Source: Actinophytocola gossypii (lineage in GTDB: Bacteria > Actinomycetota > Actinomycetes > Mycobacteriales > Pseudonocardiaceae). Taken from it: a stretch of DNA of 64,000 nt. The notes under the pieces are model-generated. The model worked only from the letters and a program-made list of their open reading frames with translations, searched no databases and was not told the origin of the DNA. Location of the stretch: the NCBI RefSeq assembly GCF_025165815.1, contig NZ_JAFFZE010000012.1, positions 1 through 64,000 of the forward strand, given 5' to 3'. Shown piece by piece: positions 1 through 64,000 of this stretch; positions within the stretch are counted from its first letter, which is position 1; each line of letters opens with the position of its first letter. Made by a program: the position numbers and the translations under genes.

Positions 1-272
1 CCAAGCGTCCGCCGGCTGGACCGACGAGCAGCGCAGCCGTGAGGAACGAACGGCGAGCAGCACAGGAGGGAAGCCGGCGGGTAGCGCAGGAGCGGAGCGA
101 ACCGAAGCCACCGTGAGCGGGAGCGACCAAGCGTCCGCCGGCTGGACCGACGAGCAGCGCAGCCGTGAGGAACGAACGGCGAGCAGCACAGGAGGGAAGC
201 CGGCGGGTAGCGCAGGAGCGGAGCGAACCGAAGCCACCGTGAGCGGGAGCGACGAAGCGTCCGCCGGCTGGA
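1..272 (+). repeat. 126-bp tandem repeat at the 5' end of galT
   Basis: Two identical 126-bp units (1-126 and 127-252) are followed by a degenerate partial third unit (253 to about 272). The length is a multiple of three. The frame that leads into galT stays open through every copy and to the left window edge, so each unit could add 42 residues rich in Ser, Ala, Gly, Glu and Arg. Each unit ends with GTGAGCGGGAGCGA, giving in-frame GTG codons at 113 and 239. More copies may lie upstream, because the first unit begins exactly at the window edge. Confidence 0.95.
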
Positions 273-1360
273 GCGCTGGAGGGAAGCGAACCGTTTCCCT
301 CCTCGCCGACGGGCGGGAGATCATCTACTTCGACCTGCCCGGGGCGCCCGCGCGCACGGCGACCGACCCGCGCGAGCTGGATCCGGTGTCGACCGCGTCG
401 CAGCTTCGGCACGATCCGGTGTTGGACGAGTGGGTGGTGCTCGCCTCGCACCGGCAGAACCGGACGTTCCTGCCGCCGGCCGACGAGTGTCCGCTGTGCC
501 CCTCCACCGACGGCCGGCACACCGAGATCCCCTCGTCGGACTACGACGTGGCGGTGTTCGAGAACCGGTTCCCCAGCCTGTCCACGCACGCCGATCCGGT
601 GGACGTGCCGGGGCTGCCGGAACTCGTCGACTCGGCGCCGGGGATCGGGCGCTGCGAGGTCGTCTGCTTCACCAGCGACCACAACGCCGCCTTCGCCACC
701 CTCTCCCCCGCGCACGCCCGGCTCGTGGTGGACGCCTGGGCCGACCGCACGACCGAGCTGTCCGCGCTGCCCGGGGTCGCCCAGGTGTTCTGCTTCGAGA
801 ACCGGGGCGCCGCGATCGGGGTGACGCTGTCGCACCCGCACGGGCAGATCTACGCCTACCCGTTCGTCACCCCCAAGACCCGGCAGATGCTGGGGAACGC
901 CGCCGCGCACGCCGAGCGCACCGGGCGGAACCTGTTCGCCGACGTCCTGGCCGGGGAGCGGAAGTCCGGCGCGCGGGTGGTCGCGGCCACCGAGCACTGG
1001 ACCGCGTTCGTGCCGGCGGCGGCCCGGTGGCCGGTCGAGGTGCACCTGTACCCGCACCGCCGGGTGCCCGACATCCCGTCCCTGTCCGACGCCGAGCGCG
1101 ACGACTTCACCCACCTCTACCTCGACGTGCTGCGCCGGCTGGACGCCATGTACGACAAGCCGCTGCCCTACATCGCCGCGTGGCACCAGGCGCCGACCGG
1201 GCCCGGCCGTGAGCACGCCTACCTGCACCTGCAGCTCACCTCGATCCAGCGCTCGGCCGACAAGCTGAAGTACCTGGCCGGCTCGGAGTCGGCGATGGGT
1301 GCCTTCATCACCGACGTGCTGCCCGAGGCCGTGGCCGAACGGCTCCGCGGCATCCGGTAG
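239..1360 (+). CDS. galT: galactose-1-phosphate uridylyltransferase
   Basis: The product transfers UMP between UDP-glucose and galactose-1-phosphate in the Leloir pathway, in the cytoplasm. Visible marks are the early Arg-His-Asp-Pro segment, the CPLCPS cysteine pair that normally binds metal, the catalytic HPHGQ (in SHPHGQIYAYPF), and a C-terminal HLQL histidine motif. About 350 residues from KRTVSLLADGREI to the stop match the family. The start is uncertain. Family members usually begin close to this KRT segment, but here it is preceded in frame by the 126-bp repeat. I take the last GTG (239). GTG 113, or a start left of the window, would add repeat-encoded residues. No galK or galE is visible; the upstream genes lie outside the window. 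Confidence 0.9.
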   Translation: MSGSDEASAGWSAGGKRTVSLLADGREIIYFDLPGAPARTATDPRELDPVSTASQLRHDPVLDEWVVLASHRQNRTFLPPADECPLCPSTDGRHTEIPSSDYDVAVFENRFPSLSTHADPVDVPGLPELVDSAPGIGRCEVVCFTSDHNAAFATLSPAHARLVVDAWADRTTELSALPGVAQVFCFENRGAAIGVTLSHPHGQIYAYPFVTPKTRQMLGNAAAHAERTGRNLFADVLAGERKSGARVVAATEHWTAFVPAAARWPVEVHLYPHRRVPDIPSLSDAERDDFTHLYLDVLRRLDAMYDKPLPYIAAWHQAPTGPGREHAYLHLQLTSIQRSADKLKYLAGSESAMGAFITDVLPEAVAERLRGIR

Positions 1361-1385
1361 CGCGCCCGGCGATAAACGAAAGTTC

Positions 1386-1436
1386 TCAAGGCATAAGTAG
1401 CTACGCCTTGACCTGTCGGGAAACGCGTTCCAGAGT
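1386..1436 (+). promoter_or_regulatory. putative fds promoter with inverted repeat
   Basis: A perfect 7-bp inverted repeat, TCAAGGC (1386-1392) and GCCTTGA (1405-1411) separated by 12 bases, overlaps a TTGACC -35-like hexamer (1408-1413). A weak -10 candidate, CAGAGT (1431-1436), follows after 17 bases and lies just before the fdsG start. This would suit a regulator controlling the formate dehydrogenase operon. The binding protein is unknown. Confidence 0.45.
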
Positions 1437-1442
1437 GAGGAC

Positions 1443-1913
1443 ATGACATCCGGCGAATCGCCCGTGGCAGCGCGGGCACGATCGGCGGTCGCCGCCCACC
1501 GCGGGGAACGCGGGGCGCTGTTGCCGATCCTGCACGACCTCCAGGCCGAGTTCGGCTACGTCGACCCGGCGGTGGTGCCGGTCCTGGCCGAGGAGCTGAA
1601 CCTGTCCCGGGCCGAGGTGCACGGTGTGATCAGCTTCTACCACGACTTCCGCGAGAGTCCGGCACCCGGCACGGTCGTGCGGGTCTGCCGCGCGGAGGCC
1701 TGCCAGGCGAACGGCGCGGAGGCGCTGATGGCGCACGCCGAGCGGAACCTCGGCGACGGCGTCACCGTCCAGCAGGTGTTCTGCCTGGGCAACTGCGCTC
1801 TCGGGCCCGCGGTCGAGGTCAACGGCAAGTTGGCCGGGCGGGTCGACGCGGCCCGCTTGGACGCCCTCGTCGCGAGCGCCGATCCGTTCGAGCGTAAGGT
1901 GCATACAGTATGA
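1443..1913 (+). CDS. fdsG: NAD-dependent formate dehydrogenase gamma subunit (NuoE-like)
   Basis: This is a thioredoxin-like [2Fe-2S] subunit of 156 residues, homologous to complex I NuoE. The cluster ligands are visible as C82 and C87 (CRAEAC) and C114 and C118 (CLGNC). In FdsGBAD enzymes this subunit sits beside the flavin subunit and takes part in electron transfer within the soluble complex. It is the first gene of the fds operon. Its TGA overlaps the fdsB ATG as ATGA, indicating translational coupling. The order gamma-beta-alpha-delta distinguishes it from a complex I operon. Confidence 0.93.
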   Translation: MTSGESPVAARARSAVAAHRGERGALLPILHDLQAEFGYVDPAVVPVLAEELNLSRAEVHGVISFYHDFRESPAPGTVVRVCRAEACQANGAEALMAHAERNLGDGVTVQQVFCLGNCALGPAVEVNGKLAGRVDAARLDALVASADPFERKVHTV

Positions 1914-3490
1914 CGACGCAAACGATCGTCTATGTACCCCGCGACGCCGCGGCCCGCTCCGTCGGCGCCGACGAGGTCGCGGAACGGATCGCGGCGGCCG
2001 GCGGCGACGGCGTGCGCGTGGTGCGCACCGGCTCGCGCGGGCTGCTGTGGCTGGAACCGATGGTCGAGGTGGCCACCGACCGGGGCCGGGTGGCCTACGG
2101 CCCGGTCGCCGCGCACGAGGTCGACGGGCTGGTCGCGGCCGGCATGCTCGACGGCGCGGACACCGACCACTCCCTCGGGCTCACCGAGGACATCCCGTTC
2201 CTGCGTGACCAGCGGCGGATCACGTTCCGCCGGGTCGGCGTGGTGGATCCGCTCTCGGCCGCCGACTACGAGCGGCACGGCGGCATCGCGGGCCTGCGCA
2301 AGGCGCTCGCGATGACCCCGGAGCAGGTCGTCGAGGAGGTCACCGCGTCCGGCCTGCGCGGGCGGGGCGGTGCCGGGTTCCCGGCCGGGATCAAGTGGAA
2401 GACCGTGCTCGGCGCGACCGCAGACGTGAAGTTCGTCTGCTGCAACGCCGACGAGGGCGACAGCGGCACGTTCGCCGACCGGATGCTGATGGAGGGCGAC
2501 CCGTTCACCCTGATCGAGGGCATGGCGATCGCCGCGCACGCGGTCGGCGCGACCGAGGGTTACGTCTACGTCCGCTCCGAGTACCCGGACGCGATCGCCA
2601 CGCTGCGGCAGGCGATCGACGCCGCCTACGCGCACGGCTGGCTCGGCGAGTCGGTCCTCGGCTCGGACCTGTCGTTCGACCTGCACGTGCGGGTCGGCGC
2701 CGGCGCCTACATCTGCGGCGAGGAGACCTCCATGCTGGAGAGCCTGGAGGGCAAGCGCGGGGAGGTGCGCTCGAAGCCGCCGATCCCCGCGCTGGCCGGC
2801 CTGTTCGGGCGGCCGACCGTGGTGAACAACGTGCTCACGCTCGGCTCGGTGCCGATGATCCTGGCCGAGGGCGCGGCCGAGTTCTCCGGGTTCGGGGTCG
2901 GCCGGTCGCGCGGTACGCAGGTGTTCCAGCTCGGCGGGAACGTCGCCCGCGGCGGCATCGTCGAGGCCCCGTTCGGGATCACCCTCGGCGAGCTGGTGAA
3001 CGGGTACGGCGGCGGCACCCGTACCGGGCGGCCGGTGCGCGCGGTGCAGGTCGGCGGGCCGCTCGGCGCGTACCTGCCGGTGGACCGGTTCGACCTGCCG
3101 ATGGACTACGAGGAGTTCGCCGCGGCCGGCGCGATGGTCGGGCACGGCGGCGTGGTGGTGTTCGACGACACCGTGGACATGGCGGCGATGGCCCGGTTCG
3201 CGATGGAGTTCTGCGCCGAGGAGTCGTGCGGTAAGTGCACGCCCTGCCGGGTCGGGGCGGTGCGCGGCCGGGAGACCATCGACAAGATCCGCGCCGGCAT
3301 CGACGCTGAGGCGAACCTCGAGCTGCTCGAGGACCTGTGCGAGCTGATGACCGACGGCTCGCTGTGCGCGATGGGCGGCCTGACGCCGATGCCGGTGCGC
3401 AGCGCGGTCCAGCACTTCGGCGAGGACTTCCACCGAAGTCCGGTGCCGCTGCCCACCCCGACCTTCGGACCGAACGGGAGTGCGTCATGA
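1910..3490 (+). CDS. fdsB: NAD-dependent formate dehydrogenase beta subunit (NuoF-like)
   Basis: The 526-residue flavoprotein passes electrons from the molybdenum subunit through FMN to NAD+. An N-terminal thioredoxin-like domain without cluster cysteines (about residues 1-85) precedes the NuoF core. The core shows the nucleotide-binding GLRGRGGAGFPAG segment, the CNADEGDSGTF FMN region, and the [4Fe-4S] ligands in SCGKCTPC with a distal cysteine in SLCAMGG. The length and N-terminal extension match FdsB rather than plain NuoF. It overlaps both neighbours by ATGA. Confidence 0.94.
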   Translation: MTTQTIVYVPRDAAARSVGADEVAERIAAAGGDGVRVVRTGSRGLLWLEPMVEVATDRGRVAYGPVAAHEVDGLVAAGMLDGADTDHSLGLTEDIPFLRDQRRITFRRVGVVDPLSAADYERHGGIAGLRKALAMTPEQVVEEVTASGLRGRGGAGFPAGIKWKTVLGATADVKFVCCNADEGDSGTFADRMLMEGDPFTLIEGMAIAAHAVGATEGYVYVRSEYPDAIATLRQAIDAAYAHGWLGESVLGSDLSFDLHVRVGAGAYICGEETSMLESLEGKRGEVRSKPPIPALAGLFGRPTVVNNVLTLGSVPMILAEGAAEFSGFGVGRSRGTQVFQLGGNVARGGIVEAPFGITLGELVNGYGGGTRTGRPVRAVQVGGPLGAYLPVDRFDLPMDYEEFAAAGAMVGHGGVVVFDDTVDMAAMARFAMEFCAEESCGKCTPCRVGAVRGRETIDKIRAGIDAEANLELLEDLCELMTDGSLCAMGGLTPMPVRSAVQHFGEDFHRSPVPLPTPTFGPNGSAS

Positions 3491-6306
3491 GTCTGTTGAA
3501 GGAACCCGATCTGGGGACGCCGGGCCGCAAGGGTGAGCCGACCGTCGAGGTGGAGATCGACGGCGTCGGGGTCGCCGTGCCGGAGGGCACGTCGGTGATG
3601 CGCGCGGCGGCGCTGGCGGGGGTGGACGTGCCGAAACTGTGCGCCACCGACTCGTTGGAGCCGTTCGGCTCGTGTCGGTTGTGTCTGGTCGAAGTGGACG
3701 GTGTGAAGGGCACGCCCGCGTCCTGCACCACGCCGGTGCGGCCGGGGATGACCGTGCGGACCCAGACGCCGAAGCTGGCGAAGCTGCGGCGCGGCGTGAT
3801 GGAGCTCTACATCTCCGACCACCCGCTGGACTGCCTGACCTGCTCGGCCAACGGCGACTGCGAGCTGCAGGACATGGCCGGCGTGACCGGGCTGCGGGAC
3901 GTGCGCTACGGCGTCGGCGAGGGCGAGCACCACCTGGACGCGCCGACCGACACGTCCAACCCGTACTTCGACTTCGACGCCAGCAAGTGCATCGCGTGCT
4001 CGCGGTGCGTGCGCGCCTGCAACGAGGTGCAGGGCACGTTCGCGCTGACCATCTCCGGCCGCGGCTTCGACTCGCACGTCTCCCCCGGCCAGGACCAGCC
4101 GTTCATGGACTCGGAGTGCGTGTCCTGCGGCGCGTGCGTGCAGGCCTGCCCGACCGCGACGCTGCAGGAGAAGTCCGTCGTCGACCTCGGGATGCCGAAC
4201 CGCACGGTGCTCACCACCTGTGCGTACTGCGGCGTCGGCTGCTCGTTCAAGGCCGAGCTGCGCGGCGACGAGGTCGTCCGGATGGTGCCGTACAAGGACG
4301 GCGGCGCCAACGAGGGCCACTCGTGCGTCAAGGGCCGGTTCGCGTTCGGCTACGCCTCCCACCCCGACCGCCAGCTCAACCCGATGGTGCGGGACACGAT
4401 CGCCGACGAGTGGCGGGAGGTCTCCTGGGAGGAGGCCATCTCGACCGTCGCGACCCGGATGCGGGACATCCAGGAGCGGCACGGCACCGGCGCGATCGGC
4501 GGCATCACCTCCTCGCGGTGCACCGACGAGGAGGTGTACGTGGTGCAGAAGATGGTGCGGGCGGCGTTCGGCAACAACAACGTCGACACCTGCGCAAGGG
4601 TGTGCCACTCCCCCACCGGCTACGGCCTCAAGCAGACGTTCGGCACCTCGGCCGGTACCCAGGACTTCAAGTCGGTGGCCGAGTCCGACGTGATCATGGT
4701 GATCGGCGCGAACCCGACCGACGCGCACCCGGTGTTCGCCTCCCGGATGAAGCGCCGGCTGCGCGAGGGCGCGAAGCTGATCGTCATCGACCCGCGCCGG
4801 ATCGACCTGGTGCGCTCCCCGCACGTCGAGGCCCAGCACCACCTCACGCTGGCACCCGGTACGAACGTGGCGATCGTGAACGCGCTCGCGCACGTGGTGG
4901 TCACCGAGGGCCTGGTCGCCGAGGACTTCGTCGCCGACCGGTGCGAGGACTTCGACGAGTGGCGGGAGTTCATCGCCCGGCCGGAGAACTCGCCGGAGGC
5001 GCTGGCGGAGGTCACCGGCGTGCCGGCGGCCGAGGTGCGCGCGGCGGCCCGGCTGTACGCGGCCGGCCCGAACTCGGCGATCTACTACGGCCTCGGGGTC
5101 ACCGAGCACAGCCAGGGCTCCACGATGGTGATGGGCATGGCGAACCTGGCCATGGCCACCGGCAACGTCGGCCGGGACGGCGTCGGTGTGAACCCGTTGC
5201 GCGGCCAGAACAACGTGCAGGGCAGCTGCGACATGGGCTCGTTCCCGCACGAGCTGCCCGGCTACCGGCACGTGGCCGACGAGAACGTGCGCGACATCTA
5301 CGAGAAGCTGTGGGGCACGCCGATCCTGCCCGAGCCGGGCCTGCGGATCCCGAACATGTTCGACGCGGCGATCGACGGCAGCTTCCGGGCGCTGTTCGTG
5401 CAGGGCGAGGACATCGCGCAGTCCGACCCGAACACCCAGCACGTGCACAAGGCGCTGGAGTCGCTGGAGCTCGTGGTGGTGCAGGACCTGTTCCTCAACG
5501 AGACGGCCAAGTTCGCGCACGTGTTCCTGCCCGGCACGTCGTTCCTGGAGAAGGACGGCACGTTCATCAACGCCGAGCGGCGGATCAACCGGGTGCGCCC
5601 GGTGATGCGGCCGAAGACCGGCAAGCACGAGTGGGAGATCGTCTGCGAGATCGCGCAGGCGATGGGCTACCCGATGACCTACGAGAACACCAGCCAGATC
5701 ATGGACGAGATCGCGCTGACCACGCCGACGTTCAGCGGGGTGTCTTTCGAGCTGCTGGACCGGGTCGGCAGCGTGCAGTGGCCGTGCAACGAGAACGCGC
5801 CGCTCGGCACGCCGATCATGCACGAGGAGACGTTCGTGCGCGGCAAGGGCCGGTTCATGCCGACGGTGTACGTGCCGACGAAGGAGCGCAGCACCAGGAA
5901 GTTCCCGCTGATCCTGACCACGGGCCGGATCCTGTCCCAGTACAACGTGGGCGCCCAGACCAGGCGGACGGCGAACGTGGCCTGGCACCCGGAGGACGTG
6001 CTGGAGATCCACCCGCACGACGCCGAGGTCCGCGGCATCACCGAGGGCGCCATGGTGTCGCTGGCGTCCCGGGTCGGCCAGACGTCGCTGCGGGCGAAGC
6101 TGTCCGACCGGATGCCGGTGGGCGTGGTCTACACGACGTTCCACCACCCGGTCACCGGCGCGAACGTGGTCACCACCGAGCACTCCGACTGGGCGACGAA
6201 CTGCCCGGAGTACAAGGTGACCGCGGTCCAGGTCGGCCTTCTGTCGGTCACGGCGCCGACCGAGGAACGGGCGGAACGGGCCCCGGTCCCGGTGGCGGGG
6301 AACTGA
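3487..6306 (+). CDS. fdsA: formate dehydrogenase alpha subunit, molybdopterin (Cys-type)
   Basis: The catalytic subunit (939 residues) oxidises formate to CO2 at a bis-molybdopterin-guanine-dinucleotide centre. In order there is an N-terminal plant-type [2Fe-2S] domain (GSCRLCLVEV), a His-ligated cluster motif (HPLDCLTCSANGDC), two ferredoxin [4Fe-4S] motifs (CIACSRCVRAC and CVSCGACVQAC), the proximal cluster CAYCGVGC, and the molybdopterin domains. The metal ligand is Cys373 in TCARVCHSP, where E. coli FdhF has selenocysteine, so no Sec machinery is needed. The ATG at 3487 overlaps the fdsB stop. In-frame codons upstream lie inside fdsB and are rejected. Confidence 0.95.
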   Translation: MSLLKEPDLGTPGRKGEPTVEVEIDGVGVAVPEGTSVMRAAALAGVDVPKLCATDSLEPFGSCRLCLVEVDGVKGTPASCTTPVRPGMTVRTQTPKLAKLRRGVMELYISDHPLDCLTCSANGDCELQDMAGVTGLRDVRYGVGEGEHHLDAPTDTSNPYFDFDASKCIACSRCVRACNEVQGTFALTISGRGFDSHVSPGQDQPFMDSECVSCGACVQACPTATLQEKSVVDLGMPNRTVLTTCAYCGVGCSFKAELRGDEVVRMVPYKDGGANEGHSCVKGRFAFGYASHPDRQLNPMVRDTIADEWREVSWEEAISTVATRMRDIQERHGTGAIGGITSSRCTDEEVYVVQKMVRAAFGNNNVDTCARVCHSPTGYGLKQTFGTSAGTQDFKSVAESDVIMVIGANPTDAHPVFASRMKRRLREGAKLIVIDPRRIDLVRSPHVEAQHHLTLAPGTNVAIVNALAHVVVTEGLVAEDFVADRCEDFDEWREFIARPENSPEALAEVTGVPAAEVRAAARLYAAGPNSAIYYGLGVTEHSQGSTMVMGMANLAMATGNVGRDGVGVNPLRGQNNVQGSCDMGSFPHELPGYRHVADENVRDIYEKLWGTPILPEPGLRIPNMFDAAIDGSFRALFVQGEDIAQSDPNTQHVHKALESLELVVVQDLFLNETAKFAHVFLPGTSFLEKDGTFINAERRINRVRPVMRPKTGKHEWEIVCEIAQAMGYPMTYENTSQIMDEIALTTPTFSGVSFELLDRVGSVQWPCNENAPLGTPIMHEETFVRGKGRFMPTVYVPTKERSTRKFPLILTTGRILSQYNVGAQTRRTANVAWHPEDVLEIHPHDAEVRGITEGAMVSLASRVGQTSLRAKLSDRMPVGVVYTTFHHPVTGANVVTTEHSDWATNCPEYKVTAVQVGLLSVTAPTEERAERAPVPVAGN

Positions 6307-6307
6307 C

Positions 6308-6526
6308 ATGTCGACGCTCCCACCACACGTGCGGCTGGCCAACGAGATCGCCGACCAGGTACGGCACCTCGACCCGGACGAGGCGGCGGCGTTCATCGCC
6401 AACCACCTGCGCTCGTTCTGGGAACGGCGGATGCTGCACGCGCTGCTCACCCACGTCGACGCGGGCGGCGCCGACCTCGACCCACTGGCCGCCGCGGCCG
6501 CCGCCCGCCTCCGACAACCGGCCTGA
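6308..6526 (+). CDS. fdsD: formate dehydrogenase delta subunit
   Basis: This 72-residue helical protein starts one base after the fdsA stop. It carries the family pattern VRLANEIADQVRHLD followed by HLRSFWERRM. FdsD proteins are needed for assembly or activity of FdsGBA-type formate dehydrogenases. The sulfurtransferase chaperone usually encoded between fdsA and fdsD (fdsC/fdhD) is absent here and is presumably elsewhere in the genome. The C-terminus is Ala-rich. Confidence 0.9.
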   Translation: MSTLPPHVRLANEIADQVRHLDPDEAAAFIANHLRSFWERRMLHALLTHVDAGGADLDPLAAAAAARLRQPA

Positions 6527-6612
6527 CAACTCGTACATCGCGGACCTGAAGGAGTACACCGAGCTGCCCGGCCTCGTCTTCACCGACCCGCTCACGCACG
6601 CTCGCGCACTCG

Positions 6613-6930
6613 ATGGCCGACGCACAGGACGACGTGCACCAGGATCTGGTCTGGGACCAGCGGGCACTGGTCGCCGCCGACCTGGTCACCGACGAGCGGG
6701 TGGCCGAGGCGGGGGTGCCGCTCTCGGTGGCCGGACTGTACCCGTCGCTGCACCTGAACCTGAGCGAGTGCCACCGCAAGCTCGGTGATCTCGACCAGGC
6801 CCGCGAGCACCTCCGGCGGGCGGAGGCCACCGTCGACGCCCTCGGCGACGACGAGTACGGGCAGCTGATCAGGCGGGGCATGGCCGAGATCGCCGACCGG
6901 CTGGACTCGGCTCAGCGGATCATCCGGTAG
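6613..6930 (+). CDS. small TPR-like hypothetical protein
   Basis: The 105-residue product contains a helical repeat-like segment (SLHLNLSECHRKLGDLDQAREHLRRAE) resembling a tetratricopeptide pair. I recall similar short actinobacterial proteins with the FYPSLHLNL-type motif, but no defined function. The last 19 bases overlap the converging gene on the other strand. Between fdsD and this start (6527-6612), another frame reads a protein-like segment (ADLKEYTELPGLVFTDPL) that I cannot assign. It may be a remnant or a misplaced N-terminus. Confidence 0.6.
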   Translation: MADAQDDVHQDLVWDQRALVAADLVTDERVAEAGVPLSVAGLYPSLHLNLSECHRKLGDLDQAREHLRRAEATVDALGDDEYGQLIRRGMAEIADRLDSAQRIIR

Positions 6931-7598
6931 AAGCCGGGAAGAGCACGCAGCTCGTTGCGCTTCAACGTGCCTCGTACGACGCGGTGAAAACTCGGTCTCA
7001 GTAGTTGGTTCAGCAGGAAGCGCGGCGGGTTGGAACGCAGCCGCACGTAGTTCACCAGTGCGAACTCCGATCCGTCGTCGATCGGGCGGAGTGCCGTCGA
7101 GTTGTCGACGCCGATCGTCGAGGTGTACCAGTCCGTCAGGCCGAGCCAGGCCTCGACCGGATCGGCGTCGCCGGCCGAGGTGAAGTGGTTGAACAGGATG
7201 ACCGCGTCCTCGGTTGCCTCCTCGTCCGGCTCCGTGTCGCCGATGCGCGCGGCGTTCGATCCGGCGAGCAGCTCGGTCCCGCCGAGCGCTCTGACCGGGT
7301 CGCTGTCGCGAACCCCTGCCAGGTCGTCGACCCGGGTGGTCCGGATCAGCATGGCCAGATCGTGCCGGGGAGCGCCCGACAACGGCGGGACGAGGTGCGT
7401 TCGAAAAACCCGCGTCGAGTGCACGTCCGGTCGGTGTTCGAGTTCCCGGGCCGCCTCGACCAGGTGAGTCGCCGCTCGCCGGCGGGACTCCGACTGGTGG
7501 TACAGGGGTGCTTTCTGGGGCTCGTCCACGTGCAGGCCGAGGTAGAGGAAGCCGTACGGCTCCGGCTCGACCAAGGGGAGCGGAGCACGAGTGCCCAT
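6912..7598 (-). CDS. hypothetical protein divergent from tetR
   Basis: I do not recognise a defined family for this 228-residue protein. It has no signal peptide or membrane segment. The ATG at 7598 is chosen because GGAGG lies six bases upstream; an earlier in-frame codon lacks this. The sequence is mixed, with two segments that could be beta-alpha-beta units (YGFLYLGLHV near the N-terminus and AVILFNHF in the middle), which would fit a dimeric alpha/beta-barrel or EthD-like fold. That is a guess. It is transcribed away from the TetR gene across two operator palindromes, so it is the likely target of that repressor. Confidence 0.7.
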   Translation of the reverse strand: MGTRAPLPLVEPEPYGFLYLGLHVDEPQKAPLYHQSESRRRAATHLVEAARELEHRPDVHSTRVFRTHLVPPLSGAPRHDLAMLIRTTRVDDLAGVRDSDPVRALGGTELLAGSNAARIGDTEPDEEATEDAVILFNHFTSAGDADPVEAWLGLTDWYTSTIGVDNSTALRPIDDGSEFALVNYVRLRSNPPRFLLNQLLRPSFHRVVRGTLKRNELRALPGFYRMIR

Positions 7599-7616
7599 GG
7601 TTCCTCCAAACGCCGC

Positions 7617-7660
7617 TGAGTGAGTACCCACTCAACATAACATGGGTGAGTACTCACCCA
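7617..7660. promoter_or_regulatory. two TetR operator palindromes
   Basis: Two 18-bp sites lie between the divergent genes: TGAGTGAGTACCCACTCA (7617-7634, one mismatched pair) and TGGGTGAGTACTCACCCA (7643-7660, perfect). Both share a GTGAGTAC-like core, and their centres are 26 bp apart, close to 2.5 helical turns. The second site ends 15 bp before the tetR GTG, so both directions could be repressed together. Confidence 0.85.
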
Positions 7661-7674
7661 GCTAAGCTCGTGGC

Positions 7675-8331
7675 GTGGACCCCAAGGCACCGATGCGCGA
7701 CCGCATCGTCACGGCGGCGTTGGAATGCATGCGCGAACGGGGCGTCGGCGGCACGACGACCAGGAGCGTCGCTCGACGTGCCGGCGTCTCCGAAGGCAGC
7801 ATCTACAACCACTTCGCCAATCGATCGGAGCTGATCGTGGAGGCGTTCGGGCTGGCCACGGAGGCGATCCGCGGCCGCGCCAGGGAGCTCGAGCACCTGG
7901 TCGGCACGGGCTCCGTGGAGGAGAACCTGGTGACACTCATGGCGGCGGTCATCGACTTCTTCCGGGAGATCGCGCCCATCGTGGGTTCGATCGTCGGTGA
8001 TCCCGAACTCAGGTCCTGGTTCACCGAGGGGAAGGTGCCGGGCCAGGAGGGCGGGCCCCTGACTCCGTTGACCGGCGTCGTCGAGGTCAGCGGATACCTC
8101 GAACACGAACACGAGGCAGGACGCCTGCCCGGCCGTGGGCCGTGGGTGGTGTGCGCGTCCATGATCATCGGCGCCTGCCTGCACTACGTGTACCTGGAAC
8201 TGCTGTCACCAGCCGGCATCGCCGGCCTGCGCCCGGACGACGAGACCTCTCCCCTCGCACATTCACGCGCGGTGGTGCGAGCGCTGTTCGACGCGCACCA
8301 GGAGCCGGGTCATCGGCGCGGGCGGTCGTAG
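7675..8331 (+). CDS. TetR family transcriptional regulator
   Basis: The 218-residue protein has an N-terminal helix-turn-helix (about residues 8-55, ending SEGSIYNHFANRSELI) and a helical ligand-binding domain. It most likely binds the two palindromes just upstream and represses itself and the divergent gene. The inducer is unknown. The GTG at 7675 gives a normal N-terminus right at the HTH domain. Its 3' end overlaps the converging reductase-like gene by 22 bp. Confidence 0.9.
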   Translation: MDPKAPMRDRIVTAALECMRERGVGGTTTRSVARRAGVSEGSIYNHFANRSELIVEAFGLATEAIRGRARELEHLVGTGSVEENLVTLMAAVIDFFREIAPIVGSIVGDPELRSWFTEGKVPGQEGGPLTPLTGVVEVSGYLEHEHEAGRLPGRGPWVVCASMIIGACLHYVYLELLSPAGIAGLRPDDETSPLAHSRAVVRALFDAHQEPGHRRGRS

Positions 8332-8915
8332 ACCAGGAACAGGGCGCCGGTGTCCGTACTGGTCACGTCGGTCAGGCTCCAGGAGGTGGCCGGGAAGGTC
8401 CCCTCGAACAGGCGGACGCCGCCGCCGGACAGCTCCGGGCAGAGCAACATGGTGATCCGGTCGACCTCGTCGGCGGCCAGCAGGGCGCGGATCAGGCTCA
8501 GACTGTTCTGCACCACGATGTCGCCGCCGTCCTGGGCGCGCAGCTCGCGGACCACCTCGGCGGGGTCGCCGGAGACGATCCGGGCGCCGGTCCAGTCCGT
8601 GTCGGTCAAGGTGGTGGAGAAGACGACCTTCTCCACCGTGTCCAGCCACTGCCCGTACGCCCGGTCGCGCGGGTCGGCGGTCTCGTCCCGGCCGACCGCG
8701 GGCCAGTAGCCGCGGAAGCCCTCGTAGTTGCGGCGGCCCAGCAGCGCCGTGGTGCCGCCGTTGACGATCCGGGTCAGGATCTCCCTGGCCTGGTCGCTCA
8801 CCGCGTGTCTGGCGACCCAGCTCATGTCGGCCGGGCCGTCGGGGCCGGTGACGTAGCCGTCCAGCGACACACTGACGTTCGCCACCACTGTTCGCTTCGC
8901 GTTCTCGTTTCGCAT
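8310..8915 (-). CDS. dihydrofolate reductase family protein (RibD C-terminal fold)
   Basis: This 201-residue product resembles the RibD C-terminal/DHFR-like family found in actinomycetes. It begins VVANVSVSLDGYVTGPDG and carries LLGRRNYEGFRGYW and SGGGVRLFEG, typical nucleotide- and substrate-binding stretches. It is probably an NADPH-dependent reductase of unknown substrate and not a housekeeping DHFR. No clear ribosome binding site precedes the ATG at 8915. The gene diverges from the LuxR-type regulator across 84 bp. Confidence 0.85.
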   Translation of the reverse strand: MRNENAKRTVVANVSVSLDGYVTGPDGPADMSWVARHAVSDQAREILTRIVNGGTTALLGRRNYEGFRGYWPAVGRDETADPRDRAYGQWLDTVEKVVFSTTLTDTDWTGARIVSGDPAEVVRELRAQDGGDIVVQNSLSLIRALLAADEVDRITMLLCPELSGGGVRLFEGTFPATSWSLTDVTSTDTGALFLVYDRPRR

Positions 8916-8999
8916 GAGGACGATCGTGGTCGCCGGGACGGTCCGGGACATCTGCCAGGTGGCAGAGGTTTCGCGAACCGGGTGGCAGACTTCCCAGCC

Positions 9000-11555
9000 A
9001 TGGCGATTCCCCTGCCGGCGGACCTGTCGTCGTTCGTCGGCCGGGCGGCCGAGCTGGAGTCGGTCGTCCAGGCGTTGGCCGGCACCCGGCTGCTCACGCT
9101 GGCGGGGCCGGGCGGCTGCGGCAAGACCCGGCTGGCGGTCCGGGCCGCGCGGGAGGTCGCCGGCGCGGCGGTGTGGGTGGACCTGTCCGAGGAGACCAGC
9201 GACGACCAGATCGTCCAGCGGGTCGCCGAGGCGCTGGGGGTGCCCGTGCCGCGATCGGATCCGGCCGCCGTGGTCGCCGCGCTCGGCGACGGACCGGGCC
9301 TGGTCCTGCTGGACAACTGCGAGCAGGTGCGGACGGGGGTGGCCGGGTTCGTCGAGGTCGCGCTCCGGCGGTCCGCCGGGCTGACGGTGCTGGCGACCAG
9401 CCGGGAACCGCTGGGGGTGACCGGGGAGCGGGTGTGGCGGGTCGCGCCGATGGTGCTGGCCGAGGCGATCGACCTGCTGCTGGCGCGGTCCGGCGGCGAG
9501 CCGTCGGACGCGGCGGCGCGCGCTGCCGCACGCCGGATCTGCGACCGGCTGGACCGGTTGCCGCTCGCCCTGGAGCTGGTCGCCTCCTGGGCCGGAACCC
9601 TGTCGCTGCACGAGATCGCGGACACGGTGAGCGGGGACGGCGGCCATCCGCTGCTGGACGGCGGCGAGCGGTCGGCGCCGTTCCGGCAGCGGACGCTGGC
9701 CGACTCGATGGACTGGAGCCACCGGCTGCTCACCGCCGACGAACGGGTGCTGCTGCGCCGGCTCGCCCCGTTCCAGCGGTTCGGCGCCGACGCGGTGCGG
9801 GCGCTGGGCGGCGACGGACTCCTGCGCGCGCTGCGTGGCCTGGTCGACAAGTCCCTGGTCGTGTGCGACGTCGCCGGCCCGAGGGCGCGCCACCGGATGC
9901 TGGCCGTGGTGGCGGAGTACGCGCTGGCCCGGCTGCGCGAGGCCGGCGAGGAGACCGAGGCCCGGCACCGGCACGCCCGGGTCCACCTGGACCTGCTGAC
10001 GGCCCTCCGGCCGCTGGTGGCCACCGACAAGGACCGGTGGCGGGAGCGGGTGCGGGAGTTCCGGGCCGACCTGCTGGCCGCGACGCGGTGGTGTCTCGAC
10101 GGTGGTGACCTCGAACTCGGCCGGCGGCTGTGCGTGGAGGCGGCGTGGTGGTGGCACCTGACCGGTGACCGGGTCGGCTGGCAGCTGGTCCGGCGCGCCG
10201 CCGAACTCGACCCGGGCGGCGACGACGCGGCGCGGGCCAGGGTGCTGGTGTCGCTCGCCCTGGTCGGCGAGGTGGTGCGGCCGGACGCGGAGACGTTCGC
10301 GGCGGCGGAACGGGCCGTGGAGCTGGCCGGCGACCCGGGCACCCGGCTGCTGGCCCAGCAGTTGGTCGCGATCGGGTTGTTCGGCTCGGACCTGGGGGCC
10401 GCGCGGGAGCTGGCGCTGCGCACGCACCACGAGGCCGCCGAGGCGGGCGACGAGTTCAGCCGGGACGCCGGCGGGGTGCTGGTCGGCCTGATCGACCAGC
10501 TCGGCGAGCGGCACGCCGACGCGTTCGCCCGGCTGGAGACGTCCGCGCCGGCCCTGCTGGCCCGCGGTGACCGGGGGATCGCCACCACCGGGCTCGCCGC
10601 GCTCGCCATCGGCCGCGCGAACACCGGGGACCTGGCCGAGGCGGAGCGGGTCGCGATCCGGGCCAGGGAGGCGGCCGCGCCGCTGCGCGACTTCGCCCGC
10701 AGTGGGACCGCGGCCTGGACCCTGGCCAGGGTGGTCGCGCTGCGAGGCAGGCCGGACGAGGCCGAGACGATCATGGACGAGTCGCAGCGGGTGATCGACG
10801 AGGCGGCCACGACCCCGTACGTCCCCGGCTGGTCGGCGACCCGGGCCCAGGTGGCGCTGTGGCGCGGTGACGTGCCGGCGGCGCTGGACTGGTGCGCGCG
10901 GGAGCGGCACGCGGTCACGCCCGACCTGCTGCTCACCCACGCGGCCGCGCTGCGCCTCGCCGGCGACGGGACGGGCGCCCGGGACGCGCTGGCGCTGGCC
11001 GAGGGCTCCCCCACGCTCGCCGGGATGCCGCTGCTCAGGGCTGCCGCGGTGGCGGAACGCGCGCACCAGCTCACGCGCGAGGACCCCACGGCGGCGGCCG
11101 CACTGCACCGGGACGCGCTGCGGATCCGGCTCGACCACGGGCTGGTCCTCGGCTGCGTCGACAGCCTGGAGGCGCTGGCGGCGCTGGCCGGCACGCCGGA
11201 CGGGGCCGGGTTGCTGTTGGGCGCGGCCGACCGGGCGCGGCAGGAGACCGGGTACGAGGCCGGGCGGCCGGCGCTGCCGGACGGGGCCGTACTGCGCCGG
11301 GGCCGGGCGCTGACCCTGGAGCAGGCGGCGGAACGGGCGCTGCGGGGCCGGCGGGCCGCGCGGCCGGTGACGGGGTGGGCGAGCCTCACGCCGGCCGAGC
11401 GGGCGGTGGCCGAGCTGGCCGTCCGCGGGCTGAGCAACCCGCAGATCGCGGCGGAGCTGTTCATCGGGCGCGGGACGGTGAAGACGCACCTCGCCCGCGC
11501 CTACGCCAAGCTCGGGGTCGCCAACCGCACCGAGCTGGCCCGCGCGGTTCCTTGA
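9000..11555 (+). CDS. large ATPase/LuxR-type transcriptional regulator
   Basis: The 851-residue regulator has an N-terminal NTPase module with Walker A GPGGCGKT (residues 36-43), a Walker B-like LVLLDNCEQ and the sensor segment TSREPLGVTGERVWRV. A long helical TPR-like middle follows. A LuxR-type HTH is at about residues 794-850 (SLTPAERAVAELAVRGLSN to KTHLARAYAKLGVANR). This layout is that of the AfsR/MalT/LAL-like family, which switches activity on ligand and ATP binding. The ATG at 9000 is used because FVGRAAELESV, the usual family opening, follows at once. The signal is not evident; the divergent reductase gene is the nearest candidate target. Confidence 0.9.
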   Translation: MAIPLPADLSSFVGRAAELESVVQALAGTRLLTLAGPGGCGKTRLAVRAAREVAGAAVWVDLSEETSDDQIVQRVAEALGVPVPRSDPAAVVAALGDGPGLVLLDNCEQVRTGVAGFVEVALRRSAGLTVLATSREPLGVTGERVWRVAPMVLAEAIDLLLARSGGEPSDAAARAAARRICDRLDRLPLALELVASWAGTLSLHEIADTVSGDGGHPLLDGGERSAPFRQRTLADSMDWSHRLLTADERVLLRRLAPFQRFGADAVRALGGDGLLRALRGLVDKSLVVCDVAGPRARHRMLAVVAEYALARLREAGEETEARHRHARVHLDLLTALRPLVATDKDRWRERVREFRADLLAATRWCLDGGDLELGRRLCVEAAWWWHLTGDRVGWQLVRRAAELDPGGDDAARARVLVSLALVGEVVRPDAETFAAAERAVELAGDPGTRLLAQQLVAIGLFGSDLGAARELALRTHHEAAEAGDEFSRDAGGVLVGLIDQLGERHADAFARLETSAPALLARGDRGIATTGLAALAIGRANTGDLAEAERVAIRAREAAAPLRDFARSGTAAWTLARVVALRGRPDEAETIMDESQRVIDEAATTPYVPGWSATRAQVALWRGDVPAALDWCARERHAVTPDLLLTHAAALRLAGDGTGARDALALAEGSPTLAGMPLLRAAAVAERAHQLTREDPTAAAALHRDALRIRLDHGLVLGCVDSLEALAALAGTPDGAGLLLGAADRARQETGYEAGRPALPDGAVLRRGRALTLEQAAERALRGRRAARPVTGWASLTPAERAVAELAVRGLSNPQIAAELFIGRGTVKTHLARAYAKLGVANRTELARAVP

Positions 11556-11638
11556 TGCGCAACGGAAGGCGCGAAACGCAACACGGAGTAGTACCGTCGA
11601 GGCTCATCCGACCGGGCGCCGACCTCGAAGGAGTCCCC

Positions 11639-13336
11639 ATGGCCTTCCCGTCCGACCTGGAGATCGCCCGCGGGGCGAAACTCAAGCCGATCGAGGACAT
11701 CGCCGCCGACATGGGCCTGCCCGCGCGACTGCTCGAACCCTACGGCCGCGACGTGATGAAGATCGGGCTGGGGGCCGTCGACGAGCTCGCGGACGCGCCG
11801 AAGGCCAAGTACGTGCTGGTCAGCGCGATCACCCCGACCCCGCTCGGTGAGGGCAAGACCACCACGACGGTCGGGCTCGGGCAGGGGTTCAAGCACCTCG
11901 GCAAGCGGGCGACGGTCGCCGTCCGCCAGCCCTCGATGGGCCCGACGCTCGGCATCAAGGGCGGCGCGGCCGGCGGCGGCTACAGCCAGGTCGTGCCGAT
12001 GGAGCTGCTGAACCTGCACCTGACCGGCGACATGCACGCGGTCACCGCCGCGCACAACCTGCTGGCCGCGATGGTCGACAACCACCTGTACCAGGGCAAC
12101 GCGCTCGGCCTGGACGTCGAGTCGATCACCTGGCGGCGGGTGCTGGACATGAACGACCGCGCGCTGCGCAACGTCGTCGTCGGGCTCGGACCGAAGGCGG
12201 ACGGAGTCACCCGGCAGACCGGGTTCGACATCACCGCCGCGTCCGAGGTGATGGCCGCGCTCGCGCTGACGACGGGCATCGAGGACCTGCGCGCCCGGCT
12301 CGGCCGGATCGTGGTCGGCTACACCCGCTCCGGGGAGCCGGTGACCGCCGAGCAGCTCGACACCGCGGGCGCGATGACCGTGCTGCTGCGCGAGGCGATC
12401 AAGCCGAACCTCATGCAGACGTTGGAGAACACGCCCGCAATCGTCCACTGTGGACCGTTCGGCAACATCGCCACCGGGAACTCGTCGGTGGTGGCCGACC
12501 TGGTCGGCATCCGCTGCGGCGACTACCTGATCACCGAGGCCGGCTTCGGCGCGGACATGGGCGCGGAGCGGTTCTTCAACATCAAGTGCCGGGTGTCCGG
12601 GCAGGCTCCGGACGCCGCGGTGCTGGTCGCGACGGTCCGGGCGCTCAAGGCGCACTCCGGCAAGTTCCGGATCGTCGCCGGCAAGCCGCTGCCCGAGGAG
12701 CTGCTGGCCGAGAACCCCGACGACGTGCACGCCGGCGCGGCGAACCTGCGCAAGCAGATCGAGAACATCCGGATGCACGGGGTGTCGCCGGTGGTGGCGG
12801 TCAACGCCTTCCCCACCGACCACCCGTCCGAGCACGCCGCGATCCGCGAGGTAGCCGAGGCGATGGGCGCGCGGGTGGCGGTGAGCACGCACTTCTCCGA
12901 CGGCGGCGCGGGTGCCACCGAGTTGGCCGAGGCGGTGGCCGAGGCGGCGGAGGAGCCGTCGGAGTTCCAGCTGCTGTACCCGTCGTCGGCGCCGCTGCGG
13001 GAGAAGATCGAGACCGTGGCGACCCGGGTGTACGGCGCGGACGGCGTGACCTACTCGGCGGCGGCGCGCAAGCAGCTGGACACCTTCGAGCGCAACGGTT
13101 TCGGCGACCTCCCGGTGTGCATGGCGAAGACGCACCTGTCGATCTCGTCGGACCCGAAGCTGCTGGGCGCCCCGACGGGTTGGACGCTGCCGGTCCGCGA
13201 GGTCCGCGCGTCCGTCGGCGCCGGGTTCGTGTACCCGATCTGCGGCGACATGCGCACCATGCCCGGCCTTGGCTCCTCCCCCGCCGCGACCCGCATCGAC
13301 CTGGACGCGGACGGCGAGATCGTCGGCCTGTCGTGA
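11639..13336 (+). CDS. fhs: formate-tetrahydrofolate ligase
   Basis: The enzyme makes 10-formyl-tetrahydrofolate from formate, tetrahydrofolate and ATP. The 565-residue length is normal for the family. The P-loop TPLGEGKTTTT lies near residue 70, and the family segments SMGPTLGIKGGAAGGGYSQV and GEIVGLS (extreme C-terminus) are present. A good ribosome binding site (GAAGGAG) precedes the ATG. The stop lies inside a 74-bp repeat that links it to the cyclohydrolase gene. With formate dehydrogenase upstream, this gives formate two fates: oxidation or entry into the folate pool. Confidence 0.96.
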   Translation: MAFPSDLEIARGAKLKPIEDIAADMGLPARLLEPYGRDVMKIGLGAVDELADAPKAKYVLVSAITPTPLGEGKTTTTVGLGQGFKHLGKRATVAVRQPSMGPTLGIKGGAAGGGYSQVVPMELLNLHLTGDMHAVTAAHNLLAAMVDNHLYQGNALGLDVESITWRRVLDMNDRALRNVVVGLGPKADGVTRQTGFDITAASEVMAALALTTGIEDLRARLGRIVVGYTRSGEPVTAEQLDTAGAMTVLLREAIKPNLMQTLENTPAIVHCGPFGNIATGNSSVVADLVGIRCGDYLITEAGFGADMGAERFFNIKCRVSGQAPDAAVLVATVRALKAHSGKFRIVAGKPLPEELLAENPDDVHAGAANLRKQIENIRMHGVSPVVAVNAFPTDHPSEHAAIREVAEAMGARVAVSTHFSDGGAGATELAEAVAEAAEEPSEFQLLYPSSAPLREKIETVATRVYGADGVTYSAAARKQLDTFERNGFGDLPVCMAKTHLSISSDPKLLGAPTGWTLPVREVRASVGAGFVYPICGDMRTMPGLGSSPAATRIDLDADGEIVGLS

Positions 13337-13410
13337 GCGAGCTTGCGAGCGAACCATTGACACAGGGCGACCGCGAGCGGCGACACCGAGCCTGCGAGGG
13401 GTCGTCATGA
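13333..13410 (+). CDS. 25-residue micro-ORF, repeat unit 1
   Basis: GTG at 13333 overlaps the fhs TGA as GTGA. The frame reads MSELASEPLTQ... for 25 codons and stops at TGA 13408, which overlaps the next ATG as ATGA. The peptide is Arg/Glu-rich and unknown to me. It may exist only to carry ribosomes across the repeat by termination-reinitiation. Expression is not shown by the sequence. Confidence 0.35.
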   Translation: MSELASEPLTQGDRERRHRACEGSS

Positions 13411-13484
13411 GCGAGCTTGCGAGCGAACCATCGACACAGGGCGACCGCGAGCGGCGACACCGAGCCTGCGAGGGGTGGTCGTGA
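13407..13484 (+). CDS. 25-residue micro-ORF, repeat unit 2
   Basis: ATG at 13407 overlaps the stop of micro-ORF 1. The peptide differs from it at only two positions (Leu to Ser at residue 9 and Ser to Trp at residue 24). It stops at TGA 13482-13484, overlapping the GTG (13481) that starts the cyclohydrolase gene. The chain fhs, unit 1, unit 2, next gene is thus continuous through three NTGA overlaps. Confidence 0.35.
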   Translation: MSELASEPSTQGDRERRHRACEGWS

Positions 13485-13948
13485 GCTTCCTTCAGCTGTC
13501 GGTCGGCGGCCTGCTGGAGCGGGTCGCCGCCCGTACGCCCGCGCCGGGCGGCGGTGCGGTGGCCGCGCTGACCGGCGCCTCCGCCGCCGCCCTGGTCGCG
13601 ATGGCCGCCCGGTTCAGCGGCGAACCGGCCGACCGGGCCGAGGCGTTGCGCGCGGAGCTGGAACCGCTGGCCGACGCGGACGCCGCCGCCTACACCGCCG
13701 TCCTCGCCGCTCGCCGCCTGCCCAGGGACGACCCGAACCGGGCGGCCCGGATCGCCGACGCGATGACCGAGGCCACCGAGGTCCCCCGCCGGGTGGCCGC
13801 CGCCGCGACGGAGGTGGCCGAACTCGCCGCCGCGCTCGTCGAGCGGGGCAATCCGAACCTGGTCGGCGACGCGCGGGTCGGCGAGTTGCTGGCCAGGGCC
13901 GCCGCCGACGCGGCGACGGCCCTGGTGCGGATCAACGAGGCTGGCTGA
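13481..13948 (+). CDS. cyclodeaminase/cyclohydrolase family protein
   Basis: This 155-residue protein has the FTCD C-terminal domain fold. It shows the family start SFLQLSVGGLLERVAARTPAPGGG and Ala-rich helices. Relatives act as formiminotetrahydrofolate cyclodeaminase or methenyl-tetrahydrofolate cyclohydrolase. Directly after fhs the second role is more likely, converting 10-formyl- to 5,10-methenyl-tetrahydrofolate. The GTG at 13481 coincides with the start of a third repeat unit and gives the normal N-terminus. A GTG two codons earlier is possible but less natural. The 3' end overlaps a converging gene by 17 bp. Confidence 0.85.
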   Translation: MSFLQLSVGGLLERVAARTPAPGGGAVAALTGASAAALVAMAARFSGEPADRAEALRAELEPLADADAAAYTAVLAARRLPRDDPNRAARIADAMTEATEVPRRVAAAATEVAELAAALVERGNPNLVGDARVGELLARAAADAATALVRINEAG

Positions 13949-14414
13949 CCAGGTAGGCGACCTCGGTCTCCCACTTGACCGGGTCCGGCTCGTCCTCCGG
14001 GTCGGTCAGGTAGGACTCGTAGACGCCGACCCACGCCTCGCCGTCCCGCGCGGCCGGGAAGCCCTGTTCCTCGGCCCAGGCGAGCAGCGCCTGGTGGGTC
14101 TCGACGATCCGGTCCGGGTGCCCGCGGTGCATCCGGACCGCGTACCGGCCGGCGGGCTTGGCACCGGCCAGCACCCGGCCGTCACCCTCGACCGGCGCGG
14201 CGACGGGCACGCCGACCTCCACCTCGAACGGCTCGTCCATCCCGCCGACGATCTTGTGCCGGTAGAACAGCGCGCCGGCGGGTGCGATGTCCCGCGCGGC
14301 CAGCCATCCGTACACCTCGGGTACCAGGGCGTTCACCGTCCCCCACTCGCGCAGCGTGGCACGGGCGGGGATGGACACGTACGGCTGCTCTGATCGTTGT
14401 TGGAACTCACTCAT
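13932..14414 (-). CDS. GyrI-like small-molecule-binding protein
   Basis: This 160-residue stand-alone effector-binding domain is of the GyrI/Rob/BmrR C-terminal type. It begins with the usual pair of short strands and carries AGALFYRHKI and EVEVGVPVAAPVEGDGRV. Such proteins bind hydrophobic small molecules or damp toxic ligands. Its ATG (14414) lies 8 bp inside the end of the upstream sigma-factor gene, so the two are co-translated. A GTG two codons earlier is an alternative start. Confidence 0.82.
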   Translation of the reverse strand: MSEFQQRSEQPYVSIPARATLREWGTVNALVPEVYGWLAARDIAPAGALFYRHKIVGGMDEPFEVEVGVPVAAPVEGDGRVLAGAKPAGRYAVRMHRGHPDRIVETHQALLAWAEEQGFPAARDGEAWVGVYESYLTDPEDEPDPVKWETEVAYLVSQPR

Positions 14415-15384
14415 GCCCACTACTACGGTCCGCGGCCGGCAAACTCATCGGCAGCCCGTACATCGGGAACGCGTGGGCCAGGTCGAGGTAGGTGGTGTCC
14501 GACGCGATCCGGCCGCCGCGTACCTCGATCAGGACCAGGGCGAACGGCTCGTGCTCGGTGCCGTTCCAGCGGTACTGGCCGAACGCGGGTGTGCCGCTGG
14601 CCATGGTCGGCACCAGGCGGGCGTTCTCGCAGGTCCCGTCGGAGTGCGCGAGCGCGGCGGCGATGTCGTCGCGGCCGCGCAGCCACCAGGCGAACGGCGG
14701 CATGGACATGGTGGCGTCCTCGTGCAGCAACGCGGTGAGGGCGGCGACGTCGTAGCGCTCGAAGGCGTCGACGTACCGGGCGAGCAGGTCGCGGTGCTCG
14801 TCGGTCAACGGCTCGGCGGGTTCGGGCGCGCGGGTGGCCATGGTGGCGCGGGCGCGTTGCAGGGCGCTGTTCACCGACGTGACGGTGGTGTCGAGCAGGC
14901 GGGCTACCTCGGCGGCCGACCAGCGCAGCACGTCCCGCAGGATCAGCACGGCCCGCTGCCTCGGCGGCAGATGCTGCAACGCGGCGACGAACGCGAGCCG
15001 GATCGTCTCCCGCAGCGCCGCGACCTCGGCCGGGTCGCCGGGTAACGCGCGGTGGTCGGGCACCGGCTGCACCCACGCCGATGGTGGCAGCGGCGCCCCG
15101 ACGTCCGGGCCGGGCGAGGCGGGCGGTGCGAGGTCCATGGCGCGGGCCCGGCGCTGGGCGCTGCGAAGCATGTCCAGGCACACGTTGGTCGCGATCGCGT
15201 ACAGCCACGTCCGCACCGACCCGCGGTTCGGGTCGTGCTCGGCCTTCCACGCCCGCACGAACGTCTCCTGCACGGCGTCCTCGGCCTCGAACCCGGATCC
15301 GAGCATCCGGTAGCAGTATCCGGTCAGCTCGACCCGGTAGGTGTCCAACCGCTCGACCGCCTCAGCCACCATGGCGGAGAGCAT
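14407..15384 (-). CDS. RNA polymerase sigma factor, SigG-type with SnoaL-like tail
   Basis: The product (325 residues) has sigma region 2 (YRMLGSGFEAEDAVQETFVRAW), sigma region 4 (LQHLPPRQRAVLILRDVL then SAAEVARLLDTTVTSVNSAL), and a C-terminal SnoaL-like domain (ARYVDAFERYDVAALTALL, MPPFAWWLRG). This layout matches extracytoplasmic-function sigma factors of the mycobacterial SigG type, where the extra domain replaces a separate anti-sigma factor. Starts at 15384 and 15372 are both possible. It is followed with overlap by the GyrI-like gene, which hints that both respond to a small molecule. Confidence 0.9.
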   Translation of the reverse strand: MLSAMVAEAVERLDTYRVELTGYCYRMLGSGFEAEDAVQETFVRAWKAEHDPNRGSVRTWLYAIATNVCLDMLRSAQRRARAMDLAPPASPGPDVGAPLPPSAWVQPVPDHRALPGDPAEVAALRETIRLAFVAALQHLPPRQRAVLILRDVLRWSAAEVARLLDTTVTSVNSALQRARATMATRAPEPAEPLTDEHRDLLARYVDAFERYDVAALTALLHEDATMSMPPFAWWLRGRDDIAAALAHSDGTCENARLVPTMASGTPAFGQYRWNGTEHEPFALVLIEVRGGRIASDTTYLDLAHAFPMYGLPMSLPAADRSSGHE

Positions 15385-15400
15385 TCCACACGCGACACCC

Positions 15401-16474
15401 CTAATCGAAGACCCGGAACAGCGGTTGACGTGATCGGGGCGCCAGGCCGAGGTGGTACAGCGCCGCCCCGGTCGCACCGGAGGCCCGGAGCCGGCGCCAG
15501 TGGTCGGGCAGTCCGGCCGGGTCGGCGGGGGGCAGCACGGTCACGTACGCGTCCACCGGGCGGCCGGTGGCCGCGGCGCCGGCCACCACCTCGGCGCTGA
15601 CCGGCGTGGTTGGCCAGGCGGGAACGACCAGGGCGGACACGTCGTCGGCCGCGGTCGGGGTGAGACCGGGGGACGCGCCGGTGGCCCACGGGTCGGGGTG
15701 GGCGTGCAGGGTGACCGGGACGTCCAGGCCGGCCAGGACACCGGCACGCAACTCGTCGGTGGACGCGTGGCGGGTGGCGAGCAACTCGGCCTCGCCGGGT
15801 AGCGACTCGGTGTCCTCGCGGACGGCGGCGCGCAGGCGGGACACCACCTCGGCCGGGTCGAGGCCGCGAGTGTTCCAGCCACGGCGGCACGCGGGGCAGC
15901 AGCAGACCGACAGCCAGCGGGTCGCCGCGGGCGAGTACGCGCCGTCGGTCTTCTCGTGGTGGCACTGGTGGGTCAGGCCGAGTTGGCCGCACGCCTCCAG
16001 CGACACCGCGTCCGCGCCGGCGGCCGCCTCCGTCGCGAGGGTGGCGGCGTACTCGCGGACCTCCGGCCAGGACGGGCACAGCGCGTACGGGTACCGCTCG
16101 CCGAAGCAGTTCACGACCGCCACGTCCGGGTGTTCGGTGCCCAGCCGGGTGTTGTGGGTGAGCACGATCCACGCCGACACGGCGAACCCGGCCGCCCGGA
16201 GCGTCTCGGCCGCCTCGCCGAAGGAGTCCTGGGTGGACATCCAGTCGGGGGTGGCCGGGCGGAGCCGCCCGGTCCACGCGGACTCGCGGACCGGGCGGTA
16301 CAGGGCCGCGTGCCGTGCTTTGACGAGCGCGCGGTCCGGGTGCAGCGGGGTGGCCGCGCGGACCGAGTGGTACGCCGAGGCCAGCGCCACCGTCGTCACG
16401 CCGGCCGCGTGCGCGCGGTCGGGGAACGCGGGGTCGCCGAGCACGTCCCAGGGGTAGGCGTGCCCGGTGATCAC
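15401..16474 (-). CDS. TIM-barrel-like hypothetical protein of the uronate operon
   Basis: I recognise this 357-residue protein only as a conserved actinobacterial hypothetical. Its strand-helix pattern (GVTTVALASAYHSVR, AAGFAVSAWIVLTHN, GADAVSLEACGQLG) suggests a TIM barrel related to glycoside hydrolases. A cysteine cluster (CCCPACRRGW) and HxCHHE could bind metal. The GTG at 16474 overlaps the uronate dehydrogenase stop, and it is the last gene of the transporter operon. It may act on an imported uronate-containing glycoside or lactone; that is inference. Confidence 0.75.
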   Translation of the reverse strand: MITGHAYPWDVLGDPAFPDRAHAAGVTTVALASAYHSVRAATPLHPDRALVKARHAALYRPVRESAWTGRLRPATPDWMSTQDSFGEAAETLRAAGFAVSAWIVLTHNTRLGTEHPDVAVVNCFGERYPYALCPSWPEVREYAATLATEAAAGADAVSLEACGQLGLTHQCHHEKTDGAYSPAATRWLSVCCCPACRRGWNTRGLDPAEVVSRLRAAVREDTESLPGEAELLATRHASTDELRAGVLAGLDVPVTLHAHPDPWATGASPGLTPTAADDVSALVVPAWPTTPVSAEVVAGAAATGRPVDAYVTVLPPADPAGLPDHWRRLRASGATGAALYHLGLAPRSRQPLFRVFD

Positions 16475-17235
16475 GGGGCGTCGCCGCAGAAGTCTCCGCC
16501 GAGGTACGTGCGGTCGAGATCGCTCGCGGGGGTGACGTCGGATGCGTAAATCTCGGCGTCGTCGCGCGGCTCGTACCCGATGGCCCTCGCCTCGGCCAGC
16601 GACCAGGTGCCCCGGGTGTTGGCGGAGACGCCCCAGACGACGCGGAAACCGGGGTCCGGCGCGGCGATCGCGGCCTCGACGAGCCGGGCGCAGTCGTCGG
16701 GCGACAGCCAGGTGGCCAGGGCGCGTTCGCCGGTCGGGCGGTCGGCGCAGGTGCCGATCCGCAGGCAGACGACGTGCAGGCCGTGCCGGTCGTGGTACAG
16801 GCTGCCCAGGGCCTCTCCGACGACCTTGCTGACGCCGTAGAAGGTGTCGGGGCGGGGGAACGCGTAGTCGGGGCCGTCGTCGGCGGGGCGGAAGCCGACG
16901 GCGTGGTTGCTGCTCGCGTAGACCACGCGGGGGACCCCGGCCCGGCGGGCGGCCTCGAACACGGTGTACGTGCCGTCGATGTTGTCGGCCAGGATGTCGG
17001 CCCAGGCGGTCTCGCCCGGGTGGCCGGCGAGGTGCACGACGGCGTCCATCCCCGCGCTCGCCTCGGCCATGGCGTCCAGGTCGGACACCGAGCAGGTGAC
17101 CACTTCCTCCCCGGCGCCCGACTCGACCGGGACGACGTCCAGCAGCCGCAGCAGCCGGCCGGTCCTGGCCATCCGGCTGCGCAGCATCGTGCCGATCCGC
17201 CCGGCCGCTCCCGTGATCAGGATCCGTTCGGTCAC
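16471..17235 (-). CDS. udh: uronate dehydrogenase (SDR family)
   Basis: This 254-residue NAD-binding short-chain dehydrogenase resembles Agrobacterium-type uronate dehydrogenase, which oxidises galacturonate or glucuronate to the aldarolactone. Visible are the glycine-rich GAAGRIG near residue 9, the ASSNHAVGF segment, catalytic YGVSK, the following RIGTC, and the C-terminal VVWGVSANTRGTW. The length fits the family (about 260). GTG at 17235 overlaps the permease stop (GTGA), and its own stop overlaps the next start. Within this operon it indicates that the ABC transporter imports a sugar acid. Confidence 0.82.
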   Translation of the reverse strand: MTERILITGAAGRIGTMLRSRMARTGRLLRLLDVVPVESGAGEEVVTCSVSDLDAMAEASAGMDAVVHLAGHPGETAWADILADNIDGTYTVFEAARRAGVPRVVYASSNHAVGFRPADDGPDYAFPRPDTFYGVSKVVGEALGSLYHDRHGLHVVCLRIGTCADRPTGERALATWLSPDDCARLVEAAIAAPDPGFRVVWGVSANTRGTWSLAEARAIGYEPRDDAEIYASDVTPASDLDRTYLGGDFCGDAP

Positions 17236-18044
17236 GCCGGCTCCTTCAGTCTGGTGACGAGTTGCGTCGGGTTCACGAACCGCAACGCCACCACCAGTAG
17301 TACCAGCATGGAGCCGGTGTAGATGACGGCCATCGCGTCCACCGCCTGCTGGGCGCGGATGCCGGCGGAGAACATCGCCTCGTACAGGGACACCACGAGG
17401 GTCTGGCTGCCCGGCCCGGCGGTGAGGAAGGTCAGCTCGAACATGCCGACGGTGCGCACCAGCACCAGGATCGACGCGGCGAGGATGCCGGGCACCAGCA
17501 GCGGCGCGAGCACCCGGGTGAACACCGCGCTCGTGCGCGCGCCGCACATCCGCGCGGCGGCCTCGATCTTCGGGTCGATCTGCTCGATGAACGGGGTCAT
17601 CGTGAGCACCACGAACGGCACCGACGGCACCAGGTTCGCGATGATCACGCCCGCGATCCCGCCGGCGAGGTCGAACTTGTAGAGCACGGTCGCCAGCGGG
17701 ATGCCGTAGGTCATCGGGGGCAGCAGGATCGGCAGCAGGAACAGCACGGTGACCAGCCGCTTGCCGGGGAACGTTCGCCTGGCCAGGGCGTAGGCGGTCG
17801 GAACGCCGATCAGGACGGACAGCACCACGACCGCGAGCGCCACCTGGACGGTCACGACCAGCACCTCGAGCAGGTCCAGTTCGCGCCAGGCGGTGACGTA
17901 CCAGGAGGTGGTCAGGCCGTTGGGCCACCAGGTGCCGAACCACTCGACGGAGAACGAGTTGACCACCACCGCGAGGACCAACCCGAACAGGTTGACCAGG
18001 AAGAACGCGACGGCGCCCCACACCAGCCAGGTCGACACCCTCAT
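17232..18044 (-). CDS. ABC transporter permease (second)
   Basis: The 270-residue inner-membrane permease has about six hydrophobic segments. It carries the EAA-like cytoplasmic loop EAARMCGARTSAVFTRVLAPLLVPG, which contacts the ATPase. It resembles permeases of the spermidine/putrescine, iron and 2-aminoethylphosphonate importers (PotC/PhnV type). The ATG at 18044 overlaps the first permease's stop (ATGA), and the stop overlaps udh (GTGA), so expression is tightly coupled. Confidence 0.92.
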   Translation of the reverse strand: MRVSTWLVWGAVAFFLVNLFGLVLAVVVNSFSVEWFGTWWPNGLTTSWYVTAWRELDLLEVLVVTVQVALAVVVLSVLIGVPTAYALARRTFPGKRLVTVLFLLPILLPPMTYGIPLATVLYKFDLAGGIAGVIIANLVPSVPFVVLTMTPFIEQIDPKIEAAARMCGARTSAVFTRVLAPLLVPGILAASILVLVRTVGMFELTFLTAGPGSQTLVVSLYEAMFSAGIRAQQAVDAMAVIYTGSMLVLLVVALRFVNPTQLVTRLKEPA

Positions 18045-18895
18045 CCCTTGCCCCCTGTCGCGCCTCGGTACAACGTCGACCGCCACAGCAGCACCAGCCC
18101 GACCACGACGAGCATCACCACGGCCATGATCATCGCGATGGCCGAGCCGAGCGGGTAGTCGGTGTCCCGGAACGCCGACTCGTACGCGGCGATCGAGATC
18201 ACCCGGGTCTCCCCCTGCGGCAGCCCGACCAGGTACGCCGACGGGAACACCGAGAACGCGAGCACGAAGGTCAGACAGAACGTGATCGCGAGCCCGGGCG
18301 CGAGCAGCGGCAACGTGATGTACCGGAACCGCCTGCGCCGGTCCGCGCCCAACGTGGCCGCCGCCTGTTCCAACGTCGGATCGATCCCCGACAGGTAACT
18401 CAGGATGAGCAGGAACGCGAACGGAAACCCGGTGATGATCAGTGAGAACAGCACGCCCCAGTAGTTGTGCACGAGCCGCACGGGTTCGTCGGTGAGCCCG
18501 ATCCCCATCAGGATCTTGTTGAACCAACCCACCGGCCCGAGGTAGTTGATCAGCCCCTCCGCCGTGAGCACCGTCCCCAACGTGATCGGCACGACGAGGA
18601 TCGTGGTCAGCAGCCGTTTGCCCCGGAACCGCCCCCGCATCCGGTACGCGATCGGGATGGAGGCGAGCACGTTGATCAACGCCGCCGGCACCGCCAGCCG
18701 CAACGTGATCCAGATGGTGTCCCGCAGGTAGGGGTCGGCGAAGAACCGCTCGTAGTTCGCGAGTACCCCGCCCCCCTCCTCCGGCTGGAACGACAGCTGC
18801 AACCCGTACAGCACCGGATACGCGAACAACGCCACCACGAACACCACACCCGGCACCAGCAACCACAGCACCCGGTCGACCCCACGCTCCGCCAA
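18041..18895 (-). CDS. ABC transporter permease (first), 5' end probably frameshifted
   Basis: This is a PotB/PhnU-like permease with six hydrophobic segments and an EAA-like loop (EQAAATLGADRRRRFRYITLPLLAPG). The intact frame can only begin at a TTG (18895). Every other junction in the operon is an NTGA overlap, and a GTG at 19113 overlaps the ATPase stop in just this way. It opens MSDRPHDDPAAPEERSS but is one base out of phase with the permease. A poly-G/poly-C tract lies between them. I think the true gene runs from 19113 and that the tract carries a sequencing error, or slips in vivo. Either way the transport core is intact. Confidence 0.8.
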   Translation of the reverse strand: MAERGVDRVLWLLVPGVVFVVALFAYPVLYGLQLSFQPEEGGGVLANYERFFADPYLRDTIWITLRLAVPAALINVLASIPIAYRMRGRFRGKRLLTTILVVPITLGTVLTAEGLINYLGPVGWFNKILMGIGLTDEPVRLVHNYWGVLFSLIITGFPFAFLLILSYLSGIDPTLEQAAATLGADRRRRFRYITLPLLAPGLAITFCLTFVLAFSVFPSAYLVGLPQGETRVISIAAYESAFRDTDYPLGSAIAMIMAVVMLVVVGLVLLWRSTLYRGATGGKG

Positions 18896-18920
18896 CCGAT
18901 GCCGCCACCCGCCCCGCCCC

Positions 18921-19066
18921 GCGAGTCGTACGTTCCCGTCGCGCGAGTCGTACCTTCCCGTCGCGGGGGGGGGGGGGGGCCCCCCCCCCCGCCCCCCCCC
19001 CCCCCCCCGGGCGGCGCCGCCGCCCGGCGGGGCCGACCCGCCGGCCCGGAAGGTACGACTCGCGAG
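18921..19066. repeat. poly-G/poly-C tract inside an inverted repeat
   Basis: The tract reads 15 G (18965-18979), 11 C, one G, then 17 C (18992-19008). It is flanked by GCGAGTCGTAC repeats. Two direct copies, differing by one base, lie at 18921-18940 and 18943-18962, and an inverted copy (GGAAGGTACGACTCGCG) at about 19048-19064. The whole can fold as a long hairpin. It sits where the first permease should begin. Confidence 0.9.
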
Positions 19067-19109
19067 CTGCGCTCCTCGGGGGCGGCGGGGTCGTCGTGCG
19101 GGCGGTCGC

Positions 19110-20189
19110 TCACGACTCCTCCCCGGGTGGGTGCTCCTCGGCGAAGACCAGGACGCGGTCGGCGGGTACGGTCAGGGACACCGTGTCGCCCGGGGCGAGG
19201 CGGCTTCCGGTTCGCACGTGCAGGGCGGTGCCGTCCGGGAGGCGGGCCTGTACGGCCTGCTCCCGCCCGTGGTACTCGACGATCTCCACCTCAGCCCGCA
19301 GCGCGTTCTCGCCCTCGCCGACGGTGACGTCCGACGGGCGCATCGCCACCACGGCCGCCGAACCCGCCGTGAGGCCGTCCCGGTTCACTCCGTGGAGCAC
19401 CGATCGCCCGGCGGCGACGGTGACGACCTCCTCGTCCACATCGGACACGGTGGCCGGGATCATGTTGCGGTAGCCCATGAAGCCGGCGACGTACCGGTTC
19501 GCCGGGTGGGCGTACACCTCCTCCGGCGAACCGACCTGCTGCACCACGCCGTCGCGCAGTACCACGAGCCGGTCGGCCAGGGCCAGGGCTTCTTCCTGGT
19601 CGTGCGTGACGTACACCGTGGTCAGGCCGAGCGACTGGTGCAGTCGCCGGATCTCCGTGCGCATCTCCAGTCGCAGCGCGGCGTCCAGGTTGGACAGTGG
19701 CTCGTCCATCAGCACCAGCCGCGGTTCCAGCACGATCGCCCGCGCGATCGCCACCCGCTGCTGCTGCCCGCCGGACAGCTGCGCCGGGAACTTGTGCGCG
19801 TGGTCGGACAGCCGCACCAGCCGCAGCGCCTCGTCCGCCCGCCTGGTCCGCTCGGCGCGGCCGATCCCGCGCATGCTCAGCCCGAACGCGACGTTGCGGT
19901 GCACGGACATGTGCGGGAACAGCGCGTAGTTCTGGAACACCATGCCGAACCCGCGCCGCTCCGGCGGCAGCGTGTCGATCCGCTTCCCGTCCACCAGGAT
20001 CTGCCCGCCGGAGAGCGGGAGCAGCCCGGCGAGGCAGTTCAGCGCGGTCGACTTCCCGCACCCGGACGGCCCGAGCAGCGCGACGAACTCGCCGCCCTTG
20101 ATCGTCAGCTCCAGTTCGGCGAGCGCGACGTGGTCGCCGAACTCGCGGCGCACCCGCTCGATGCGCAGCTCGGCGAAGTTCTCGCTCAT
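19110..20189 (-). CDS. ABC transporter ATP-binding protein (PotA-like)
   Basis: The 359-residue ATPase drives the importer. Walker A is LLGPSGCGKST, the signature is [15 protein letters not shown], Walker B is RLVLMDEPLSNLD, and the switch His is in VYVTHDQEEA. A C-terminal TOBE-type regulatory domain (from about residue 240) fits the PotA/FbpC/PhnT subfamily. The ATG at 20189 overlaps the binding-protein stop. Confidence 0.95.
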   Translation of the reverse strand: MSENFAELRIERVRREFGDHVALAELELTIKGGEFVALLGPSGCGKSTALNCLAGLLPLSGGQILVDGKRIDTLPPERRGFGMVFQNYALFPHMSVHRNVAFGLSMRGIGRAERTRRADEALRLVRLSDHAHKFPAQLSGGQQQRVAIARAIVLEPRLVLMDEPLSNLDAALRLEMRTEIRRLHQSLGLTTVYVTHDQEEALALADRLVVLRDGVVQQVGSPEEVYAHPANRYVAGFMGYRNMIPATVSDVDEEVVTVAAGRSVLHGVNRDGLTAGSAAVVAMRPSDVTVGEGENALRAEVEIVEYHGREQAVQARLPDGTALHVRTGSRLAPGDTVSLTVPADRVLVFAEEHPPGEES

Positions 20190-21379
20190 CCCGTCTTCCC
20201 GCTGCCGATCTCGCGGTCCCACCGCTGGAACGCCGCCACCTGCTGCTGCGCCGGCAGTGACGTCTCCTGCGGGTTGTCGGCGATCAGCTGGTCGTACTCC
20301 GGCCGCCCGAACCGCTCGATCGCCTCCCGCGACTCGGCCGGCGCCATGTCCAGCGTGACGTCCCGGACCGCCGGGCCGGGGTAGAAGTAGCCCTTGTCGT
20401 AGGCCTTGGCCTGCTGTTCCGGTCGCAGCATCCACTCGATCAGCGCGAGGTTCGCCGACAGCACGTCCTCGCTCACGCCGCGCGGAACGACGGCGTAGTG
20501 CGCGTCGGTGACCCAGTGGAAGCCCTCCAGCGTGGTCACCTCCATCCGGTCCGGGACGGTGCCGAGGACGCGCGGGTTGATGTCCCAGCCGGTGGTGGTG
20601 GCGACGATGTTCGCCGTGCCGTTGGCCAGGTTCTTCATCGTGTCCGTGGTGCCGCTGGGGTAGTAGTCGACGTACTGGCCGAGCTCGGCGAGGTACTGCC
20701 AGGTCTTGTCCCAGCCGTTCTCCGGGTCCTTCGGGTCCTCGTCGCCGAGGATGTAGGGCAGCCCCATGAGGAACGTGCGGCCGGGTCCGGAGTTCGCCGG
20801 CTGCGCGTACTGGAACTTGCCCGGGTTCGCCTTGGCCCAGTCGAGCAGCTCCTGGGCGGTGCCCGGTGGATCGGCCACGCGTCGCGGGTCGTACTCGAGC
20901 AGCGGGCCGGACGGGTAGAAGGTGATGGTGACGCCCTGCCCCTGCGCGAGCTCGTGCATGGCGGCGGCCGCGGGCAGGTAGTTCTCCTCCAGGCCGGGGA
21001 ACCGGTCGGCGAACGTCGGCAGCAGCTCCAGCACCAGCTCCTGCTCGATCACCGAGGCGAGCCCGTCGGTGCCGGTGAGCACGAGGTGGGTCTGGGCGTT
21101 GCCGCCGCGCTGCTCGGCCTGCAGCTTGCCCGGCATCTCCGGGGAGGTGGCCTTGGTGTAGTCGACGGCGCTGACGACGTCGGGGTTCTCGCGCGCGAAC
21201 TCGTCGATCATGCCCTGGGTCAGCTGGAGGTTCCCGGCCACGTCGAGGATGTTCAGCTCGACCGGCTGGGACGGCTTGTCCGGGACCGAGCTGGGTGCGC
21301 TCGCCGGGGTGTTCTCCTCCGGCGCGCCGCACGCGACCATGGCGGCCAGCAACGCCGGAACCAACAGTACTCTGCGCAT
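20186..21379 (-). CDS. ABC transporter substrate-binding lipoprotein
   Basis: This 397-residue exported receptor has a lipoprotein signal (MRRVLLVPALLAAMVAC) with the cysteine at residue 17, then a Pro/Ser linker and a periplasmic-binding-protein fold (family 1/8-like). GGAGGGAG lies just upstream of the ATG. The ligand is not evident from sequence. The uronate dehydrogenase downstream suggests a sugar acid, whereas the subfamily also serves phosphonates, polyamines and iron. Confidence 0.9.
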   Translation of the reverse strand: MRRVLLVPALLAAMVACGAPEENTPASAPSSVPDKPSQPVELNILDVAGNLQLTQGMIDEFARENPDVVSAVDYTKATSPEMPGKLQAEQRGGNAQTHLVLTGTDGLASVIEQELVLELLPTFADRFPGLEENYLPAAAAMHELAQGQGVTITFYPSGPLLEYDPRRVADPPGTAQELLDWAKANPGKFQYAQPANSGPGRTFLMGLPYILGDEDPKDPENGWDKTWQYLAELGQYVDYYPSGTTDTMKNLANGTANIVATTTGWDINPRVLGTVPDRMEVTTLEGFHWVTDAHYAVVPRGVSEDVLSANLALIEWMLRPEQQAKAYDKGYFYPGPAVRDVTLDMAPAESREAIERFGRPEYDQLIADNPQETSLPAQQQVAAFQRWDREIGSGKTG

Positions 21380-21481
21380 CCCGCTCTCCCTCCACAGTGG
21401 ACTATCGGAGCCGCTGCCGCTGCCCGGCGTGGACATGGTGGGAGCACGGGAATGCCGGTTCGGCATGTCGGAACCATTGGA

Positions 21482-21540
21482 AGCCTAACGATCTCGGTGT
21501 CGACACCGCAAGACCGTCGGGGGCCATAGACGTGGTCTAT
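21482..21540 (-). promoter_or_regulatory. promoter and operators of the uronate ABC operon
   Basis: On the minus strand a TTGCGG -35 (plus 21506-21511) and TAGGCT -10 (plus 21482-21487) are 18 bp apart. A perfect 14-bp palindrome CGGTGTCGACACCG (21495-21508) fills the spacer. A second palindrome, ATAGAC-GTG-GTCTAT (21526-21540), lies upstream. Repression by a LacI- or GntR-type protein is likely; the FCD-type GntR gene at 23525-24283 is the nearest candidate. Confidence 0.6.
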
Positions 21541-21685
21541 CGCGGAGGCGGATTACCGCAAGGAAAAGGCTTTCCTGCGTGCCCTCAGGCCCGGGTCCCG
21601 GCTGGTCCGAACGGCGGCGAGGGCTTCTGGTGGCGGTGACGGGAGGCGAGCACTTTCGGCTGCTCAGCGCTCGGACACCGTGAGC

Positions 21686-21813
21686 GCGAAGGCACCGGCC
21701 ACGAAGGCACCGGCCACGAAGGCACCGGTCGCGAAGACACCGGGGCGCGAGGCACCGGTCGCGAAGGCACCCGGTCGCGAAGGCACCCGGTCGCGAAGGC
21801 ACCGGGTCGCGGC
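21686..21813. repeat. short degenerate tandem repeat, about 8 copies
   Basis: Around eight imperfect copies of a 14-16-bp unit (consensus CGAAGGCACCGGTCG) lie head to tail. Copy length varies by one or two bases, so the array does not maintain a reading frame. Confidence 0.85.
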
Positions 21814-21930
21814 GAGTTCCGACCCGCGCGGTAACGGTATGTAGCCGCGCCGCCGGCGGGTGGTCAGCCCCCGGCCAGCCGCGTTTCGGACGCGAGAAGA
21901 CCGTGATCGGGCGGGCGTAGCGTTTCGCGC

Positions 21931-22038
21931 ATGAACGACAGCCTGGACCTGGTTCCCGTGCCGGCCCGAACGCTCGCCGCGCGACGGGAGGTCGACGACG
22001 CGTCGGCGGGGGCCTTATCCGGCCATACGATCGGCTAG
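21931..22038 (+). CDS. possible 35-residue ORF or gene remnant
   Basis: ATG at 21931 opens MNDSLDLVPVPARTLAARRE and ends at TAG after 35 codons. The opening looks protein-like (hydrophobic then RTLAARREVDD), but there is no clear ribosome binding site. It could be the 5' remnant of a lost gene or chance. Confidence 0.2.
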   Translation: MNDSLDLVPVPARTLAARREVDDASAGALSGHTIG

Positions 22039-22081
22039 CGGACCGCTGGAACGGGCCGGACCGGAATCCGGTTCCGAGCCA

Positions 22082-23395
22082 TCACTTCCCGCCTTTTTGT
22101 TCCTTTTTCGCGGCTCTTTGTTCCTTTTTGGTGGCTTTCCGAGCTTCCTTGTCAGCGGCTTTCGCCTGCTTCTTTGCCGTCTTTGCTTCCGAGTTTGCCT
22201 GCTTCTGTTGGGAACTGTCGGGCTTGGTTGCTTGTTTCTCCGATTGCTCGTTCCCTTTGTTGGTTTGCGCCGCGGGGGTGGCGGCGGATCGGGTGGGGAG
22301 CGCGACGGTGGTGGCCGGGGTTGGCGAGGGCGAGACGGGAGCCCGGGCCGGAACTGGGGCCGTGGCCGGGGCCGGGGTCCTGGCCGGAGCCGGGGTCGTG
22401 GCCGTAGCCGCGGCCGGAGCCGGGGTCGGGACCGGCGGGCGGGGCTCGACGGTGAACGTCGACCCGTGCTCGCCGCCGGTCACCTCGGCGATCACGGCGG
22501 TCGGGGGATGAGGTTCGGCCACGATCGCCGGGGCGGAGGCCGAGGTGGTCACGGCAGTGGCCGCGATCGCGACCGCCGCGCCCACCTTCATGAGCAGGAC
22601 ACCGCTCAGTCCGCTCTCGGCGGCGGTCGCTCCGGCGGCCAGTGGGACGCCCACGGCGAGCGGGCCGAAGACGCCGGCGAGTTCGGCGTTCACCTTGGTC
22701 AGGGTGTCGACCCGACCACGGCAGTCCGCGCAGCGGTCGAGGTGCCGGGTGATCTTCCGCGACAACGGCGGCGGCACGCTGCGCCGCACGTACCCGGCGA
22801 GCTTGTCGACCGTCGCCGCGCACTCGCGCCTCAGCGGGCCCGGCACGTGTTGGCGCAGGTACGCCTGCCGCAGACCCTCGCGCGCCCGGTACGCGAGCGC
22901 GGCCACGCTGTTCGGCCGCATCCCCAGCCTCGGCGCCACCACGGCCGGCGACTCGTCCTCGACCTCGGTGTGCCAGAGCACCATCCGCCACCGCTCCGGC
23001 AGGCTCGCGAACGCCTCCGCGGCCACGCCGGCGTGCCAGCGCTCGACGACCGGGTCGACGTACTCCTCCGTGACGTAGGTGTCCGGCAGCTCGGCGTACA
23101 GCGCCACCGGCGCGCCCCGGGTACTCCCCTGGATCGCCGCGTTGCGCAACGTCACCAGCAGGTACGGGCGGAACTCGGCGTCCGGGCCCCGACCCTCCCG
23201 CAGCATCCGCAGCACCCGGGTGAACGCCTCGGCGACCAGGTCCTCCCGTTCCGCCTGGGTTCGCGCGAGGTAGGCCGCCGCCCGTTTCGCGGAGTCCAGA
23301 TGCCTCGCGTACAGCTCCCCGAACGCCGCCACGTCACCCTGCCGCACGGACGCGATCAGCTCCGCGTCCGGCATCTCTTCGAGAGTCTCGGCCAC
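22082..23395 (-). CDS. sigma factor with C-terminal zinc finger, hydrophobic segment and Lys-rich tail
   Basis: The 437-residue protein begins with an ECF-type sigma module: region 2 (AEREDLVAEAFTRVLRML) and region 4 (LPERWRMVLWHTEVEDESP then PNSVAALAYRAREGLRQAYL). A zinc-finger anti-sigma motif (HLDRCADC, about residue 215) follows, then a hydrophobic stretch (LLMKVGAAVAIAATAV), a Pro/Ala/Thr-rich linker and a final 60 residues rich in Lys, Gln and Glu. Sigma and anti-sigma functions thus appear fused in one, possibly membrane-tethered, chain. GTG 23395 is chosen for AAGGGAG five bases upstream. The tail uses AAA and other A/T-rich codons unlike its surroundings. Confidence 0.85.
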   Translation of the reverse strand: MAETLEEMPDAELIASVRQGDVAAFGELYARHLDSAKRAAAYLARTQAEREDLVAEAFTRVLRMLREGRGPDAEFRPYLLVTLRNAAIQGSTRGAPVALYAELPDTYVTEEYVDPVVERWHAGVAAEAFASLPERWRMVLWHTEVEDESPAVVAPRLGMRPNSVAALAYRAREGLRQAYLRQHVPGPLRRECAATVDKLAGYVRRSVPPPLSRKITRHLDRCADCRGRVDTLTKVNAELAGVFGPLAVGVPLAAGATAAESGLSGVLLMKVGAAVAIAATAVTTSASAPAIVAEPHPPTAVIAEVTGGEHGSTFTVEPRPPVPTPAPAAATATTPAPARTPAPATAPVPARAPVSPSPTPATTVALPTRSAATPAAQTNKGNEQSEKQATKPDSSQQKQANSEAKTAKKQAKAADKEARKATKKEQRAAKKEQKGGK

Positions 23396-23524
23396 CGAAC
23401 TCCCTTTCGGACCCGCCCCGTTCCGGGCGAGCCCCACCGTCGTACTGGAACCCCCGAGGAAACGGACACCCGCGCCGCCCCGTTGAACCATGAACGAGTG
23501 AGTGGCAAAGGCGATACGCTGTTT

Positions 23525-24283
23525 TCAGCGCCAGTCGACGACTTCCTGCACAAGCCCAGGGTGACGGCGTTTCACCTGCGCGACGTAATCCTCCATGTGC
23601 GCCCGCATCAACCGCTCGGCGAGGTCGCCGTCGCCCGCGACGATGGCCCGGCCGATGTCACTGTGGACGCCGAGGATCTCCCGCCGGCGGGACTTCGGGA
23701 ACAGCGCGTCGTGCAGCCGGTCCCGCAGGACGTCCGCGAGGGACTGCCCGAACAGCGCCAGGATCCGGTTCCCGGACAGCACCGCGACCAGCTCGTGGAA
23801 GTCGCCGGCCAGCCGCAGGTACTCGTCCTCGCCGCGGACGACGCCGTCGAACCGGGCGAGCTCGTCGGCCAGTCCTGGTTCGTGCCGCTCGGCGGCCGCG
23901 CGGGCGAGCATCGGCTCCATGATCGACCTGGCCTCGAGCAGCTCGCGGAAGGTCATCCCCTCCATCTGGAAGTACAGCGAGGCCATCCGGCCGAAGTTGC
24001 GGGTGTGCACCTGGTCGACGGTCGGCCCGCCACGCGGACCCGGCTTGATCGAGATCAGCCCGTGCACCTCGAGGATCCGCAGCGCCTCCCGCAGCGACCC
24101 GCGGCCGACCCGGTACTCCTCGAGCATCTTGGCCTCGGGCGGCAGCTGCGTACCCGGCGCCATGCCCTCGGCCCCGATCCGCCGGACGATGTCCCGCGCG
24201 ATCGCCTCGGACACCTTGTCCCCGCGTCTGACCGGCCGGTGCGGCGTCGCCGCGTTGCCCGCGTCTGTAGCTGCCACCAGCAC
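23525..24283 (-). CDS. GntR family regulator, FadR/FCD subfamily
   Basis: The 252-residue product has an N-terminal winged HTH (VSEAIARDIVRRIGAEGMAPG to GRGSLREALRILEVHGLISIKPGPRGG) and a C-terminal FCD domain with metal-site histidines (RLAGDFHELVAVLSGN, LGVHSDIGRAI). FCD regulators usually sense carboxylic acids such as sugar acids, lactate or acyl chains. It is 2.1 kb upstream of the uronate-type ABC operon and on the same strand, so it may control it. The first in-frame GTG (24283) is used; a second is two codons later. Confidence 0.9.
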   Translation of the reverse strand: MLVAATDAGNAATPHRPVRRGDKVSEAIARDIVRRIGAEGMAPGTQLPPEAKMLEEYRVGRGSLREALRILEVHGLISIKPGPRGGPTVDQVHTRNFGRMASLYFQMEGMTFRELLEARSIMEPMLARAAAERHEPGLADELARFDGVVRGEDEYLRLAGDFHELVAVLSGNRILALFGQSLADVLRDRLHDALFPKSRRREILGVHSDIGRAIVAGDGDLAERLMRAHMEDYVAQVKRRHPGLVQEVVDWR

Positions 24284-24502
24284 ATGTTAGCGATGGGTGA
24301 TCAGCGCCTCACCCTCGGCGCCCGGAATTCAACGGCATCCGAACGTGTACGTCCACTGTGGACACAGGAAGGGAGTCGGCTTGTGGTGCAACGGAAACAG
24401 GCGGGTGGTGCGTTCGTCGTAGCGGGGACTGGGCCGGACGGCCCCGCTCCGGCCGGAGCGCGAAGGCCAATGCGCTCGCCCGGCCGCGCCGAACAGAACC
24501 CC

Positions 24503-25756
24503 GTGAACCGGGAACGAATCGCGGTGGTCGGCGCCGGGGTGGCCGGCCTGACCGCCGCCCACCTGCTGCAACGCCGCCACGACGTGCTGCTGTTCGAGGC
24601 CGAGCCGCGTCTCGGCGGGCACGCGCACACCCACGACGTGGACACCGGCACCGACACCCTCGCCGTCGACACCGGGTTCATCGTGCACAACGAGCGCACC
24701 TACCCGAACCTGCTGCGGCTGTTCGGCGAGCTCGGCGTGCGCACCCAGGACTCGGACATGTCGATGAGCGTCCGCTGCCTCGGCTGCGGGCTGGAGTACG
24801 CCGGGGCGCGGGGGCCGCGCGGCCTGTTCCCGACACCGGGTTCGCTCGGCCGTCCCCGGTACCTGCGGATGCTTACCGAGGTCACCCGGTTCCACCGGCA
24901 CGCCCGCCGGGTGCTCGCCGAGCGGGACGACGGCGCCACGCTGGGCACGTTCCTGACCACCGGTCGTTACTCCGGCTACTTCCGCGACCACTTCCTGCTG
25001 CCCATGGTGTCCGCGGTGTGGTCGGCGCCGGAGCACGTCAGCCGCGACTACCCGGCGCGGTACCTGTTCGAGTTCCTGGCCAACCACGGGCTGTTGTCGG
25101 TCGGCGGATCGCCCCAGTGGCGCACGGTGACCGGCGGATCGCGTGAGTACGTCGAACGCGCGGTCAAGAACCTCACCGCCGTGCGGGTCGGCACCCCGGT
25201 CCGCGCGGTCCACCGGCACGCCGACCACGTCGAGGTGCGCGACGACGCCGACGAGCCGCACCGGGTCGACCGGGTGGTGCTGGCCACCCACGCCGACCAG
25301 GCGCTCGAGCTGCTCGCCGACCCGACCGAGGCCGAGACCGAGGTACTCGGCGCGTTCCGGTACTCGCGCAACGAGACCTGGCTGCACACCGACGCCACCC
25401 TGCTGCCCCGCACGGCCGGCGCCCGGGCGTCCTGGAACTACCTGAAGACGACCTGCGCCGGCGGCGAGCGAGTGCTGGTCAGCTACGACCTGACCCGCCT
25501 GATGCGGCTCGACCCGCGCACACGGCACGTGGTCACCCTGAACGCGACGGATCGGATCGCGCCGGACCGGGTACTCGCCCGCATGACCTACGAGCACCCG
25601 GTCTACACCCGCGAGTCGGTGGCCGCACAGCGCAGGCTGCCCGAACTCGCCGGCCCGCGCACCGCGTTCGCCGGCGCCTACCACGGCTGGGGCTTCCACG
25701 AGGACGGCTGCGCCGCCGGAGTCCGCGCAGCGGAGCACTTCGGAGCCGGCTGGTGA
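24503..25756 (+). CDS. FAD-dependent oxidoreductase of a fatty-acid methylation cluster
   Basis: The 417-residue flavoprotein opens with the dinucleotide-binding IAVVGAGVAGLTAAHLL and has amine-oxidase-like features (GLRVDTGFIVHN-type segment; C-terminal TAFAGAYHGWGFHEDG). Genes of this type precede a DUF1365 gene and a cyclopropane-synthase-like methyltransferase in mycobacteria and many proteobacteria, where the set makes modified lipids. It may reduce, desaturate or otherwise process the methylated acyl chain. The GTG at 24503 fits the family N-terminus; ATG 24470 is an alternative. It overlaps the next gene by GTGA. Confidence 0.85.
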   Translation: MNRERIAVVGAGVAGLTAAHLLQRRHDVLLFEAEPRLGGHAHTHDVDTGTDTLAVDTGFIVHNERTYPNLLRLFGELGVRTQDSDMSMSVRCLGCGLEYAGARGPRGLFPTPGSLGRPRYLRMLTEVTRFHRHARRVLAERDDGATLGTFLTTGRYSGYFRDHFLLPMVSAVWSAPEHVSRDYPARYLFEFLANHGLLSVGGSPQWRTVTGGSREYVERAVKNLTAVRVGTPVRAVHRHADHVEVRDDADEPHRVDRVVLATHADQALELLADPTEAETEVLGAFRYSRNETWLHTDATLLPRTAGARASWNYLKTTCAGGERVLVSYDLTRLMRLDPRTRHVVTLNATDRIAPDRVLARMTYEHPVYTRESVAAQRRLPELAGPRTAFAGAYHGWGFHEDGCAAGVRAAEHFGAGW

Positions 25757-26529
25757 CCCACACGCCCACCCCACGCGTTCGGCACCCACCGCGCAAGCCG
25801 AGCACCGGAGGTGGGCTGCTGACCGCCACGCCCACCACCTACCGGGCGCGCCTGGTGCACGTCCGGCGCGAGCGCATGACCCGGCGCTTCACCAGTCCCC
25901 TGCGGCCCTGGCTGGTCGACCTCGACCACCTGCCGCACCGGCCGCCGTTCGCCACGTTCGAGGCGCGCGACCACCTCGGCGACCCGGGCCGCACGATCCG
26001 GCGGAACCTCGAACGCTGGCTGGCCACCCGGAACGTCCACCTCGACGGCGGCCGCGTGCTCATGCTCACCACTCCCCGCACGCTCGGCTACGCGTTCAAC
26101 CCGCTCACCGTCTACTGGTGCCACGACCGCGCCGGCCACCCGCTCTGCACGGTCGCCGAGGTGCACAACACCTACGGCGAACGGCACTGCTACCTCCTGC
26201 ACCCGGACGACGACGGCCACGCCGACACCGCCAAGGAGTTCTACGTCTCCCCGTTCCTCGAGGTCGCCGGGGACTACCGGATGCGCCTCCCCCCACCCAC
26301 CGACCGGCTGGCGCTGTCGGTCGTACTGCACCAGGACGGCCGTCCGGTGTTCAGCGCGGTGCTCACCGGGCGCCGGGCCGGCCGGCCGGGGCCGGGGACC
26401 CTGCTCGCCCAGGCACTGCAGCCGCACCGCGTTCGCGCGCTGATCCAGCGGCACGGAGTGGCACTGTGGTTGCGGCGGTTGCCGGTCGTGCCGCGCCGAC
26501 CGCACGTCGCACAGGAGGGTGTCCAGTGA
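25753..26529 (+). CDS. DUF1365 family protein
   Basis: This 258-residue protein has an undefined activity. Family hallmarks are HVRRERMTRRF, GYAFNPLTVYWCHD and VHNTYGERHCYLL. DUF1365 genes sit between FAD oxidoreductase and cyclopropane-synthase-like genes in many genomes, so it is thought to assist acyl-chain modification. It overlaps both neighbours by GTGA, which implies a fixed stoichiometry. The first 25 residues are Pro/Thr-rich; a later start at about residue 24 would also fit. Confidence 0.85.
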   Translation: MTHTPTPRVRHPPRKPSTGGGLLTATPTTYRARLVHVRRERMTRRFTSPLRPWLVDLDHLPHRPPFATFEARDHLGDPGRTIRRNLERWLATRNVHLDGGRVLMLTTPRTLGYAFNPLTVYWCHDRAGHPLCTVAEVHNTYGERHCYLLHPDDDGHADTAKEFYVSPFLEVAGDYRMRLPPPTDRLALSVVLHQDGRPVFSAVLTGRRAGRPGPGTLLAQALQPHRVRALIQRHGVALWLRRLPVVPRRPHVAQEGVQ

Positions 26530-27737
26530 CCGCGACAACACCACGGCCCGACACGTCCGTCGAGCTCCGCGCCCCGTACTCCCCCGCCCGCGCCTGGGCC
26601 GCCGAGCGGCTGTTCCGGCTGGCGGCGCGCCGGTTGCCGGTGCGGGTTCGGCTGCCGGGCGGCGAGGTGCTCGGCCGCGGCGGCCCGGACGCGCCGACGA
26701 TGACCGTGCGGCGCCCGGAGTTCTTCCACCGGCTCGGGGTCCGGGCCAACATCGGGTTCGGCGAGGCGTACATGGCCGGTGACTGGACCAGCCCGGACCC
26801 GGCCGCCGTGCTCACCCCGTTCGCGGCGCGGATGGCCCGGCTGGTGCCGCGTCCGCTGCAGGTGCTGCGCCGGTTCGTCGACGCCGCGCGACCGGCGGCC
26901 GAGCGGAACACGCCGGAGGGCGCGCGGGCGAACATCCACCGGCACTACAACCTGTCCAACGACCTGTTCGCCGCGTTCCTCGACGAGTCGATGACCTACT
27001 CGTCGGCCTGGTTCCGGCCCGGCGACGACCTGCACGCCGCGCAGCTGCGCAAGATCGACGGCATCCTGGACTACGCGGGCGTCCGCGCCGGCAGCCGGGT
27101 GCTGGAGATCGGCACCGGCTGGGGCGCGCTGGCGATCCGCGCCGCCCGCCGGGGCGCGCACGTCACCACGCTGACGATCTCCACCGAGCAGCGTGACCTC
27201 GCGCTGGCCCAGGTCGCCGAGGCAGGCGTGGCCGACCGCGTCGACGTGCGGCTGTGCGACTACCGGGACGCGACCGGCCGGTACGACGCGGTGGTGTCGG
27301 TGGAGATGATCGAGGCGGTCGGCGAGGAGTTCTGGCCGGCCTACTTCGCCACCCTGGACCGGCTGGTGGAGCCGGCCGGCCGGGTGGCGCTGCAGGCGAT
27401 CACCCTGCCGCACGACCGGATGCTGGCCACCCTCAGGTCGCACAACTGGATCCACGAGTACGTCTTCCCCGGCGGCATGCTGCTGTCGGTGCCGGCGATC
27501 GAGCAGCAGGTCAGCGCGCACACCGGCCTGGCGATCACCGCGCGCCGCAGCCTCGGCGAGCACTACGCCCGCACCCTGCGCTGCTGGCGCGACCGGTTCC
27601 TGGCCGCCGACGTCGCCGCCATCGGGTTCGACGAGACGTTCCGCCGGCTGTGGGAGTTCTACCTGGCCTATTCGGAGGCCGGCTTCGCGTCCGGCTACCT
27701 GGACGTGTGGCAGCTGCGGATGGCGCGCGCGAGGTAG
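26526..27737 (+). CDS. cfa: cyclopropane-fatty-acyl-phospholipid synthase family methyltransferase
   Basis: The 403-residue SAM-dependent enzyme methylates unsaturated acyl chains of membrane lipids, giving cyclopropane or 10-methyl products. SAM motif I is VLEIGTGWGALAIRAA (about residues 191-206). The upstream HYNLSNDLFAAFLDESMTYSSA and the later EMIEAVGEEFWPAYF are diagnostic. The N-terminal lipid-binding region includes GFGEAYMAGDW. GTG 26526 overlaps the DUF1365 stop. Grouped with the FAD gene it could make methyl-branched acids such as tuberculostearic acid; the sequence alone cannot decide this. Confidence 0.92.
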   Translation: MTATTPRPDTSVELRAPYSPARAWAAERLFRLAARRLPVRVRLPGGEVLGRGGPDAPTMTVRRPEFFHRLGVRANIGFGEAYMAGDWTSPDPAAVLTPFAARMARLVPRPLQVLRRFVDAARPAAERNTPEGARANIHRHYNLSNDLFAAFLDESMTYSSAWFRPGDDLHAAQLRKIDGILDYAGVRAGSRVLEIGTGWGALAIRAARRGAHVTTLTISTEQRDLALAQVAEAGVADRVDVRLCDYRDATGRYDAVVSVEMIEAVGEEFWPAYFATLDRLVEPAGRVALQAITLPHDRMLATLRSHNWIHEYVFPGGMLLSVPAIEQQVSAHTGLAITARRSLGEHYARTLRCWRDRFLAADVAAIGFDETFRRLWEFYLAYSEAGFASGYLDVWQLRMARAR

Positions 27738-27746
27738 GTTGCCGGT

Positions 27747-28604
27747 GTGGACAGTGGTGTGGAGGTCGTGCTCGACGCGCGGGCGACGCTGGGCGAGGGT
27801 CCGGTGTGGGACCAGCGCGAGCACGTGCTGCGCTGGGTCGACATCATCCCCGGCCTGGTGCACCGGTTCGACCCCGGCACCGGCGAGGACACCTGCTTCG
27901 AGTTCGGCGAGCGGGTCGGCACGGTCGCCGCGCGGGCGTCCGGCGGGCTGGTGCTCGCCACCGCCACCGGCATCTGGACCTGCGCGGCCGACGGCAGCGG
28001 TCGTCGGCGCCTGCACGAGGTCACCGACCCGCCGGGCGGCCGGTTCAACGACGGCAAGGCCGACCCGTGGGGCCGGTTCTGGGCCGGCACGATGCTCGAA
28101 CCGGGCGACGGCGCGGCCGCGTTCTACCGGCTCGACCAGGACGGTTCGCTGCACACGGTGCTGACCGGGGTCTCGGTGTCCAACGGCATCGGCTGGTCGC
28201 CGGACGGGCGGACCATGTACTACGTGGACACCCGAACCGGCGGCGTGGACGCGTTCGACCACGATCCCGGGACCGGCGCGCTCACCGGCCGCCGCCGCTT
28301 CGCCGACGTGGACCGCGGCTGGCCGGACGGGCTGACCGTGGACGCCGAGGGCGGGGTGTGGGTGGCGCTGTGGGACGGCTGGGGCCTGCTGCGGTACACC
28401 CCGGACGGCCGGCTCGCGGGGACCGTGGAGGTGCCGGCGCGGCGGGTGACCAGCTGCGCGTTCGGTGGGCCGGGGCTGTCCACCCTCTACGTCACGTCGG
28501 CGCGGGTCGGACTGTCCGACCCGGACCGGCAGCCGCACGCGGGCGCGGTGTTCGCCTGCGAGCCGGGGGTGTCCGGCCAGCCCGCTGGGGCGTGGGGCGG
28601 GTGA
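27747..28604 (+). CDS. SMP-30/gluconolactonase family protein
   Basis: This 285-residue beta-propeller lactonase has the metal ligands expected for the family: Glu in GEGPVWD, Asn in RFNDGKADPWGRFWAGT, Asn in SNGIGWSPD and Asp in WPDGLTVDAEG. Relatives hydrolyse sugar lactones such as gluconolactone. It starts nine bases after the methyltransferase stop and is coupled (GTGA) to the DUF202 genes, though no functional link to lipid methylation is obvious. Confidence 0.9.
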   Translation: MDSGVEVVLDARATLGEGPVWDQREHVLRWVDIIPGLVHRFDPGTGEDTCFEFGERVGTVAARASGGLVLATATGIWTCAADGSGRRRLHEVTDPPGGRFNDGKADPWGRFWAGTMLEPGDGAAAFYRLDQDGSLHTVLTGVSVSNGIGWSPDGRTMYYVDTRTGGVDAFDHDPGTGALTGRRRFADVDRGWPDGLTVDAEGGVWVALWDGWGLLRYTPDGRLAGTVEVPARRVTSCAFGGPGLSTLYVTSARVGLSDPDRQPHAGAVFACEPGVSGQPAGAWGG

Positions 28605-28963
28605 GCTGGCCGACCCGTCTGCGCGACACCGGCTCGGACCCGGACCCGAGGTTCAGCTTCGCCAACGAGCGCACGTTCCTGGCGTGGATCCGCACCGCGC
28701 TGGCCCTGCTGGCCGGGGGCATCGGGCTGGAGGCGTTCGCCCCGGAGCTGGCGGTGCCGGGGCTGCGGCAGGTGCTGGCCGCGCTGCTGGTGCTGGCCGG
28801 GGTGGCGACCAGCGCGCTCGCGTTCCGCCGCTGGCTGCGCAGCGAGGTGGCGATGCGGGAGGAACGCTCACTGCCGCCGCCCCGGATCGCGCCCTGGCTG
28901 TCGTACGGGGTCGCGGTGATCGCGCTCGCCGTGTTCGTACTCGTACTGGTGGCGAACCTGTGA
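28601..28963 (+). CDS. DUF202 family membrane protein (longer copy)
   Basis: The 120-residue product has the DUF202 opening FANERTFLAWIRTALALLAGGIGLEAF and three predicted membrane helices. Function is undefined in the family. It overlaps the lactonase gene and the second DUF202 gene by GTGA on each side. The adjacent pair of one longer and one shorter DUF202 protein is common in actinobacteria. Confidence 0.88.
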   Translation: MSWPTRLRDTGSDPDPRFSFANERTFLAWIRTALALLAGGIGLEAFAPELAVPGLRQVLAALLVLAGVATSALAFRRWLRSEVAMREERSLPPPRIAPWLSYGVAVIALAVFVLVLVANL

Positions 28964-29268
28964 CCCCGCCCGGGGTGCAGAACGAGCGGACGTCGCTGGC
29001 GTGGGTGCGGACGGCGCTGGGGTTGGCCGGGTGCGCGGTGCTCGCGGGGCGGCTCGCGATCGTGCGGGACACGCCGTGGGCGGTGGGGGCGGCGTTGGCG
29101 ACGGCGGTGCTGGCGGTGGGTGCGCTCGGGTGGTCGCACGACCGGTACCGGCGGACGGCCAGGGCGCTGCGGGAGGAGCGGCCGGTCGACTTCGCGCTGC
29201 CGGCACTGGTGCTGACCGCGGCGGTGGTGCTGCTGGGCGGGCTGAGCCTGCTGTTGATCGCGCGCTGA
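28960..29268 (+). CDS. DUF202 family membrane protein (shorter copy)
   Basis: The 102-residue protein begins VQNERTSLAWVRTALGLAG and has three hydrophobic segments. It is probably a partner of the preceding DUF202 protein in a membrane complex of unknown role. It is the last gene of this run; the LacI gene starts 16 bp downstream. Confidence 0.88.
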   Translation: MTPPGVQNERTSLAWVRTALGLAGCAVLAGRLAIVRDTPWAVGAALATAVLAVGALGWSHDRYRRTARALREERPVDFALPALVLTAAVVLLGGLSLLLIAR

Positions 29269-29284
29269 CGCGTATTGTTGCCGC

Positions 29285-30283
29285 ATGCGCGTCACGATCG
29301 CCGAGGTCGCCAGGCGGGCCAGGGTCAGCAAGACGACGGTGTCGCGGGTGCTCAACAACAAGGGCGACGTGGACGCGAGCACGGCGATCCGGGTGCGGGA
29401 GGTCATCGCCGCCACCGGGTACACGCCGAGCGCGGGCGCGGTCGGGCTGGCGCGCGGTCGCACGCAGACGGTCGGGATGCTGGTGCCAGGGTTGACCTGG
29501 CCGTGGATGGGCGACGTGCTGCAGGGCGTGGCCGACGTGCTGGAGGCGCGCGGGTACGGGCTGCTGCTGAACACGATGAACCGCGGCGAGGACTCGCTGA
29601 CGCAGTTCGCCCGGCACGTGTCGTCCAACGCGTTCGACGGGCTGCTGCTGGTGGAGCCGCCGGACACGTTGAGCTACATCACGAGCCTGCACGAGTCCGG
29701 CCTGCCGGTGGTGATGATCGACGACCGGGGCCACCATCCCGGCTTCCCGTCGGTGGCGACGAGCAACCGCGAGGGTGCGGCGGACGCCGCGGCGCACCTG
29801 CTGGCGACCGGGCGTCGGCGGGTCGCGATGGTGTCGGGGCCGGCGGCGTTCGGGTGCACCAGGGACCGCACGGCCGGGCTGTGCGGGCGGCTGACCGAGG
29901 CGGGGGTCGAGTTCGACGGCCGACTGCTGGTGGAGGGCGACTTCACCCGCGAGGGCGGCCGGGCGGCGGTGGCCGACCTGCTGGCCACGGGGGTTCCGTT
30001 CGACGCGGTGTTCGCGCACAACGACCTGATGGCGGTCGGCGTCCTGGACGCCCTGCGCGCCGAGGGCCGCGAGGTTCCCGACGACGTGGCGGTGATCGGC
30101 TTCGACGACATCGCGGTCGCCGCCCACACCCGGCCGGCGCTCACCACGGTCCGCCAGCCCTCCCGCGAGATGGGCGAGGCGGCGGCGACGATGCTCCTGG
30201 ACAACCTGAACGGGGTCGCCCTGCCGGAGACCCCGCACGTGGTGCCCACCTCCCTGGTGGTGCGCGACTCCGCGCCGGCCTGA
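29285..30283 (+). CDS. LacI family transcriptional regulator
   Basis: The 332-residue repressor has the HTH TIAEVARRARVSKTTVSRVLNNKG at the N-terminus and a periplasmic-binding-like sugar-sensing domain (GMLVPGLTWPWMGDVLQGV to VIGFDDIAVAAHTRPALTTV). It lies immediately before a secreted discoidin-domain gene whose promoter carries a LacI-type palindrome, so it probably represses that gene. The inducer is unknown. Confidence 0.93.
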   Translation: MRVTIAEVARRARVSKTTVSRVLNNKGDVDASTAIRVREVIAATGYTPSAGAVGLARGRTQTVGMLVPGLTWPWMGDVLQGVADVLEARGYGLLLNTMNRGEDSLTQFARHVSSNAFDGLLLVEPPDTLSYITSLHESGLPVVMIDDRGHHPGFPSVATSNREGAADAAAHLLATGRRRVAMVSGPAAFGCTRDRTAGLCGRLTEAGVEFDGRLLVEGDFTREGGRAAVADLLATGVPFDAVFAHNDLMAVGVLDALRAEGREVPDDVAVIGFDDIAVAAHTRPALTTVRQPSREMGEAAATMLLDNLNGVALPETPHVVPTSLVVRDSAPA

Positions 30284-30317
30284 CAAGTGCTCTGAAGGTG
30301 ACCTCGAGACGCGCGGC

Positions 30318-30340
30318 GTCCTGAAGGTCACCTTCAGGAC
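30318..30340. terminator. palindromic hairpin after LacI gene
   Basis: Ten-base arms GTCCTGAAGG (30318-30327) and CCTTCAGGAC (30331-30340) pair perfectly around a TCA loop. A degenerate half copy (CTGAAGGTGACCT) lies 30 bp upstream. No T tract follows. It may end transcription or be a dispersed intergenic palindrome. Confidence 0.6.
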
Positions 30341-30362
30341 ATTCCCGGCCCGGCCGCGTCCC

Positions 30363-30429
30363 TTGACGAGCGCGAGCGGGTGATTGTTAAATGCATCACG
30401 TCTCCGAAACCGGTTCCGGTACCGGTTTC
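30363..30429 (+). promoter_or_regulatory. promoter and LacI-type operator of the discoidin gene
   Basis: TTGACG (30363-30368) and TTAAAT (30387-30392), 18 bp apart, make a good promoter. Just downstream, GAAACCGG (30406-30413) and CCGGTTTC (30422-30429) form an inverted repeat with a nested CCGGTACCGG, placing a repressor over the transcription start. Confidence 0.65.
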
Positions 30430-30477
30430 TGATACCGACTGGATCGATCCACCCTCCCTGCGACAGGTTGGACCAGC

Positions 30478-32760
30478 ATGAATCCGCACCGCAGACAACG
30501 ACGTCCTCGCAGGTGGCCGGCCCTACTCGCGATCGCCGCCACCGTCTTCACCGTCCTGCCCGCCACGGCCGCCGCCAGCTCCAGCCCCTCCCCCACCCAC
30601 TCGGCGACCGCCTCTTCCGGAAACGCCACCGCGGGTTCCGCCGGCCCAGCGGCGGCCTGCGGCACCACGAACGCCGCTCTGAACCGGCCCGCGACCGCGT
30701 CCTCCACCGAGAACGCGGGCACGCCGGCCGCCGCCGCGGTCGACGGGAATCCCGGCACCCGCTGGTCGTCCGCGTTCAGCGATCCGCAGTGGCTCCGGGT
30801 CGACCTGGGCGCCGCGCGTGACATCTGCCGGGTCGAGCTGGACTGGGAGGCCGCCTACGGGCGCGCCTTCCAGCTCCAGACGTCCGCCGACGGCGGCACC
30901 TGGACCACGGTCCACCAGACCACCACCGGCACCGGCGGCGACCAGACGATCGACGTCACCGGCACGGGCCGCTACCTGCGCGTGCACGGCACCGCCCGCG
31001 CCACCGGGTACGGCTACTCGCTCTGGGAGCTGCGCGTCTTCACCGCCGACAGCACCGGCCCCGGCGTACCGGACACCGACCCCTACAACCCGGACCTCGG
31101 CCCCAACACCTACGTCTTCGACCCGTCCACCCCCACGAGCACGATCCAGAGCCGGCTCGACCAGATCGCCGCGCGGATGAAGACCAACCAGTTCGGCACC
31201 GAGCGGTACGCGGTCCTGTTCAAGCCCGGCAGCTACGACGCCGACGTCAACCTCCGCTTCTACACCCAGGTCGCCGGTCTCGGAATGCTGCCGGACGACG
31301 TCGAAATCAACGGGCACATCCGGGTCGAGGCCGACTGGCTCCAGCAGGGCGACAACCCGGACAACCTCGGCAACGCCACCCAGAACTTCTGGCGCGCCGC
31401 GGAGAACCTGTCGGTCACGCTGCCGGCCGGTCAGATCGAGCGCTGGGCCGTCTCCCAGGCCGCGCCCTACCGCCGGATGCACCTGCGCGGCCAGGTCCAG
31501 CTGTGGAACGGCGCCGACGGCTGGGCCTCCGGCGGGCTGATCGCCGACTCGCGCATCGACGGCGTCGTCGTGTCCGGCTCGCAGCAGCAGTTCTTCACCC
31601 GCAACAGCGAGCTGCGCGGCGGCTGGTCCGGTTCGGTGTGGAACATGGTGTTCACCGGCAGCACCGGAACGCCGCCGCCGAACTTCCCGAACCCCTCGCA
31701 CACCGTCGTCGACACCACGCCGACGATCCGGGAGAAGCCCTTCCTGTACGTCGCGCCGGACGGCGAGTACCGGGTGTTCGTACCGGCGCTGCGGACCAAC
31801 GCCCGCGGCACCTCGTGGGGCTCCGGGGCACCGGCCGGTGAGTCGATCTCGCTGGCCGACTTCTTCGTCGTCCAGCTCGGCACGCCGGCGTCGGAGATCA
31901 ACGCGGCACTCGCCGAGGGCAAGCACCTGCTGATCACACCGGGCGTGCACCACCTCGACGACACGATCCGGGTGACGAACCCGAACACCGTCGTACTCGG
32001 TCTCGGCATCACCACCCTGGTGCCGGACACCGGACTCCCGGCGATGACCGTGTCCGATGTGGACGGCGTGAAGCTGGCCGGGTTCCTGATCGACGCCGGG
32101 CCGGTGAACTCGCCGGTGCTGATGGAGATCGGTGAGCCGGGGTCGTCGGCTGACCACTCGGCGAACCCGACGTCGCTGCACGACGTGTTCTTCCGGGTCG
32201 GCGGCGCGCACGTCGGCCGCGCGTCGGTTTCCTTGCGCATCAACAGTGACGACGTGATCGGCGACCACATGTGGCTGTGGCGCGGCGATCACGGCGACGG
32301 CATCGGCTGGAACCTCAACACCGCCGCGAACGGCCTGGTCGTCAACGGCGACGACGTGACGATGTACGGGTTGTTCGTCGAGCACTACCAGGAGTACAAC
32401 ACGATCTGGAACGGCAACGGCGGCCGGACGTACTTCTACCAGAACGAGATGCCCTACGACCCGCCGGACAACGCGTCCTGGTCCAGTGGCGGCGGGAACC
32501 TCGGCTGGGCCGCGTACAAGGTGGCCGACTCGGTGACCACGCACGAGGCGTGGGGCGTCGGGGTGTACTGCTTCTTCAACGCCAACCCGTCCGTGGTGGC
32601 CAGCCGGGGGTTCGAGGTGCCGGACCGGTCCGGGGTGCGGTTCCACGGTCTGGTGACGGTGTCGCTCGGCGGTGTCGGCACGATCAACCGGGTCATCAAC
32701 GACACCGGGGAGACGGTGAACCAGCCGCACCAGGTGAGCTACGTGCGGAACTACCCGTAA
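30478..32760 (+). CDS. secreted discoidin-domain beta-helix protein
   Basis: The 760-residue exported protein has a twin-Arg-rich N-terminus and a hydrophobic core ending PATAAA. A discoidin (F5/8 type C) carbohydrate-binding domain follows at about residues 60-185 (NPGTRWSSAFSDPQWLRVDL). A long region then resembles right-handed beta-helix, pectate-lyase-like or GH55-like proteins. Similar Streptomyces proteins are misleadingly annotated adenylyl cyclase. It likely binds or cleaves a polysaccharide outside the cell. The discoidin domain is clearly homologous to that at the C-terminus of the protein at 45627-47336. Confidence 0.85.
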   Translation: MNPHRRQRRPRRWPALLAIAATVFTVLPATAAASSSPSPTHSATASSGNATAGSAGPAAACGTTNAALNRPATASSTENAGTPAAAAVDGNPGTRWSSAFSDPQWLRVDLGAARDICRVELDWEAAYGRAFQLQTSADGGTWTTVHQTTTGTGGDQTIDVTGTGRYLRVHGTARATGYGYSLWELRVFTADSTGPGVPDTDPYNPDLGPNTYVFDPSTPTSTIQSRLDQIAARMKTNQFGTERYAVLFKPGSYDADVNLRFYTQVAGLGMLPDDVEINGHIRVEADWLQQGDNPDNLGNATQNFWRAAENLSVTLPAGQIERWAVSQAAPYRRMHLRGQVQLWNGADGWASGGLIADSRIDGVVVSGSQQQFFTRNSELRGGWSGSVWNMVFTGSTGTPPPNFPNPSHTVVDTTPTIREKPFLYVAPDGEYRVFVPALRTNARGTSWGSGAPAGESISLADFFVVQLGTPASEINAALAEGKHLLITPGVHHLDDTIRVTNPNTVVLGLGITTLVPDTGLPAMTVSDVDGVKLAGFLIDAGPVNSPVLMEIGEPGSSADHSANPTSLHDVFFRVGGAHVGRASVSLRINSDDVIGDHMWLWRGDHGDGIGWNLNTAANGLVVNGDDVTMYGLFVEHYQEYNTIWNGNGGRTYFYQNEMPYDPPDNASWSSGGGNLGWAAYKVADSVTTHEAWGVGVYCFFNANPSVVASRGFEVPDRSGVRFHGLVTVSLGGVGTINRVINDTGETVNQPHQVSYVRNYP

Positions 32761-32782
32761 CCGCGGTCCTCGGCGGCCCCGC

Positions 32783-33319
32783 TCAGATCTCCCGGACGAT
32801 CCGGGCGGGGTTGCCGACCGCGACGACGTTCGGCGGCAGGTCCTTCGGCACCACCGCGCCGGCGCCGACGACGGTGTTCTCGCCGATCGTGACGCCGGGG
32901 CAGACGATCACGCCGCCGCCGAGCCACACGTTGTCGCCGATCGTGATCGGCTTGCCCGCCTCCCACTTCGCGCGCCGCTGCTCGGGGTCGATCGGGTGGA
33001 CTGGTGTCAGCAGCTGCACGTTCGGTCCGATTTGGACGTCGGCGCCGATCGTGATGCGGGCGACGTCGGCGAACACGCAGCCGTAGTTGACGAACGTGCG
33101 GGCGCCGATGGAGATCTGGTAGCCGTAGTCGAGCCGCAGCGGGGTGCGGACGTCCACGTCGTCCGCGACCTCGCCGAGCATCGCGACCAGGTCCTCGTGC
33201 GCGCCGGTGGCGTTGAACCTGGCGCTCAGCTCGATCGCCCTGTTCAGCTCGGCGGCGATCTCCGGGTCGTCGGCGAGGTACCACTCGCCGGCGAGCATGC
33301 GTTCCTTGTGGGTTGGCAC
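32783..33319 (-). CDS. maa: maltose/galactoside O-acetyltransferase-like protein
   Basis: The 178-residue left-handed beta-helix acetyltransferase shows hexapeptide repeats (ITIGADVQIGPNVQLLTPVHPID and ITIGDNVWLGGGVIVCPGVTIG) and the family N-terminal helix region (KERMLAGEWYLADDPE). It transfers acetyl from acetyl-CoA to a sugar hydroxyl. It begins nine bases after the LacI gene stop, so the pair is probably one transcript under the operator at 34354-34367. Confidence 0.9.
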   Translation of the reverse strand: MPTHKERMLAGEWYLADDPEIAAELNRAIELSARFNATGAHEDLVAMLGEVADDVDVRTPLRLDYGYQISIGARTFVNYGCVFADVARITIGADVQIGPNVQLLTPVHPIDPEQRRAKWEAGKPITIGDNVWLGGGVIVCPGVTIGENTVVGAGAVVPKDLPPNVVAVGNPARIVREI

Positions 33320-33328
33320 CCGGCCATC

Positions 33329-34339
33329 CTATGCGGACTCGCGGACCACCAGCGTGGGGTCGAAGACCACCGACACCGACGGCCGGGCCGGCTCGTCGAT
33401 GTGGGCGAGCAGCAGGCGGGCCAGCTCGGCGCCCATGTCCTCGACGGGCTGGCGGACCGTGGTGAGCGCGGGCCGGCAGGAGCGGGCCGGGCTGGAGTCG
33501 TCGAACCCGACCAGCGCGACGTCGTCCGGGACGCGGCGGCCCTCGCGGTGCAGGACGCCGAGCGCGCCCTGGGCCATCAGGTCGTTGGCGGCGAAGACGC
33601 CGTCGAGGTCGGGGTGCGCGGCGAGCAGGCGGGCCATCGCGGTCTCGCCGCTGGCGTGGGTGAAGTTGCCCGGTTCGTTCGGAACGGGCCCGTGCCCCCG
33701 CAGCGCGTCGCGGAACCCGTCGAGCCGCTCCCGGGAAGCTGGAACGTCGAGCGGCCCCGAGATCGTGCCGAGACGTTCGCACCCTCTGGCTCGCAGGTGG
33801 TCGGCGGCGAGCGCGGCGCCGGCGCGGTGCGCGACGTCGACGTAGCTGATCGGGACGGGCGGGTTGGGCCGGGCGAAGAGCACCGCCGGCACGCCGGCCC
33901 GCACGCACATCCCCGGCAGCGGGTCCTCGGCGAGTGTCGACACCAGCAGCGCGCCGTCCGCGCCACCCTGCCGCAGGTGGGCGAGGACGTCGGCGCGGGC
34001 GTCGGCGGTGTCGGCGAGCATGAGCAGCGGGTGCGAGCCGTGCCGGCGCAGGACGGCGACGACCCCGGCGACGACCCGGCCGAAGAAGGGATCGCCGAAC
34101 ACGTGCTCGGCCGGCTCGCCCGCCCCGGAGACGACCAGCGCGACAGCCCCCGTGCGGCGGGTGACGAGGGAGCGAGCGGCGCGGTTGGGCGCGTACCCGG
34201 TCTCCTCGATGGCCCGGCGGACGACCTTCTGGATCTCGGTGTCCACGTTGCGGATGCCGTTGATCACGCGGGAGACAGTCGCCCGCGACACCCCGGCCAC
34301 CCGCGCCACGTCCTCCAGCGTCGGCGCACTGTCACTCAT
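33329..34339 (-). CDS. LacI family transcriptional regulator (GAGAGCGCTCTC type)
   Basis: The 336-residue repressor has the HTH TLEDVARVAGVSRATVSRVINGIRN and a sugar-sensor domain. A perfect palindrome GGAGAGCGCTCTCC lies 15 bp before its start, so it probably controls itself. Two identical palindromes flank the divergent secreted-enzyme genes at 47336 and 47492, making those likely targets. The operator is close to those of cello-oligosaccharide and maltose repressors in streptomycetes. Confidence 0.93.
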   Translation of the reverse strand: MSDSAPTLEDVARVAGVSRATVSRVINGIRNVDTEIQKVVRRAIEETGYAPNRAARSLVTRRTGAVALVVSGAGEPAEHVFGDPFFGRVVAGVVAVLRRHGSHPLLMLADTADARADVLAHLRQGGADGALLVSTLAEDPLPGMCVRAGVPAVLFARPNPPVPISYVDVAHRAGAALAADHLRARGCERLGTISGPLDVPASRERLDGFRDALRGHGPVPNEPGNFTHASGETAMARLLAAHPDLDGVFAANDLMAQGALGVLHREGRRVPDDVALVGFDDSSPARSCRPALTTVRQPVEDMGAELARLLLAHIDEPARPSVSVVFDPTLVVRESA

Positions 34340-34353
34340 GCGGACATGCTACG

Positions 34354-34367
34354 GGAGAGCGCTCTCC
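34354..34367. promoter_or_regulatory. LacI-type operator, copy 1
   Basis: The perfect 14-bp palindrome GGAGAGCGCTCTCC, with the central CG typical of LacI-family sites, sits directly upstream of the LacI gene. It is identical to the sites at 47368-47381 and 47453-47466. Confidence 0.85.
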
Positions 34368-34466
34368 GACTGGCCGCGGTGAACCCGGTTCGGCCAGGCA
34401 CCCACTCGATCCCGCCGAGGCAGGCCAGGACAACTGGGCGGGTTGTGGACAAGCAGGGGATCGGGG

Positions 34467-35708
34467 TCAGGCGTTCTGCTGGGCGTCCTGGAGGCGGGAT
34501 CGGGTGCGGGGGTCGGTGCCGGACGTCAGGAGGGCTTCGACGGGGAGGGTGGCGGCGCCGACGGCCACCGCGTCGGGGCCCAGGCGGCAGAGGTCGATGG
34601 AGGTGCGGTCGTAGGCGTGGCGGAGGGCGTGGTCGGCGGTGGCGCGGCGGATGTCGGGGAGGAGGCGGGTGCCCAGGGCCAGGCCGGCCCAGCCGCCGAG
34701 GACGATGCGTTCCGGGTTGAAGAGGTTGATCAGGTTCGCTATGCCGGCGCCCAGGTAGCCGACGGTCTCCTCGATGATCGCCGCCGCGGGGGCGGAGCGG
34801 TCGGCGGCGGTCAGCAGGAAGTCGAGTTGGGACTGTTCGTCGGGGCGGGGGATCGCTCGGCCGCCGCGGGCCTTGCGGTAGCGGTCGAGGATGCCCTCGG
34901 CGCCGACGTACGCCTCCAGGCAGCCGAAGGCACCGCAGCGGCACGCTCTGCCGCCGTAGATCAGGCTGGTGTGGCCCCACTCCCCCGCGCTGCTGGTCGA
35001 ACCCCGGTAGGTGGTGCCGTCGGTGATCACCGTGGCACCTACGCCGGAGCCGATCAGGGCGATCACGGCGTGCCGGGCGCCGCGCCCGGCACCGAACCAC
35101 ATCTCGGCCTGGCCCTGGGTCTTGGCGCCGTTCTCGACGAACAGGGGTGCGGTGACGCCGCTGTCGCCCAGCAGTTCGGCCACGGCGATGGCGTCCCAGC
35201 CGATCGCCTGGGCGTGCACGCGGACCGTGGCGCCCTGTTCTACCGTGCCGGGGACGCCGATGCCTATGCCCAGCAAACTTGACTCGGGGACGCCTGCCTG
35301 GTCGAGCAGCTCGGTCAGGCCGGCGGCGATCAGGGGGCCCACGAGGGCCGGGGCCGGTCTGGGGGGCGGTAGCGGACGGGTGTGTGCGGCCAGCCTGGTC
35401 AGTGCCAGGTCGAACAGTTCCATGGTCACGCCGGTCTCCCCCACGTCCACGCCGACCACATGGGCGTAGGTGGGGTTGACGCGCAGCAGAACCCTCGGGC
35501 GGCCGCCGTCGGACTCGACCAGGCCGGCCTCGACCACCAGGCGGTCCTCGGCCATCTCGGCGACGACGGTGCTGACCGTGGCGGCGGACAGGCCGGTGCG
35601 CTGGCCCAGCTCGAAGCGGCTGAGGGGGCCGTCGAAGAAAAGTGTCGACAGCAGGGTCGAGCGGTTGCGCCTGCGCAGGTCACGCACGGTGGCGCGCTTC
35701 GAGTCCAT
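34467..35708 (-). CDS. ROK family transcriptional regulator
   Basis: The 413-residue regulator of the NagC/XylR type has an N-terminal winged HTH (SRFELGQRTGLSAATVSTVVAEM) and a ROK sugar-binding domain. The domain shows the zinc motif GHTSLIYGGRACRCGAFGCLE and a phosphate-loop-like GSGVGATV. The DxGxT kinase signature is replaced by DVGETGV, so it is probably a sensor, not a kinase. It diverges from the Opp-type transporter and beta-glucosidase operon and is its likely repressor. Confidence 0.93.
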   Translation of the reverse strand: MDSKRATVRDLRRRNRSTLLSTLFFDGPLSRFELGQRTGLSAATVSTVVAEMAEDRLVVEAGLVESDGGRPRVLLRVNPTYAHVVGVDVGETGVTMELFDLALTRLAAHTRPLPPPRPAPALVGPLIAAGLTELLDQAGVPESSLLGIGIGVPGTVEQGATVRVHAQAIGWDAIAVAELLGDSGVTAPLFVENGAKTQGQAEMWFGAGRGARHAVIALIGSGVGATVITDGTTYRGSTSSAGEWGHTSLIYGGRACRCGAFGCLEAYVGAEGILDRYRKARGGRAIPRPDEQSQLDFLLTAADRSAPAAAIIEETVGYLGAGIANLINLFNPERIVLGGWAGLALGTRLLPDIRRATADHALRHAYDRTSIDLCRLGPDAVAVGAATLPVEALLTSGTDPRTRSRLQDAQQNA

Positions 35709-35777
35709 GAGTCCCGTCCCTCCTCCGAACCGGGCCGTCAGCCTAAACAGCGGTCAGCATAGTTCGGCGGGTGCCTT

Positions 35778-35805
35778 AATTTGCGACTTAAAATTAGTCT
35801 AAATT
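35778..35805. promoter_or_regulatory. AT-rich inverted repeat between ROK and transporter genes
   Basis: In a markedly AT-rich island (about 35776-35825), arms AATTT-GCG-ACT and AGT-CT-AAATT surround TAAAATT. This is the obvious candidate for the ROK operator and for divergent promoters. No clean -35/-10 pair can be named. Confidence 0.5.
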
Positions 35806-35906
35806 CGTTACTTAGTTGTTATTGACGTGACCTGGCTCACCCCGGTTCACTCGACGACGGCCGAAAGGTGTTTCCGGTCGATTTCCTTGTCCACGAGGAG
35901 GATTCG

Positions 35907-37571
35907 ATGCGACTCAGGCGCACCGCCGCGCTGATCGCCGCGCTCACCATGACCCTGTCCGGCCTGGCCGCGTGCGGCAGCGGCGAGAGCGGCCAAGGAG
36001 GCAACGCGGCCGGCGTCCTCAACGTCGGCATGCCGAACGGGCCCCAGACCGAGAACCACAACCCGTTCCTGCCCTCCTCCGCGGGCGCCTCGCTCGGCTA
36101 CCGCCACATGATCTACGAACCCCTGGTGATGACCAGCCAGATCAAGCCCGACGAGGAGGGCAAACCCTGGCTCGCCACCGAGTGGACCTGGTCGGACAAC
36201 TACCGCGCCCTCGAACTGACCATCCGCGACGGCGTCACCTGGGCCGACGGCAAGCCGATGACCGCGAACGACGTCGCCTACACGTTCACCCTGCTCAAGG
36301 ACACCCCCGCGCTGAACATCAACGCGATCCCCTTCAGGGACATCACCGCGAGCGGGAACACGGTCGCGCTGACCTTCGAGAAGTCCCAGTTCGTCAACCA
36401 GGTCGACGTGCTCAGCTCGATCGTCGTGCCAGAGCACCTCTGGTCGGCGATGGACGACCCGGCCACCGACACCGTCAAGAACCCGGTCGGCACCGGGCCG
36501 TACGAGCTGAAGACCTTCACCCCGCAGACCGTCACCCTGACCCGCCGCGACGAGTACTGGCAGGACCTGCCCGAGGTCCGCGAACTCCGCTACACCTCCT
36601 ACAACGACAACAACGCCCAGACCACCGCGCTCGCCAACGGCTCCGCGGAGTGGGCGTTCACGTTCATCTCCAACTACGAGGCCGTCTACGTCGACAAGGA
36701 CCCCGAGCACCACAAGCTCTGGTTCCCGCCGACGCTGGCCGTGCACGGCCTGTTCCTCAACACCGAGAACAAGCCGTTCGACGACCCGGTGCTGCGCCGC
36801 GCGATGAGCAAGGTGATCGACCGGGGCGACGTCTTCGAGCAGGCCGAGGCCGGCTACTTCTACCCCGAGGTCACCAACGTCACCGGCATCCCCACCCCCG
36901 CGGGCGAGTCGTTCATCGCCGACGAGTTCCAGGGCGAGACCTACGAGGTCGACGTCGAGGGCGCCAAGCGCGAGCTGACCGAGGCCGGCTACTCCTACGA
37001 CGGCGACACCCTGCTGGACAGGACCGGCGCGCCGGTCGAGATCACCCTGTCCAACCCGTCCGGCTGGTCGGACTACATCACCACGCTGGAGATCATCAAG
37101 GACAACCTGTCCCAGCTCGGCATCGCCGCGACCGTCGAGAAGGCCAACGCCGACGCGTGGACCACCAACGTCGACACCGGCCAGTTCGAGGCCGCCATGC
37201 ACTGGACCAACCCCGGCGCGACCCCGTACGACATCTACCAGTCCATGATGGACGGTGCGCTGTACAAGCCGGTCGGCACGCCCGGAGTCAACGGGAACTG
37301 GGGCCGGTTCCGCGACGACGACGCCACCGCCGCGCTCGACGCGTACGCCAACGCCGAGTCCGAAGCCGCCCGCACCGAGGCCATGCACGAGCTGCAGCGG
37401 ATCTTCGTCGAGCAGCAGCCGGTGCTGGTCACCGGCGCCGCCAACGCCGGCGCCGAGTACAGCACGAGGAACTGGGTCGGCTGGCCGGACGAGAACAACC
37501 AGTACGCCCCGCCGCAGCCCACGCTGCTGAACTCGCTCGACGTGGTCCTGCACCTGAAGCCCGCCGAGTGA
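35907..37571 (+). CDS. ABC transporter substrate-binding lipoprotein (family 5)
   Basis: The 554-residue receptor has a lipoprotein signal ending LAAC (Cys 23) and the SBP family 5 fold ([44 protein letters not shown]). Family 5 proteins bind peptides, but also cello- and other oligosaccharides. The ROK regulator and GH1 enzyme favour a beta-glucoside oligosaccharide here. GAGGAGGA precedes the ATG at 35907; the upstream in-frame codon is rejected. It overlaps the next gene by GTGA. Confidence 0.92.
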
Positions 37572-38632
37572 CGGGGATGACCGCGAGCACGAAGCCCACC
37601 GCCCCCGGCGCCACCGACGTGGTGCTGGAGGCGGTGGGCCTCACCAAGCACTTCCCCGTCCGCCGCCGGCCCCGCGACCTGCTCACCCGCACCCGGCGCG
37701 CCGTCCGCGCGGTCGACGACGTCGGCCTCGTGCTGCGTCGCGGGCAGGTCACCGCCATGGTCGGCGAGTCCGGCTCGGGGAAGTCCACCGTGGCCAGGCT
37801 GCTCGCCCAGCTGGTCCGGCAGACCTCCGGGCGGATCAGCCTGCACGGCGACGAGGTCCGCACCCGGGGCGGCCGGGCGTTCCGCGCCTACTGCCGGCGG
37901 GTGCAGCTGGTGTTCCAGGACCCGTTCGCCTCGCTCAACCCCGTGCACACCGTGCGCTACCACCTGACCAGGGCGCTGCGCATCCACCACCGCGACCGGG
38001 ACGTCACCGCGGCCCTGCACGACCTGCTCACCCGCGTGCAGCTCACCCCGCCCGAACAGTTCCTCGCCAAGTACCCGCACGAGCTCTCCGGCGGGCAACG
38101 GCAGCGGGTCGCGATCGCGCGGGCGCTCGCCGCCGGGCCGGAGGCGCTGCTCGCCGACGAGCCGGTGTCCATGTTGGACGTGTCGATCCGGCTCGGCGTG
38201 CTGAACCTGCTGCGTGACCTGCGGGACCGGCTCGACCTGGCGATCCTCTACATCACCCACGACATCGCCTCCGCCCGCTACTTCGCCGACGACGTGCTGG
38301 TGATGTACGCCGGGCAGGTCGTCGAGGGCGGCGACGGCGAGGCCGTGACCCAGCGCGCCGCCCACCCCTACACCCGGCTGCTGATCGCCTCCGCGCCCGA
38401 CCCGGACCGGATCGCCGGCGAGGCGGACGAGGACACCGCCGAGTCGGGCGGGGAGCCGCCGAGCCTGATCGACCCGCCGGCCGGGTGCCGGTTCCACCCG
38501 CGCTGCCCGCACGCCATGGCCCGCTGCCGCACCGAGGCGCCGCCCCGGCTGTCCGTCGACGGCAACGGGTCCGGGCACTGGGCCGCGTGCTGGCTCTACG
38601 ACGCACCGACGGTCGCGGAGGCGGCCACATGA
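37568..38632 (+). CDS. oligosaccharide/peptide ABC transporter ATPase (OppF-like)
   Basis: The product (354 residues) shows Walker [11 protein letters not shown], the Q-loop in [12 protein letters not shown], signature [16 protein letters not shown], a Walker B variant [12 protein letters not shown] and H-loop YITHDI. The C-terminus has the OppF/DppF oligopeptide-transport cysteine motif ([14 protein letters not shown]) that can hold an iron-sulfur cluster. GTG 37568 overlaps the receptor stop; ATG 37577 is an alternative. It overlaps the permease gene by ATGA. Confidence 0.93.
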
Positions 38633-39609
38633 CCTACGTGCTCCGGCGGATCGCGTTCTACCTGTTCACCGCGTGGGCCGCGATCACCATCAACTTCTTC
38701 CTCCCCCGCGCGATCCCCGGCGACCCGGTGCAGGCGCTGATCAGCCGCGCCAGGGGGCAGCTCGACGCGGATGCCGTGCAGTCGCTCTACATCCTGTTCG
38801 GGCTCGACACCGACCAGGGAATCCTGTCCCAGTACTGGGACTACTGGGGCCAGCTGCTGCGCGGCGACCTCGGGCTGTCGTTCACGTTCTTCCCCACCCC
38901 GGTCGCCGACGTCATCGCCGACAGCCTGCCGTGGACGCTCGCGCTGGTCGGCATCACCACCGTGATCAGCTTCCTGCTCGGCACCGGGCTCGGCGTGCTC
39001 GCCGGCTGGTGGCGCGGATCCTGGGTGGACCTGGTGATGCCGGTGACCACGTTCCTGTCGTCCATCCCGTACTTCTGGCTCGGCCTGATCGCCATCACCC
39101 TGTTCGCCGGCCAGGGCGGCCCGTTCCCGTCCTCCGGCGGGTTCGACCCCGGCGTGGTGCCCGGTTGGGACCTCGGCTTCATCGGCAGCGCGATCCACCA
39201 CAGCATCCTGCCGGCCATCACGATCCTCATCACCTCGATGAGCGGCTGGGTGCTGTCCATGCGCAACATGATGCTCACCGTCGCCGCCGAGGACTACATC
39301 ACCGTCGCGCACGCCAAGGGCCTGTCCGAGCGGCGGGTCATGGTCAGCTACGCCGCACGCAACGCGCTGCTGCCCAGCGTGTCGTCGTTCGCGCTCGCGC
39401 TCGGCCTGATCGTCGGCGGCACCCTGCTGGTGGAGATCGTGTTCTCCTACCCCGGCGTCGGGTTCCAGCTGTTCTCCGCCGTCGGCGCCAAGGACTACCC
39501 GCTGATCCAGGGCATCTTCCTGATCATCACGCTGTCCGTGCTGGTCGCCAACCTCGTCGCGGACCTGGTCTACCTGCTGCTCGACCCGCGCACCAGGAAG
39601 GAGGGCTGA
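38629..39609 (+). CDS. oligosaccharide/peptide ABC transporter permease (OppB/DppB-like)
   Basis: The product has 326 residues with an N-terminal membrane helix and the family's opening ([33 protein letters not shown]). The EAA-type loop includes [17 protein letters not shown]. Its position between the ATPase and the second permease is typical of Opp systems. Confidence 0.94.
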
Positions 39610-39613
39610 CCGC

Positions 39614-40576
39614 ATGGCAGTGCCCACCGACGTGCTGAGCGCGCCGGCCGAGGAGCCGGCGGCCAAGCGCGGGCGCCGCTCGTCGTTCCTGCGCAACGGC
39701 AAGGTGCTCACCGGTCTGGTCATCCTCGGGTTCCTGCTGGTGATCGCCGTCATCGGACCGTGGATCGCGCCCTACGACCCGGGACAGCGCGGCGACGACC
39801 TGCTCGTCGGGCCGAGCGCCGAGCACTGGTTCGGCACCACCCATCTCGGCCAGGACGTGTTCAGCCAGATCCTCGACGGCACCCGCAGCGTGATGCTCGT
39901 CGGCATCGTCGCCGGTGTCGTCGCCACCGTGCTCGCCATCGTCTTCGGCGTCACCTCCGGGTACTTCGGCGGCGCGGGCGGCGAGTCGCTGTCCGCGGTG
40001 TCCAACGTGTTCCTGGTGATCCCGGCGCTGCCGCTGATCCTGATCATCACGCTGTCGCTGCCGGAGACCAACGACCTGACGATCGCGCTGGTCATCGGGT
40101 TCACCTCGTGGGCGTGGGGCGCGCGGGTGCTGCGCGCGCAGACGCTGTCCCTGCGCCGCCGCGACTACGTGGAGGCCGCGCGGGCCACCGGCGAATCCAC
40201 CTGGCGGATCCTCGGCTTCGAGATCCTGCCGAACCTGACCGCGGTGATCGCCGCCAGCTTCGTGTCCACGGTGATCTTCGCGGTGCTGTCGGAGATCACG
40301 CTCGCGTTCATCGGCGTGCCAGGGGTGTCCGAGTGGAACTGGGGCGCGATCCTGTTCTGGGCACAGAGCCAGCAGGCCCTCGCGCAGGGCGCCTGGTGGT
40401 GGTTCGTGCCGACCGGGCTGGCGATCGCGCTGCTCGGCACCGGGCTGGCCCTGGTGAACTTCGGCATCGACGAGTACGTCAACCCTCGGCTGCGCGGCGG
40501 CCCGCAGCGGGCGCGCGGAGTGACGATGCGGGTCGGGTTCACCCCGGTCCTGCCCGCCGCGAAGGAGACCCGATGA
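39614..40576 (+). CDS. oligosaccharide/peptide ABC transporter permease (OppC/DppC-like)
   Basis: The 320-residue permease has the extracytoplasmic segment PYDPGQRGDDLLVGPSAEHW preceding GTTHLGQDVFSQILDGTR, diagnostic of the DppC family. The EAA loop is DYVEAARATGESTWRI. It forms the channel with the preceding permease. It overlaps the second ATPase gene by ATGA. Confidence 0.94.
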   Translation: MAVPTDVLSAPAEEPAAKRGRRSSFLRNGKVLTGLVILGFLLVIAVIGPWIAPYDPGQRGDDLLVGPSAEHWFGTTHLGQDVFSQILDGTRSVMLVGIVAGVVATVLAIVFGVTSGYFGGAGGESLSAVSNVFLVIPALPLILIITLSLPETNDLTIALVIGFTSWAWGARVLRAQTLSLRRRDYVEAARATGESTWRILGFEILPNLTAVIAASFVSTVIFAVLSEITLAFIGVPGVSEWNWGAILFWAQSQQALAQGAWWWFVPTGLAIALLGTGLALVNFGIDEYVNPRLRGGPQRARGVTMRVGFTPVLPAAKETR

Positions 40577-41583
40577 CCCGCGAGCCGGTGCTTTCCATCC
40601 GGAACCTGTCGGTGGACTACGGCCTCGGCGACGCGGCGGTGCGTGCGGTGCGGGACGTGAGCCTGACCCTGCACCGCGGCGAGGTGCTCGGCCTGGCCGG
40701 GGAGAGCGGCAGCGGGAAGTCCACGCTGGCCTACGGGATGCTGCGGCTGTTGCCCCCGCCCGGGGTGATCCGCGGCGGGCAGGTCACCTACCACCCGCGC
40801 GACGGCGAGCCGATCGAGCTGCTGTCGTTGTCCCGCAAACGATTGCGGCGGTTCCGCTGGGCCGAGGTGGCGATCGTGTTCCAGGGCGCGATGAACTCGC
40901 TCAACCCCGTGCACACGGTCGCCACCCAGCTCACCGACGTGATCGCCGCGCACGAGCCGCGCACCACGGCCGCCGCCCGCCGCGCCAGGGCCGTCGAGCT
41001 GCTGAAGCTCGTCGGCATCAACGCCGACCGGCTGGGCAGCTACCCGCACCAGCTCTCCGGCGGCATGCGGCAGCGGGTGATGATCGCCATGGCGCTCGCG
41101 CTCGAACCCCGCGTGGTGGTGATGGACGAACCCACGACGGCGCTGGACGTCGTGATGCAGCGCCAGATCCTCGCCACGCTGGTCGAGCTGCGCGAACGGA
41201 TCGGGTTCTCCGTGCTGTTCATCACCCACGACCTGTCGCTGCTGGTCGAGTTCTCCGACCGGATCGCGATCATGTACGGCGGGCGGATCGTCGAGTCCGC
41301 TCCGGCCGCCGAGCTGTACCGGTCGTCGCTGCACCCCTACAGCGACGGGCTCCTGCACTCCTTCCCCGCGCTGCGCGGCCCCCGCCGCGAACTCAGCGGT
41401 ATCCCCGGCTCCCCGCCGGACCTGCGCGCGATGCCCGCGGGGTGCGCGTTCCACCCCCGGTGCCCGAAGGCGTTCGACCCGTGCGCCGACCGGGCGCCGG
41501 AGCTGGCCGAGCCGGCCGGGCGGGAGGACGCGGGCCGGAGCGTGGCCTGCTGGCTGCACACCGCGGAGCGGGTCACACCCTGA
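40573..41583 (+). CDS. oligosaccharide/peptide ABC transporter ATPase (OppD-like)
   Basis: The 336-residue partner ATPase has Walker [11 protein letters not shown], the Q-loop VFQGAMNSLNP, signature QLSGGMRQRVMIAMAL, Walker B RVVVMDEPTTALD and H-loop FITHDL. The Opp C-terminal cysteine motif CAFHPRCPKAFDPC is present. With the other ATPase it makes the usual heterodimer. The beta-glucosidase follows after 32 bp. Confidence 0.94.
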   Translation: MTREPVLSIRNLSVDYGLGDAAVRAVRDVSLTLHRGEVLGLAGESGSGKSTLAYGMLRLLPPPGVIRGGQVTYHPRDGEPIELLSLSRKRLRRFRWAEVAIVFQGAMNSLNPVHTVATQLTDVIAAHEPRTTAAARRARAVELLKLVGINADRLGSYPHQLSGGMRQRVMIAMALALEPRVVVMDEPTTALDVVMQRQILATLVELRERIGFSVLFITHDLSLLVEFSDRIAIMYGGRIVESAPAAELYRSSLHPYSDGLLHSFPALRGPRRELSGIPGSPPDLRAMPAGCAFHPRCPKAFDPCADRAPELAEPAGREDAGRSVACWLHTAERVTP

Positions 41584-41615
41584 CCCGGTTCAACGACACA
41601 ACGGAGGATGGGATC

Positions 41616-43022
41616 TTGGACAGCACAGCGACCATGGCGCCGGCCGCGGAGGCGGAGCTGATCGCCGGCCTGCCGGCGGACTTCCGGTGGGGCGTGGCGA
41701 CCTCGGCGTACCAGATCGAGGGCGCGACAGGCGAGGACGGTCGTGGACAGTCCATCTGGGACACCTACTGCCGGGTGCCGGGCATGGTCGAGGGCGGCGA
41801 GAACGGGGACGTCGCCTGCGACCACTACCACCGGATGCCGGCCGACGTGGAGCTGATCCGGTCGCTCGGCGTGGACACCTACCGGTTCTCCGTGGCCTGG
41901 CCCCGGGTCCAGCCGGGCGGCCGCGGTCCCGCGAACGCGGCCGGGCTCGGGTTCTACGACCGGTTGGTCGACGAGCTGCTCGGCAAGGGCGTCGACCCGT
42001 GGGTGACGCTGTACCACTGGGACCTGCCGCAGGAGTTGGAGGACGCCGGCGGCTGGCCGGAGCGGGACACCGCGCACCGGTTCGCCGACTACGCCATGCT
42101 CGTGTTCGACGCGCTGTCCGACCGGGTGCGGACGTGGACGACGCTGAACGAGCCGTGGTGCTCGGCGATGCTCGGCTACTACGAGGGCCGGCAGGCGCCG
42201 GGACGCCGGGACTTCGCCGCCGCGATGGCGGCCGTGCACCACCTGCTGCTCGGCCACGGGCTGGCCGCCGGCCGGATGCGCGCCGCCGCGCCAGCGCCGG
42301 TCGAGCTGGGGATCACGCTCAACATGGGCACGTCGATGCCGGCGACCGAGAGCCTGGCCGACCGGGAGGCGGCCCGGCGCGCGGACGGTCTGGGCGCGCG
42401 GATCTACCTGGACCCGCTGCTGCGCGGCCAGTACCCCGGCGACATCCTCGACGACCTGTCGGTGCGCGGGGTCAAGCTGCCCGTGGTGGACGGGGATCTG
42501 GCGGTCATCAGCGAGCCGATCGACGTGCTGGGGGTGAACTACTACTCCAGCCACCGGCTGTCCGGAGTGGACGCCCAGGGCCGGACGGAGGACGACGAGG
42601 GCAATCCGGTGCAGACGACTGTTCCGTTGGGTCGCCCGGTGACCGCGATGGACTGGGAGATCGTGCCGGAGGGCTTCACCGAGCTGCTGGTACGGCTGAG
42701 CCGCGACTACCCCGGGGTGCCGATGGTGATCACCGAGAACGGGGCGGCGTTCGACGACGTGGCCGACGCCGGGGGGTACGTCCGCGACGACGACCGGACG
42801 GCGTACCTGTCGTCGCACATCGCCGCGGTGGCGGCGGCGCGGCAGCGGGGCGCGGACGTGCGCGGGTACTTCGCGTGGTCGCTGATGGACAACTTCGAGT
42901 GGTCCTACGGGTACGCCAAGCGCTTCGGCCTGGTCCACGTCGACTACGAGACCCAGGTCCGCACCCCGAAGCAGAGCGCCCTCTGGTACCGCGACACGAT
43001 CCGCCGGGTGCGCGGGCACTGA
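41616..43022 (+). CDS. beta-glucosidase, glycoside hydrolase family 1
   Basis: The 468-residue cytoplasmic enzyme splits beta-glucosides imported by the preceding transporter. The family opening PADFRWGVATSAYQIEGA is present, with acid/base Glu179 in TLNEPW and nucleophile Glu374 in VITENG. The aglycone-side segment GYFAWSLMDNFEWSYGY follows. No signal peptide is seen. The TTG at 41616 is taken because GGAGG lies eight bases upstream. ATG 41634, six codons later, is possible. Confidence 0.93.
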   Translation: MDSTATMAPAAEAELIAGLPADFRWGVATSAYQIEGATGEDGRGQSIWDTYCRVPGMVEGGENGDVACDHYHRMPADVELIRSLGVDTYRFSVAWPRVQPGGRGPANAAGLGFYDRLVDELLGKGVDPWVTLYHWDLPQELEDAGGWPERDTAHRFADYAMLVFDALSDRVRTWTTLNEPWCSAMLGYYEGRQAPGRRDFAAAMAAVHHLLLGHGLAAGRMRAAAPAPVELGITLNMGTSMPATESLADREAARRADGLGARIYLDPLLRGQYPGDILDDLSVRGVKLPVVDGDLAVISEPIDVLGVNYYSSHRLSGVDAQGRTEDDEGNPVQTTVPLGRPVTAMDWEIVPEGFTELLVRLSRDYPGVPMVITENGAAFDDVADAGGYVRDDDRTAYLSSHIAAVAAARQRGADVRGYFAWSLMDNFEWSYGYAKRFGLVHVDYETQVRTPKQSALWYRDTIRRVRGH

Positions 43023-43039
43023 GTCCGGAACCACCTCCG

Positions 43040-43381
43040 GTGTCGGTTTCGCACGACGCACTGGTCGAGCAGTTGGTCGCGGTGGTGCGGCAACGGCTGC
43101 TCGGGGCGGATCAGACCGCGGCGGTGATGTGCGCCGCCCGACTGATCGCCGCGCTCCACCCGGGTGATCGCTTCGAGCCGCCTGCCGGCTGGTGGGGCAC
43201 GCCGTTCGGTCAGGTCGTCGCGCGCCGCGCCGGCTGTCCTGGCGTGGAGCACGTCTCCTACACCGCACCGGCGAACTACCGGGGTATGGCATCGTCCGCC
43301 GGTTCCTGCCGCCGTCCCAGCGGGAGCACGACCCCGGTCAGCAGCAGTGTTCGCCGCGCAAGGCTTCGCGGCCTTCCCTGA
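43040..43381 (+). CDS. small hypothetical protein, probably truncated
   Basis: GTG 43040 opens a 113-residue frame. The first 80 residues look like genuine coding (ALVEQLVAVVRQRLLGADQT, then RFEPPAGWWGTPFGQVVARRAG). The last 30 residues (Ser/Arg-rich) partly lie antisense over the transporter gene and look like out-of-frame sequence. I suspect the original 3' half was lost. The domain is unknown to me, possibly helical. Confidence 0.45.
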   Translation: MSVSHDALVEQLVAVVRQRLLGADQTAAVMCAARLIAALHPGDRFEPPAGWWGTPFGQVVARRAGCPGVEHVSYTAPANYRGMASSAGSCRRPSGSTTPVSSSVRRARLRGLP

Positions 43382-43991
43382 CCGCGACGGCGGCGATGAC
43401 CAGGGCGACGACCGGGTCGGCCCAGGACCAGCCGAACAGCGAGTTGAGCAGCAGCCCGACCAGCAGCACGCCGGACAGGTAGGTGCACAACAGGGTCTGC
43501 TTGGAGTCCGCGACCGCGCTGGCCGAGCCGAGCTCGCGGCCGGCGCGGCGCTGGGCGTAGGACAGGAACGGCATCACCAGCAACGACACCGCCGCCAGCA
43601 CGATGCCGACCGTGGAGTGCTCGGCCGGCTCCCCGCCCAGCAGACCGCGGACGGACTCGACGGTGACGTAGAGCGCGAGCGCGAAGAACGACACCGCGAT
43701 CACCCTCAACGCGGTCCGCTCCCGCGCCTCGGGATCCTTCCCGGAGAACTGCCAGGCGACCGCGGCGGCCGACGCCACCTCGATCACCGAGTCCAACCCG
43801 AACCCGATCAACGCCGTCGACGAGGCGACCATTCCGGCCGAGATCGCGACGACCGCCTCGACGACGTTGTAGACGATCGTCGCGCCGACCAGCAGCCGCA
43901 CCCGGCGCGTCAACAACGTCCGCCGGGGATCGGGTCTCGCGGGGGCGCAGCACTCGTCCCGCTCGGTCGCCGACGCTGCCCGCTCGCTCAT
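43338..43991 (-). CDS. cation diffusion facilitator-like transporter
   Basis: The 217-residue membrane protein has about six helices. It carries paired acidic and His/Asp positions typical of CDF-like exporters (GFGLDSVIEVASAAAVAW; VADSKQTLLCTYLSGVLL; SWADPVVALVIAAVAVREG). Cysteines at both ends (DECCAPA, GEHCC) may bind soft metal. Its ATG overlaps the cmtR stop, so it is presumably derepressed by Cd2+ or Pb2+ and exports them. Confidence 0.88.
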   Translation of the reverse strand: MSERAASATERDECCAPARPDPRRTLLTRRVRLLVGATIVYNVVEAVVAISAGMVASSTALIGFGLDSVIEVASAAAVAWQFSGKDPEARERTALRVIAVSFFALALYVTVESVRGLLGGEPAEHSTVGIVLAAVSLLVMPFLSYAQRRAGRELGSASAVADSKQTLLCTYLSGVLLVGLLLNSLFGWSWADPVVALVIAAVAVREGREALRGEHCC

Positions 43992-44344
43992 CAGCTGCCC
44001 GCCGCAACCACGTCCGAGGCCCGAGCCTCGTCGTCGACGCAGGGCTCCTCGGTGTCCACGGCCAGCACGACCTGCACCAGCTCGCCGAGCGCGCGGGCCA
44101 GGTGGTCGTCGGCCAACGCGTAGCGCACCTGGCGCCCCTCGTAGGTCGCGACCACGAGGCCGCAGCCACGCAGGCAGGCCAGGTGGTTGGACACGTTCGA
44201 GCGGGTCAACCCGAGTTGGGTGGCGAGCAGGCCGGGGTAGCTCACCCCGTCGAGCAGCGCGACGAGGATCCGGCAGCGGGTCGGGTCGGCGAGGGCACGA
44301 CCGAGGCGGGCCAGCGCCGACTCCCGCGTCTCACACGTCAGCAT
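43991..44344 (-). CDS. cmtR: Cd(II)/Pb(II)-sensing ArsR family repressor
   Basis: The 117-residue regulator is strikingly similar to mycobacterial CmtR as I remember it. It opens MLTC and has the recognition region LGLTRSNVSNHL. All three CmtR metal ligands are at matching positions: Cys57 and Cys61 (CLRGC) in the DNA-binding helix, and Cys102 near the end (EEPC). Metal binding should release DNA and induce the coupled transporter gene. Confidence 0.95.
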   Translation of the reverse strand: MLTCETRESALARLGRALADPTRCRILVALLDGVSYPGLLATQLGLTRSNVSNHLACLRGCGLVVATYEGRQVRYALADDHLARALGELVQVVLAVDTEEPCVDDEARASDVVAAGS

Positions 44345-44353
44345 GGATGGAAC

Positions 44354-44381
44354 ATTACAGTGCCCGCTGATATAACAGCAA
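44354..44381 (-). promoter_or_regulatory. cmtR promoter
   Basis: On the minus strand a TTGCTG -35 (plus 44376-44381) and TGTAAT -10 (plus 44354-44359) are 16 bp apart. The -10 ends only nine bases before the ATG, so the transcript has almost no leader. The AT-rich TTATAT in the spacer may be part of the CmtR operator. Confidence 0.55.
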
Positions 44382-44413
44382 GCACTGAACTGTCATCCCG
44401 GTGGGAGCGTGGC

Positions 44414-44836
44414 ATGACCGGCTCGTTCTGGTGGGACCTGCTCATCGGCGTGGCCGCCGGGCTGGTGGTCGCGTGGCTGGCCCTGGTCGTCGTGCTGCTC
44501 GTCGCCCGCCCGCGCGGCGACGAACTGCGCGAGACGCTGCGGCTGCTGCCCGACGTGCTGCGGCTCGTGCGCCGGCTCGCCGGTGACCGGACGCTGCCGC
44601 GCGGTGTCCGCGTCCGGCTCGGTCTGCTGCTGGCCTACCTGGCGGTGCCGATCGACCTGGTCCCGGACTTCATCCCCGTTCTCGGTTACGCGGACGACGC
44701 CATCGTCGTCGCCGTCGTCCTGCGCGGCGTCGTCCGCCGCGCCGGGCTCGACGCGGTTCGCGCGCACTGGCCGGGGACCGACGACGGCTTCGCCGCCGTC
44801 GTCCGGCTCACCGGTCTGAACCGGGAGCCGCCATGA
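44414..44836 (+). CDS. DUF1232 (YkvA-like) membrane protein
   Basis: The 140-residue protein has one N-terminal membrane helix and the DUF1232 core (LLLAYLAVPIDLVPDFIPVLGYADDAIVV). Function is not established for the family. The stop overlaps an ATG of the nucleotidyltransferase frame, but that gene probably begins later. Confidence 0.88.
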   Translation: MTGSFWWDLLIGVAAGLVVAWLALVVVLLVARPRGDELRETLRLLPDVLRLVRRLAGDRTLPRGVRVRLGLLLAYLAVPIDLVPDFIPVLGYADDAIVVAVVLRGVVRRAGLDAVRAHWPGTDDGFAAVVRLTGLNREPP

Positions 44837-44895
44837 CCACGGGACCGTACGATCTGGCCAGGAAGCGCCGCCCGACCCGACCTGGAGGAACCGTC

Positions 44896-45639
44896 GTGTC
44901 CTTCCTCGACGCCGTGGTCGATCGGCTCGGCGCGCTGCCCGGGGTGAGCGCCGTGACGCTCGGCGGGTCGCGAGCGCGGGGCACGCACCGGCCCGACAGC
45001 GACTGGGACCTCGCCCTCTACTACCGCGGTGCGTTCGACCCCCGGGACCTGCGCGACATCGGGTGGGCGGGCGAGGTGTCCGAGCTGGGTGCCTGGGGTG
45101 GCGGCGTGTTCAACGGCGGCGCGTGGCTGACCGTCGACGGCGAGCACGTCGACGTGCACTACCGCGACCTCGACGTCGTCGAGCGCGAGATCGTCGAGGC
45201 GCGGGCCGGGCGGTTCCGGGTCGAGCCGCTGCTGTTCCACCTGGCGGGAATCCCGAGCTACCTGGTCGTCGGCGAGCTGGCTACGCACCGGGTGCTGCGC
45301 GGGGAGCTGCCCCGGCCCGACTACCCGGACGCCTTGCGGCGCGAGGCGCCCGGGGTGTGGTGGGGCATGGCCGAGCTGGTGTTCGGGTACGCGCGCGACG
45401 GGCACGCCGCGCACGGGCGGACCGCCCAGGCGACGGCGCTGGTCGTGCAGGCCGCGACCCAGACCGCACACGCGGTCCTGGCCGCGCGGGGTGAGTGGGT
45501 GACCAACGAGAAGGGCCTGCTCGCCCGGGCCGGGCTGCACGACGTCGATGAGCTCGTCGCGCGGGCGGACCCGGTGGCCGCCGCCGACGCCGTGCGTGCC
45601 CGGTGCGCCGGTGCGGTCGAGGCGGCTCAGCGGCGGTAG
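44896..45639 (+). CDS. nucleotidyltransferase (MNT-type) domain protein
   Basis: The 247-residue protein has the polymerase-beta-like motif GGSRARGTHRPDSDWDLALYY (GS followed by DxD) within its first 40 residues and a later Asp (VDVHYRD), as in minimal nucleotidyltransferases and antibiotic adenylyltransferases. A helical C-terminal domain follows. GTG 44896 with GGAGG seven bases upstream fits the family N-terminus. An ATG at 44833 would add 21 unconserved residues. Substrate unknown. Confidence 0.85.
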   Translation: MSFLDAVVDRLGALPGVSAVTLGGSRARGTHRPDSDWDLALYYRGAFDPRDLRDIGWAGEVSELGAWGGGVFNGGAWLTVDGEHVDVHYRDLDVVEREIVEARAGRFRVEPLLFHLAGIPSYLVVGELATHRVLRGELPRPDYPDALRREAPGVWWGMAELVFGYARDGHAAHGRTAQATALVVQAATQTAHAVLAARGEWVTNEKGLLARAGLHDVDELVARADPVAAADAVRARCAGAVEAAQRR

Positions 45640-47336
45640 ACGCCGAACTCGTACAGCGAGTAGCCCCAACCCGTTCCCCGCTGGGTGGCGTGGACGCGCA
45701 CGTACCTACCGGACGCGGACACGTCGATCGCGTCCACACCCCCGTCGGCTGTGGTGGTCGAGTGCACCGGGCGCCAGGTCGAGCCGTCGTCGGAGACCTG
45801 GATCTCGTACGCACGGCCGTACGCGGTCTCCCAGACCAGCTGCACGTGGTCGAACCGCCGCACCGAACCCAGGTCGACCTGGATCCACTGTGGATCGCTC
45901 CAGTCGCTGGCCCAGCGGGTGGTCAGGGAATCGTCGGTGGCCAGGGACGGCGGGAAGGGAGCGCCGTCGCCCTGGGTTTGGTGGGAGGACGCCGTGGTCG
46001 GCTTTCCTTGGGACAGCTTGGTTCCTGGCGCGGTCGGTGGGACGACGCGGAACGAACGGGACTCGATGCCGACGTTGCCTCGGCCGTCGCGCGCGTAGAC
46101 GTACAGCTTCCAGACGCCCAGCCGGTCCGGCGCGGTGACGGTGAACGGGCCGGTGCCGGTGAACTGGGCCGGCACCAGCGCGCCGGCGTTGTCGATGTAC
46201 TTGCCGTTGAGCATGAGCGAGTACGAGATGGCGTCACCGTCGGGGTCGGACGCCGACAGGTCGACGGTGAACCTCCCGCCGGCGGGGACCTCGCCGAGGT
46301 CGGACATCGCGCTGATCACCGGCGGCGTGTTGGACGGTGTGGCGCCGCCGTACATTCGGGCGACCGAGTAGTACGACAGGCGCTTCTCGTCGCCGGGTAG
46401 CAGGTTGAACCACACGCCGCCGAAGTCCTGCTCGGTGCCGTAGTGGAACATCGTGCCGCCCAGCGCCACGCCGTCGTGGGACATCAGGCAGTCCCAGGCA
46501 GCGGGGTAGGCGTCGCGCTTCTCGACGTCACCGGGCTCGTCGGGGACGCCGTTGTGGTCGTCGGGGACCTCCCACTCGCCGGCCGGGCCGCCCTCGGTGA
46601 GGATGTAGGGCTTGGTGTAGCCGCCGTCGGTCCAGGTGCGCCGGATGTCGCAGACCGCGCCGTAGGAGTTCACGGCGTACAGGTCCAGGTCGGGGGCGTG
46701 GTCGCGGTAGTACGGCCACGCGCCGGTCCACGCGTCGGTCGAGGTGACCGGGTGGTTCGGGTCGGCGGCGTGGATCGCGCGGGTGACCTCGTTGACGAAC
46801 CGGGTGTAGGCGACGCGCTGGTCCTCCAGCTGGGTACCGGAGTAGCAGTTCTGCATGCCGAGGATCGACTCGTTGCCGACGTTCCACATCAGCACGCCAG
46901 GGTGGTCGCGGTACTCGTTCACCCAACGTAGGAACTCCGCCAGCATGGTGGACTTGTAGTTCGTGTCCGTCACGTAGTCGACGCAGCCGCCGCTGCCGGG
47001 GCCGCCGCCGGGCTGCAGCCAGAAGCCGTTGATCACCTTGACGCCGTTGGCCGTCGCCGCGTCCAGCAGCGGGCGGGTGGTGCCGTCGGTGCCCCAGGTG
47101 CGGACCGTGTTCACGCCCATCGCGCGCAGGTCGGGCATCCGGGCGGCGGCCTCGCCGACCGGCGGGCCCCAGGTCAGGCCCCGCACCGTGAACGGGCTGC
47201 CGTCGACGGTCAGCTGCCAGTCGCCGTGCGAGCCGGTCACCCGCACCACGCTCGGTGCGGCCTGCGCGGGCACGGTCAGCAGGCCCAGCAGCAGGGCCAG
47301 GATCGCCACCGTCGTGGTGGCGCGAACGCGCGTCAT
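45627..47336 (-). CDS. secreted glycoside hydrolase (GH2/GH5-like barrel) with discoidin domain
   Basis: The 569-residue product has a signal peptide to about residue 27 (VPAQA). A TIM barrel of the GH2/GH5 clan follows, with acid/base Glu156 (WNVGNES) and nucleophile Glu248 (ILTEGG). Then comes an Ig-like domain (about 350-430) and a C-terminal discoidin domain (TTRWASDWSDPQWIQVDL). It acts outside the cell, presumably on a beta-linked polysaccharide. GAGGAG precedes the ATG. A LacI-type operator covers its transcription start. Confidence 0.88.
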   Translation of the reverse strand: MTRVRATTTVAILALLLGLLTVPAQAAPSVVRVTGSHGDWQLTVDGSPFTVRGLTWGPPVGEAAARMPDLRAMGVNTVRTWGTDGTTRPLLDAATANGVKVINGFWLQPGGGPGSGGCVDYVTDTNYKSTMLAEFLRWVNEYRDHPGVLMWNVGNESILGMQNCYSGTQLEDQRVAYTRFVNEVTRAIHAADPNHPVTSTDAWTGAWPYYRDHAPDLDLYAVNSYGAVCDIRRTWTDGGYTKPYILTEGGPAGEWEVPDDHNGVPDEPGDVEKRDAYPAAWDCLMSHDGVALGGTMFHYGTEQDFGGVWFNLLPGDEKRLSYYSVARMYGGATPSNTPPVISAMSDLGEVPAGGRFTVDLSASDPDGDAISYSLMLNGKYIDNAGALVPAQFTGTGPFTVTAPDRLGVWKLYVYARDGRGNVGIESRSFRVVPPTAPGTKLSQGKPTTASSHQTQGDGAPFPPSLATDDSLTTRWASDWSDPQWIQVDLGSVRRFDHVQLVWETAYGRAYEIQVSDDGSTWRPVHSTTTADGGVDAIDVSASGRYVRVHATQRGTGWGYSLYEFGVYRR

Positions 47337-47367
47337 CGCGGTCTCCTCAGCAGGGTCGAGTGGGTTC

Positions 47368-47381
47368 GGAGAGCGCTCTCC
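47368..47381. promoter_or_regulatory. LacI-type operator, copy 2
   Basis: A perfect GGAGAGCGCTCTCC lies 12 bp downstream of the -10 of the minus-strand hydrolase promoter, over the probable transcription start. It is identical to the sites at 34354 and 47453. Confidence 0.85.
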
Positions 47382-47393
47382 CACTCGTCTCCG

Positions 47394-47421
47394 ATCGTAC
47401 GGGCACCCCTTCCGGTGTCAA
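47394..47421 (-). promoter_or_regulatory. promoter of the secreted hydrolase
   Basis: Minus-strand TTGACA (plus 47416-47421) and TACGAT (plus 47394-47399) are separated by 16 bp, a near-consensus promoter. The -35 forms an 8-bp inverted repeat with the plus-strand TTGACA at 47431-47436, which probably serves the divergent gene. Confidence 0.75.
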
Positions 47422-47452
47422 GGGTGCGCCTTGACAGGTGTGCCACGCTGTG

Positions 47453-47466
47453 GGAGAGCGCTCTCC
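47453..47466. promoter_or_regulatory. LacI-type operator, copy 3
   Basis: This is a third identical GGAGAGCGCTCTCC. It lies 17 bp after the plus-strand TTGACA (47431-47436) and so occupies the -10 region of the DUF1996 gene promoter. Confidence 0.85.
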
Positions 47467-47491
47467 CTCGAACCCTGCCGAGGAGGAGTAC

Positions 47492-48412
47492 ATGAGACGA
47501 CATCTCGCCGCCGCGGCGGCCGGCCTGGCCACCGCAGCGCTGCTGACCTTCGCCCCCACCAGCCAGGCCGATCTCCGGGTTGACGACGTCACCCATCACG
47601 AGTTCCAGGTCAACTGCTCGGTGACGCACCGGGCGCCCGACGACCCGATCGTCTTCCCCGGCCTGCCCGGCGCGTCGCACGACCACAGCTTCGCCGGCAA
47701 CATCACCACCGACGCCCACTCCACGCTGGAGTCACTGCGCGGCGCCGGGCTCGGCGCGACGTCCTGCCTCGCGCCGGACGACCTGTCCGCGTACTGGTTC
47801 CCGACGATGTTCGACGGCGACCAGCCGGTCGTGCCGATCGGGCGGCAGGTCATCTACTACAAGTCCGGCGTGCTCGACTACACCTCGGTTCGCCCGTTCC
47901 CGCCGGGCCTGCGGTACGTGGTCGGCAGCCCGATGGCCTCGCTCGACGAGTTCCGCACCGCGCCCGGCCGGGTCGAGGGCTGGGAGTGCGGCAACGACTT
48001 CTTCAACTGGGACTTCCCGACCCACTGCATGGCGGGCAGCCAACTCAACATCCGTTACCAGGCCCCGAGTTGCTGGGACGGGGTGCACCTGGACTCGGCC
48101 GACCACAAGAGCCACATGGCCTACCCGGTCGAAGGGGTCTGCCCGTCGACGCACCCGAACCCGGTGCCGATGCTGGAGTTCAAGATCGCGTTCCCGGTCG
48201 ACGGCGACACCTCGCGGGTGCGCCTGGCCAGCGGACGCGGCTACTCCTGGCACTACGACTTCTTCAACGCCTGGGACCCGCCGACGCTCGCCGCCCTCGT
48301 CTCGCACTGCATCAACGGCGGCCTGCAGTGCGACCCGCGCGGGTACGACCAGTACAAGCCGCACCGCGGCGCCGCGCTGGGCGAGAACTACCGGCTCCCG
48401 GGCCGGCCGTGA
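47492..48412 (+). CDS. secreted DUF1996 protein
   Basis: The 306-residue exported protein has a signal peptide (cleavage near TSQA, residue 25) and a DUF1996 domain (EFQVNCSVTHRAPDDPIVFPG, SHDHSFAGN, GWECGNDFFNWDFPTHC). The family is common in fungi and actinomycetes and lacks a proven activity. Several histidines and conserved cysteines suggest a metal-dependent extracellular enzyme or binding protein. It is co-regulated with the divergent hydrolase through the shared operators. Confidence 0.88.
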   Translation: MRRHLAAAAAGLATAALLTFAPTSQADLRVDDVTHHEFQVNCSVTHRAPDDPIVFPGLPGASHDHSFAGNITTDAHSTLESLRGAGLGATSCLAPDDLSAYWFPTMFDGDQPVVPIGRQVIYYKSGVLDYTSVRPFPPGLRYVVGSPMASLDEFRTAPGRVEGWECGNDFFNWDFPTHCMAGSQLNIRYQAPSCWDGVHLDSADHKSHMAYPVEGVCPSTHPNPVPMLEFKIAFPVDGDTSRVRLASGRGYSWHYDFFNAWDPPTLAALVSHCINGGLQCDPRGYDQYKPHRGAALGENYRLPGRP

Positions 48413-48454
48413 CGGCGAGCCCGGGGCCCGTCCCGCGCGGGCCCCGGGCTCGGC

Positions 48455-49378
48455 TCACACCGACCGCGCGCGGGGTGTGCCGATGACCGCCAGCACCACG
48501 ACCGCCAGCAGGCCGTAGCAACCCGCCGCCAGCACCGCCGTCTTCGGGTCGATGCGCAGTGTCCACAGCAGCACCACCGGCAGGACGACCGGCAGCCCCA
48601 GCATCAGCACCGCCCGGTAACCGGTCCTGGACCAGGCCCCGCCAGCCGCCACGGCGACCCCGACGAGCAGGACCGAACCGATCGACGTCAGCACCGAGTC
48701 GTGGTACCGCCCCGGCGCGATGGCGAACAGCACGACGGTCGCGGCGACGACACCGGCGAACACCGTGAAACGCTTGGCGCCCACCAGTTCCCAGCCCCTG
48801 GCCGGACCGGGCGACCAGGTCAGGGCGGCCGCGACCACGACGCCGGCCACCACCGATCCGGCGTGCAACGCCAACCACCGCATCGAGGGGTCCGGGGCGA
48901 TGAACGGGACGCTCAGGAAGCCGACGGTGCCCAGCCAGGCGCCGACCGCGGCCGTGCGCCGCAGCCGGAACAGGGCGAGCACGGCGACGACGAACCAGAC
49001 CACCCACACCGGCAGGTCCGGAAGCGACCCCTGCCACCGCATGGCGCCGGGCGAGAGGGACGGTCCCAGCAACGAGGCCGGCGAGCTCGTGCGCAGTTCG
49101 TTCAGTGCTCCGGCGGCGCCGAGCAGCACGGCCAGCGGGCCGAGCAGGGCGACGGCGGCCCAGACGTCCCGGGTGGGCTTGCCGTCCGCGGTCACCATTC
49201 GGCGCAGGTGCAGTCGGGCCGCGCCCCACAGCAGGTCGACGGTCTCCCGCAGGCCCGGCCGGGCGTGCTCGGTGGCTCCGTCCATGAGCACGCCGAGCAT
49301 CTCCTCGCCGTGGCGTTCCCGGTGGTCGCGTGGGTACAGGGCGACCAGTCGGTGGTAGCCGGTTTCCAGGCCCGTCAT
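48455..49378 (-). CDS. hypothetical membrane protein paired with PadR
   Basis: The 307-residue protein has a soluble N-terminal segment (RLVALYPRDHRERHGEEMLGVL) like that in permease-prefix proteins, and about seven hydrophobic helices. Its ATG overlaps the PadR stop (ATGA). PadR genes are often coupled to a membrane protein of this kind, which the regulator probably controls. Function unknown. Confidence 0.8.
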   Translation of the reverse strand: MTGLETGYHRLVALYPRDHRERHGEEMLGVLMDGATEHARPGLRETVDLLWGAARLHLRRMVTADGKPTRDVWAAVALLGPLAVLLGAAGALNELRTSSPASLLGPSLSPGAMRWQGSLPDLPVWVVWFVVAVLALFRLRRTAAVGAWLGTVGFLSVPFIAPDPSMRWLALHAGSVVAGVVVAAALTWSPGPARGWELVGAKRFTVFAGVVAATVVLFAIAPGRYHDSVLTSIGSVLLVGVAVAAGGAWSRTGYRAVLMLGLPVVLPVVLLWTLRIDPKTAVLAAGCYGLLAVVVLAVIGTPRARSV

Positions 49379-49713
49379 GCCGTTCCTCCCGTCAGGCGCG
49401 CGCGCAGGCGGTTGTGCGCGGCGCGGGTATGTGCTCGCAGTCGCTCCACCTCGGCGGCCAGCCGGGTGGCGCCGGGTTCGGTCAGCCGGTAGTAGCGCCG
49501 CAGCCGGCCGTCGACGACCTCCTCCCGGTCGACGTCGACCCAGCCGTCCTCCCTCAACCGGTCGAGCGCGGCATAGAGGGTGCCGGCGCGCAGGGTGACC
49601 CGGCCGCCGGAGATCTCCTGGACGTCACGTTGGATGCCGTACCCGTGCTGTGGGCGGGCGGCCAGCGCGGTCAGGATCAGGAAGGTCGGCTCGCGCATCG
49701 GAGCATCGCTCAT
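49375..49713 (-). CDS. PadR family transcriptional regulator
   Basis: The 112-residue winged-helix regulator has the signature HGYGIQRDVQEISGGRVTLRAGTLYAALDRLREDGWV, with a short C-terminal dimerisation helix. The start is ATG 49713. A TATAAC -10-like element ends about six bases before it, so the message is probably leaderless. It likely regulates itself and the membrane protein. Confidence 0.92.
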   Translation of the reverse strand: MSDAPMREPTFLILTALAARPQHGYGIQRDVQEISGGRVTLRAGTLYAALDRLREDGWVDVDREEVVDGRLRRYYRLTEPGATRLAAEVERLRAHTRAAHNRLRARLTGGTA

Positions 49714-49797
49714 GTGAGTGTTATATACCGATGATCTGACTATCCGCAAGGCGCCCGCCTCGGGTTGCCGGCGGAGCGCGGGGCGGTGACCATCCGG

Positions 49798-49828
49798 AGA
49801 TGAAGGATTTCTCATCCCCGGTTCATGG
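49798..49828 (+). promoter_or_regulatory. candidate response-regulator box 1
   Basis: GATGAAGG, a few bases, TCTCATCC, then GGTTCATG precede the Asp-tail gene. Nearly the same pattern recurs at 52318-52347. Tandem TTCxCAT/TTCATG half-sites suit an OmpR-type regulator, most simply the one encoded at 51646-52308. Confidence 0.55.
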
Positions 49829-49860
49829 GCGGCCGCCCGACCGGCCTGAATAGTGGTGAC

Positions 49861-50199
49861 ATGCGGTTCACCAGCCGGACGGCGGTGCTGGCGGCGGCGC
49901 TCGTGCTGCCGCTGGGTGCCGTCCTGGCCACCTTCGCCCTCACCGCCGATCCGCCGACACCGCGGGTGCCGAACGTCGTCGAGATCGGTGAGGGAGCGGT
50001 GAGCGGCTCGGCGGAGACCTCGACCGAGACCACCCCGACACCCTCACCCACCACGACGACCACGACCCGGGCACCGGCGCCGCCGCCGGCCCGGCCGCCG
50101 CGCACGGAGGTCGTACCGCCCCCACCGGTCGTCGACGACGATGACGACGACGACGATGGTGACGACGACGACGATGACGACGATGACGACGACGACTGA
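49861..50199 (+). CDS. small exported protein with Asp-rich C-terminal tail
   Basis: The 112-residue product has a membrane or signal segment (about residues 7-28), a Thr/Pro-rich linker (TPTPSPTTTTTTRAPAPPPARPP) and a C-terminus of 20 aspartates broken by one glycine. The tail could bind Ca2+ or other cations at the cell surface. It is the first gene of the two-component cluster and overlaps the kinase gene, so it may be a ligand-sensing accessory of the kinase. No family is recognised. The ATG at 49861 lies close to a TGAATAGT element, as in leaderless genes. Confidence 0.75.
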   Translation: MRFTSRTAVLAAALVLPLGAVLATFALTADPPTPRVPNVVEIGEGAVSGSAETSTETTPTPSPTTTTTTRAPAPPPARPPRTEVVPPPPVVDDDDDDDDGDDDDDDDDDDDD

Positions 50200-51649
50200 G
50201 CGGGTCACGCCGGTCGGGCCGGCGCCCCCGGCTCCCCCGGAGCGGCGCACGCGGGGCGTGCCGGCACGGGTACTGATCATGTGCTGGCTGCTGGTGCTGA
50301 TGACCGTGGTGCTCGTCGCGGTCTGCCTGATCACCCGCAACCTGCTGCGCCAGGAGGCGTTCTCCGACGCCACCGCCGCCCTCGAGCAGGAGGCGCTGGA
50401 GTACCACGAGGTCGCCCGAACCGGGGTCGACCAGACCACCCGGCAGCCGTTCCCCACCGTGAACGCCCTGCTGGAGAACCACGTCCGGATGCAGTACCCG
50501 GACGACGACGAGGTCATCTTCGGCTGGATCGAGGGCGGCGGTTACCTGCACCAGGCCCGTACCGGCCCGATCCCGCTCAACCGACACCAGGACATCACCG
50601 ACACGATCATCGCCTCACCGGCGTCGGCCGGGGTGGTGTCGACCCCCGCCGGCGACATGCAGTGGATCAAGGTCGTGACCACCGCGCCCGACGGTGGGCG
50701 CGGCGCCTACGTCGTCGGCTACCTCATCGACCGGGACCTCGCCGAGATCGACGCGACGATCCGCACGCTCGCGCTGGTGTCGCTGCTCGGCCTGGTGTTC
50801 GCCGGTGGCGCGGCCTGGGTGGTCGCCGGGCAGATCCTGGCGCCGGTCCGGCTGGTGCGGCAGGCCGCCGCCGAGATCACCGAACGCGACCTCACCAGCC
50901 GCATCCAGGTCGCCGGCAACGACGACATCGCCGCGCTGTCCGAGCAGTTCAACGCGATGCTCGACCGGCTGGAGCAGGCGTTCGCCACCCAGCGGGAGTT
51001 CCTCGACGACGCGAGCCACGAGCTGCGCACGCCGATCACGATCGTGCGCGGGCACCTGGAGCTGATGGACCCCGCCGGCGGCGACCCGGCCGAGCGGGCC
51101 GAGGTGGTGCGGCTGTGCACCGACGAGTTGGACCGGATGAGCCGGATCGTGGACGACCTGCTGCTGCTGGCGAAGGCCGAGCGCCCGGACTTCGTGCGGC
51201 CGGAGCCGGTGGAGCTGGCCGAGCTGACCAGCGACGTCGACGCGAAGGTGCGCGCACTCGGCGACCGGGACTGGCGGCTGGACGGCATCGGGGTCGGCAT
51301 CGTGCACGTCGACCCGCAGCGGGTCACCCAGGCTGTGGTGCAGCTCGCGCACAACGCCGTGCAGCACACCGAACCGGGTGACCGGATCATGGTCGGTTCC
51401 GCCCGGACCGGTGGTCTCGTGTCCTTCTGGGTGACCGACACCGGGCCCGGCGTGACCCCCGCGGAGATCGAGGTGATCTTCGACCGGTTCACCCGCGCCG
51501 GCGGCGGCCGGGGACACCGCGGCGGCGCCGGCCTCGGCCTGGCGATCGTCCGCGCCATCGCCGAGGCACACCACGGAACGGTGAAGGTGCTGTCGACCCC
51601 TGGCTCGGGGGCGACGTTCGGAATCGAGTTGCCAGGGGGTGCACGGTGA
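50183..51649 (+). CDS. two-component sensor histidine kinase
   Basis: The 488-residue kinase has a membrane helix near residue 30 (RVLIMCWLLVLMTVVLVAVCL), an extracytoplasmic sensor region, a second helix, a HAMP domain and an H-box with His279 (DDASHELRTPIT). The N-box (LAHNAVQHTEPGD) and G-boxes (DTGPGV, GGAGLGLAIVRAI) follow. Its N-terminus is a Thr/Met repeat read from the same GAC-rich DNA that encodes the Asp tail of the previous gene, so several ATG starts (50141-50183) are possible. I take 50183. The order kinase then regulator is by GTGA overlap. Confidence 0.92.
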   Translation: MTTTTERVTPVGPAPPAPPERRTRGVPARVLIMCWLLVLMTVVLVAVCLITRNLLRQEAFSDATAALEQEALEYHEVARTGVDQTTRQPFPTVNALLENHVRMQYPDDDEVIFGWIEGGGYLHQARTGPIPLNRHQDITDTIIASPASAGVVSTPAGDMQWIKVVTTAPDGGRGAYVVGYLIDRDLAEIDATIRTLALVSLLGLVFAGGAAWVVAGQILAPVRLVRQAAAEITERDLTSRIQVAGNDDIAALSEQFNAMLDRLEQAFATQREFLDDASHELRTPITIVRGHLELMDPAGGDPAERAEVVRLCTDELDRMSRIVDDLLLLAKAERPDFVRPEPVELAELTSDVDAKVRALGDRDWRLDGIGVGIVHVDPQRVTQAVVQLAHNAVQHTEPGDRIMVGSARTGGLVSFWVTDTGPGVTPAEIEVIFDRFTRAGGGRGHRGGAGLGLAIVRAIAEAHHGTVKVLSTPGSGATFGIELPGGAR

Positions 51650-52308
51650 ACCGGATCCTGATCGTGGAGGACGAGGAGCGGATCGCGTCGTTCGTCCGCA
51701 AGGGACTGTCGGCGAACGGGTTCTCGACGACGGTCATCGGGAACGGGCGCGGTGCCGTGGACTTCGCCATGACGGGTGACTTCGACCTGCTGGTGCTCGA
51801 CCTCGGGCTCCCGGACATGGACGGGTTCGCCGTGCTGCGCAGGCTGCGCGAGGCCAGGGTGACGACACCGGTGATCATCCTGACCGCCCGGGACTCGGTG
51901 CGGGACACGGTGGCCGGGCTGGAGGGCGGCGCGGACGACTACGTCACCAAGCCGTTCCGGTTCGAGGAACTGCTGGCCCGGATCCGGTTGCGGCTGCGCG
52001 GTACCGACAACGCCCCGGAGGCCACCGTGCTCAGTTCCGGTGCCGTGTCGCTGGACCTGCGCACCCGCCGGGCGAAGGTCGGCGACCGGACGGTGGACCT
52101 CACCGCGCGCGAGTTCACCCTGCTGGAACTGTTCCTGCGCCATCCGGGACAGGTGCTGTCCCGCGAGCAGATCCTGTCGCACGTCTGGGGCTACGACTTC
52201 GACCCCGGCTCGAACATCGTCGACGTCTACGTCCGCGCCCTGCGCCGCAAGCTCGGCCACGACAGCGTCTCCACCATCCGCGGCATGGGCTACGCCGTCG
52301 GCCGCTGA
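51646..52308 (+). CDS. two-component response regulator, OmpR family
   Basis: The 220-residue regulator has a receiver domain with phospho-acceptor Asp52 (LLVLDLGLPDMDG), conserved Thr (IILTAR) and Lys (YVTKPF), and a C-terminal winged helix (LLELFLRHPGQVLSREQIL to VDVYVRALRRKLG). GTG 51646 overlaps the kinase stop. The matching boxes at 49798 and 52318 are its probable binding sites. Confidence 0.95.
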   Translation: MNRILIVEDEERIASFVRKGLSANGFSTTVIGNGRGAVDFAMTGDFDLLVLDLGLPDMDGFAVLRRLREARVTTPVIILTARDSVRDTVAGLEGGADDYVTKPFRFEELLARIRLRLRGTDNAPEATVLSSGAVSLDLRTRRAKVGDRTVDLTAREFTLLELFLRHPGQVLSREQILSHVWGYDFDPGSNIVDVYVRALRRKLGHDSVSTIRGMGYAVGR

Positions 52309-52317
52309 CGCACTCCC

Positions 52318-52347
52318 GGATGAAGGTCCCTTCACATCCGGCTCAGG
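52318..52347 (+). promoter_or_regulatory. candidate response-regulator box 2
   Basis: GGATGAAGG-TCC-CTTCACATCC followed by GGCTCAGG is very close to the box at 49798-49828. It lies between the regulator stop and the phosphotransferase gene, with a TCTGGTAGT element just before the GTG start. Confidence 0.55.
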
Positions 52348-52380
52348 TGGGGGTCATTCGCGGGCCGCACTCTGGTAGTC

Positions 52381-53547
52381 GTGAGAGCGAACGAGGACCT
52401 GCTGACCGGGCCGGACGCCGGTGACCTGGTCGCCGCCGTGTTGGCGCAGGCGGGTGGGCGACCGCTGGAGTGGAGCGTCGGGCAGGTCGACCACCAGCCG
52501 GGCGGGCGGACCACCGTCTCCTACGACGTGCGCGTCGTGTGGACGGACGGGTCGGTCACCGACGAGGCGCTCGGGGCCGCGTCCGGGCGGCTGCCCGACG
52601 GGGTCACCCGGCTGACCGACGGCGACACCGAGGTCGGCATGTGGCGGTTCCCGTTCGACCCGGACCTTCCCGGGCTGCCGGCCGCGTGCGACCCCGCTCG
52701 GATGAGCCGGCTCGTCGCCGGGCTCGGGCTGGGCGGGCCGGCGACCCTGCGGGTGCGCACGTACCGGCCGCGGCGGCGTGCGGTCGTCGAGGTCGCGACC
52801 CCGGGCGGGACGGTGTTCGTCAAGGTGCTGCGGCCGGAGAAGGTACGCGCGCTGTACGAGCTGCACCGGGTCGCCGCCGACGCGGGCTGCCCGACGCCGG
52901 CACCGCTGGGTTGGACCGAGGACGGGCTGCTGGTGCTCGCCGGACTCGCCGGGCGCACGCTGCGTGACCGGCTGCTGGCCGGTGAGCGGGTCGACCTCGA
53001 CCCGGACGACGTGGTCGCGGTGCTCGACGGGTTGCCGGCGGAGCTCGCCGCCGGGGAGCGGCGGGTGACGTGGGGGCAGAAGGCGGGCCACTACGCGGAG
53101 GTGCTCGCCACGTCGGTGCCGGCGCTCGGCGCGCGGGCGCGGGCGGTGGCCGCCGCCGTCGACCACGACACGCCGGAGGGCCCGGACGTGCCGGTGCACG
53201 GCGACTTCTACGAGGCGCAGCTGATGGTCACCGGCGGGCGGGTCAGCGGCGTGCTGGACATCGACACCGCCGGACGGGGCGAGCGGCTCGACGACGCCGG
53301 CTGTCTGCTCGCGCACCTGGCGGTGCTCGCCCTGATGTACCCGGACCACGCGGGTGAGCTGAACCGGCTGCGGCTGTCGCTGCACCGGCGGTTCGTTCGC
53401 GACCTCGACCCCGCGGCGCTCGCCAGGCGTACCGCCGCGGTCGTGCTGTCCCTGGCCACCGGTCCGCACCGGGTGCAGGAGCCGGGGTGGCAGCAGGCAA
53501 CCACCGACCGGGTGGAGCTGGCCGAACGCTGGCTCCACCGTGGATAG
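52381..53547 (+). CDS. aminoglycoside-phosphotransferase-fold protein
   Basis: The 388-residue protein has a kinase-like fold. An N-terminal lobe (RTYRPRRRAVVEV, VFVKVLRPEKV) precedes the catalytic-loop-like segment VPVHGDFYEAQLMV and the metal-binding-like LDIDTAGRG. Relatives phosphorylate small molecules or confer drug resistance; the substrate is unknown. The first 110 residues form an extra domain. The start at GTG 52381 lies close to the -10-like element, suggesting a leaderless message. The repeat-protein gene follows 16 bp later. Confidence 0.8.
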   Translation: MRANEDLLTGPDAGDLVAAVLAQAGGRPLEWSVGQVDHQPGGRTTVSYDVRVVWTDGSVTDEALGAASGRLPDGVTRLTDGDTEVGMWRFPFDPDLPGLPAACDPARMSRLVAGLGLGGPATLRVRTYRPRRRAVVEVATPGGTVFVKVLRPEKVRALYELHRVAADAGCPTPAPLGWTEDGLLVLAGLAGRTLRDRLLAGERVDLDPDDVVAVLDGLPAELAAGERRVTWGQKAGHYAEVLATSVPALGARARAVAAAVDHDTPEGPDVPVHGDFYEAQLMVTGGRVSGVLDIDTAGRGERLDDAGCLLAHLAVLALMYPDHAGELNRLRLSLHRRFVRDLDPAALARRTAAVVLSLATGPHRVQEPGWQQATTDRVELAERWLHRG

Positions 53548-53563
53548 AAGGAGGAACGGAAGA

Positions 53564-54058
53564 ATGAACATCAAGCGCACCTGGATCGTGGCCAGCGCGA
53601 CGATCGCCGTGGCCGGCTTCGCCGGCGCGGGGATCGCGATGGCCAATGACGACGTGGAGCTGCGGGACCGACAGCCGGTGCCGGCGGTGGAGCTGAAGGG
53701 CGACACCGGCGGGATGAAGGCCGACACCGCCAACGCGTCGGCCCAGTCGGCCAACTCCGCCCGGTCGGCCCAGTCGGCGAACTCGGCCCGGTCGGCGGAC
53801 TCGCCCGATGGTCCGAGGCACAAGGCGCCGGCGGCCGACTCCGGCAACAGCCCGGCCCCGGCGAAGATCGCGCCCGCGCCGGTGCGGGTGGCGGACTCGG
53901 GCAACAGCCCGGCCGCCGCGTCGGCCAACAGCCCCGCGCCGGCGCCGGTCCGCGGTGGCGCGGACTCCGGCAACAGCCCGGCGCCCCCGCGCGGCGCGGA
54001 CTCCGCCAACAGCGGCAACAGCGCCAACAGCGGCGCGAGCGCGAACAGCCCCGACTAG
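53564..54058 (+). CDS. exported Ser/Asn/Ala-rich repeat protein
   Basis: The 164-residue protein has a signal peptide (about residues 1-27, ending IAMAN). Low-complexity repeats follow: SANSARSAQ units, then four copies of a DSGNSPA-like motif with Pro/Ala spacers, ending in SANSGNSANS. No known domain is seen. It is probably an extended, disordered surface protein. GGAGGAA precedes the ATG. It is the last gene of the two-component cluster. Confidence 0.75.
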   Translation: MNIKRTWIVASATIAVAGFAGAGIAMANDDVELRDRQPVPAVELKGDTGGMKADTANASAQSANSARSAQSANSARSADSPDGPRHKAPAADSGNSPAPAKIAPAPVRVADSGNSPAAASANSPAPAPVRGGADSGNSPAPPRGADSANSGNSANSGASANSPD

Positions 54059-54204
54059 TGCGGTGACCGACGACGTTCGGCGGGACGCCCGGGCTCGCGC
54101 GGAAGGCGTCCGTCATCGCACTGCTCGCCCGGGCCCGACCCGGCCGACAGCACCAGTGCCAGACTGACGCCACAGGACCGCGGCGAACGACCCCCTCGCC
54201 GCGA

Positions 54205-54260
54205 GGCGTGGCCGGGGCGGATGGTCAGTGGGAACGACTCGCCGCCGCCCCGGCCACGCC
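54205..54260. terminator. bidirectional terminator-like hairpin
   Basis: Perfect 16-bp arms GGCGTGGCCGGGGCGG (54205-54220) and CCGCCCCGGCCACGCC (54245-54260) surround a 24-base loop. It lies between converging genes and ends just before the stop of the minus-strand gene. Confidence 0.75.
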
Positions 54261-54263
54261 GGC

Positions 54264-54737
54264 TCAGCCGAACTGGCCGGGCTGGTAGTCGCCGGCCGGC
54301 TGCTGGATGATGACGTTCAGCCGGTTGTAGGCGTTGATGATCGCGATGATCGACACCAGGGCGACGAGCTGGTCCTCGTCGTAGTGCTTGGTCGCGTTCG
54401 CCCAGACCTCGTCCGGGACGCCGCCGGCCGCGTCGGCGATGCGGGTGCCCTGCTCGGCCAGCTCCAGGGCGGCGCGCTCGGCGTCGGTGAACACCGTGGC
54501 CTCCCGCCAGGTCGCGACCAGGTGCAGCCGGGTCGCGGTCTCCCCGGCCGCGATGGCCTCCTTGGTGTGCATGTCGGTGCAGAAGCCGCAGCCGTTGATC
54601 TGGCTCGCGCGCAGTCGCACCAGCTCCTGGGTGGCGAGTGGCAGCGACGTGTCCGTCACCGCCCTGCCCGCCATGTTGAGGTGCTTCATGATCTTGCCCG
54701 CGACCTGGTTGCCGAAGATGTTCAGTCGGGCTTCCAT
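54264..54737 (-). CDS. carboxymuconolactone decarboxylase/AhpD-like protein
   Basis: The 157-residue all-helical protein carries the AhpD redox motif CGFCTDMH (about residues 50-57), indicating peroxidase or disulfide-reductase activity in oxidative stress. Its gene stands alone, with a converging terminator downstream and the copA stop upstream. Confidence 0.92.
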   Translation of the reverse strand: MEARLNIFGNQVAGKIMKHLNMAGRAVTDTSLPLATQELVRLRASQINGCGFCTDMHTKEAIAAGETATRLHLVATWREATVFTDAERAALELAEQGTRIADAAGGVPDEVWANATKHYDEDQLVALVSIIAIINAYNRLNVIIQQPAGDYQPGQFG

Positions 54738-54837
54738 TGTGGACTCCTCCGCCGTCGACGTTGGTTACACACCCTCGACGAGACAGTCGGCGGAATTGTG
54801 ACCCGACCCAACGTGACGTACGTCTCCTCGCCGAGTC

Positions 54838-57111
54838 CTAGGCCGCGGTCGCGACTGGTTCACGGGTTTCCCGGTCGGGCACCGGTGGCGTCGTGTCGTT
54901 GCCGGGCAGGGTACGGAAAGCGCGTAGGCGCAGGCTGTTGGTGACCACGAAGACCGAGCTGAAGGCCATCACCGCGCCGGCGAGCATGGGGTTCAGCAGG
55001 CCGGCGGCGGCCAGTGGGATCGTGGCCACGTTGTAGGCGAACGCCCAGAACAGGTTTCCCCGGATGGTGTTCAGGGTGCGGCGGGAGAGGCGGATCGCGT
55101 CGGCCGCCGCCCGGAGGTCGCCTCGGGTCAGGGTGAGGTCGCTGGCCTCGATGGCCACGTCGGTGCCGGTGCCCATCGCGAGGCCGAGGTCGGCCTGGGT
55201 GAGGGCGGCCGCGTCGTTGACGCCGTCGCCGACCATGGCCACCACGCGGCCGGACTCCTGGAGGCGGCGGACCTCGGAGACCTTGTCGGCGGGGAGGACG
55301 CCGGCGATCACCTCGTCGATGCCGACCTCGTCGGCGACGGCGCGGGCGGCGGCCTCGTTGTCGCCGGTCAGCATGACCGGGGTCAGGCCGAGGGCGCGCA
55401 GCTGGCGCACGGCCTCGGCGCTGGTCGGCTTCACCGTGTCGGCCACCACCAGCAGGCCCCGCACCTCGCCGTCCCAGGCGACGGCCACGGCGGTGTGGCC
55501 GCGGGACTCCGCCGCCGACCGGGCCTCGGCCAGCGGGGGCGGGAGGTCCGGCAGCCAGGAGTGGCCGGCCCGGCCGGCGGCGACCTCGACGTCGTCGACG
55601 GTGCCGCGCACGCCGAGGCCGGCGACGGACTGGAACGACGCGACGGCGGGCAGCGGGCCGGACTCGGCCGCCGCGGTCGCGATGGCGCGGGCGATCGGGT
55701 GTTCGGAGGCGTCCTCCAGCGCACCGGCCAGGCGCAGCAGGCGTTGGCGGGGCACGCCGGGCGCCGGCACGACGTCCACAAGGGACATCTCGCCCGCGGT
55801 GACGGTGCCGGTCTTGTCCAGCACCACGGTGTCCACCCGGCGGGTCGACTCCAGTACCTCAGGGCCGCGGATCAGGATGCCGAGTTGCGCGCCCCGGCCG
55901 GTACCGACGAGCAGCGCGGTCGGCGTCGCGAGGCCGAGCGCGCACGGGCACGCGATGATCAGCACCGCGACGGCCGCGGTGAACGCCGACGCGGCCGACG
56001 CCCCGGTACCGAGCCAGAAGCCGAGCACGGCAAGGGAAAGCCCGATCACCACCGGGACGAACACCGCCGACACCCGGTCGGCCAGCCGCTGCACGCGCGC
56101 CTTGCCGGTCTGCGCCTGCTCCACCAGCTCAGCCATCCGCGCGAGCTGGGTGTCCGCGCCGACCCGGGTCGCCCGAACGACCAGGCGGCCGCCGGCGTTC
56201 ACGGTCGCGCCGACCACCCGGTCGCCCGGGCCGACCTCGACCGGCACCGACTCGCCGGTAAGCATGCTCTCGTCCACCGCGGACGAGCCGTCCTCGACCT
56301 CGCCGTCGGTGGCGACCTTCTCCCCCGGCCGCACCACGAACCGGTCGCCGACGGCCAGGCTCTCCACCGGGATCCTGGTCTCGACGCCGTCCCGCAGTAC
56401 GGCGACGTCCTTGGCGCCCATCGACAGCAGCGCGCGCAGCGCCGATCCCGCCCGGGACTTGGCCCGCGCCTCGAAGTACCGGCCGGCCAGGATGAACGTG
56501 ATCACCCCGGCGGCGACCTCCAGGTAGATCGAGCCCTCGCCGCTGGTGCGCTCGATCGTCAGCCGGAACGGGTGGGTCATCCCGGGCATCCCGGCCGTCC
56601 CGAGGAACAGCGCGTACAGCGACCACGCGAACGCGGCCAGCGTGCCCATGGAGATCAGCGTGTCCATGGTGGCCGCGCCGTGCCGCAGGTTCGTCCACGC
56701 GGCCCGGTGGAACGGCAGTCCGCCCCACACCACGACCGGCGCGGCCAGCGTGAGCGACGCCCACTGCCAGTACTCGAACTGCAGCGCCGGCACCATGGCC
56801 ATCGCCACCACCGGCACCGCCAGTGCGAGGCTCACGAACAGCCTGGTGCGCAGGGTGCGCAGCCCCCGGTCCTCCGGTTCGTCGGCGGCGACCGGTGCCG
56901 GGGCGGGCGGGGCGGCGGTGTAACCGAGCTTCTCGACCACGGCCACCAGGTCCTCTGTGGACACCTCGGCGGTCGCGTTCACCCTGGCCCGCTCGGTGGC
57001 GTAGTTGACGGTCGCCTCGACACCGTCGAGCCGGTTCAGCTTCTTCTCGATGCGCGCGGCGCACGAGGCGCACGTCATCCCACCGATCACGAGCTCGACC
57101 CGATCCATCAT
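54838..57111 (-). CDS. copA: copper-exporting P-type ATPase
   Basis: The 757-residue membrane pump exports Cu+. An N-terminal heavy-metal domain has GGMTCASC (Cys14, Cys17), followed by eight predicted helices. The transmembrane metal site is CPCALG, the phosphorylation site is Asp432 in DKTGT, and SEHPIA, TGDN and GDGVNDA mark the ATP-binding domain. A C-terminal NSLRL marks the Cu+ subclass. The ATG overlaps the stop of the His-rich gene upstream. Confidence 0.96.
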
Positions 57112-58001
57112 CTCTCCTCGTGCGGCTCGGCGACCGCGGTGAACTCCGCGGTGCGCACCACGTCGCCGTGCTTGAAGTCCAGGTACAGCCGGTAGGTACC
57201 GGTACTGGGTACCTCGGTGTCGAAGGTGACACTCGGCCCGGCCGCGGCGCCATCGTGCGGGTGGACGTGCAGGTAGGCGAGGTCGCCCTGGCGGAGCGCG
57301 ACCAGATGCCCGTACGCGCCGAGGTAGGGCTGCAGGTCGGTGACCGGCACCCCGCCCTTGTCGACGGTGAGCGTGAGCCTGCTCGTCGTGCCCGCGTCGA
57401 GGTGGCCGGACAGGGTCACCCGGTAGCCGTCGACCTCGGCGGTCAGCGCCGGCGGCGGCATTGGCACCGGGCGGTAGTCGCCGGGCACCGGCACGTCGAC
57501 GCCGAGCGTGACCGGCTCGGTGCGGCCGGCCGGTACGAAGTCGGCGAACATCCGGTAGTCACCGGCGTCGCGCAGGTCAAGGGGAACGCGCCAGGTGCCG
57601 TCGGCGGACATCTCCGGGTGCACGTGCCGGAAGCCGGACAGGTCGCGGCGCGCCACGATCAGGTGCATCAGCTTGTCGTGGTTCGGGGTGAAGCGGGTGA
57701 CCGGATCGCCGGACTCGTCGAGGATCCGGAAGGCGAACCCGCGCGGATCGACCACCTCGAGGGTGTGGCCGTCCGCGGTGACCCGCAGCCCGGCCGGCAG
57801 CGGCTCGCCCTCGGCGTGCCCGCCGGACTCCCCGCCGGACTCCCCGCCGCCACCGTGGCCGTGCCCGGCGGCGGCGGGCTCGGCGGGGGAGTCGCCTGAG
57901 TCGATCGAGTCGACCGGCCCGAAGGCCTGCCCGATGCCGTAGGCGCCGGCGAACGCCACGGCCAGCACCAGCGCGAACCCGCCGAGTCTCGCCGCCGCCA
58001 T
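57108..58001 (-). CDS. exported His-rich protein of the copper operon
   Basis: The 297-residue product has an N-terminal membrane anchor or signal (residues 1-28) and a Gly/His/Glu-rich linker ([11 protein letters not shown]). Two related beta-rich halves each hold a His cluster ([22 protein letters not shown] and [19 protein letters not shown]). I infer binding of Cu ions outside the membrane and hand-off to or from CopA. Similar proteins accompany copA in other actinobacteria. It is coupled to copA by ATGA. Confidence 0.82.
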
Positions 58002-58002
58002 C

Positions 58003-58212
58003 TCAGCTCGCCAACTCGTAGCCGGCCTCGTCGACCGACGCGCGGACGTCGTCGGTGGACAGTGGGCCGTCGCTGGTGACGGTGACCCGCCCGGAGGACA
58101 GGTCGACCGAGACGTCGGTGACGCCGGCGATCCGGCCCACCTCCTCGCGCACCGCGCCGACGCAGTGTTCGCAGGTCATCCCGGTCACGGTGTAAGTAGC
58201 TGTCGTCGTCAT
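58003..58212 (-). CDS. copZ: copper chaperone, heavy-metal-associated domain
   Basis: The 69-residue single HMA domain has MTCEHC, which binds Cu+ and passes it to CopA. It opens the operon; the next gene starts one base after its stop. The ATG at 58212 is taken; an earlier GTG adds two residues. A -10-like TATAGT lies 11 bp upstream within a CsoR-type palindrome. Confidence 0.93.
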   Translation of the reverse strand: MTTTATYTVTGMTCEHCVGAVREEVGRIAGVTDVSVDLSSGRVTVTSDGPLSTDDVRASVDEAGYELAS

Positions 58213-58223
58213 GACCACAGCGT

Positions 58224-58243
58224 ACTATACCCCCGCACGGTAT
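58224..58243 (-). promoter_or_regulatory. CsoR-like operator and -10 of the copper operon
   Basis: ATACC-CCCGCAC-GGTAT (58227-58243) is a G/C-tract-centred pseudopalindrome like known CsoR sites. TATAGT (plus 58224-58229, minus strand) serves as the -10. No csoR gene lies in the window. Confidence 0.6.
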
Positions 58244-58252
58244 GCGAGGCGG

Positions 58253-59074
58253 TCAGAACAACGTCGGCGGGCTCGCGGCCTCGAACGGGTCCATGGTGTT
58301 CAGCTCGTCCGACGGCAGCGCGGAGAAGGTGAGGGTCAGCGCGGAGTGGTCGGACAGCCGGGTGGTGCGCGGCTCGTGCACGTACTCGCACTCCTCGATC
58401 TCGGCGGCGAGCTTCTTCGTGCAGTGCGCGTGGTCGTAGCGGTAGCCGTCGCCGGTGCGGCCGATCCAGCTGTGCTCCACCAGGTCGGGCTCGGTGTGCC
58501 GGAACGCGTCGACGAGGCCGTGCTTGTCGGTCAGTCCTCGGTAGAAGTCGTACTCGAACCAGCGGAACGTGGTGTAGCTCGGCTGGTGGTCGGGTTCGAG
58601 CACGTTGAGGTCACCCAGCAGTACGGTCTCCGCCCCCGAGTCCCTGAGCCCGTTGGCGCCGAGGGCGGTGGAGAACTCGGAGAGCCAGCGGCGCTTGCGC
58701 TCGGTGCGTTCTGCGGTGGCGTCCCTGGTGGGCGCGTAGGCGCCGATCACCCGGACCAGGCCCATGGCGGTGGAGATCAGCACGCCGGCCACCCGCTCGG
58801 GCAGGAAGGACAGGTGCGCGGCGATCGGGTCCGGCTGGATCGGCAGCCTGCTGGCGATCATCACGCCGTACTCGGTCGGGCCCGGTTTCGGGTAGACCAC
58901 GGCCCAGCCGGCCGTGCGGAACGCGTCGGCCAGGTGGCGGCAGCCGTCGGACTGCCGGGTCTCGGTGAGCACGAACACGTCCTCGTGCCGGGTGGCGAGC
59001 CAGGCCAGCTGGCGGTGTGCACGCTCCTCCGAGGGGCTACCGATGTTGAAGGTCATCAGGCTGAGACCGGACAT
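58253..59074 (-). CDS. endonuclease/exonuclease/phosphatase family protein
   Basis: The 273-residue protein has the family motifs MTFNIG at the N-terminus, LTETRQSDG, LLGDLNVLEPDH in the middle and LSDHSALTLTF near the end, supplying metal ligands and the catalytic His. Lacking a signal peptide, it is probably a cytoplasmic phosphodiesterase or nuclease. Substrate unknown. It follows closely on a DUF1697 gene on the same strand. Confidence 0.88.
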   Translation of the reverse strand: MSGLSLMTFNIGSPSEERAHRQLAWLATRHEDVFVLTETRQSDGCRHLADAFRTAGWAVVYPKPGPTEYGVMIASRLPIQPDPIAAHLSFLPERVAGVLISTAMGLVRVIGAYAPTRDATAERTERKRRWLSEFSTALGANGLRDSGAETVLLGDLNVLEPDHQPSYTTFRWFEYDFYRGLTDKHGLVDAFRHTEPDLVEHSWIGRTGDGYRYDHAHCTKKLAAEIEECEYVHEPRTTRLSDHSALTLTFSALPSDELNTMDPFEAASPPTLF

Positions 59075-59104
59075 GAAGCCTGATGGTAGAGGTGGGTCCG
59101 GGGT

Positions 59105-59629
59105 TCACTCCTGGGTGATGGCGAGCAGCTTGATCACCGTGTTCCAGTTCCGCACGGTGGCCACCTCACCCTTCCGGTCCGGGAACGCGGCGAGCACCTT
59201 CGAGTTCCGGACGCCGCCGGGGGCCCAGAAGTAGACCTCCCGCTCCCCCAGGTGGAACAGCTCCGGCGCGAAGGCGTCCGGCGCGTGGTCCGGCGGGACG
59301 ACCCGGCCGCGCAGGAACGACACCAGGTACCGGGACGGGTCGTCGGCGACGTGGCCGAACGGGTCGGCCGCGGCGACCGCGCGCAGTTCGTCGGCGGTGC
59401 GGACGACACAGTCGATCGGGAAGCCCGCGCCGTCGGCCAGGCGCCGCTCCAACTCGGCGCGGACGGTGTCGGGGTCCTTGTCGGTGCCGAACACGGCGTT
59501 GCCGCTCTGCAGGAGCGTGCGGACGTCGGTGTAGCCGAGGTCGGCGAGCCAGGCCCGCAGGTCGGCCATCGCCACCCGCCGCTTCGCACCCAGGTTGATG
59601 CCCCGCAACAACGCGACGTACGTGGTCAT
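59105..59629 (-). CDS. DUF1697 family protein
   Basis: The 174-residue product opens with the family hallmark TTYVALLRGINLGAKRRVAMADLRAWLADLGYTDVRTLLQSGNAVF. Function is undefined; the family is widespread in actinobacteria. It lies 32 bp downstream of the antiporter gene on the same strand, though no coupling is evident. Confidence 0.92.
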   Translation of the reverse strand: MTTYVALLRGINLGAKRRVAMADLRAWLADLGYTDVRTLLQSGNAVFGTDKDPDTVRAELERRLADGAGFPIDCVVRTADELRAVAAADPFGHVADDPSRYLVSFLRGRVVPPDHAPDAFAPELFHLGEREVYFWAPGGVRNSKVLAAFPDRKGEVATVRNWNTVIKLLAITQE

Positions 59630-59661
59630 GGTCGGAACCTAGCCTCGGGGTACGACAGTTC

Positions 59662-60738
59662 TCACGGGTTGATGGCGAGGAAGAGGAACGCGGCGAGTAG
59701 GACCAGGTGCACGCTGCCCTGCAGGCGGGTCGCGCGGCCGGGGACCACGGTCAGCACGCTCACCACGACGGTCAGCAGGAGCAGCACCATCTGGGTCGGT
59801 CCGAGGCCGAGCACCAGCGGGCCGTCCAGCCAGACCGAGGCCAGCGCGATCGTCGGGACGGTCAGGCCGATGCTCGCGATCGCCGACCCGTACGCCAGGT
59901 TGAGGCTGGTCTGGATCCGGCCCCGGCGGGCGGCGCGGACCGCGGCGAGGGTCTCCGGCAGCAGCACGAGCATGGCGATCACCACGCCGACGAACGAGTG
60001 CGGGAAGCCCACCGCCTCGACCGCGTCCTCGATCGCCGGGGACTCGATCTTGGCCAGGCCGACCACCGCGACCAGCGCGGCGACCAGCAGTCCCAGGCTG
60101 GTCAGCGCGGTGCGGTCGCTTGGCGGCGCGGCGTGCTCGTCCTCGCCGCAGTCCTGGCCCACCGGCAGGAAGAAGTCGCGGTGCCGGACGGTCTGGGTGA
60201 GCACGAACGCGACGTAGAGCGCGAGCGAGGCCAGCGCGGCGAAGGCCAGCTGACCGGGCGAGAACTCCGGGCCGGGCTGGCTGGTGGTGAACGTCGGCAG
60301 CACCAGGCTCATCGTGGCGAGCGTGGCCACGGTCGCCAGCGCCGCGCCGGAGCCCTCGGCGTTGAACAGCGTCATCCCGTAGCGCCGGGCGCCGACCAGC
60401 AGCGACAGGCCGACGATCCCGGTGGTGGTGATCATCACCGCGGCGAACACCGTGTCCCTGGCGAGCGAGGCGGTCTCCGGGCCGCCGGACACCATCAGCG
60501 TGACGATCAGCCCGACCTCGATCACGGTGACCGAGACGGCCAGCACCAGCGAACCGAACGGCTCCCCCACCCGGTGCGCGACCACCTCGGCGTGGTGCAC
60601 CGCGGCGAGCACCGCCCCGGCCAGCAGCAGCGCGACGACCACCACCAGCACCGCGCCCAGGTCACGCCCCCAGGTCAGCGCCAGCGCGACGATCGCGAGC
60701 AGCGGGACGGCGACCGTCCAGTTCAGCAACTGTCTCAT
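59662..60738 (-). CDS. chaA: calcium/proton antiporter, CaCA family
   Basis: The 358-residue membrane protein has about eleven helices and the two acidic alpha-repeat motifs (EPFGSLVLAVSVTVIEVGLI and NLAYGSAIASIGLTVPTIA) of ChaA/CAX exchangers. It also shows LFNAEGSGAAL and VLLPETLAAVRAA. It exports Ca2+ (or Na+/K+) in exchange for H+. The ATG overlaps the TetR stop. Confidence 0.93.
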   Translation of the reverse strand: MRQLLNWTVAVPLLAIVALALTWGRDLGAVLVVVVALLLAGAVLAAVHHAEVVAHRVGEPFGSLVLAVSVTVIEVGLIVTLMVSGGPETASLARDTVFAAVMITTTGIVGLSLLVGARRYGMTLFNAEGSGAALATVATLATMSLVLPTFTTSQPGPEFSPGQLAFAALASLALYVAFVLTQTVRHRDFFLPVGQDCGEDEHAAPPSDRTALTSLGLLVAALVAVVGLAKIESPAIEDAVEAVGFPHSFVGVVIAMLVLLPETLAAVRAARRGRIQTSLNLAYGSAIASIGLTVPTIALASVWLDGPLVLGLGPTQMVLLLLTVVVSVLTVVPGRATRLQGSVHLVLLAAFLFLAINP

Positions 60739-61424
60739 GCACCACTCCCGGTCAGTCCGGCGATCAGGGCGTCCAGCCCCCGCCGGAACAGCTCGTTCCA
60801 GTCCTGCTCGCCCAGGTGGCCGGTGGCCGCGAGCGTCGGATATTCGTCGGCGTGCGCGCGCACGTGCTGGTCGGCCACATCTTCCGGGCCGCCCGCCGTC
60901 CTGGTCAGTGCCGAGCCGATGACGTAGTTGGCCAGGCCGTGCGTCGCGGCGGCCAGGTCCACGCCGGTGAGGCCGCCGCGGGCCAGGGTCGCCTGCAGGA
61001 ACTCGGTGCGGGCCAGCACGTTGGGGCCGAGCATGGGGCGGCCGAGCAGGCCCGGCGCCCACGGGTGCCGCAGCATCACCGCGTACCAGGCGGTGATCAG
61101 GCCGCGCACGTCGTCGGCCCAGTGGCCAGGCGCGGCGGGCAGGGGCACGTCGCGGAAGATCGCGTCGAGCGCGAGGTCGAGGACGTCGTCCTTGGTGCGC
61201 ACGTGCCAGTAGAGGGTGGTCGACCCGGCCCCGAGGCGTTCGGCGAGATGCCGCATGGTGAGCCGGGCGGCGCCCTCCTCGTCGAGCAGCGCCACCGTCT
61301 CGGCGACGATCCGGTCCCGGGTCAGCGGTGGCGCGGACCGGTACGCGCGCGGCTCGCGCAGCCACACCTCGCCCGCGATCCCACTGCTGCGGCCGCCTCG
61401 GCCGCCGGCCCGTGACTCGTTCAC
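60735..61424 (-). CDS. TetR family transcriptional regulator
   Basis: The 229-residue repressor has a 30-residue Arg/Gly-rich extension before the HTH (RDRIVAETVALLDEEGAARLTMRHLAERLGAGSTTLYWHV), which is of the tetracycline-repressor class, and a TetR_C-type ligand domain. It is coupled (ATGA) to the antiporter and diverges from the ABC-F gene, probably controlling both. Confidence 0.92.
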   Translation of the reverse strand: MNESRAGGRGGRSSGIAGEVWLREPRAYRSAPPLTRDRIVAETVALLDEEGAARLTMRHLAERLGAGSTTLYWHVRTKDDVLDLALDAIFRDVPLPAAPGHWADDVRGLITAWYAVMLRHPWAPGLLGRPMLGPNVLARTEFLQATLARGGLTGVDLAAATHGLANYVIGSALTRTAGGPEDVADQHVRAHADEYPTLAATGHLGEQDWNELFRRGLDALIAGLTGSGA

Positions 61425-61455
61425 TCTCCGAGACTAGTATGACGCTCGACCACTA

Positions 61456-61486
61456 GACCAACGTTCGAGAATAGGACCAACGTTCG
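61456..61486. promoter_or_regulatory. 12-bp direct repeat in the TetR/ABC-F promoter region
   Basis: GACCAACGTTCG occurs at 61456-61467 and 61475-61486, 19 bp start to start, inside the 61-bp gap between divergent genes. The second copy runs into the ABC-F GTG. Probable operator half-sites of the TetR protein. Confidence 0.6.
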
Positions 61487-63057
61487 TGGGCCATGTCGAG
61501 GTCTCGCACCTCACCCAGACGCTCCCCGACGGCCGGCCGCTGCTCGACGACGTGTCGTTCCGCGTCGCCGCCGGGGTGATCGCCGGCGTCGTCGGCCCGA
61601 ACGGCGCCGGCAAGACGACGTTGCTGCGGCTGATCGCGGGCGACCTCACGCCGACCGCCGGGGAGGTCGGCACCAGCGGCGGGGTCGGCGTGCTGCGCCA
61701 GTTCGTCGCCACGCCGACGACGACGGTGCGGGAGCTGCTGCTCTCGGTGGCGCCGGCGCGGTTGCGGGCCTCGACCCGTGCCCTCGCGGACGCCGAACGG
61801 GCCCTCGGCGACGACGAGGAGAGCCAGCTGGCCTACGCGGCGGCGATCGCCGAGCACGTCGACGCTGGCGGGTACGACATCGAGGTCGTGTGGGACACCT
61901 GCACGACGATCGCGCTCGGCCTGCCGTTCGACGCGGCCGCCGGGCGCCCGGTGGGGACGCTGTCCGGCGGCGAGCGCAAGCGGCTGGTGCTCGCGACGCT
62001 GCTGCGCGGGCCGGACGAGGTGCTGCTGCTCGACGAGCCGGACAACTACCTGGACGTGCCGGGGAAGGAGTGGCTGGAGACCGAGCTGCTGGCGTGCGGC
62101 AAGACCGTGCTGCTGGTGTCGCACGACCGCGCGCTGCTGGCCAACGCGACCTCGCGGGTCGTCGCCGTCGAGGGCCGGGACGTGTGGGTGCACGGCGACG
62201 GGTTCGGCACGTTCGCCCAGGCGCGAGCCGAGCGGGTGGCCCGCGTCGACGCGCGCAGACGGCAGTGGGAGGACGAGCACCGCAGGCTGCGCGACGTGGC
62301 GAACACGTTGCGGCAGAAGGCCGCGCGCAACGACTCGGTCGCCTCGGCGTACAAGGCGGCGCGCTCGCGGCTGGCGCGGTTCGAGCAGGCCGGGCCGCCG
62401 CGCCGGCCGCCGAAGGAGCAGAACGTGCGGATGCGACTGCGCGGCGGCCGGACCGGGAAGCGGGCGCTGACCTGCACGGGGCTCGCGCTGACCGGGCTGA
62501 CCGAGGCGTTCGACCTCGAGGTGTGGTTCGGCGAGCGGGTGGCGGTGCTCGGCGCGAACGGCACCGGGAAGTCCCGGTTCCTGACCCTGCTGGCCGGCGG
62601 GGAGGTGCCGAACACGGGGACCGTGGAGCTGGGCGCGCGGGTGGAGCCGGGGCACTTCGTGCAGACCCACACCCGCCCTGACCTGCACGGACGCACCCCG
62701 GCGGAGGTCGTGGTCGACGGCCTGGGGCTGGACCGTGACGACGGGATGTCGGCGCTCGCGCGGTACGAGATCGCGCCGGCGTGGAACCAGCCGTTCGAGA
62801 CGCTGTCCGGCGGGCAGCAGGCGCGGCTGCAGATCCTGCTGCTCGAGCTGACCGGGGCGACGCTGCTGCTGCTCGACGAGCCGACCGACAACCTGGACCT
62901 GGCGAGCGCGGACGCCCTGCAGCACGGGCTGCGCGCGTTCACCGGCACGGTGCTGGCGATCACCCACGACCGCTGGTTCGCCGCCGACTTCGACCGGTAC
63001 CTCCACTTCGGTCCGGACGGCCGGGTGCGGGAAACGCCGGCGGCCGTGTGGCGCTAG
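61486..63057 (+). CDS. ABC-F family ATPase
   Basis: The 523-residue soluble protein has two ATPase domains without membrane segments. Domain 1 has GPNGAGKTT, LSGGERKRLVL and LLLDEPDNYLD; domain 2 has GANGTGKSR, LSGGQQARLQI and LLLDEPTDNLD. A basic helical linker lies between (about residues 240-310). ABC-F proteins act on ribosomes, for antibiotic protection or translational repair. Regulation by an adjacent TetR fits a resistance role. GTG 61486 is the natural N-terminus. Confidence 0.92.
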   Translation: MGHVEVSHLTQTLPDGRPLLDDVSFRVAAGVIAGVVGPNGAGKTTLLRLIAGDLTPTAGEVGTSGGVGVLRQFVATPTTTVRELLLSVAPARLRASTRALADAERALGDDEESQLAYAAAIAEHVDAGGYDIEVVWDTCTTIALGLPFDAAAGRPVGTLSGGERKRLVLATLLRGPDEVLLLDEPDNYLDVPGKEWLETELLACGKTVLLVSHDRALLANATSRVVAVEGRDVWVHGDGFGTFAQARAERVARVDARRRQWEDEHRRLRDVANTLRQKAARNDSVASAYKAARSRLARFEQAGPPRRPPKEQNVRMRLRGGRTGKRALTCTGLALTGLTEAFDLEVWFGERVAVLGANGTGKSRFLTLLAGGEVPNTGTVELGARVEPGHFVQTHTRPDLHGRTPAEVVVDGLGLDRDDGMSALARYEIAPAWNQPFETLSGGQQARLQILLLELTGATLLLLDEPTDNLDLASADALQHGLRAFTGTVLAITHDRWFAADFDRYLHFGPDGRVRETPAAVWR

Positions 63058-63058
63058 T

Positions 63059-63078
63059 GCTTTCACCGCGGTGAAAGC
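63059..63078. terminator. perfect 20-bp palindrome after the ABC-F gene
   Basis: GCTTTCACCGCGGTGAAAGC is an exact palindrome beginning two bases past the stop. It can form a 10-bp stem only with little loop. It may terminate transcription, or it may be a dispersed intergenic palindrome. Confidence 0.6.
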
Positions 63079-63137
63079 GCCGGGAAAGCGGCGCGCGCAT
63101 CGTGGCCGCCACACCAGCGGCGGAAGGAACTTCGACG

Positions 63138-63743
63138 ATGAGCCATGCCCACCCGCAGCAAAGGTGGCCACCGGGTGGCATGGCGCCCCCGGCGCCCACC
63201 GGACCCGGCGGGCGACCGTCCACGGCGATGCTCACCGTGACCTCGGTGCTCAGCGCGATCGCGGGACTGGCCTATGTCGGTCTCTTCGTGCTGATGTCGA
63301 TCAGCGCCGCCGCGGAGATCGAGACGATCGAGAAGCTCGTCCGGCTCAAGGAGAACGGCTCCGCGAACATCACGAACACCTACGAGGACCTCGCGGCGTC
63401 CGTCGAGGAGAACGAGCTGGCGACCGTCGTGTTCGGTGTCGGGGCGGCGCTCACGATCCCGCTCGTGGTGGCCGGCCTGCTCGCGCTCGGTGGCCGCGGC
63501 TGGGCGCGGGTGCTGGCCACGGTCTTCATGCTCCCGGCGGTCGTGGTGGTCACCTTCGGGGTCATCCACGACATCGCCGACGGCCATCCGGAGAACGCGT
63601 TCGCCCTGGTGTTCACCGTCCCCGCGCTCGTGCTCACGCTGCTCTGGTGGCTGCCGCCGACCTCCCGGGCGATGGTCGCCAAGCGGTGGCGACGCGCCGC
63701 CACACACCAGGGCCGGCCGATGCCGGGACGGCCGTACGCCTAG
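63138..63743 (+). CDS. hypothetical membrane protein
   Basis: The 201-residue protein has a Pro/Gly/His-rich N-terminal tail (30 residues), then four hydrophobic helices and a basic C-terminus. GGAAGGAAC precedes the ATG at 63138. Its TAG shares bases with the TAG of the converging glycosyltransferase gene (CTAG). Family not recognised; it is common in style among actinobacterial DUF membrane proteins. Confidence 0.75.
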   Translation: MSHAHPQQRWPPGGMAPPAPTGPGGRPSTAMLTVTSVLSAIAGLAYVGLFVLMSISAAAEIETIEKLVRLKENGSANITNTYEDLAASVEENELATVVFGVGAALTIPLVVAGLLALGGRGWARVLATVFMLPAVVVVTFGVIHDIADGHPENAFALVFTVPALVLTLLWWLPPTSRAMVAKRWRRAATHQGRPMPGRPYA

Positions 63744-64000
63744 GCCGCCCGCCGGGTCTCGGCGTCCAGGGCCGACTCGATGGTGTCCGAGACACGGGTC
63801 GGGGAGCCCGCCTCGCGCAGTACCGAGCGGAACCGGCGGGCCGCGGCGCGGGTCGCCTCGTCCGCGGCGACGCGGGACACCGTCCGGCGCAGCGACTCCG
63901 GTGTCAGCTCGGGCAGTACCTCGCCCAGGCCGAGCGCCGTGACCCGCGCGGCGTTGCGGTGCTCCTCCGGCGACCGCGGCACGAGCACCACCGGGGTGGC
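63740..64000 (-). CDS. glycosyltransferase, C-terminal part (cut by window edge)
   Basis: The last 86 or so codons of a gene entering from beyond the window. VVLVPRSPEEHRNAARVTALGLGEVL matches the nucleotide-sugar-binding C-terminal end of macrolide-type (MGT/UGT) glycosyltransferases, and the following helices (RTVSRVAADEATRAAARRF) are typical. The N-terminal acceptor domain is not in view, so the substrate cannot be guessed. Confidence 0.7.
   Translation of the reverse strand, partial: ATPVVLVPRSPEEHRNAARVTALGLGEVLPELTPESLRRTVSRVAADEATRAAARRFRSVLREAGSPTRVSDTIESALDAETRRAA

Follow-up and report, generated by a model that had tools for sequence, protein, structure and literature searches.

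The window analysed here is a 64,000-nucleotide stretch of the Actinophytocola gossypii genome, and in it five genes lie in a row on the forward strand, as a sequence-only reading of this DNA had described. They encode an exported or anchored protein of 112 amino acids with an Asp-rich tail (49861-50199), a sensor histidine kinase (50141-51649), an OmpR/PhoB-type response regulator of 220 amino acids (51646-52308), an APH-fold phosphotransferase of 388 amino acids (Pfam PF01636; 52381-53547) and an exported Ser/Thr (Ser/Asn) repeat protein of 164 amino acids (53564-54058). Two copies of a DNA element, each a putative operator on the same strand, accompany them: element 1 (GATGAAGGATTTCTCATCCCCGGTTCA, 49799-49825) matches the shared pattern without mismatch, and element 2 (GATGAAGGTCCCTTCACATCCGGCTCA, 52319-52345) with 2 mismatches. 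The interval singled out by the earlier reading begins at 49798, one base ahead of element 1. The kinase and regulator genes overlap by 4 nt. Every candidate kinase ATG ahead of the conserved part (50141, 50156, 50174 and 50183) sits inside the DNA of the Asp-tail gene, so these two genes overlap as well, and the poly-Thr N-terminus of the kinase is the alternate reading frame of the Asp-tail (GAC)n tract. In relatives, gene starts were called with a simple GC-frame method written for this analysis, which may err on starts and on small genes; it overlooked, for example, the A. xinjiangensis Asp-tail gene, revealed by a separate look.

Judged by their domains, which all score over the Pfam cut-offs (HAMP, HisKA and HATPase_c in the kinase; the receiver Response_reg and the winged-helix DNA-binding Trans_reg_C in the regulator), the two proteins are an OmpR/PhoB-type two-component system. 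The kinase model (mean pLDDT 81.9) has two long helices, predicted to be membrane helices, around a mixed helix/strand domain, followed by HAMP, HisKA and HATPase_c, and its fold search returned mainly cytoplasmic kinase cores and WalK among the 50 matches listed. Models of named families stayed below their curated cut-offs, both for the CzcRS/CopRS heavy-metal family (TIGR01386/TIGR01387: 204.6 against 292.55 and 218.8 against 279.2 bits) and for MtrAB (NF040691/NF040689: 176.4 against 450 and 188.2 against 300 bits). The window genome is kin to A. xinjiangensis and A. algeriensis, and the regulator is 87% identical in the former. Across the class the kinase was found in 87 of 296 genomes, mostly with the Asp tail and the element.

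The Asp-tail protein, aligned in 11 sequences including that of the window, consists of an N-terminal hydrophobic segment, a motif near PxVPxxVRVG, a Pro/Thr linker, a Pro stretch and the Asp-rich tail, in which 20 of the last 29 residues are Asp in the window. The examples scanned matched no Pfam or NCBIfam family. Class-wide, 30 kinase loci were examined, that of the window among them, and in 22 an Asp/Glu-rich exported ORF stands ahead of the kinase; none was found in the other eight, which include both of the genomes (G149 and G360) in which the element leads into a sortase operon.

The shared element spans 27 bp (GATGARR-N5-YTCATC-N5-YTCA) and is built from direct TCA repeats at 11-bp pitch plus one inverted half. 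A direct-repeat pitch of 11 bp is typical of OmpR/PhoB-type regulators. TCA occurs at offsets 13, 24 and, in most sites, 35; element 1 has the first two and lacks the third, and element 2 has all three. Each element lies 62 nt ahead of a start codon, that of the Asp-tail gene for element 1 and that of the phosphotransferase gene for element 2. The repeat-protein gene has no element of its own in the window (best match 7 mismatches). Pattern scans of whole genomes, which cover the stated mismatch numbers only, show the element to be rare: the 7.38-Mb genome of the organism itself has three sites at up to 2 mismatches, two of which are the locus promoters, against one for the reversed pattern. 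Twenty genomes chosen for the presence of the enzyme hold 48 sites at up to 1 mismatch against one with the reversed pattern, and 21 further genomes chosen for the kinase hold 41 against three, two of the 21 having none. Among 174 distinct element sites in the fetched loci, 112 have a coding start 60-64 nt away (elsewhere about 3 per position). The spacing, mostly 61-63 nt, is repeated from genome to genome and from one target gene to the next, accompanied by a -10-like A...T, and promoters that bear the element are probably leaderless.

We infer that the element is the operator of the response regulator encoded at the locus, and its presence at both promoters suggests that the Asp-tail operon and the phosphotransferase operon are co-expressed. 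The genes very probably form one regulon under that regulator. Among the papers listed in searches of the open literature, subscription papers and preprints aside, none described the system or the element. The element can serve as a tool to seek targets of this two-component system in other actinomycetes.

The phosphotransferase scores 42.2 bits against PF01636 (gathering score 23.2), which by sequence places it in the APH superfamily; about 120 of its residues make up an N-terminal domain. K148, H273-G274-D275, D293 and D295 are invariant in 48 aligned sequences, and we take them to be the N-lobe Lys and the catalytic HGD...D.D. PF01636 is the only Pfam-A match at E <= 0.01, and a CotH domain is absent. 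LxmK, the kinase of class V lanthipeptide synthesis, acts on Ser/Thr of a precursor peptide; its model (NF038156) is the best NCBIfam match of the window enzyme, although weak and partial (residues 108-199, 8.5e-7, 28.4 bits) and far below the 315-bit cut-off. No export signal was recognised in the enzyme, and the repeat protein has one, so any modification of the latter by the former would precede export.

After its signal or anchor (MNIKRTWIVASATIAVAGFAGAGIAMA), the repeat protein runs in S-[A/P/G]-x triplets and matches no Pfam or NCBIfam family. Its Ser/Thr residues form 16 pairs at spacing 3 against 4.1 expected, a number reached by 0 of 2000 shuffles. Across 36 such partner proteins, Ser/Thr is followed by Pro/Ala in 70% of cases (z 23.8) and has Asp/Glu/Asn at +2 in 54% (z 17.4), and 32 have at least three Ser/Thr pairs at spacing 3. 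On this recount we dropped the strict triplet as a universal partner feature: short partners in Mycobacterium (L136, L163 and L165) and in L102 have no clear Ser/Thr triplets, and those of L125 and L154 have TPDD-type repeats instead. Acidic residues were likewise dropped as an essential feature, because one partner (L264) has hardly any in its repeats.

How regularly enzyme and repeat protein go together was counted in 80 phosphotransferase loci, which we split from record titles into 46 outside Actinomycetaceae and 34 of Actinomycetaceae type. A small exported low-complexity partner accompanies the enzyme in 40 of the 46 (35 by a rule fitted to examples already seen, five by eye) and in 1 of the 34 (L142, by eye, a record titled "Actinomycetales bacterium" that behaves like the other set). 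The element, at up to 3 mismatches, precedes the enzyme gene in 40 of the 46 (reversed control 0) and in 1 of the 34. Since partner and element are each absent from 33 of the 34 Actinomycetaceae-type loci, the enzyme can function without either. Four loci with a partner have a poor element before the enzyme (4-6 mismatches; L113, L116, L118 and L160), and the first three of these have an element before the partner gene. A kinase search of the set outside Actinomycetaceae was positive in 24 of 27 genomes; the kinase-less Blastococcus genomes (L126, L129 and L145) have no partner either. For 18 of the other 19 loci of that set (L156 left out), the kinase turned up in the locus itself or in the genome. 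Tamaricihabitans has enzyme, element and kinase, with no recognised partner. We are confident that the APH-fold kinase and the repeat protein are functionally paired. A 240-amino-acid membrane protein without a Pfam family is often found near the pair (e.g., L052:5977-6696).

The sequence-only reading had treated the five genes as one unit and asked for conserved synteny. The Asp-rich gene does recur beside the kinase and the enzyme-partner pair does recur behind the same element. Linkage of all five genes is seen in A. xinjiangensis, and the genes are unlinked but retain the element in A. algeriensis, Tamaricihabitans and others. Loci of Blastococcus, Geodermatophilus, Pseudonocardia, Saccharomonospora and Mycobacterium show convergent five-gene linkage. 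The element still precedes the phosphotransferase gene in three genomes (G003, G019 and G023) where that gene is remote from the kinase gene or sits on a different contig. The same reading held that absence of the flanking genes around orthologous kinase/regulator pairs, together with a lack of co-expression, would refute the idea. By that test the idea survives in refined form, with other operons behind the element elsewhere.

These other operons are varied. Beside the kinase or behind the element we found phosphotransferase plus repeat protein, Hanks-type Ser/Thr kinase plus repeat protein, sortase plus surface protein, DUF4956 plus VTC, and SLC13 permease plus glycerate kinase. The two genomes with the Hanks-type enzyme carry the element both ahead of a PF00069 Ser/Thr kinase gene and ahead of the gene for an exported Thr/Arg/Asp repeat protein. 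Both fall within a group of four in the kinase tree (100/99), the other two members of which have a locus with the APH enzyme and a Ser-triplet protein and a locus with a SPKSPV-repeat protein. Other outputs adjoin the kinase in 27 of the 46 relatives in that tree, and the kinase/regulator core therefore does not imply a phosphotransferase output. On the one midpoint-rooted tree, in which L127, L048, L267 and L257 form long branches, 13 changes of output label were counted, which is not proof of 13 swaps; the labels refer to kinase-adjacent operons only, by our reading of gene order (that of L048 included).

The locus is best explained as the form that a class-wide actinobacterial envelope-signalling system takes in Actinophytocola. 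The extracytoplasmic domain of the kinase, with the Asp-tail protein as co-sensor, would detect an envelope signal; that this signal is a cation or a cationic stress or compound is our guess, and a doubtful one. The phosphorylated regulator would then activate its own operon and that of the phosphotransferase and repeat protein, acting in PhoB-like fashion near the -35 region of leaderless promoters. Most likely, the APH-fold kinase would phosphorylate the repeats on Ser/Thr ahead of export, so that the exported protein becomes a phosphorylated surface polymer. Taken as a whole, an envelope-sensing system that activates an exported repeat protein and an enzyme acting on or with it seems to us the probable account, if by no means a secure one. 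The narrower claim that the repeat protein is the direct substrate of the APH-fold kinase, suggested by the Hanks-kinase swap seen in gene content, falls somewhat short of an even chance; under the secreted-phosphoprotein reading, that swap would be a convergent replacement. More tentative still is the generalisation to a class-wide system with a polyanionic co-sensor, in which a cytoplasmic kinase phosphorylates an exported repeat protein to make a surface polymer that answers the envelope signal, and in which other lineages use a sortase, a VTC/polyphosphate-type polymerase or a glycerate kinase.

The most serious competitor, rather unlikely in our judgement, makes the enzyme a sugar or small-metabolite kinase (maltokinase-like) required during the same envelope stress, with the repeat protein an independent surface polymer, perhaps O-glycosylated; the two would be co-regulated without being enzyme and substrate. 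The enzyme model (mean pLDDT 94.5) indeed finds its best whole-fold match in mycobacterial maltokinase (4u94, TM 0.47/0.41), a glycerate kinase is one of the other outputs that the element precedes, and Actinomycetaceae-type loci keep the enzyme mostly without the partner. O-mannosylated proteins, too, typically have Ser/Thr-Pro/Ala tracts. However, the enzyme adjoins the partner in 40 of 46 loci, and a PF00069 protein kinase takes its place beside another Thr-rich repeat protein. It is improbable that the repeat and Asp-tail proteins are instead extracytoplasmic feedback modulators of the kinase (as proposed for CseA), i.e., charged polymers that titrate the signal, one of them tuned by the phosphotransferase. 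Both are small, exported, acidic in most relatives (partner net charge down to -36, first 30 residues excluded) and behind the same element, but the repeat protein of the window has almost no net charge (-2), the partner in G324 is rich in Ser/Pro/Ala/Gln and its repeats are almost free of acidic residues, and among adjacent genes no repeat protein was seen beside the SLC13 or VTC outputs. A resistance system, with the kinase sensing an antibiotic and the phosphotransferase inactivating it, is very unlikely, and the earlier suggestion that the enzyme modifies the stressor found no support: although the fold is PF01636 and the sequence matches in the PDB are aminoglycoside and macrolide phosphotransferases, the NCBIfam models for antibiotic APH enzymes stay far under their cut-offs (APH(3') 18.4 against 205, others lower), and a recurrent exported partner and replacement by a Hanks-type kinase in two genomes are hard to square with drug inactivation. 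Chance proximity of an ordinary two-component system to unrelated genes can hardly be credited, even though most kinase-bearing relatives have no phosphotransferase (in a survey of 60 genomes, kinase in 18 at E <= 1e-60 and enzyme in six at E <= 1e-20), because the rare element keeps its fixed spacing even when the genes are unlinked and all six enzyme-bearing genomes are among those 18.

The CotH fold differs from the APH fold. The proposed phosphorylation nevertheless resembles the CotH-CotB/CotG module of the Bacillus spore coat, described as a kinase working with low-complexity Ser-rich repeat surface proteins, the repeats of CotB being polyphosphorylated by CotH (PMC7821199); here, the enzyme has an APH fold (or is Hanks-type in two other genomes), the partner bears an export signal, and a two-component system is in control. 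TcrXY of Mycobacterium tuberculosis is described as autoregulated, with two small low-complexity (Pro-rich) proteins in its regulon (PMC10883919). Its operator is given there as a 7-bp mirror repeat that lies in the system's own promoter and was not seen ahead of the Pro-rich targets, in contrast to the 11-bp direct repeats with an inverted half seen here, and its gene order is apparently regulator then kinase, the opposite of the window. By these descriptions we set identity with TcrXY aside; the word "phosphotransferase" is absent from the main text of that paper. In Streptomyces coelicolor, accessory exported proteins are encoded or act with two-component systems, CseA with CseBC and AfsQ3 with AfsQ1/Q2, and are proposed to act on the kinase (PMC9739842); those are described as lipoproteins, whereas the accessory protein of the window is Asp-tailed and without a Pfam family.

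Five adjacent genes, two of them without any family, can now be read as a probable regulon marked by a precisely defined DNA element that occurs across a bacterial class. An orphan family of APH-fold kinases is also linked with one particular exported partner. Should the kinase phosphorylate the repeat protein, bacteria would have a further route to secreted phosphoproteins, besides CotH. With its constant sensor and element and its changing output operons, the system also lends itself well to the study of signalling-circuit rewiring.

The sequence-only reading had proposed five co-directional genes between 49798 and 54058, and gene reading together with Pfam recovered all of them on the + strand: an Asp-tailed protein (49861-50199), a HAMP-HisKA-HATPase histidine kinase (ending at 51649, with candidate ATGs at 50141, 50156, 50174, and 50183), an OmpR-type regulator (51646-52308), an APH-superfamily enzyme (52381-53547), and a Ser/Asn repeat exported protein (53564-54058). 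All four candidate ATGs precede the Asp-tail stop, so the two genes overlap, with the kinase start lying within the Asp-tail gene. The run of Thr that opens the kinase frame is the GAC tract of the Asp tail read in an alternative frame. The tail is probably not a mere by-product of this overlap, because in relatives such as L037, L039, and L042 (where gene starts come from a simple caller) it ends before the called kinase. A copper-export-type cluster adjoins the five genes (54838-58179, - strand), encoding a P-type ATPase with an HMA domain, a 297-aa protein, and a CopZ-like 58-aa protein; its homologues also lie near the enzyme in A. algeriensis.

Comparing the upstream DNA of relatives yielded one 27-bp element common to the Asp-tail and phosphotransferase genes, GATGARR-N5-YTCATC-N5-YTCA. 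It is rare: at two mismatches or fewer, the 7.38-Mb genome holds three sites, and the reversed pattern (our control) occurs once. Two of the three are in the window, at 49799 (no mismatches) and 52319 (two mismatches), each starting exactly 62 nt before a start codon; the second has all three TCA repeats and the first only the first two. The third, on contig 12 with two mismatches, is probably accidental. Allowing one mismatch, 20 named genomes chosen for the enzyme gave 48 sites versus one reversed, and 21 class members chosen for the kinase gave 41 versus three (two of these genomes had no site), with targets assignable for part of the sites read, not for every one. Among the matches listed, 53 of 60 relatives have some match at two mismatches or fewer, many of them probably due to chance.

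The element's position is also fixed. Fetched loci contain 174 distinct sites with at most one mismatch, and in 112 of them a coding start lies 60-64 nt downstream, against a background of about three per position elsewhere and a lesser peak at 53. Alignment of these 112 sites shows a TCA repeat with a pitch of 11 bp, at offsets 13 and 24 and more loosely at 35; A50/T54 form a -10-like element about 8-12 nt ahead of the start codon. The natural reading of this geometry is a PhoB-like regulator that would activate leaderless promoters. The window's repeat gene has no element upstream (best match, seven mismatches) and begins 16 nt after the enzyme gene. The partners (the small exported low-complexity proteins encoded beside the enzyme) of relatives in Blastococcus, Pseudonocardia, Saccharomonospora, and Mycobacterium have a site of their own about 90-110 nt upstream (two mismatches or fewer). 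Separately, a PepSY-domain exported protein in G324 (L274:5027-5680), far from the kinase locus, has a perfect element 62 nt upstream.

Synteny of all five genes, suggested as a check, held in A. xinjiangensis, which has them in window order (its Asp-tail ORF, L034:6272-6601, begins 63 nt behind its element site), and failed in A. algeriensis. There, the enzyme and its element sit among homologues of the window's neighbours and the kinases are on other contigs, so the pair is kept though the sensor is elsewhere. In another member of the window's genus (G005), we recognised none of the kinase, regulator, enzyme, or repeat genes at the syntenic place, which is flanked by a DUF1996 gene and a CopA/CopZ cluster; neither the kinase (E <= 1e-60) nor the enzyme (E <= 1e-20) finds a match in this genome. 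A perfect element persists in G005 (L273:5955-5981), possibly a relic of a lost system. In A. algeriensis and in several Prauserella, the enzyme or the enzyme-repeat pair is adjoined by a 240-aa multi-helix membrane protein with the motifs DDHTSLHERLERIG and HAEELGEN and no Pfam family (examples are L052:5977-6696 and, on the upstream side of the enzyme, L094 and L096). In Kibdelosporangium, its gene diverges from the enzyme across a common element, and it is a possible further regulon member.

The sensor core is widespread, with the kinase found in 87 of 296 class members (profile A3, E <= 1e-90). Thirty kinase loci including the window, which are the best-scoring of the 87 matches and not a random draw, have an Asp/Glu-rich exported ORF upstream in 22 cases and an element at two mismatches or fewer in 27. 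Eleven aligned Asp-tail proteins share a hydrophobic segment, a PxVPxxVRVG-like motif, a Pro stretch, and the Asp tail. Across 60 relatives including the window genome, the kinase occurs in 18 (E <= 1e-60) and the enzyme in six (E <= 1e-20), all six among the 18.

We kept 80 of 109 relatives of the enzyme from a named-genome search and split them by record title: 46 loci come from outside Actinomycetaceae (the first set), and 34 are of Actinomycetaceae type. Among the 46, the element lies upstream of the enzyme in 29/46 loci at two mismatches or fewer and 40/46 at three or fewer (reversed control, 0/46), and a partner lies directly downstream in 40/46: 35 by a sequence rule and five by eye (L096, whose start was not resolved, L101, L103, L104, and L117). 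The six loci counted without a partner are L095 (Tamaricihabitans), L126, L129, and L145 (Blastococcus), and L127 and L156, in which the contig or readable stretch runs out. Running profile A3 on 46 enzyme genomes found the kinase in 24 of 27 first-set genomes (E <= 1e-90), the exceptions being the same three Blastococcus that have no partner; it is present in 18 of the remaining 19 first-set genomes, L156 being outside the count.

The enzyme should be active, because K148, HGD275, and D293/D295 are invariant across 48 aligned sequences. Its structure model is confident (mean pLDDT 94.5), and the top matches are mycobacterial maltokinase by fold (E 2.8e-10, TM 0.47/0.41), APH(3')-VIII among PDB sequences (9.8e-9), and LxmK in NCBIfam (partial and far under cut-off), none of which amounts to membership.

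A short hydrophobic signal/anchor (e.g., TWKIVTFGAALTGLGAAGVG) opens the partners, and low-complexity sequence follows. In 36 partners including the window's, Pro or Ala follows 70% of Ser/Thr (z 23.8 versus shuffles) and Asp/Glu/Asn stands two residues after 54% (z 17.4); 21 contain SPE[ST]ADSP and 32 have at least three Ser/Thr pairs at spacing 3. The window's protein has 16 such pairs versus 4.1 expected, a number reached by 0/2000 shuffles. Clear triplets are absent from the short Mycobacterium partners and from L102, Saccharomonospora partners have TPDD-type repeats, and the G324 partner is rich in Ser/Pro/Ala/Gln. Most partners are acidic; the window's is near neutral.

Other outputs stand behind the same element: an SLC13/CitMHS permease with glycerate kinase (by Pfam), DUF4956 plus VTC-domain operons resembling polyphosphate polymerase (L259, L260, L261, L263, and L271), an exported protein encoded upstream of a sortase (G149 and G360), an SPKSPV-repeat exported protein (G287), and a PF00069 Ser/Thr (Hanks) kinase with an exported Thr/Arg/Asp repeat protein (one operon in G278, two sites in G112). 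The DUF4956 plus VTC operons come from one other family and, in a single genome, from the window's own. Labelling a 46-kinase tree with the adjoining outputs requires 13 label changes, the minimum possible being five. In this tree, both Hanks-kinase loci group with G324 and G287 (support 100/99) and pair together at 74/27 only. In G324, an element stands 62 nt ahead of an enzyme that shares 38% identity with the window's across 394 residues, and a Ser-triplet exported protein follows the enzyme. Our main argument that the repeat protein may be the partner of an APH-fold or Hanks kinase is that three loci of this one group join a kinase of either fold to an exported Ser/Thr repeat protein.

At the level of sequence, these comparisons describe a rare element shared between promoters of fixed geometry, an enzyme and partner that recur as a pair, a sensor core of wide distribution, and outputs that differ. 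We infer that the regulator would bind the element in response to a signal, and that the repeat protein would be phosphorylated and have a surface role. The main difficulty is that the kinase has no recognised export signal while its supposed substrate is exported, so modification would have to precede export. Among known systems, CotH with CotB/CotG works in the most similar way (PMC7821199); our enzyme is not a CotH-family member. No description of this system turned up in the literature searched, which is not proof of its absence from print.

In the Actinomycetaceae-type set, the element precedes the enzyme in 0/34 loci at two mismatches or fewer and 1/34 at three or fewer, a partner is found in 0/34 by rule and 1/34 by eye, and 7 of 19 genomes have a kinase match, weaker than most first-set matches (profile A3). 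The one partner-like exported protein (L142:9294-9719, Actinomycetales bacterium JB111) follows the enzyme, has a Thr/Pro/Arg-rich tail, and is preceded by an element with two mismatches, the sole such case in this set. Loci such as L140, L147, and L157 carry the enzyme family without element or partner, often, in our reading, near an aminotransferase-like gene. The role of the enzyme in these Actinomycetaceae-type loci may reveal its ancestral substrate.
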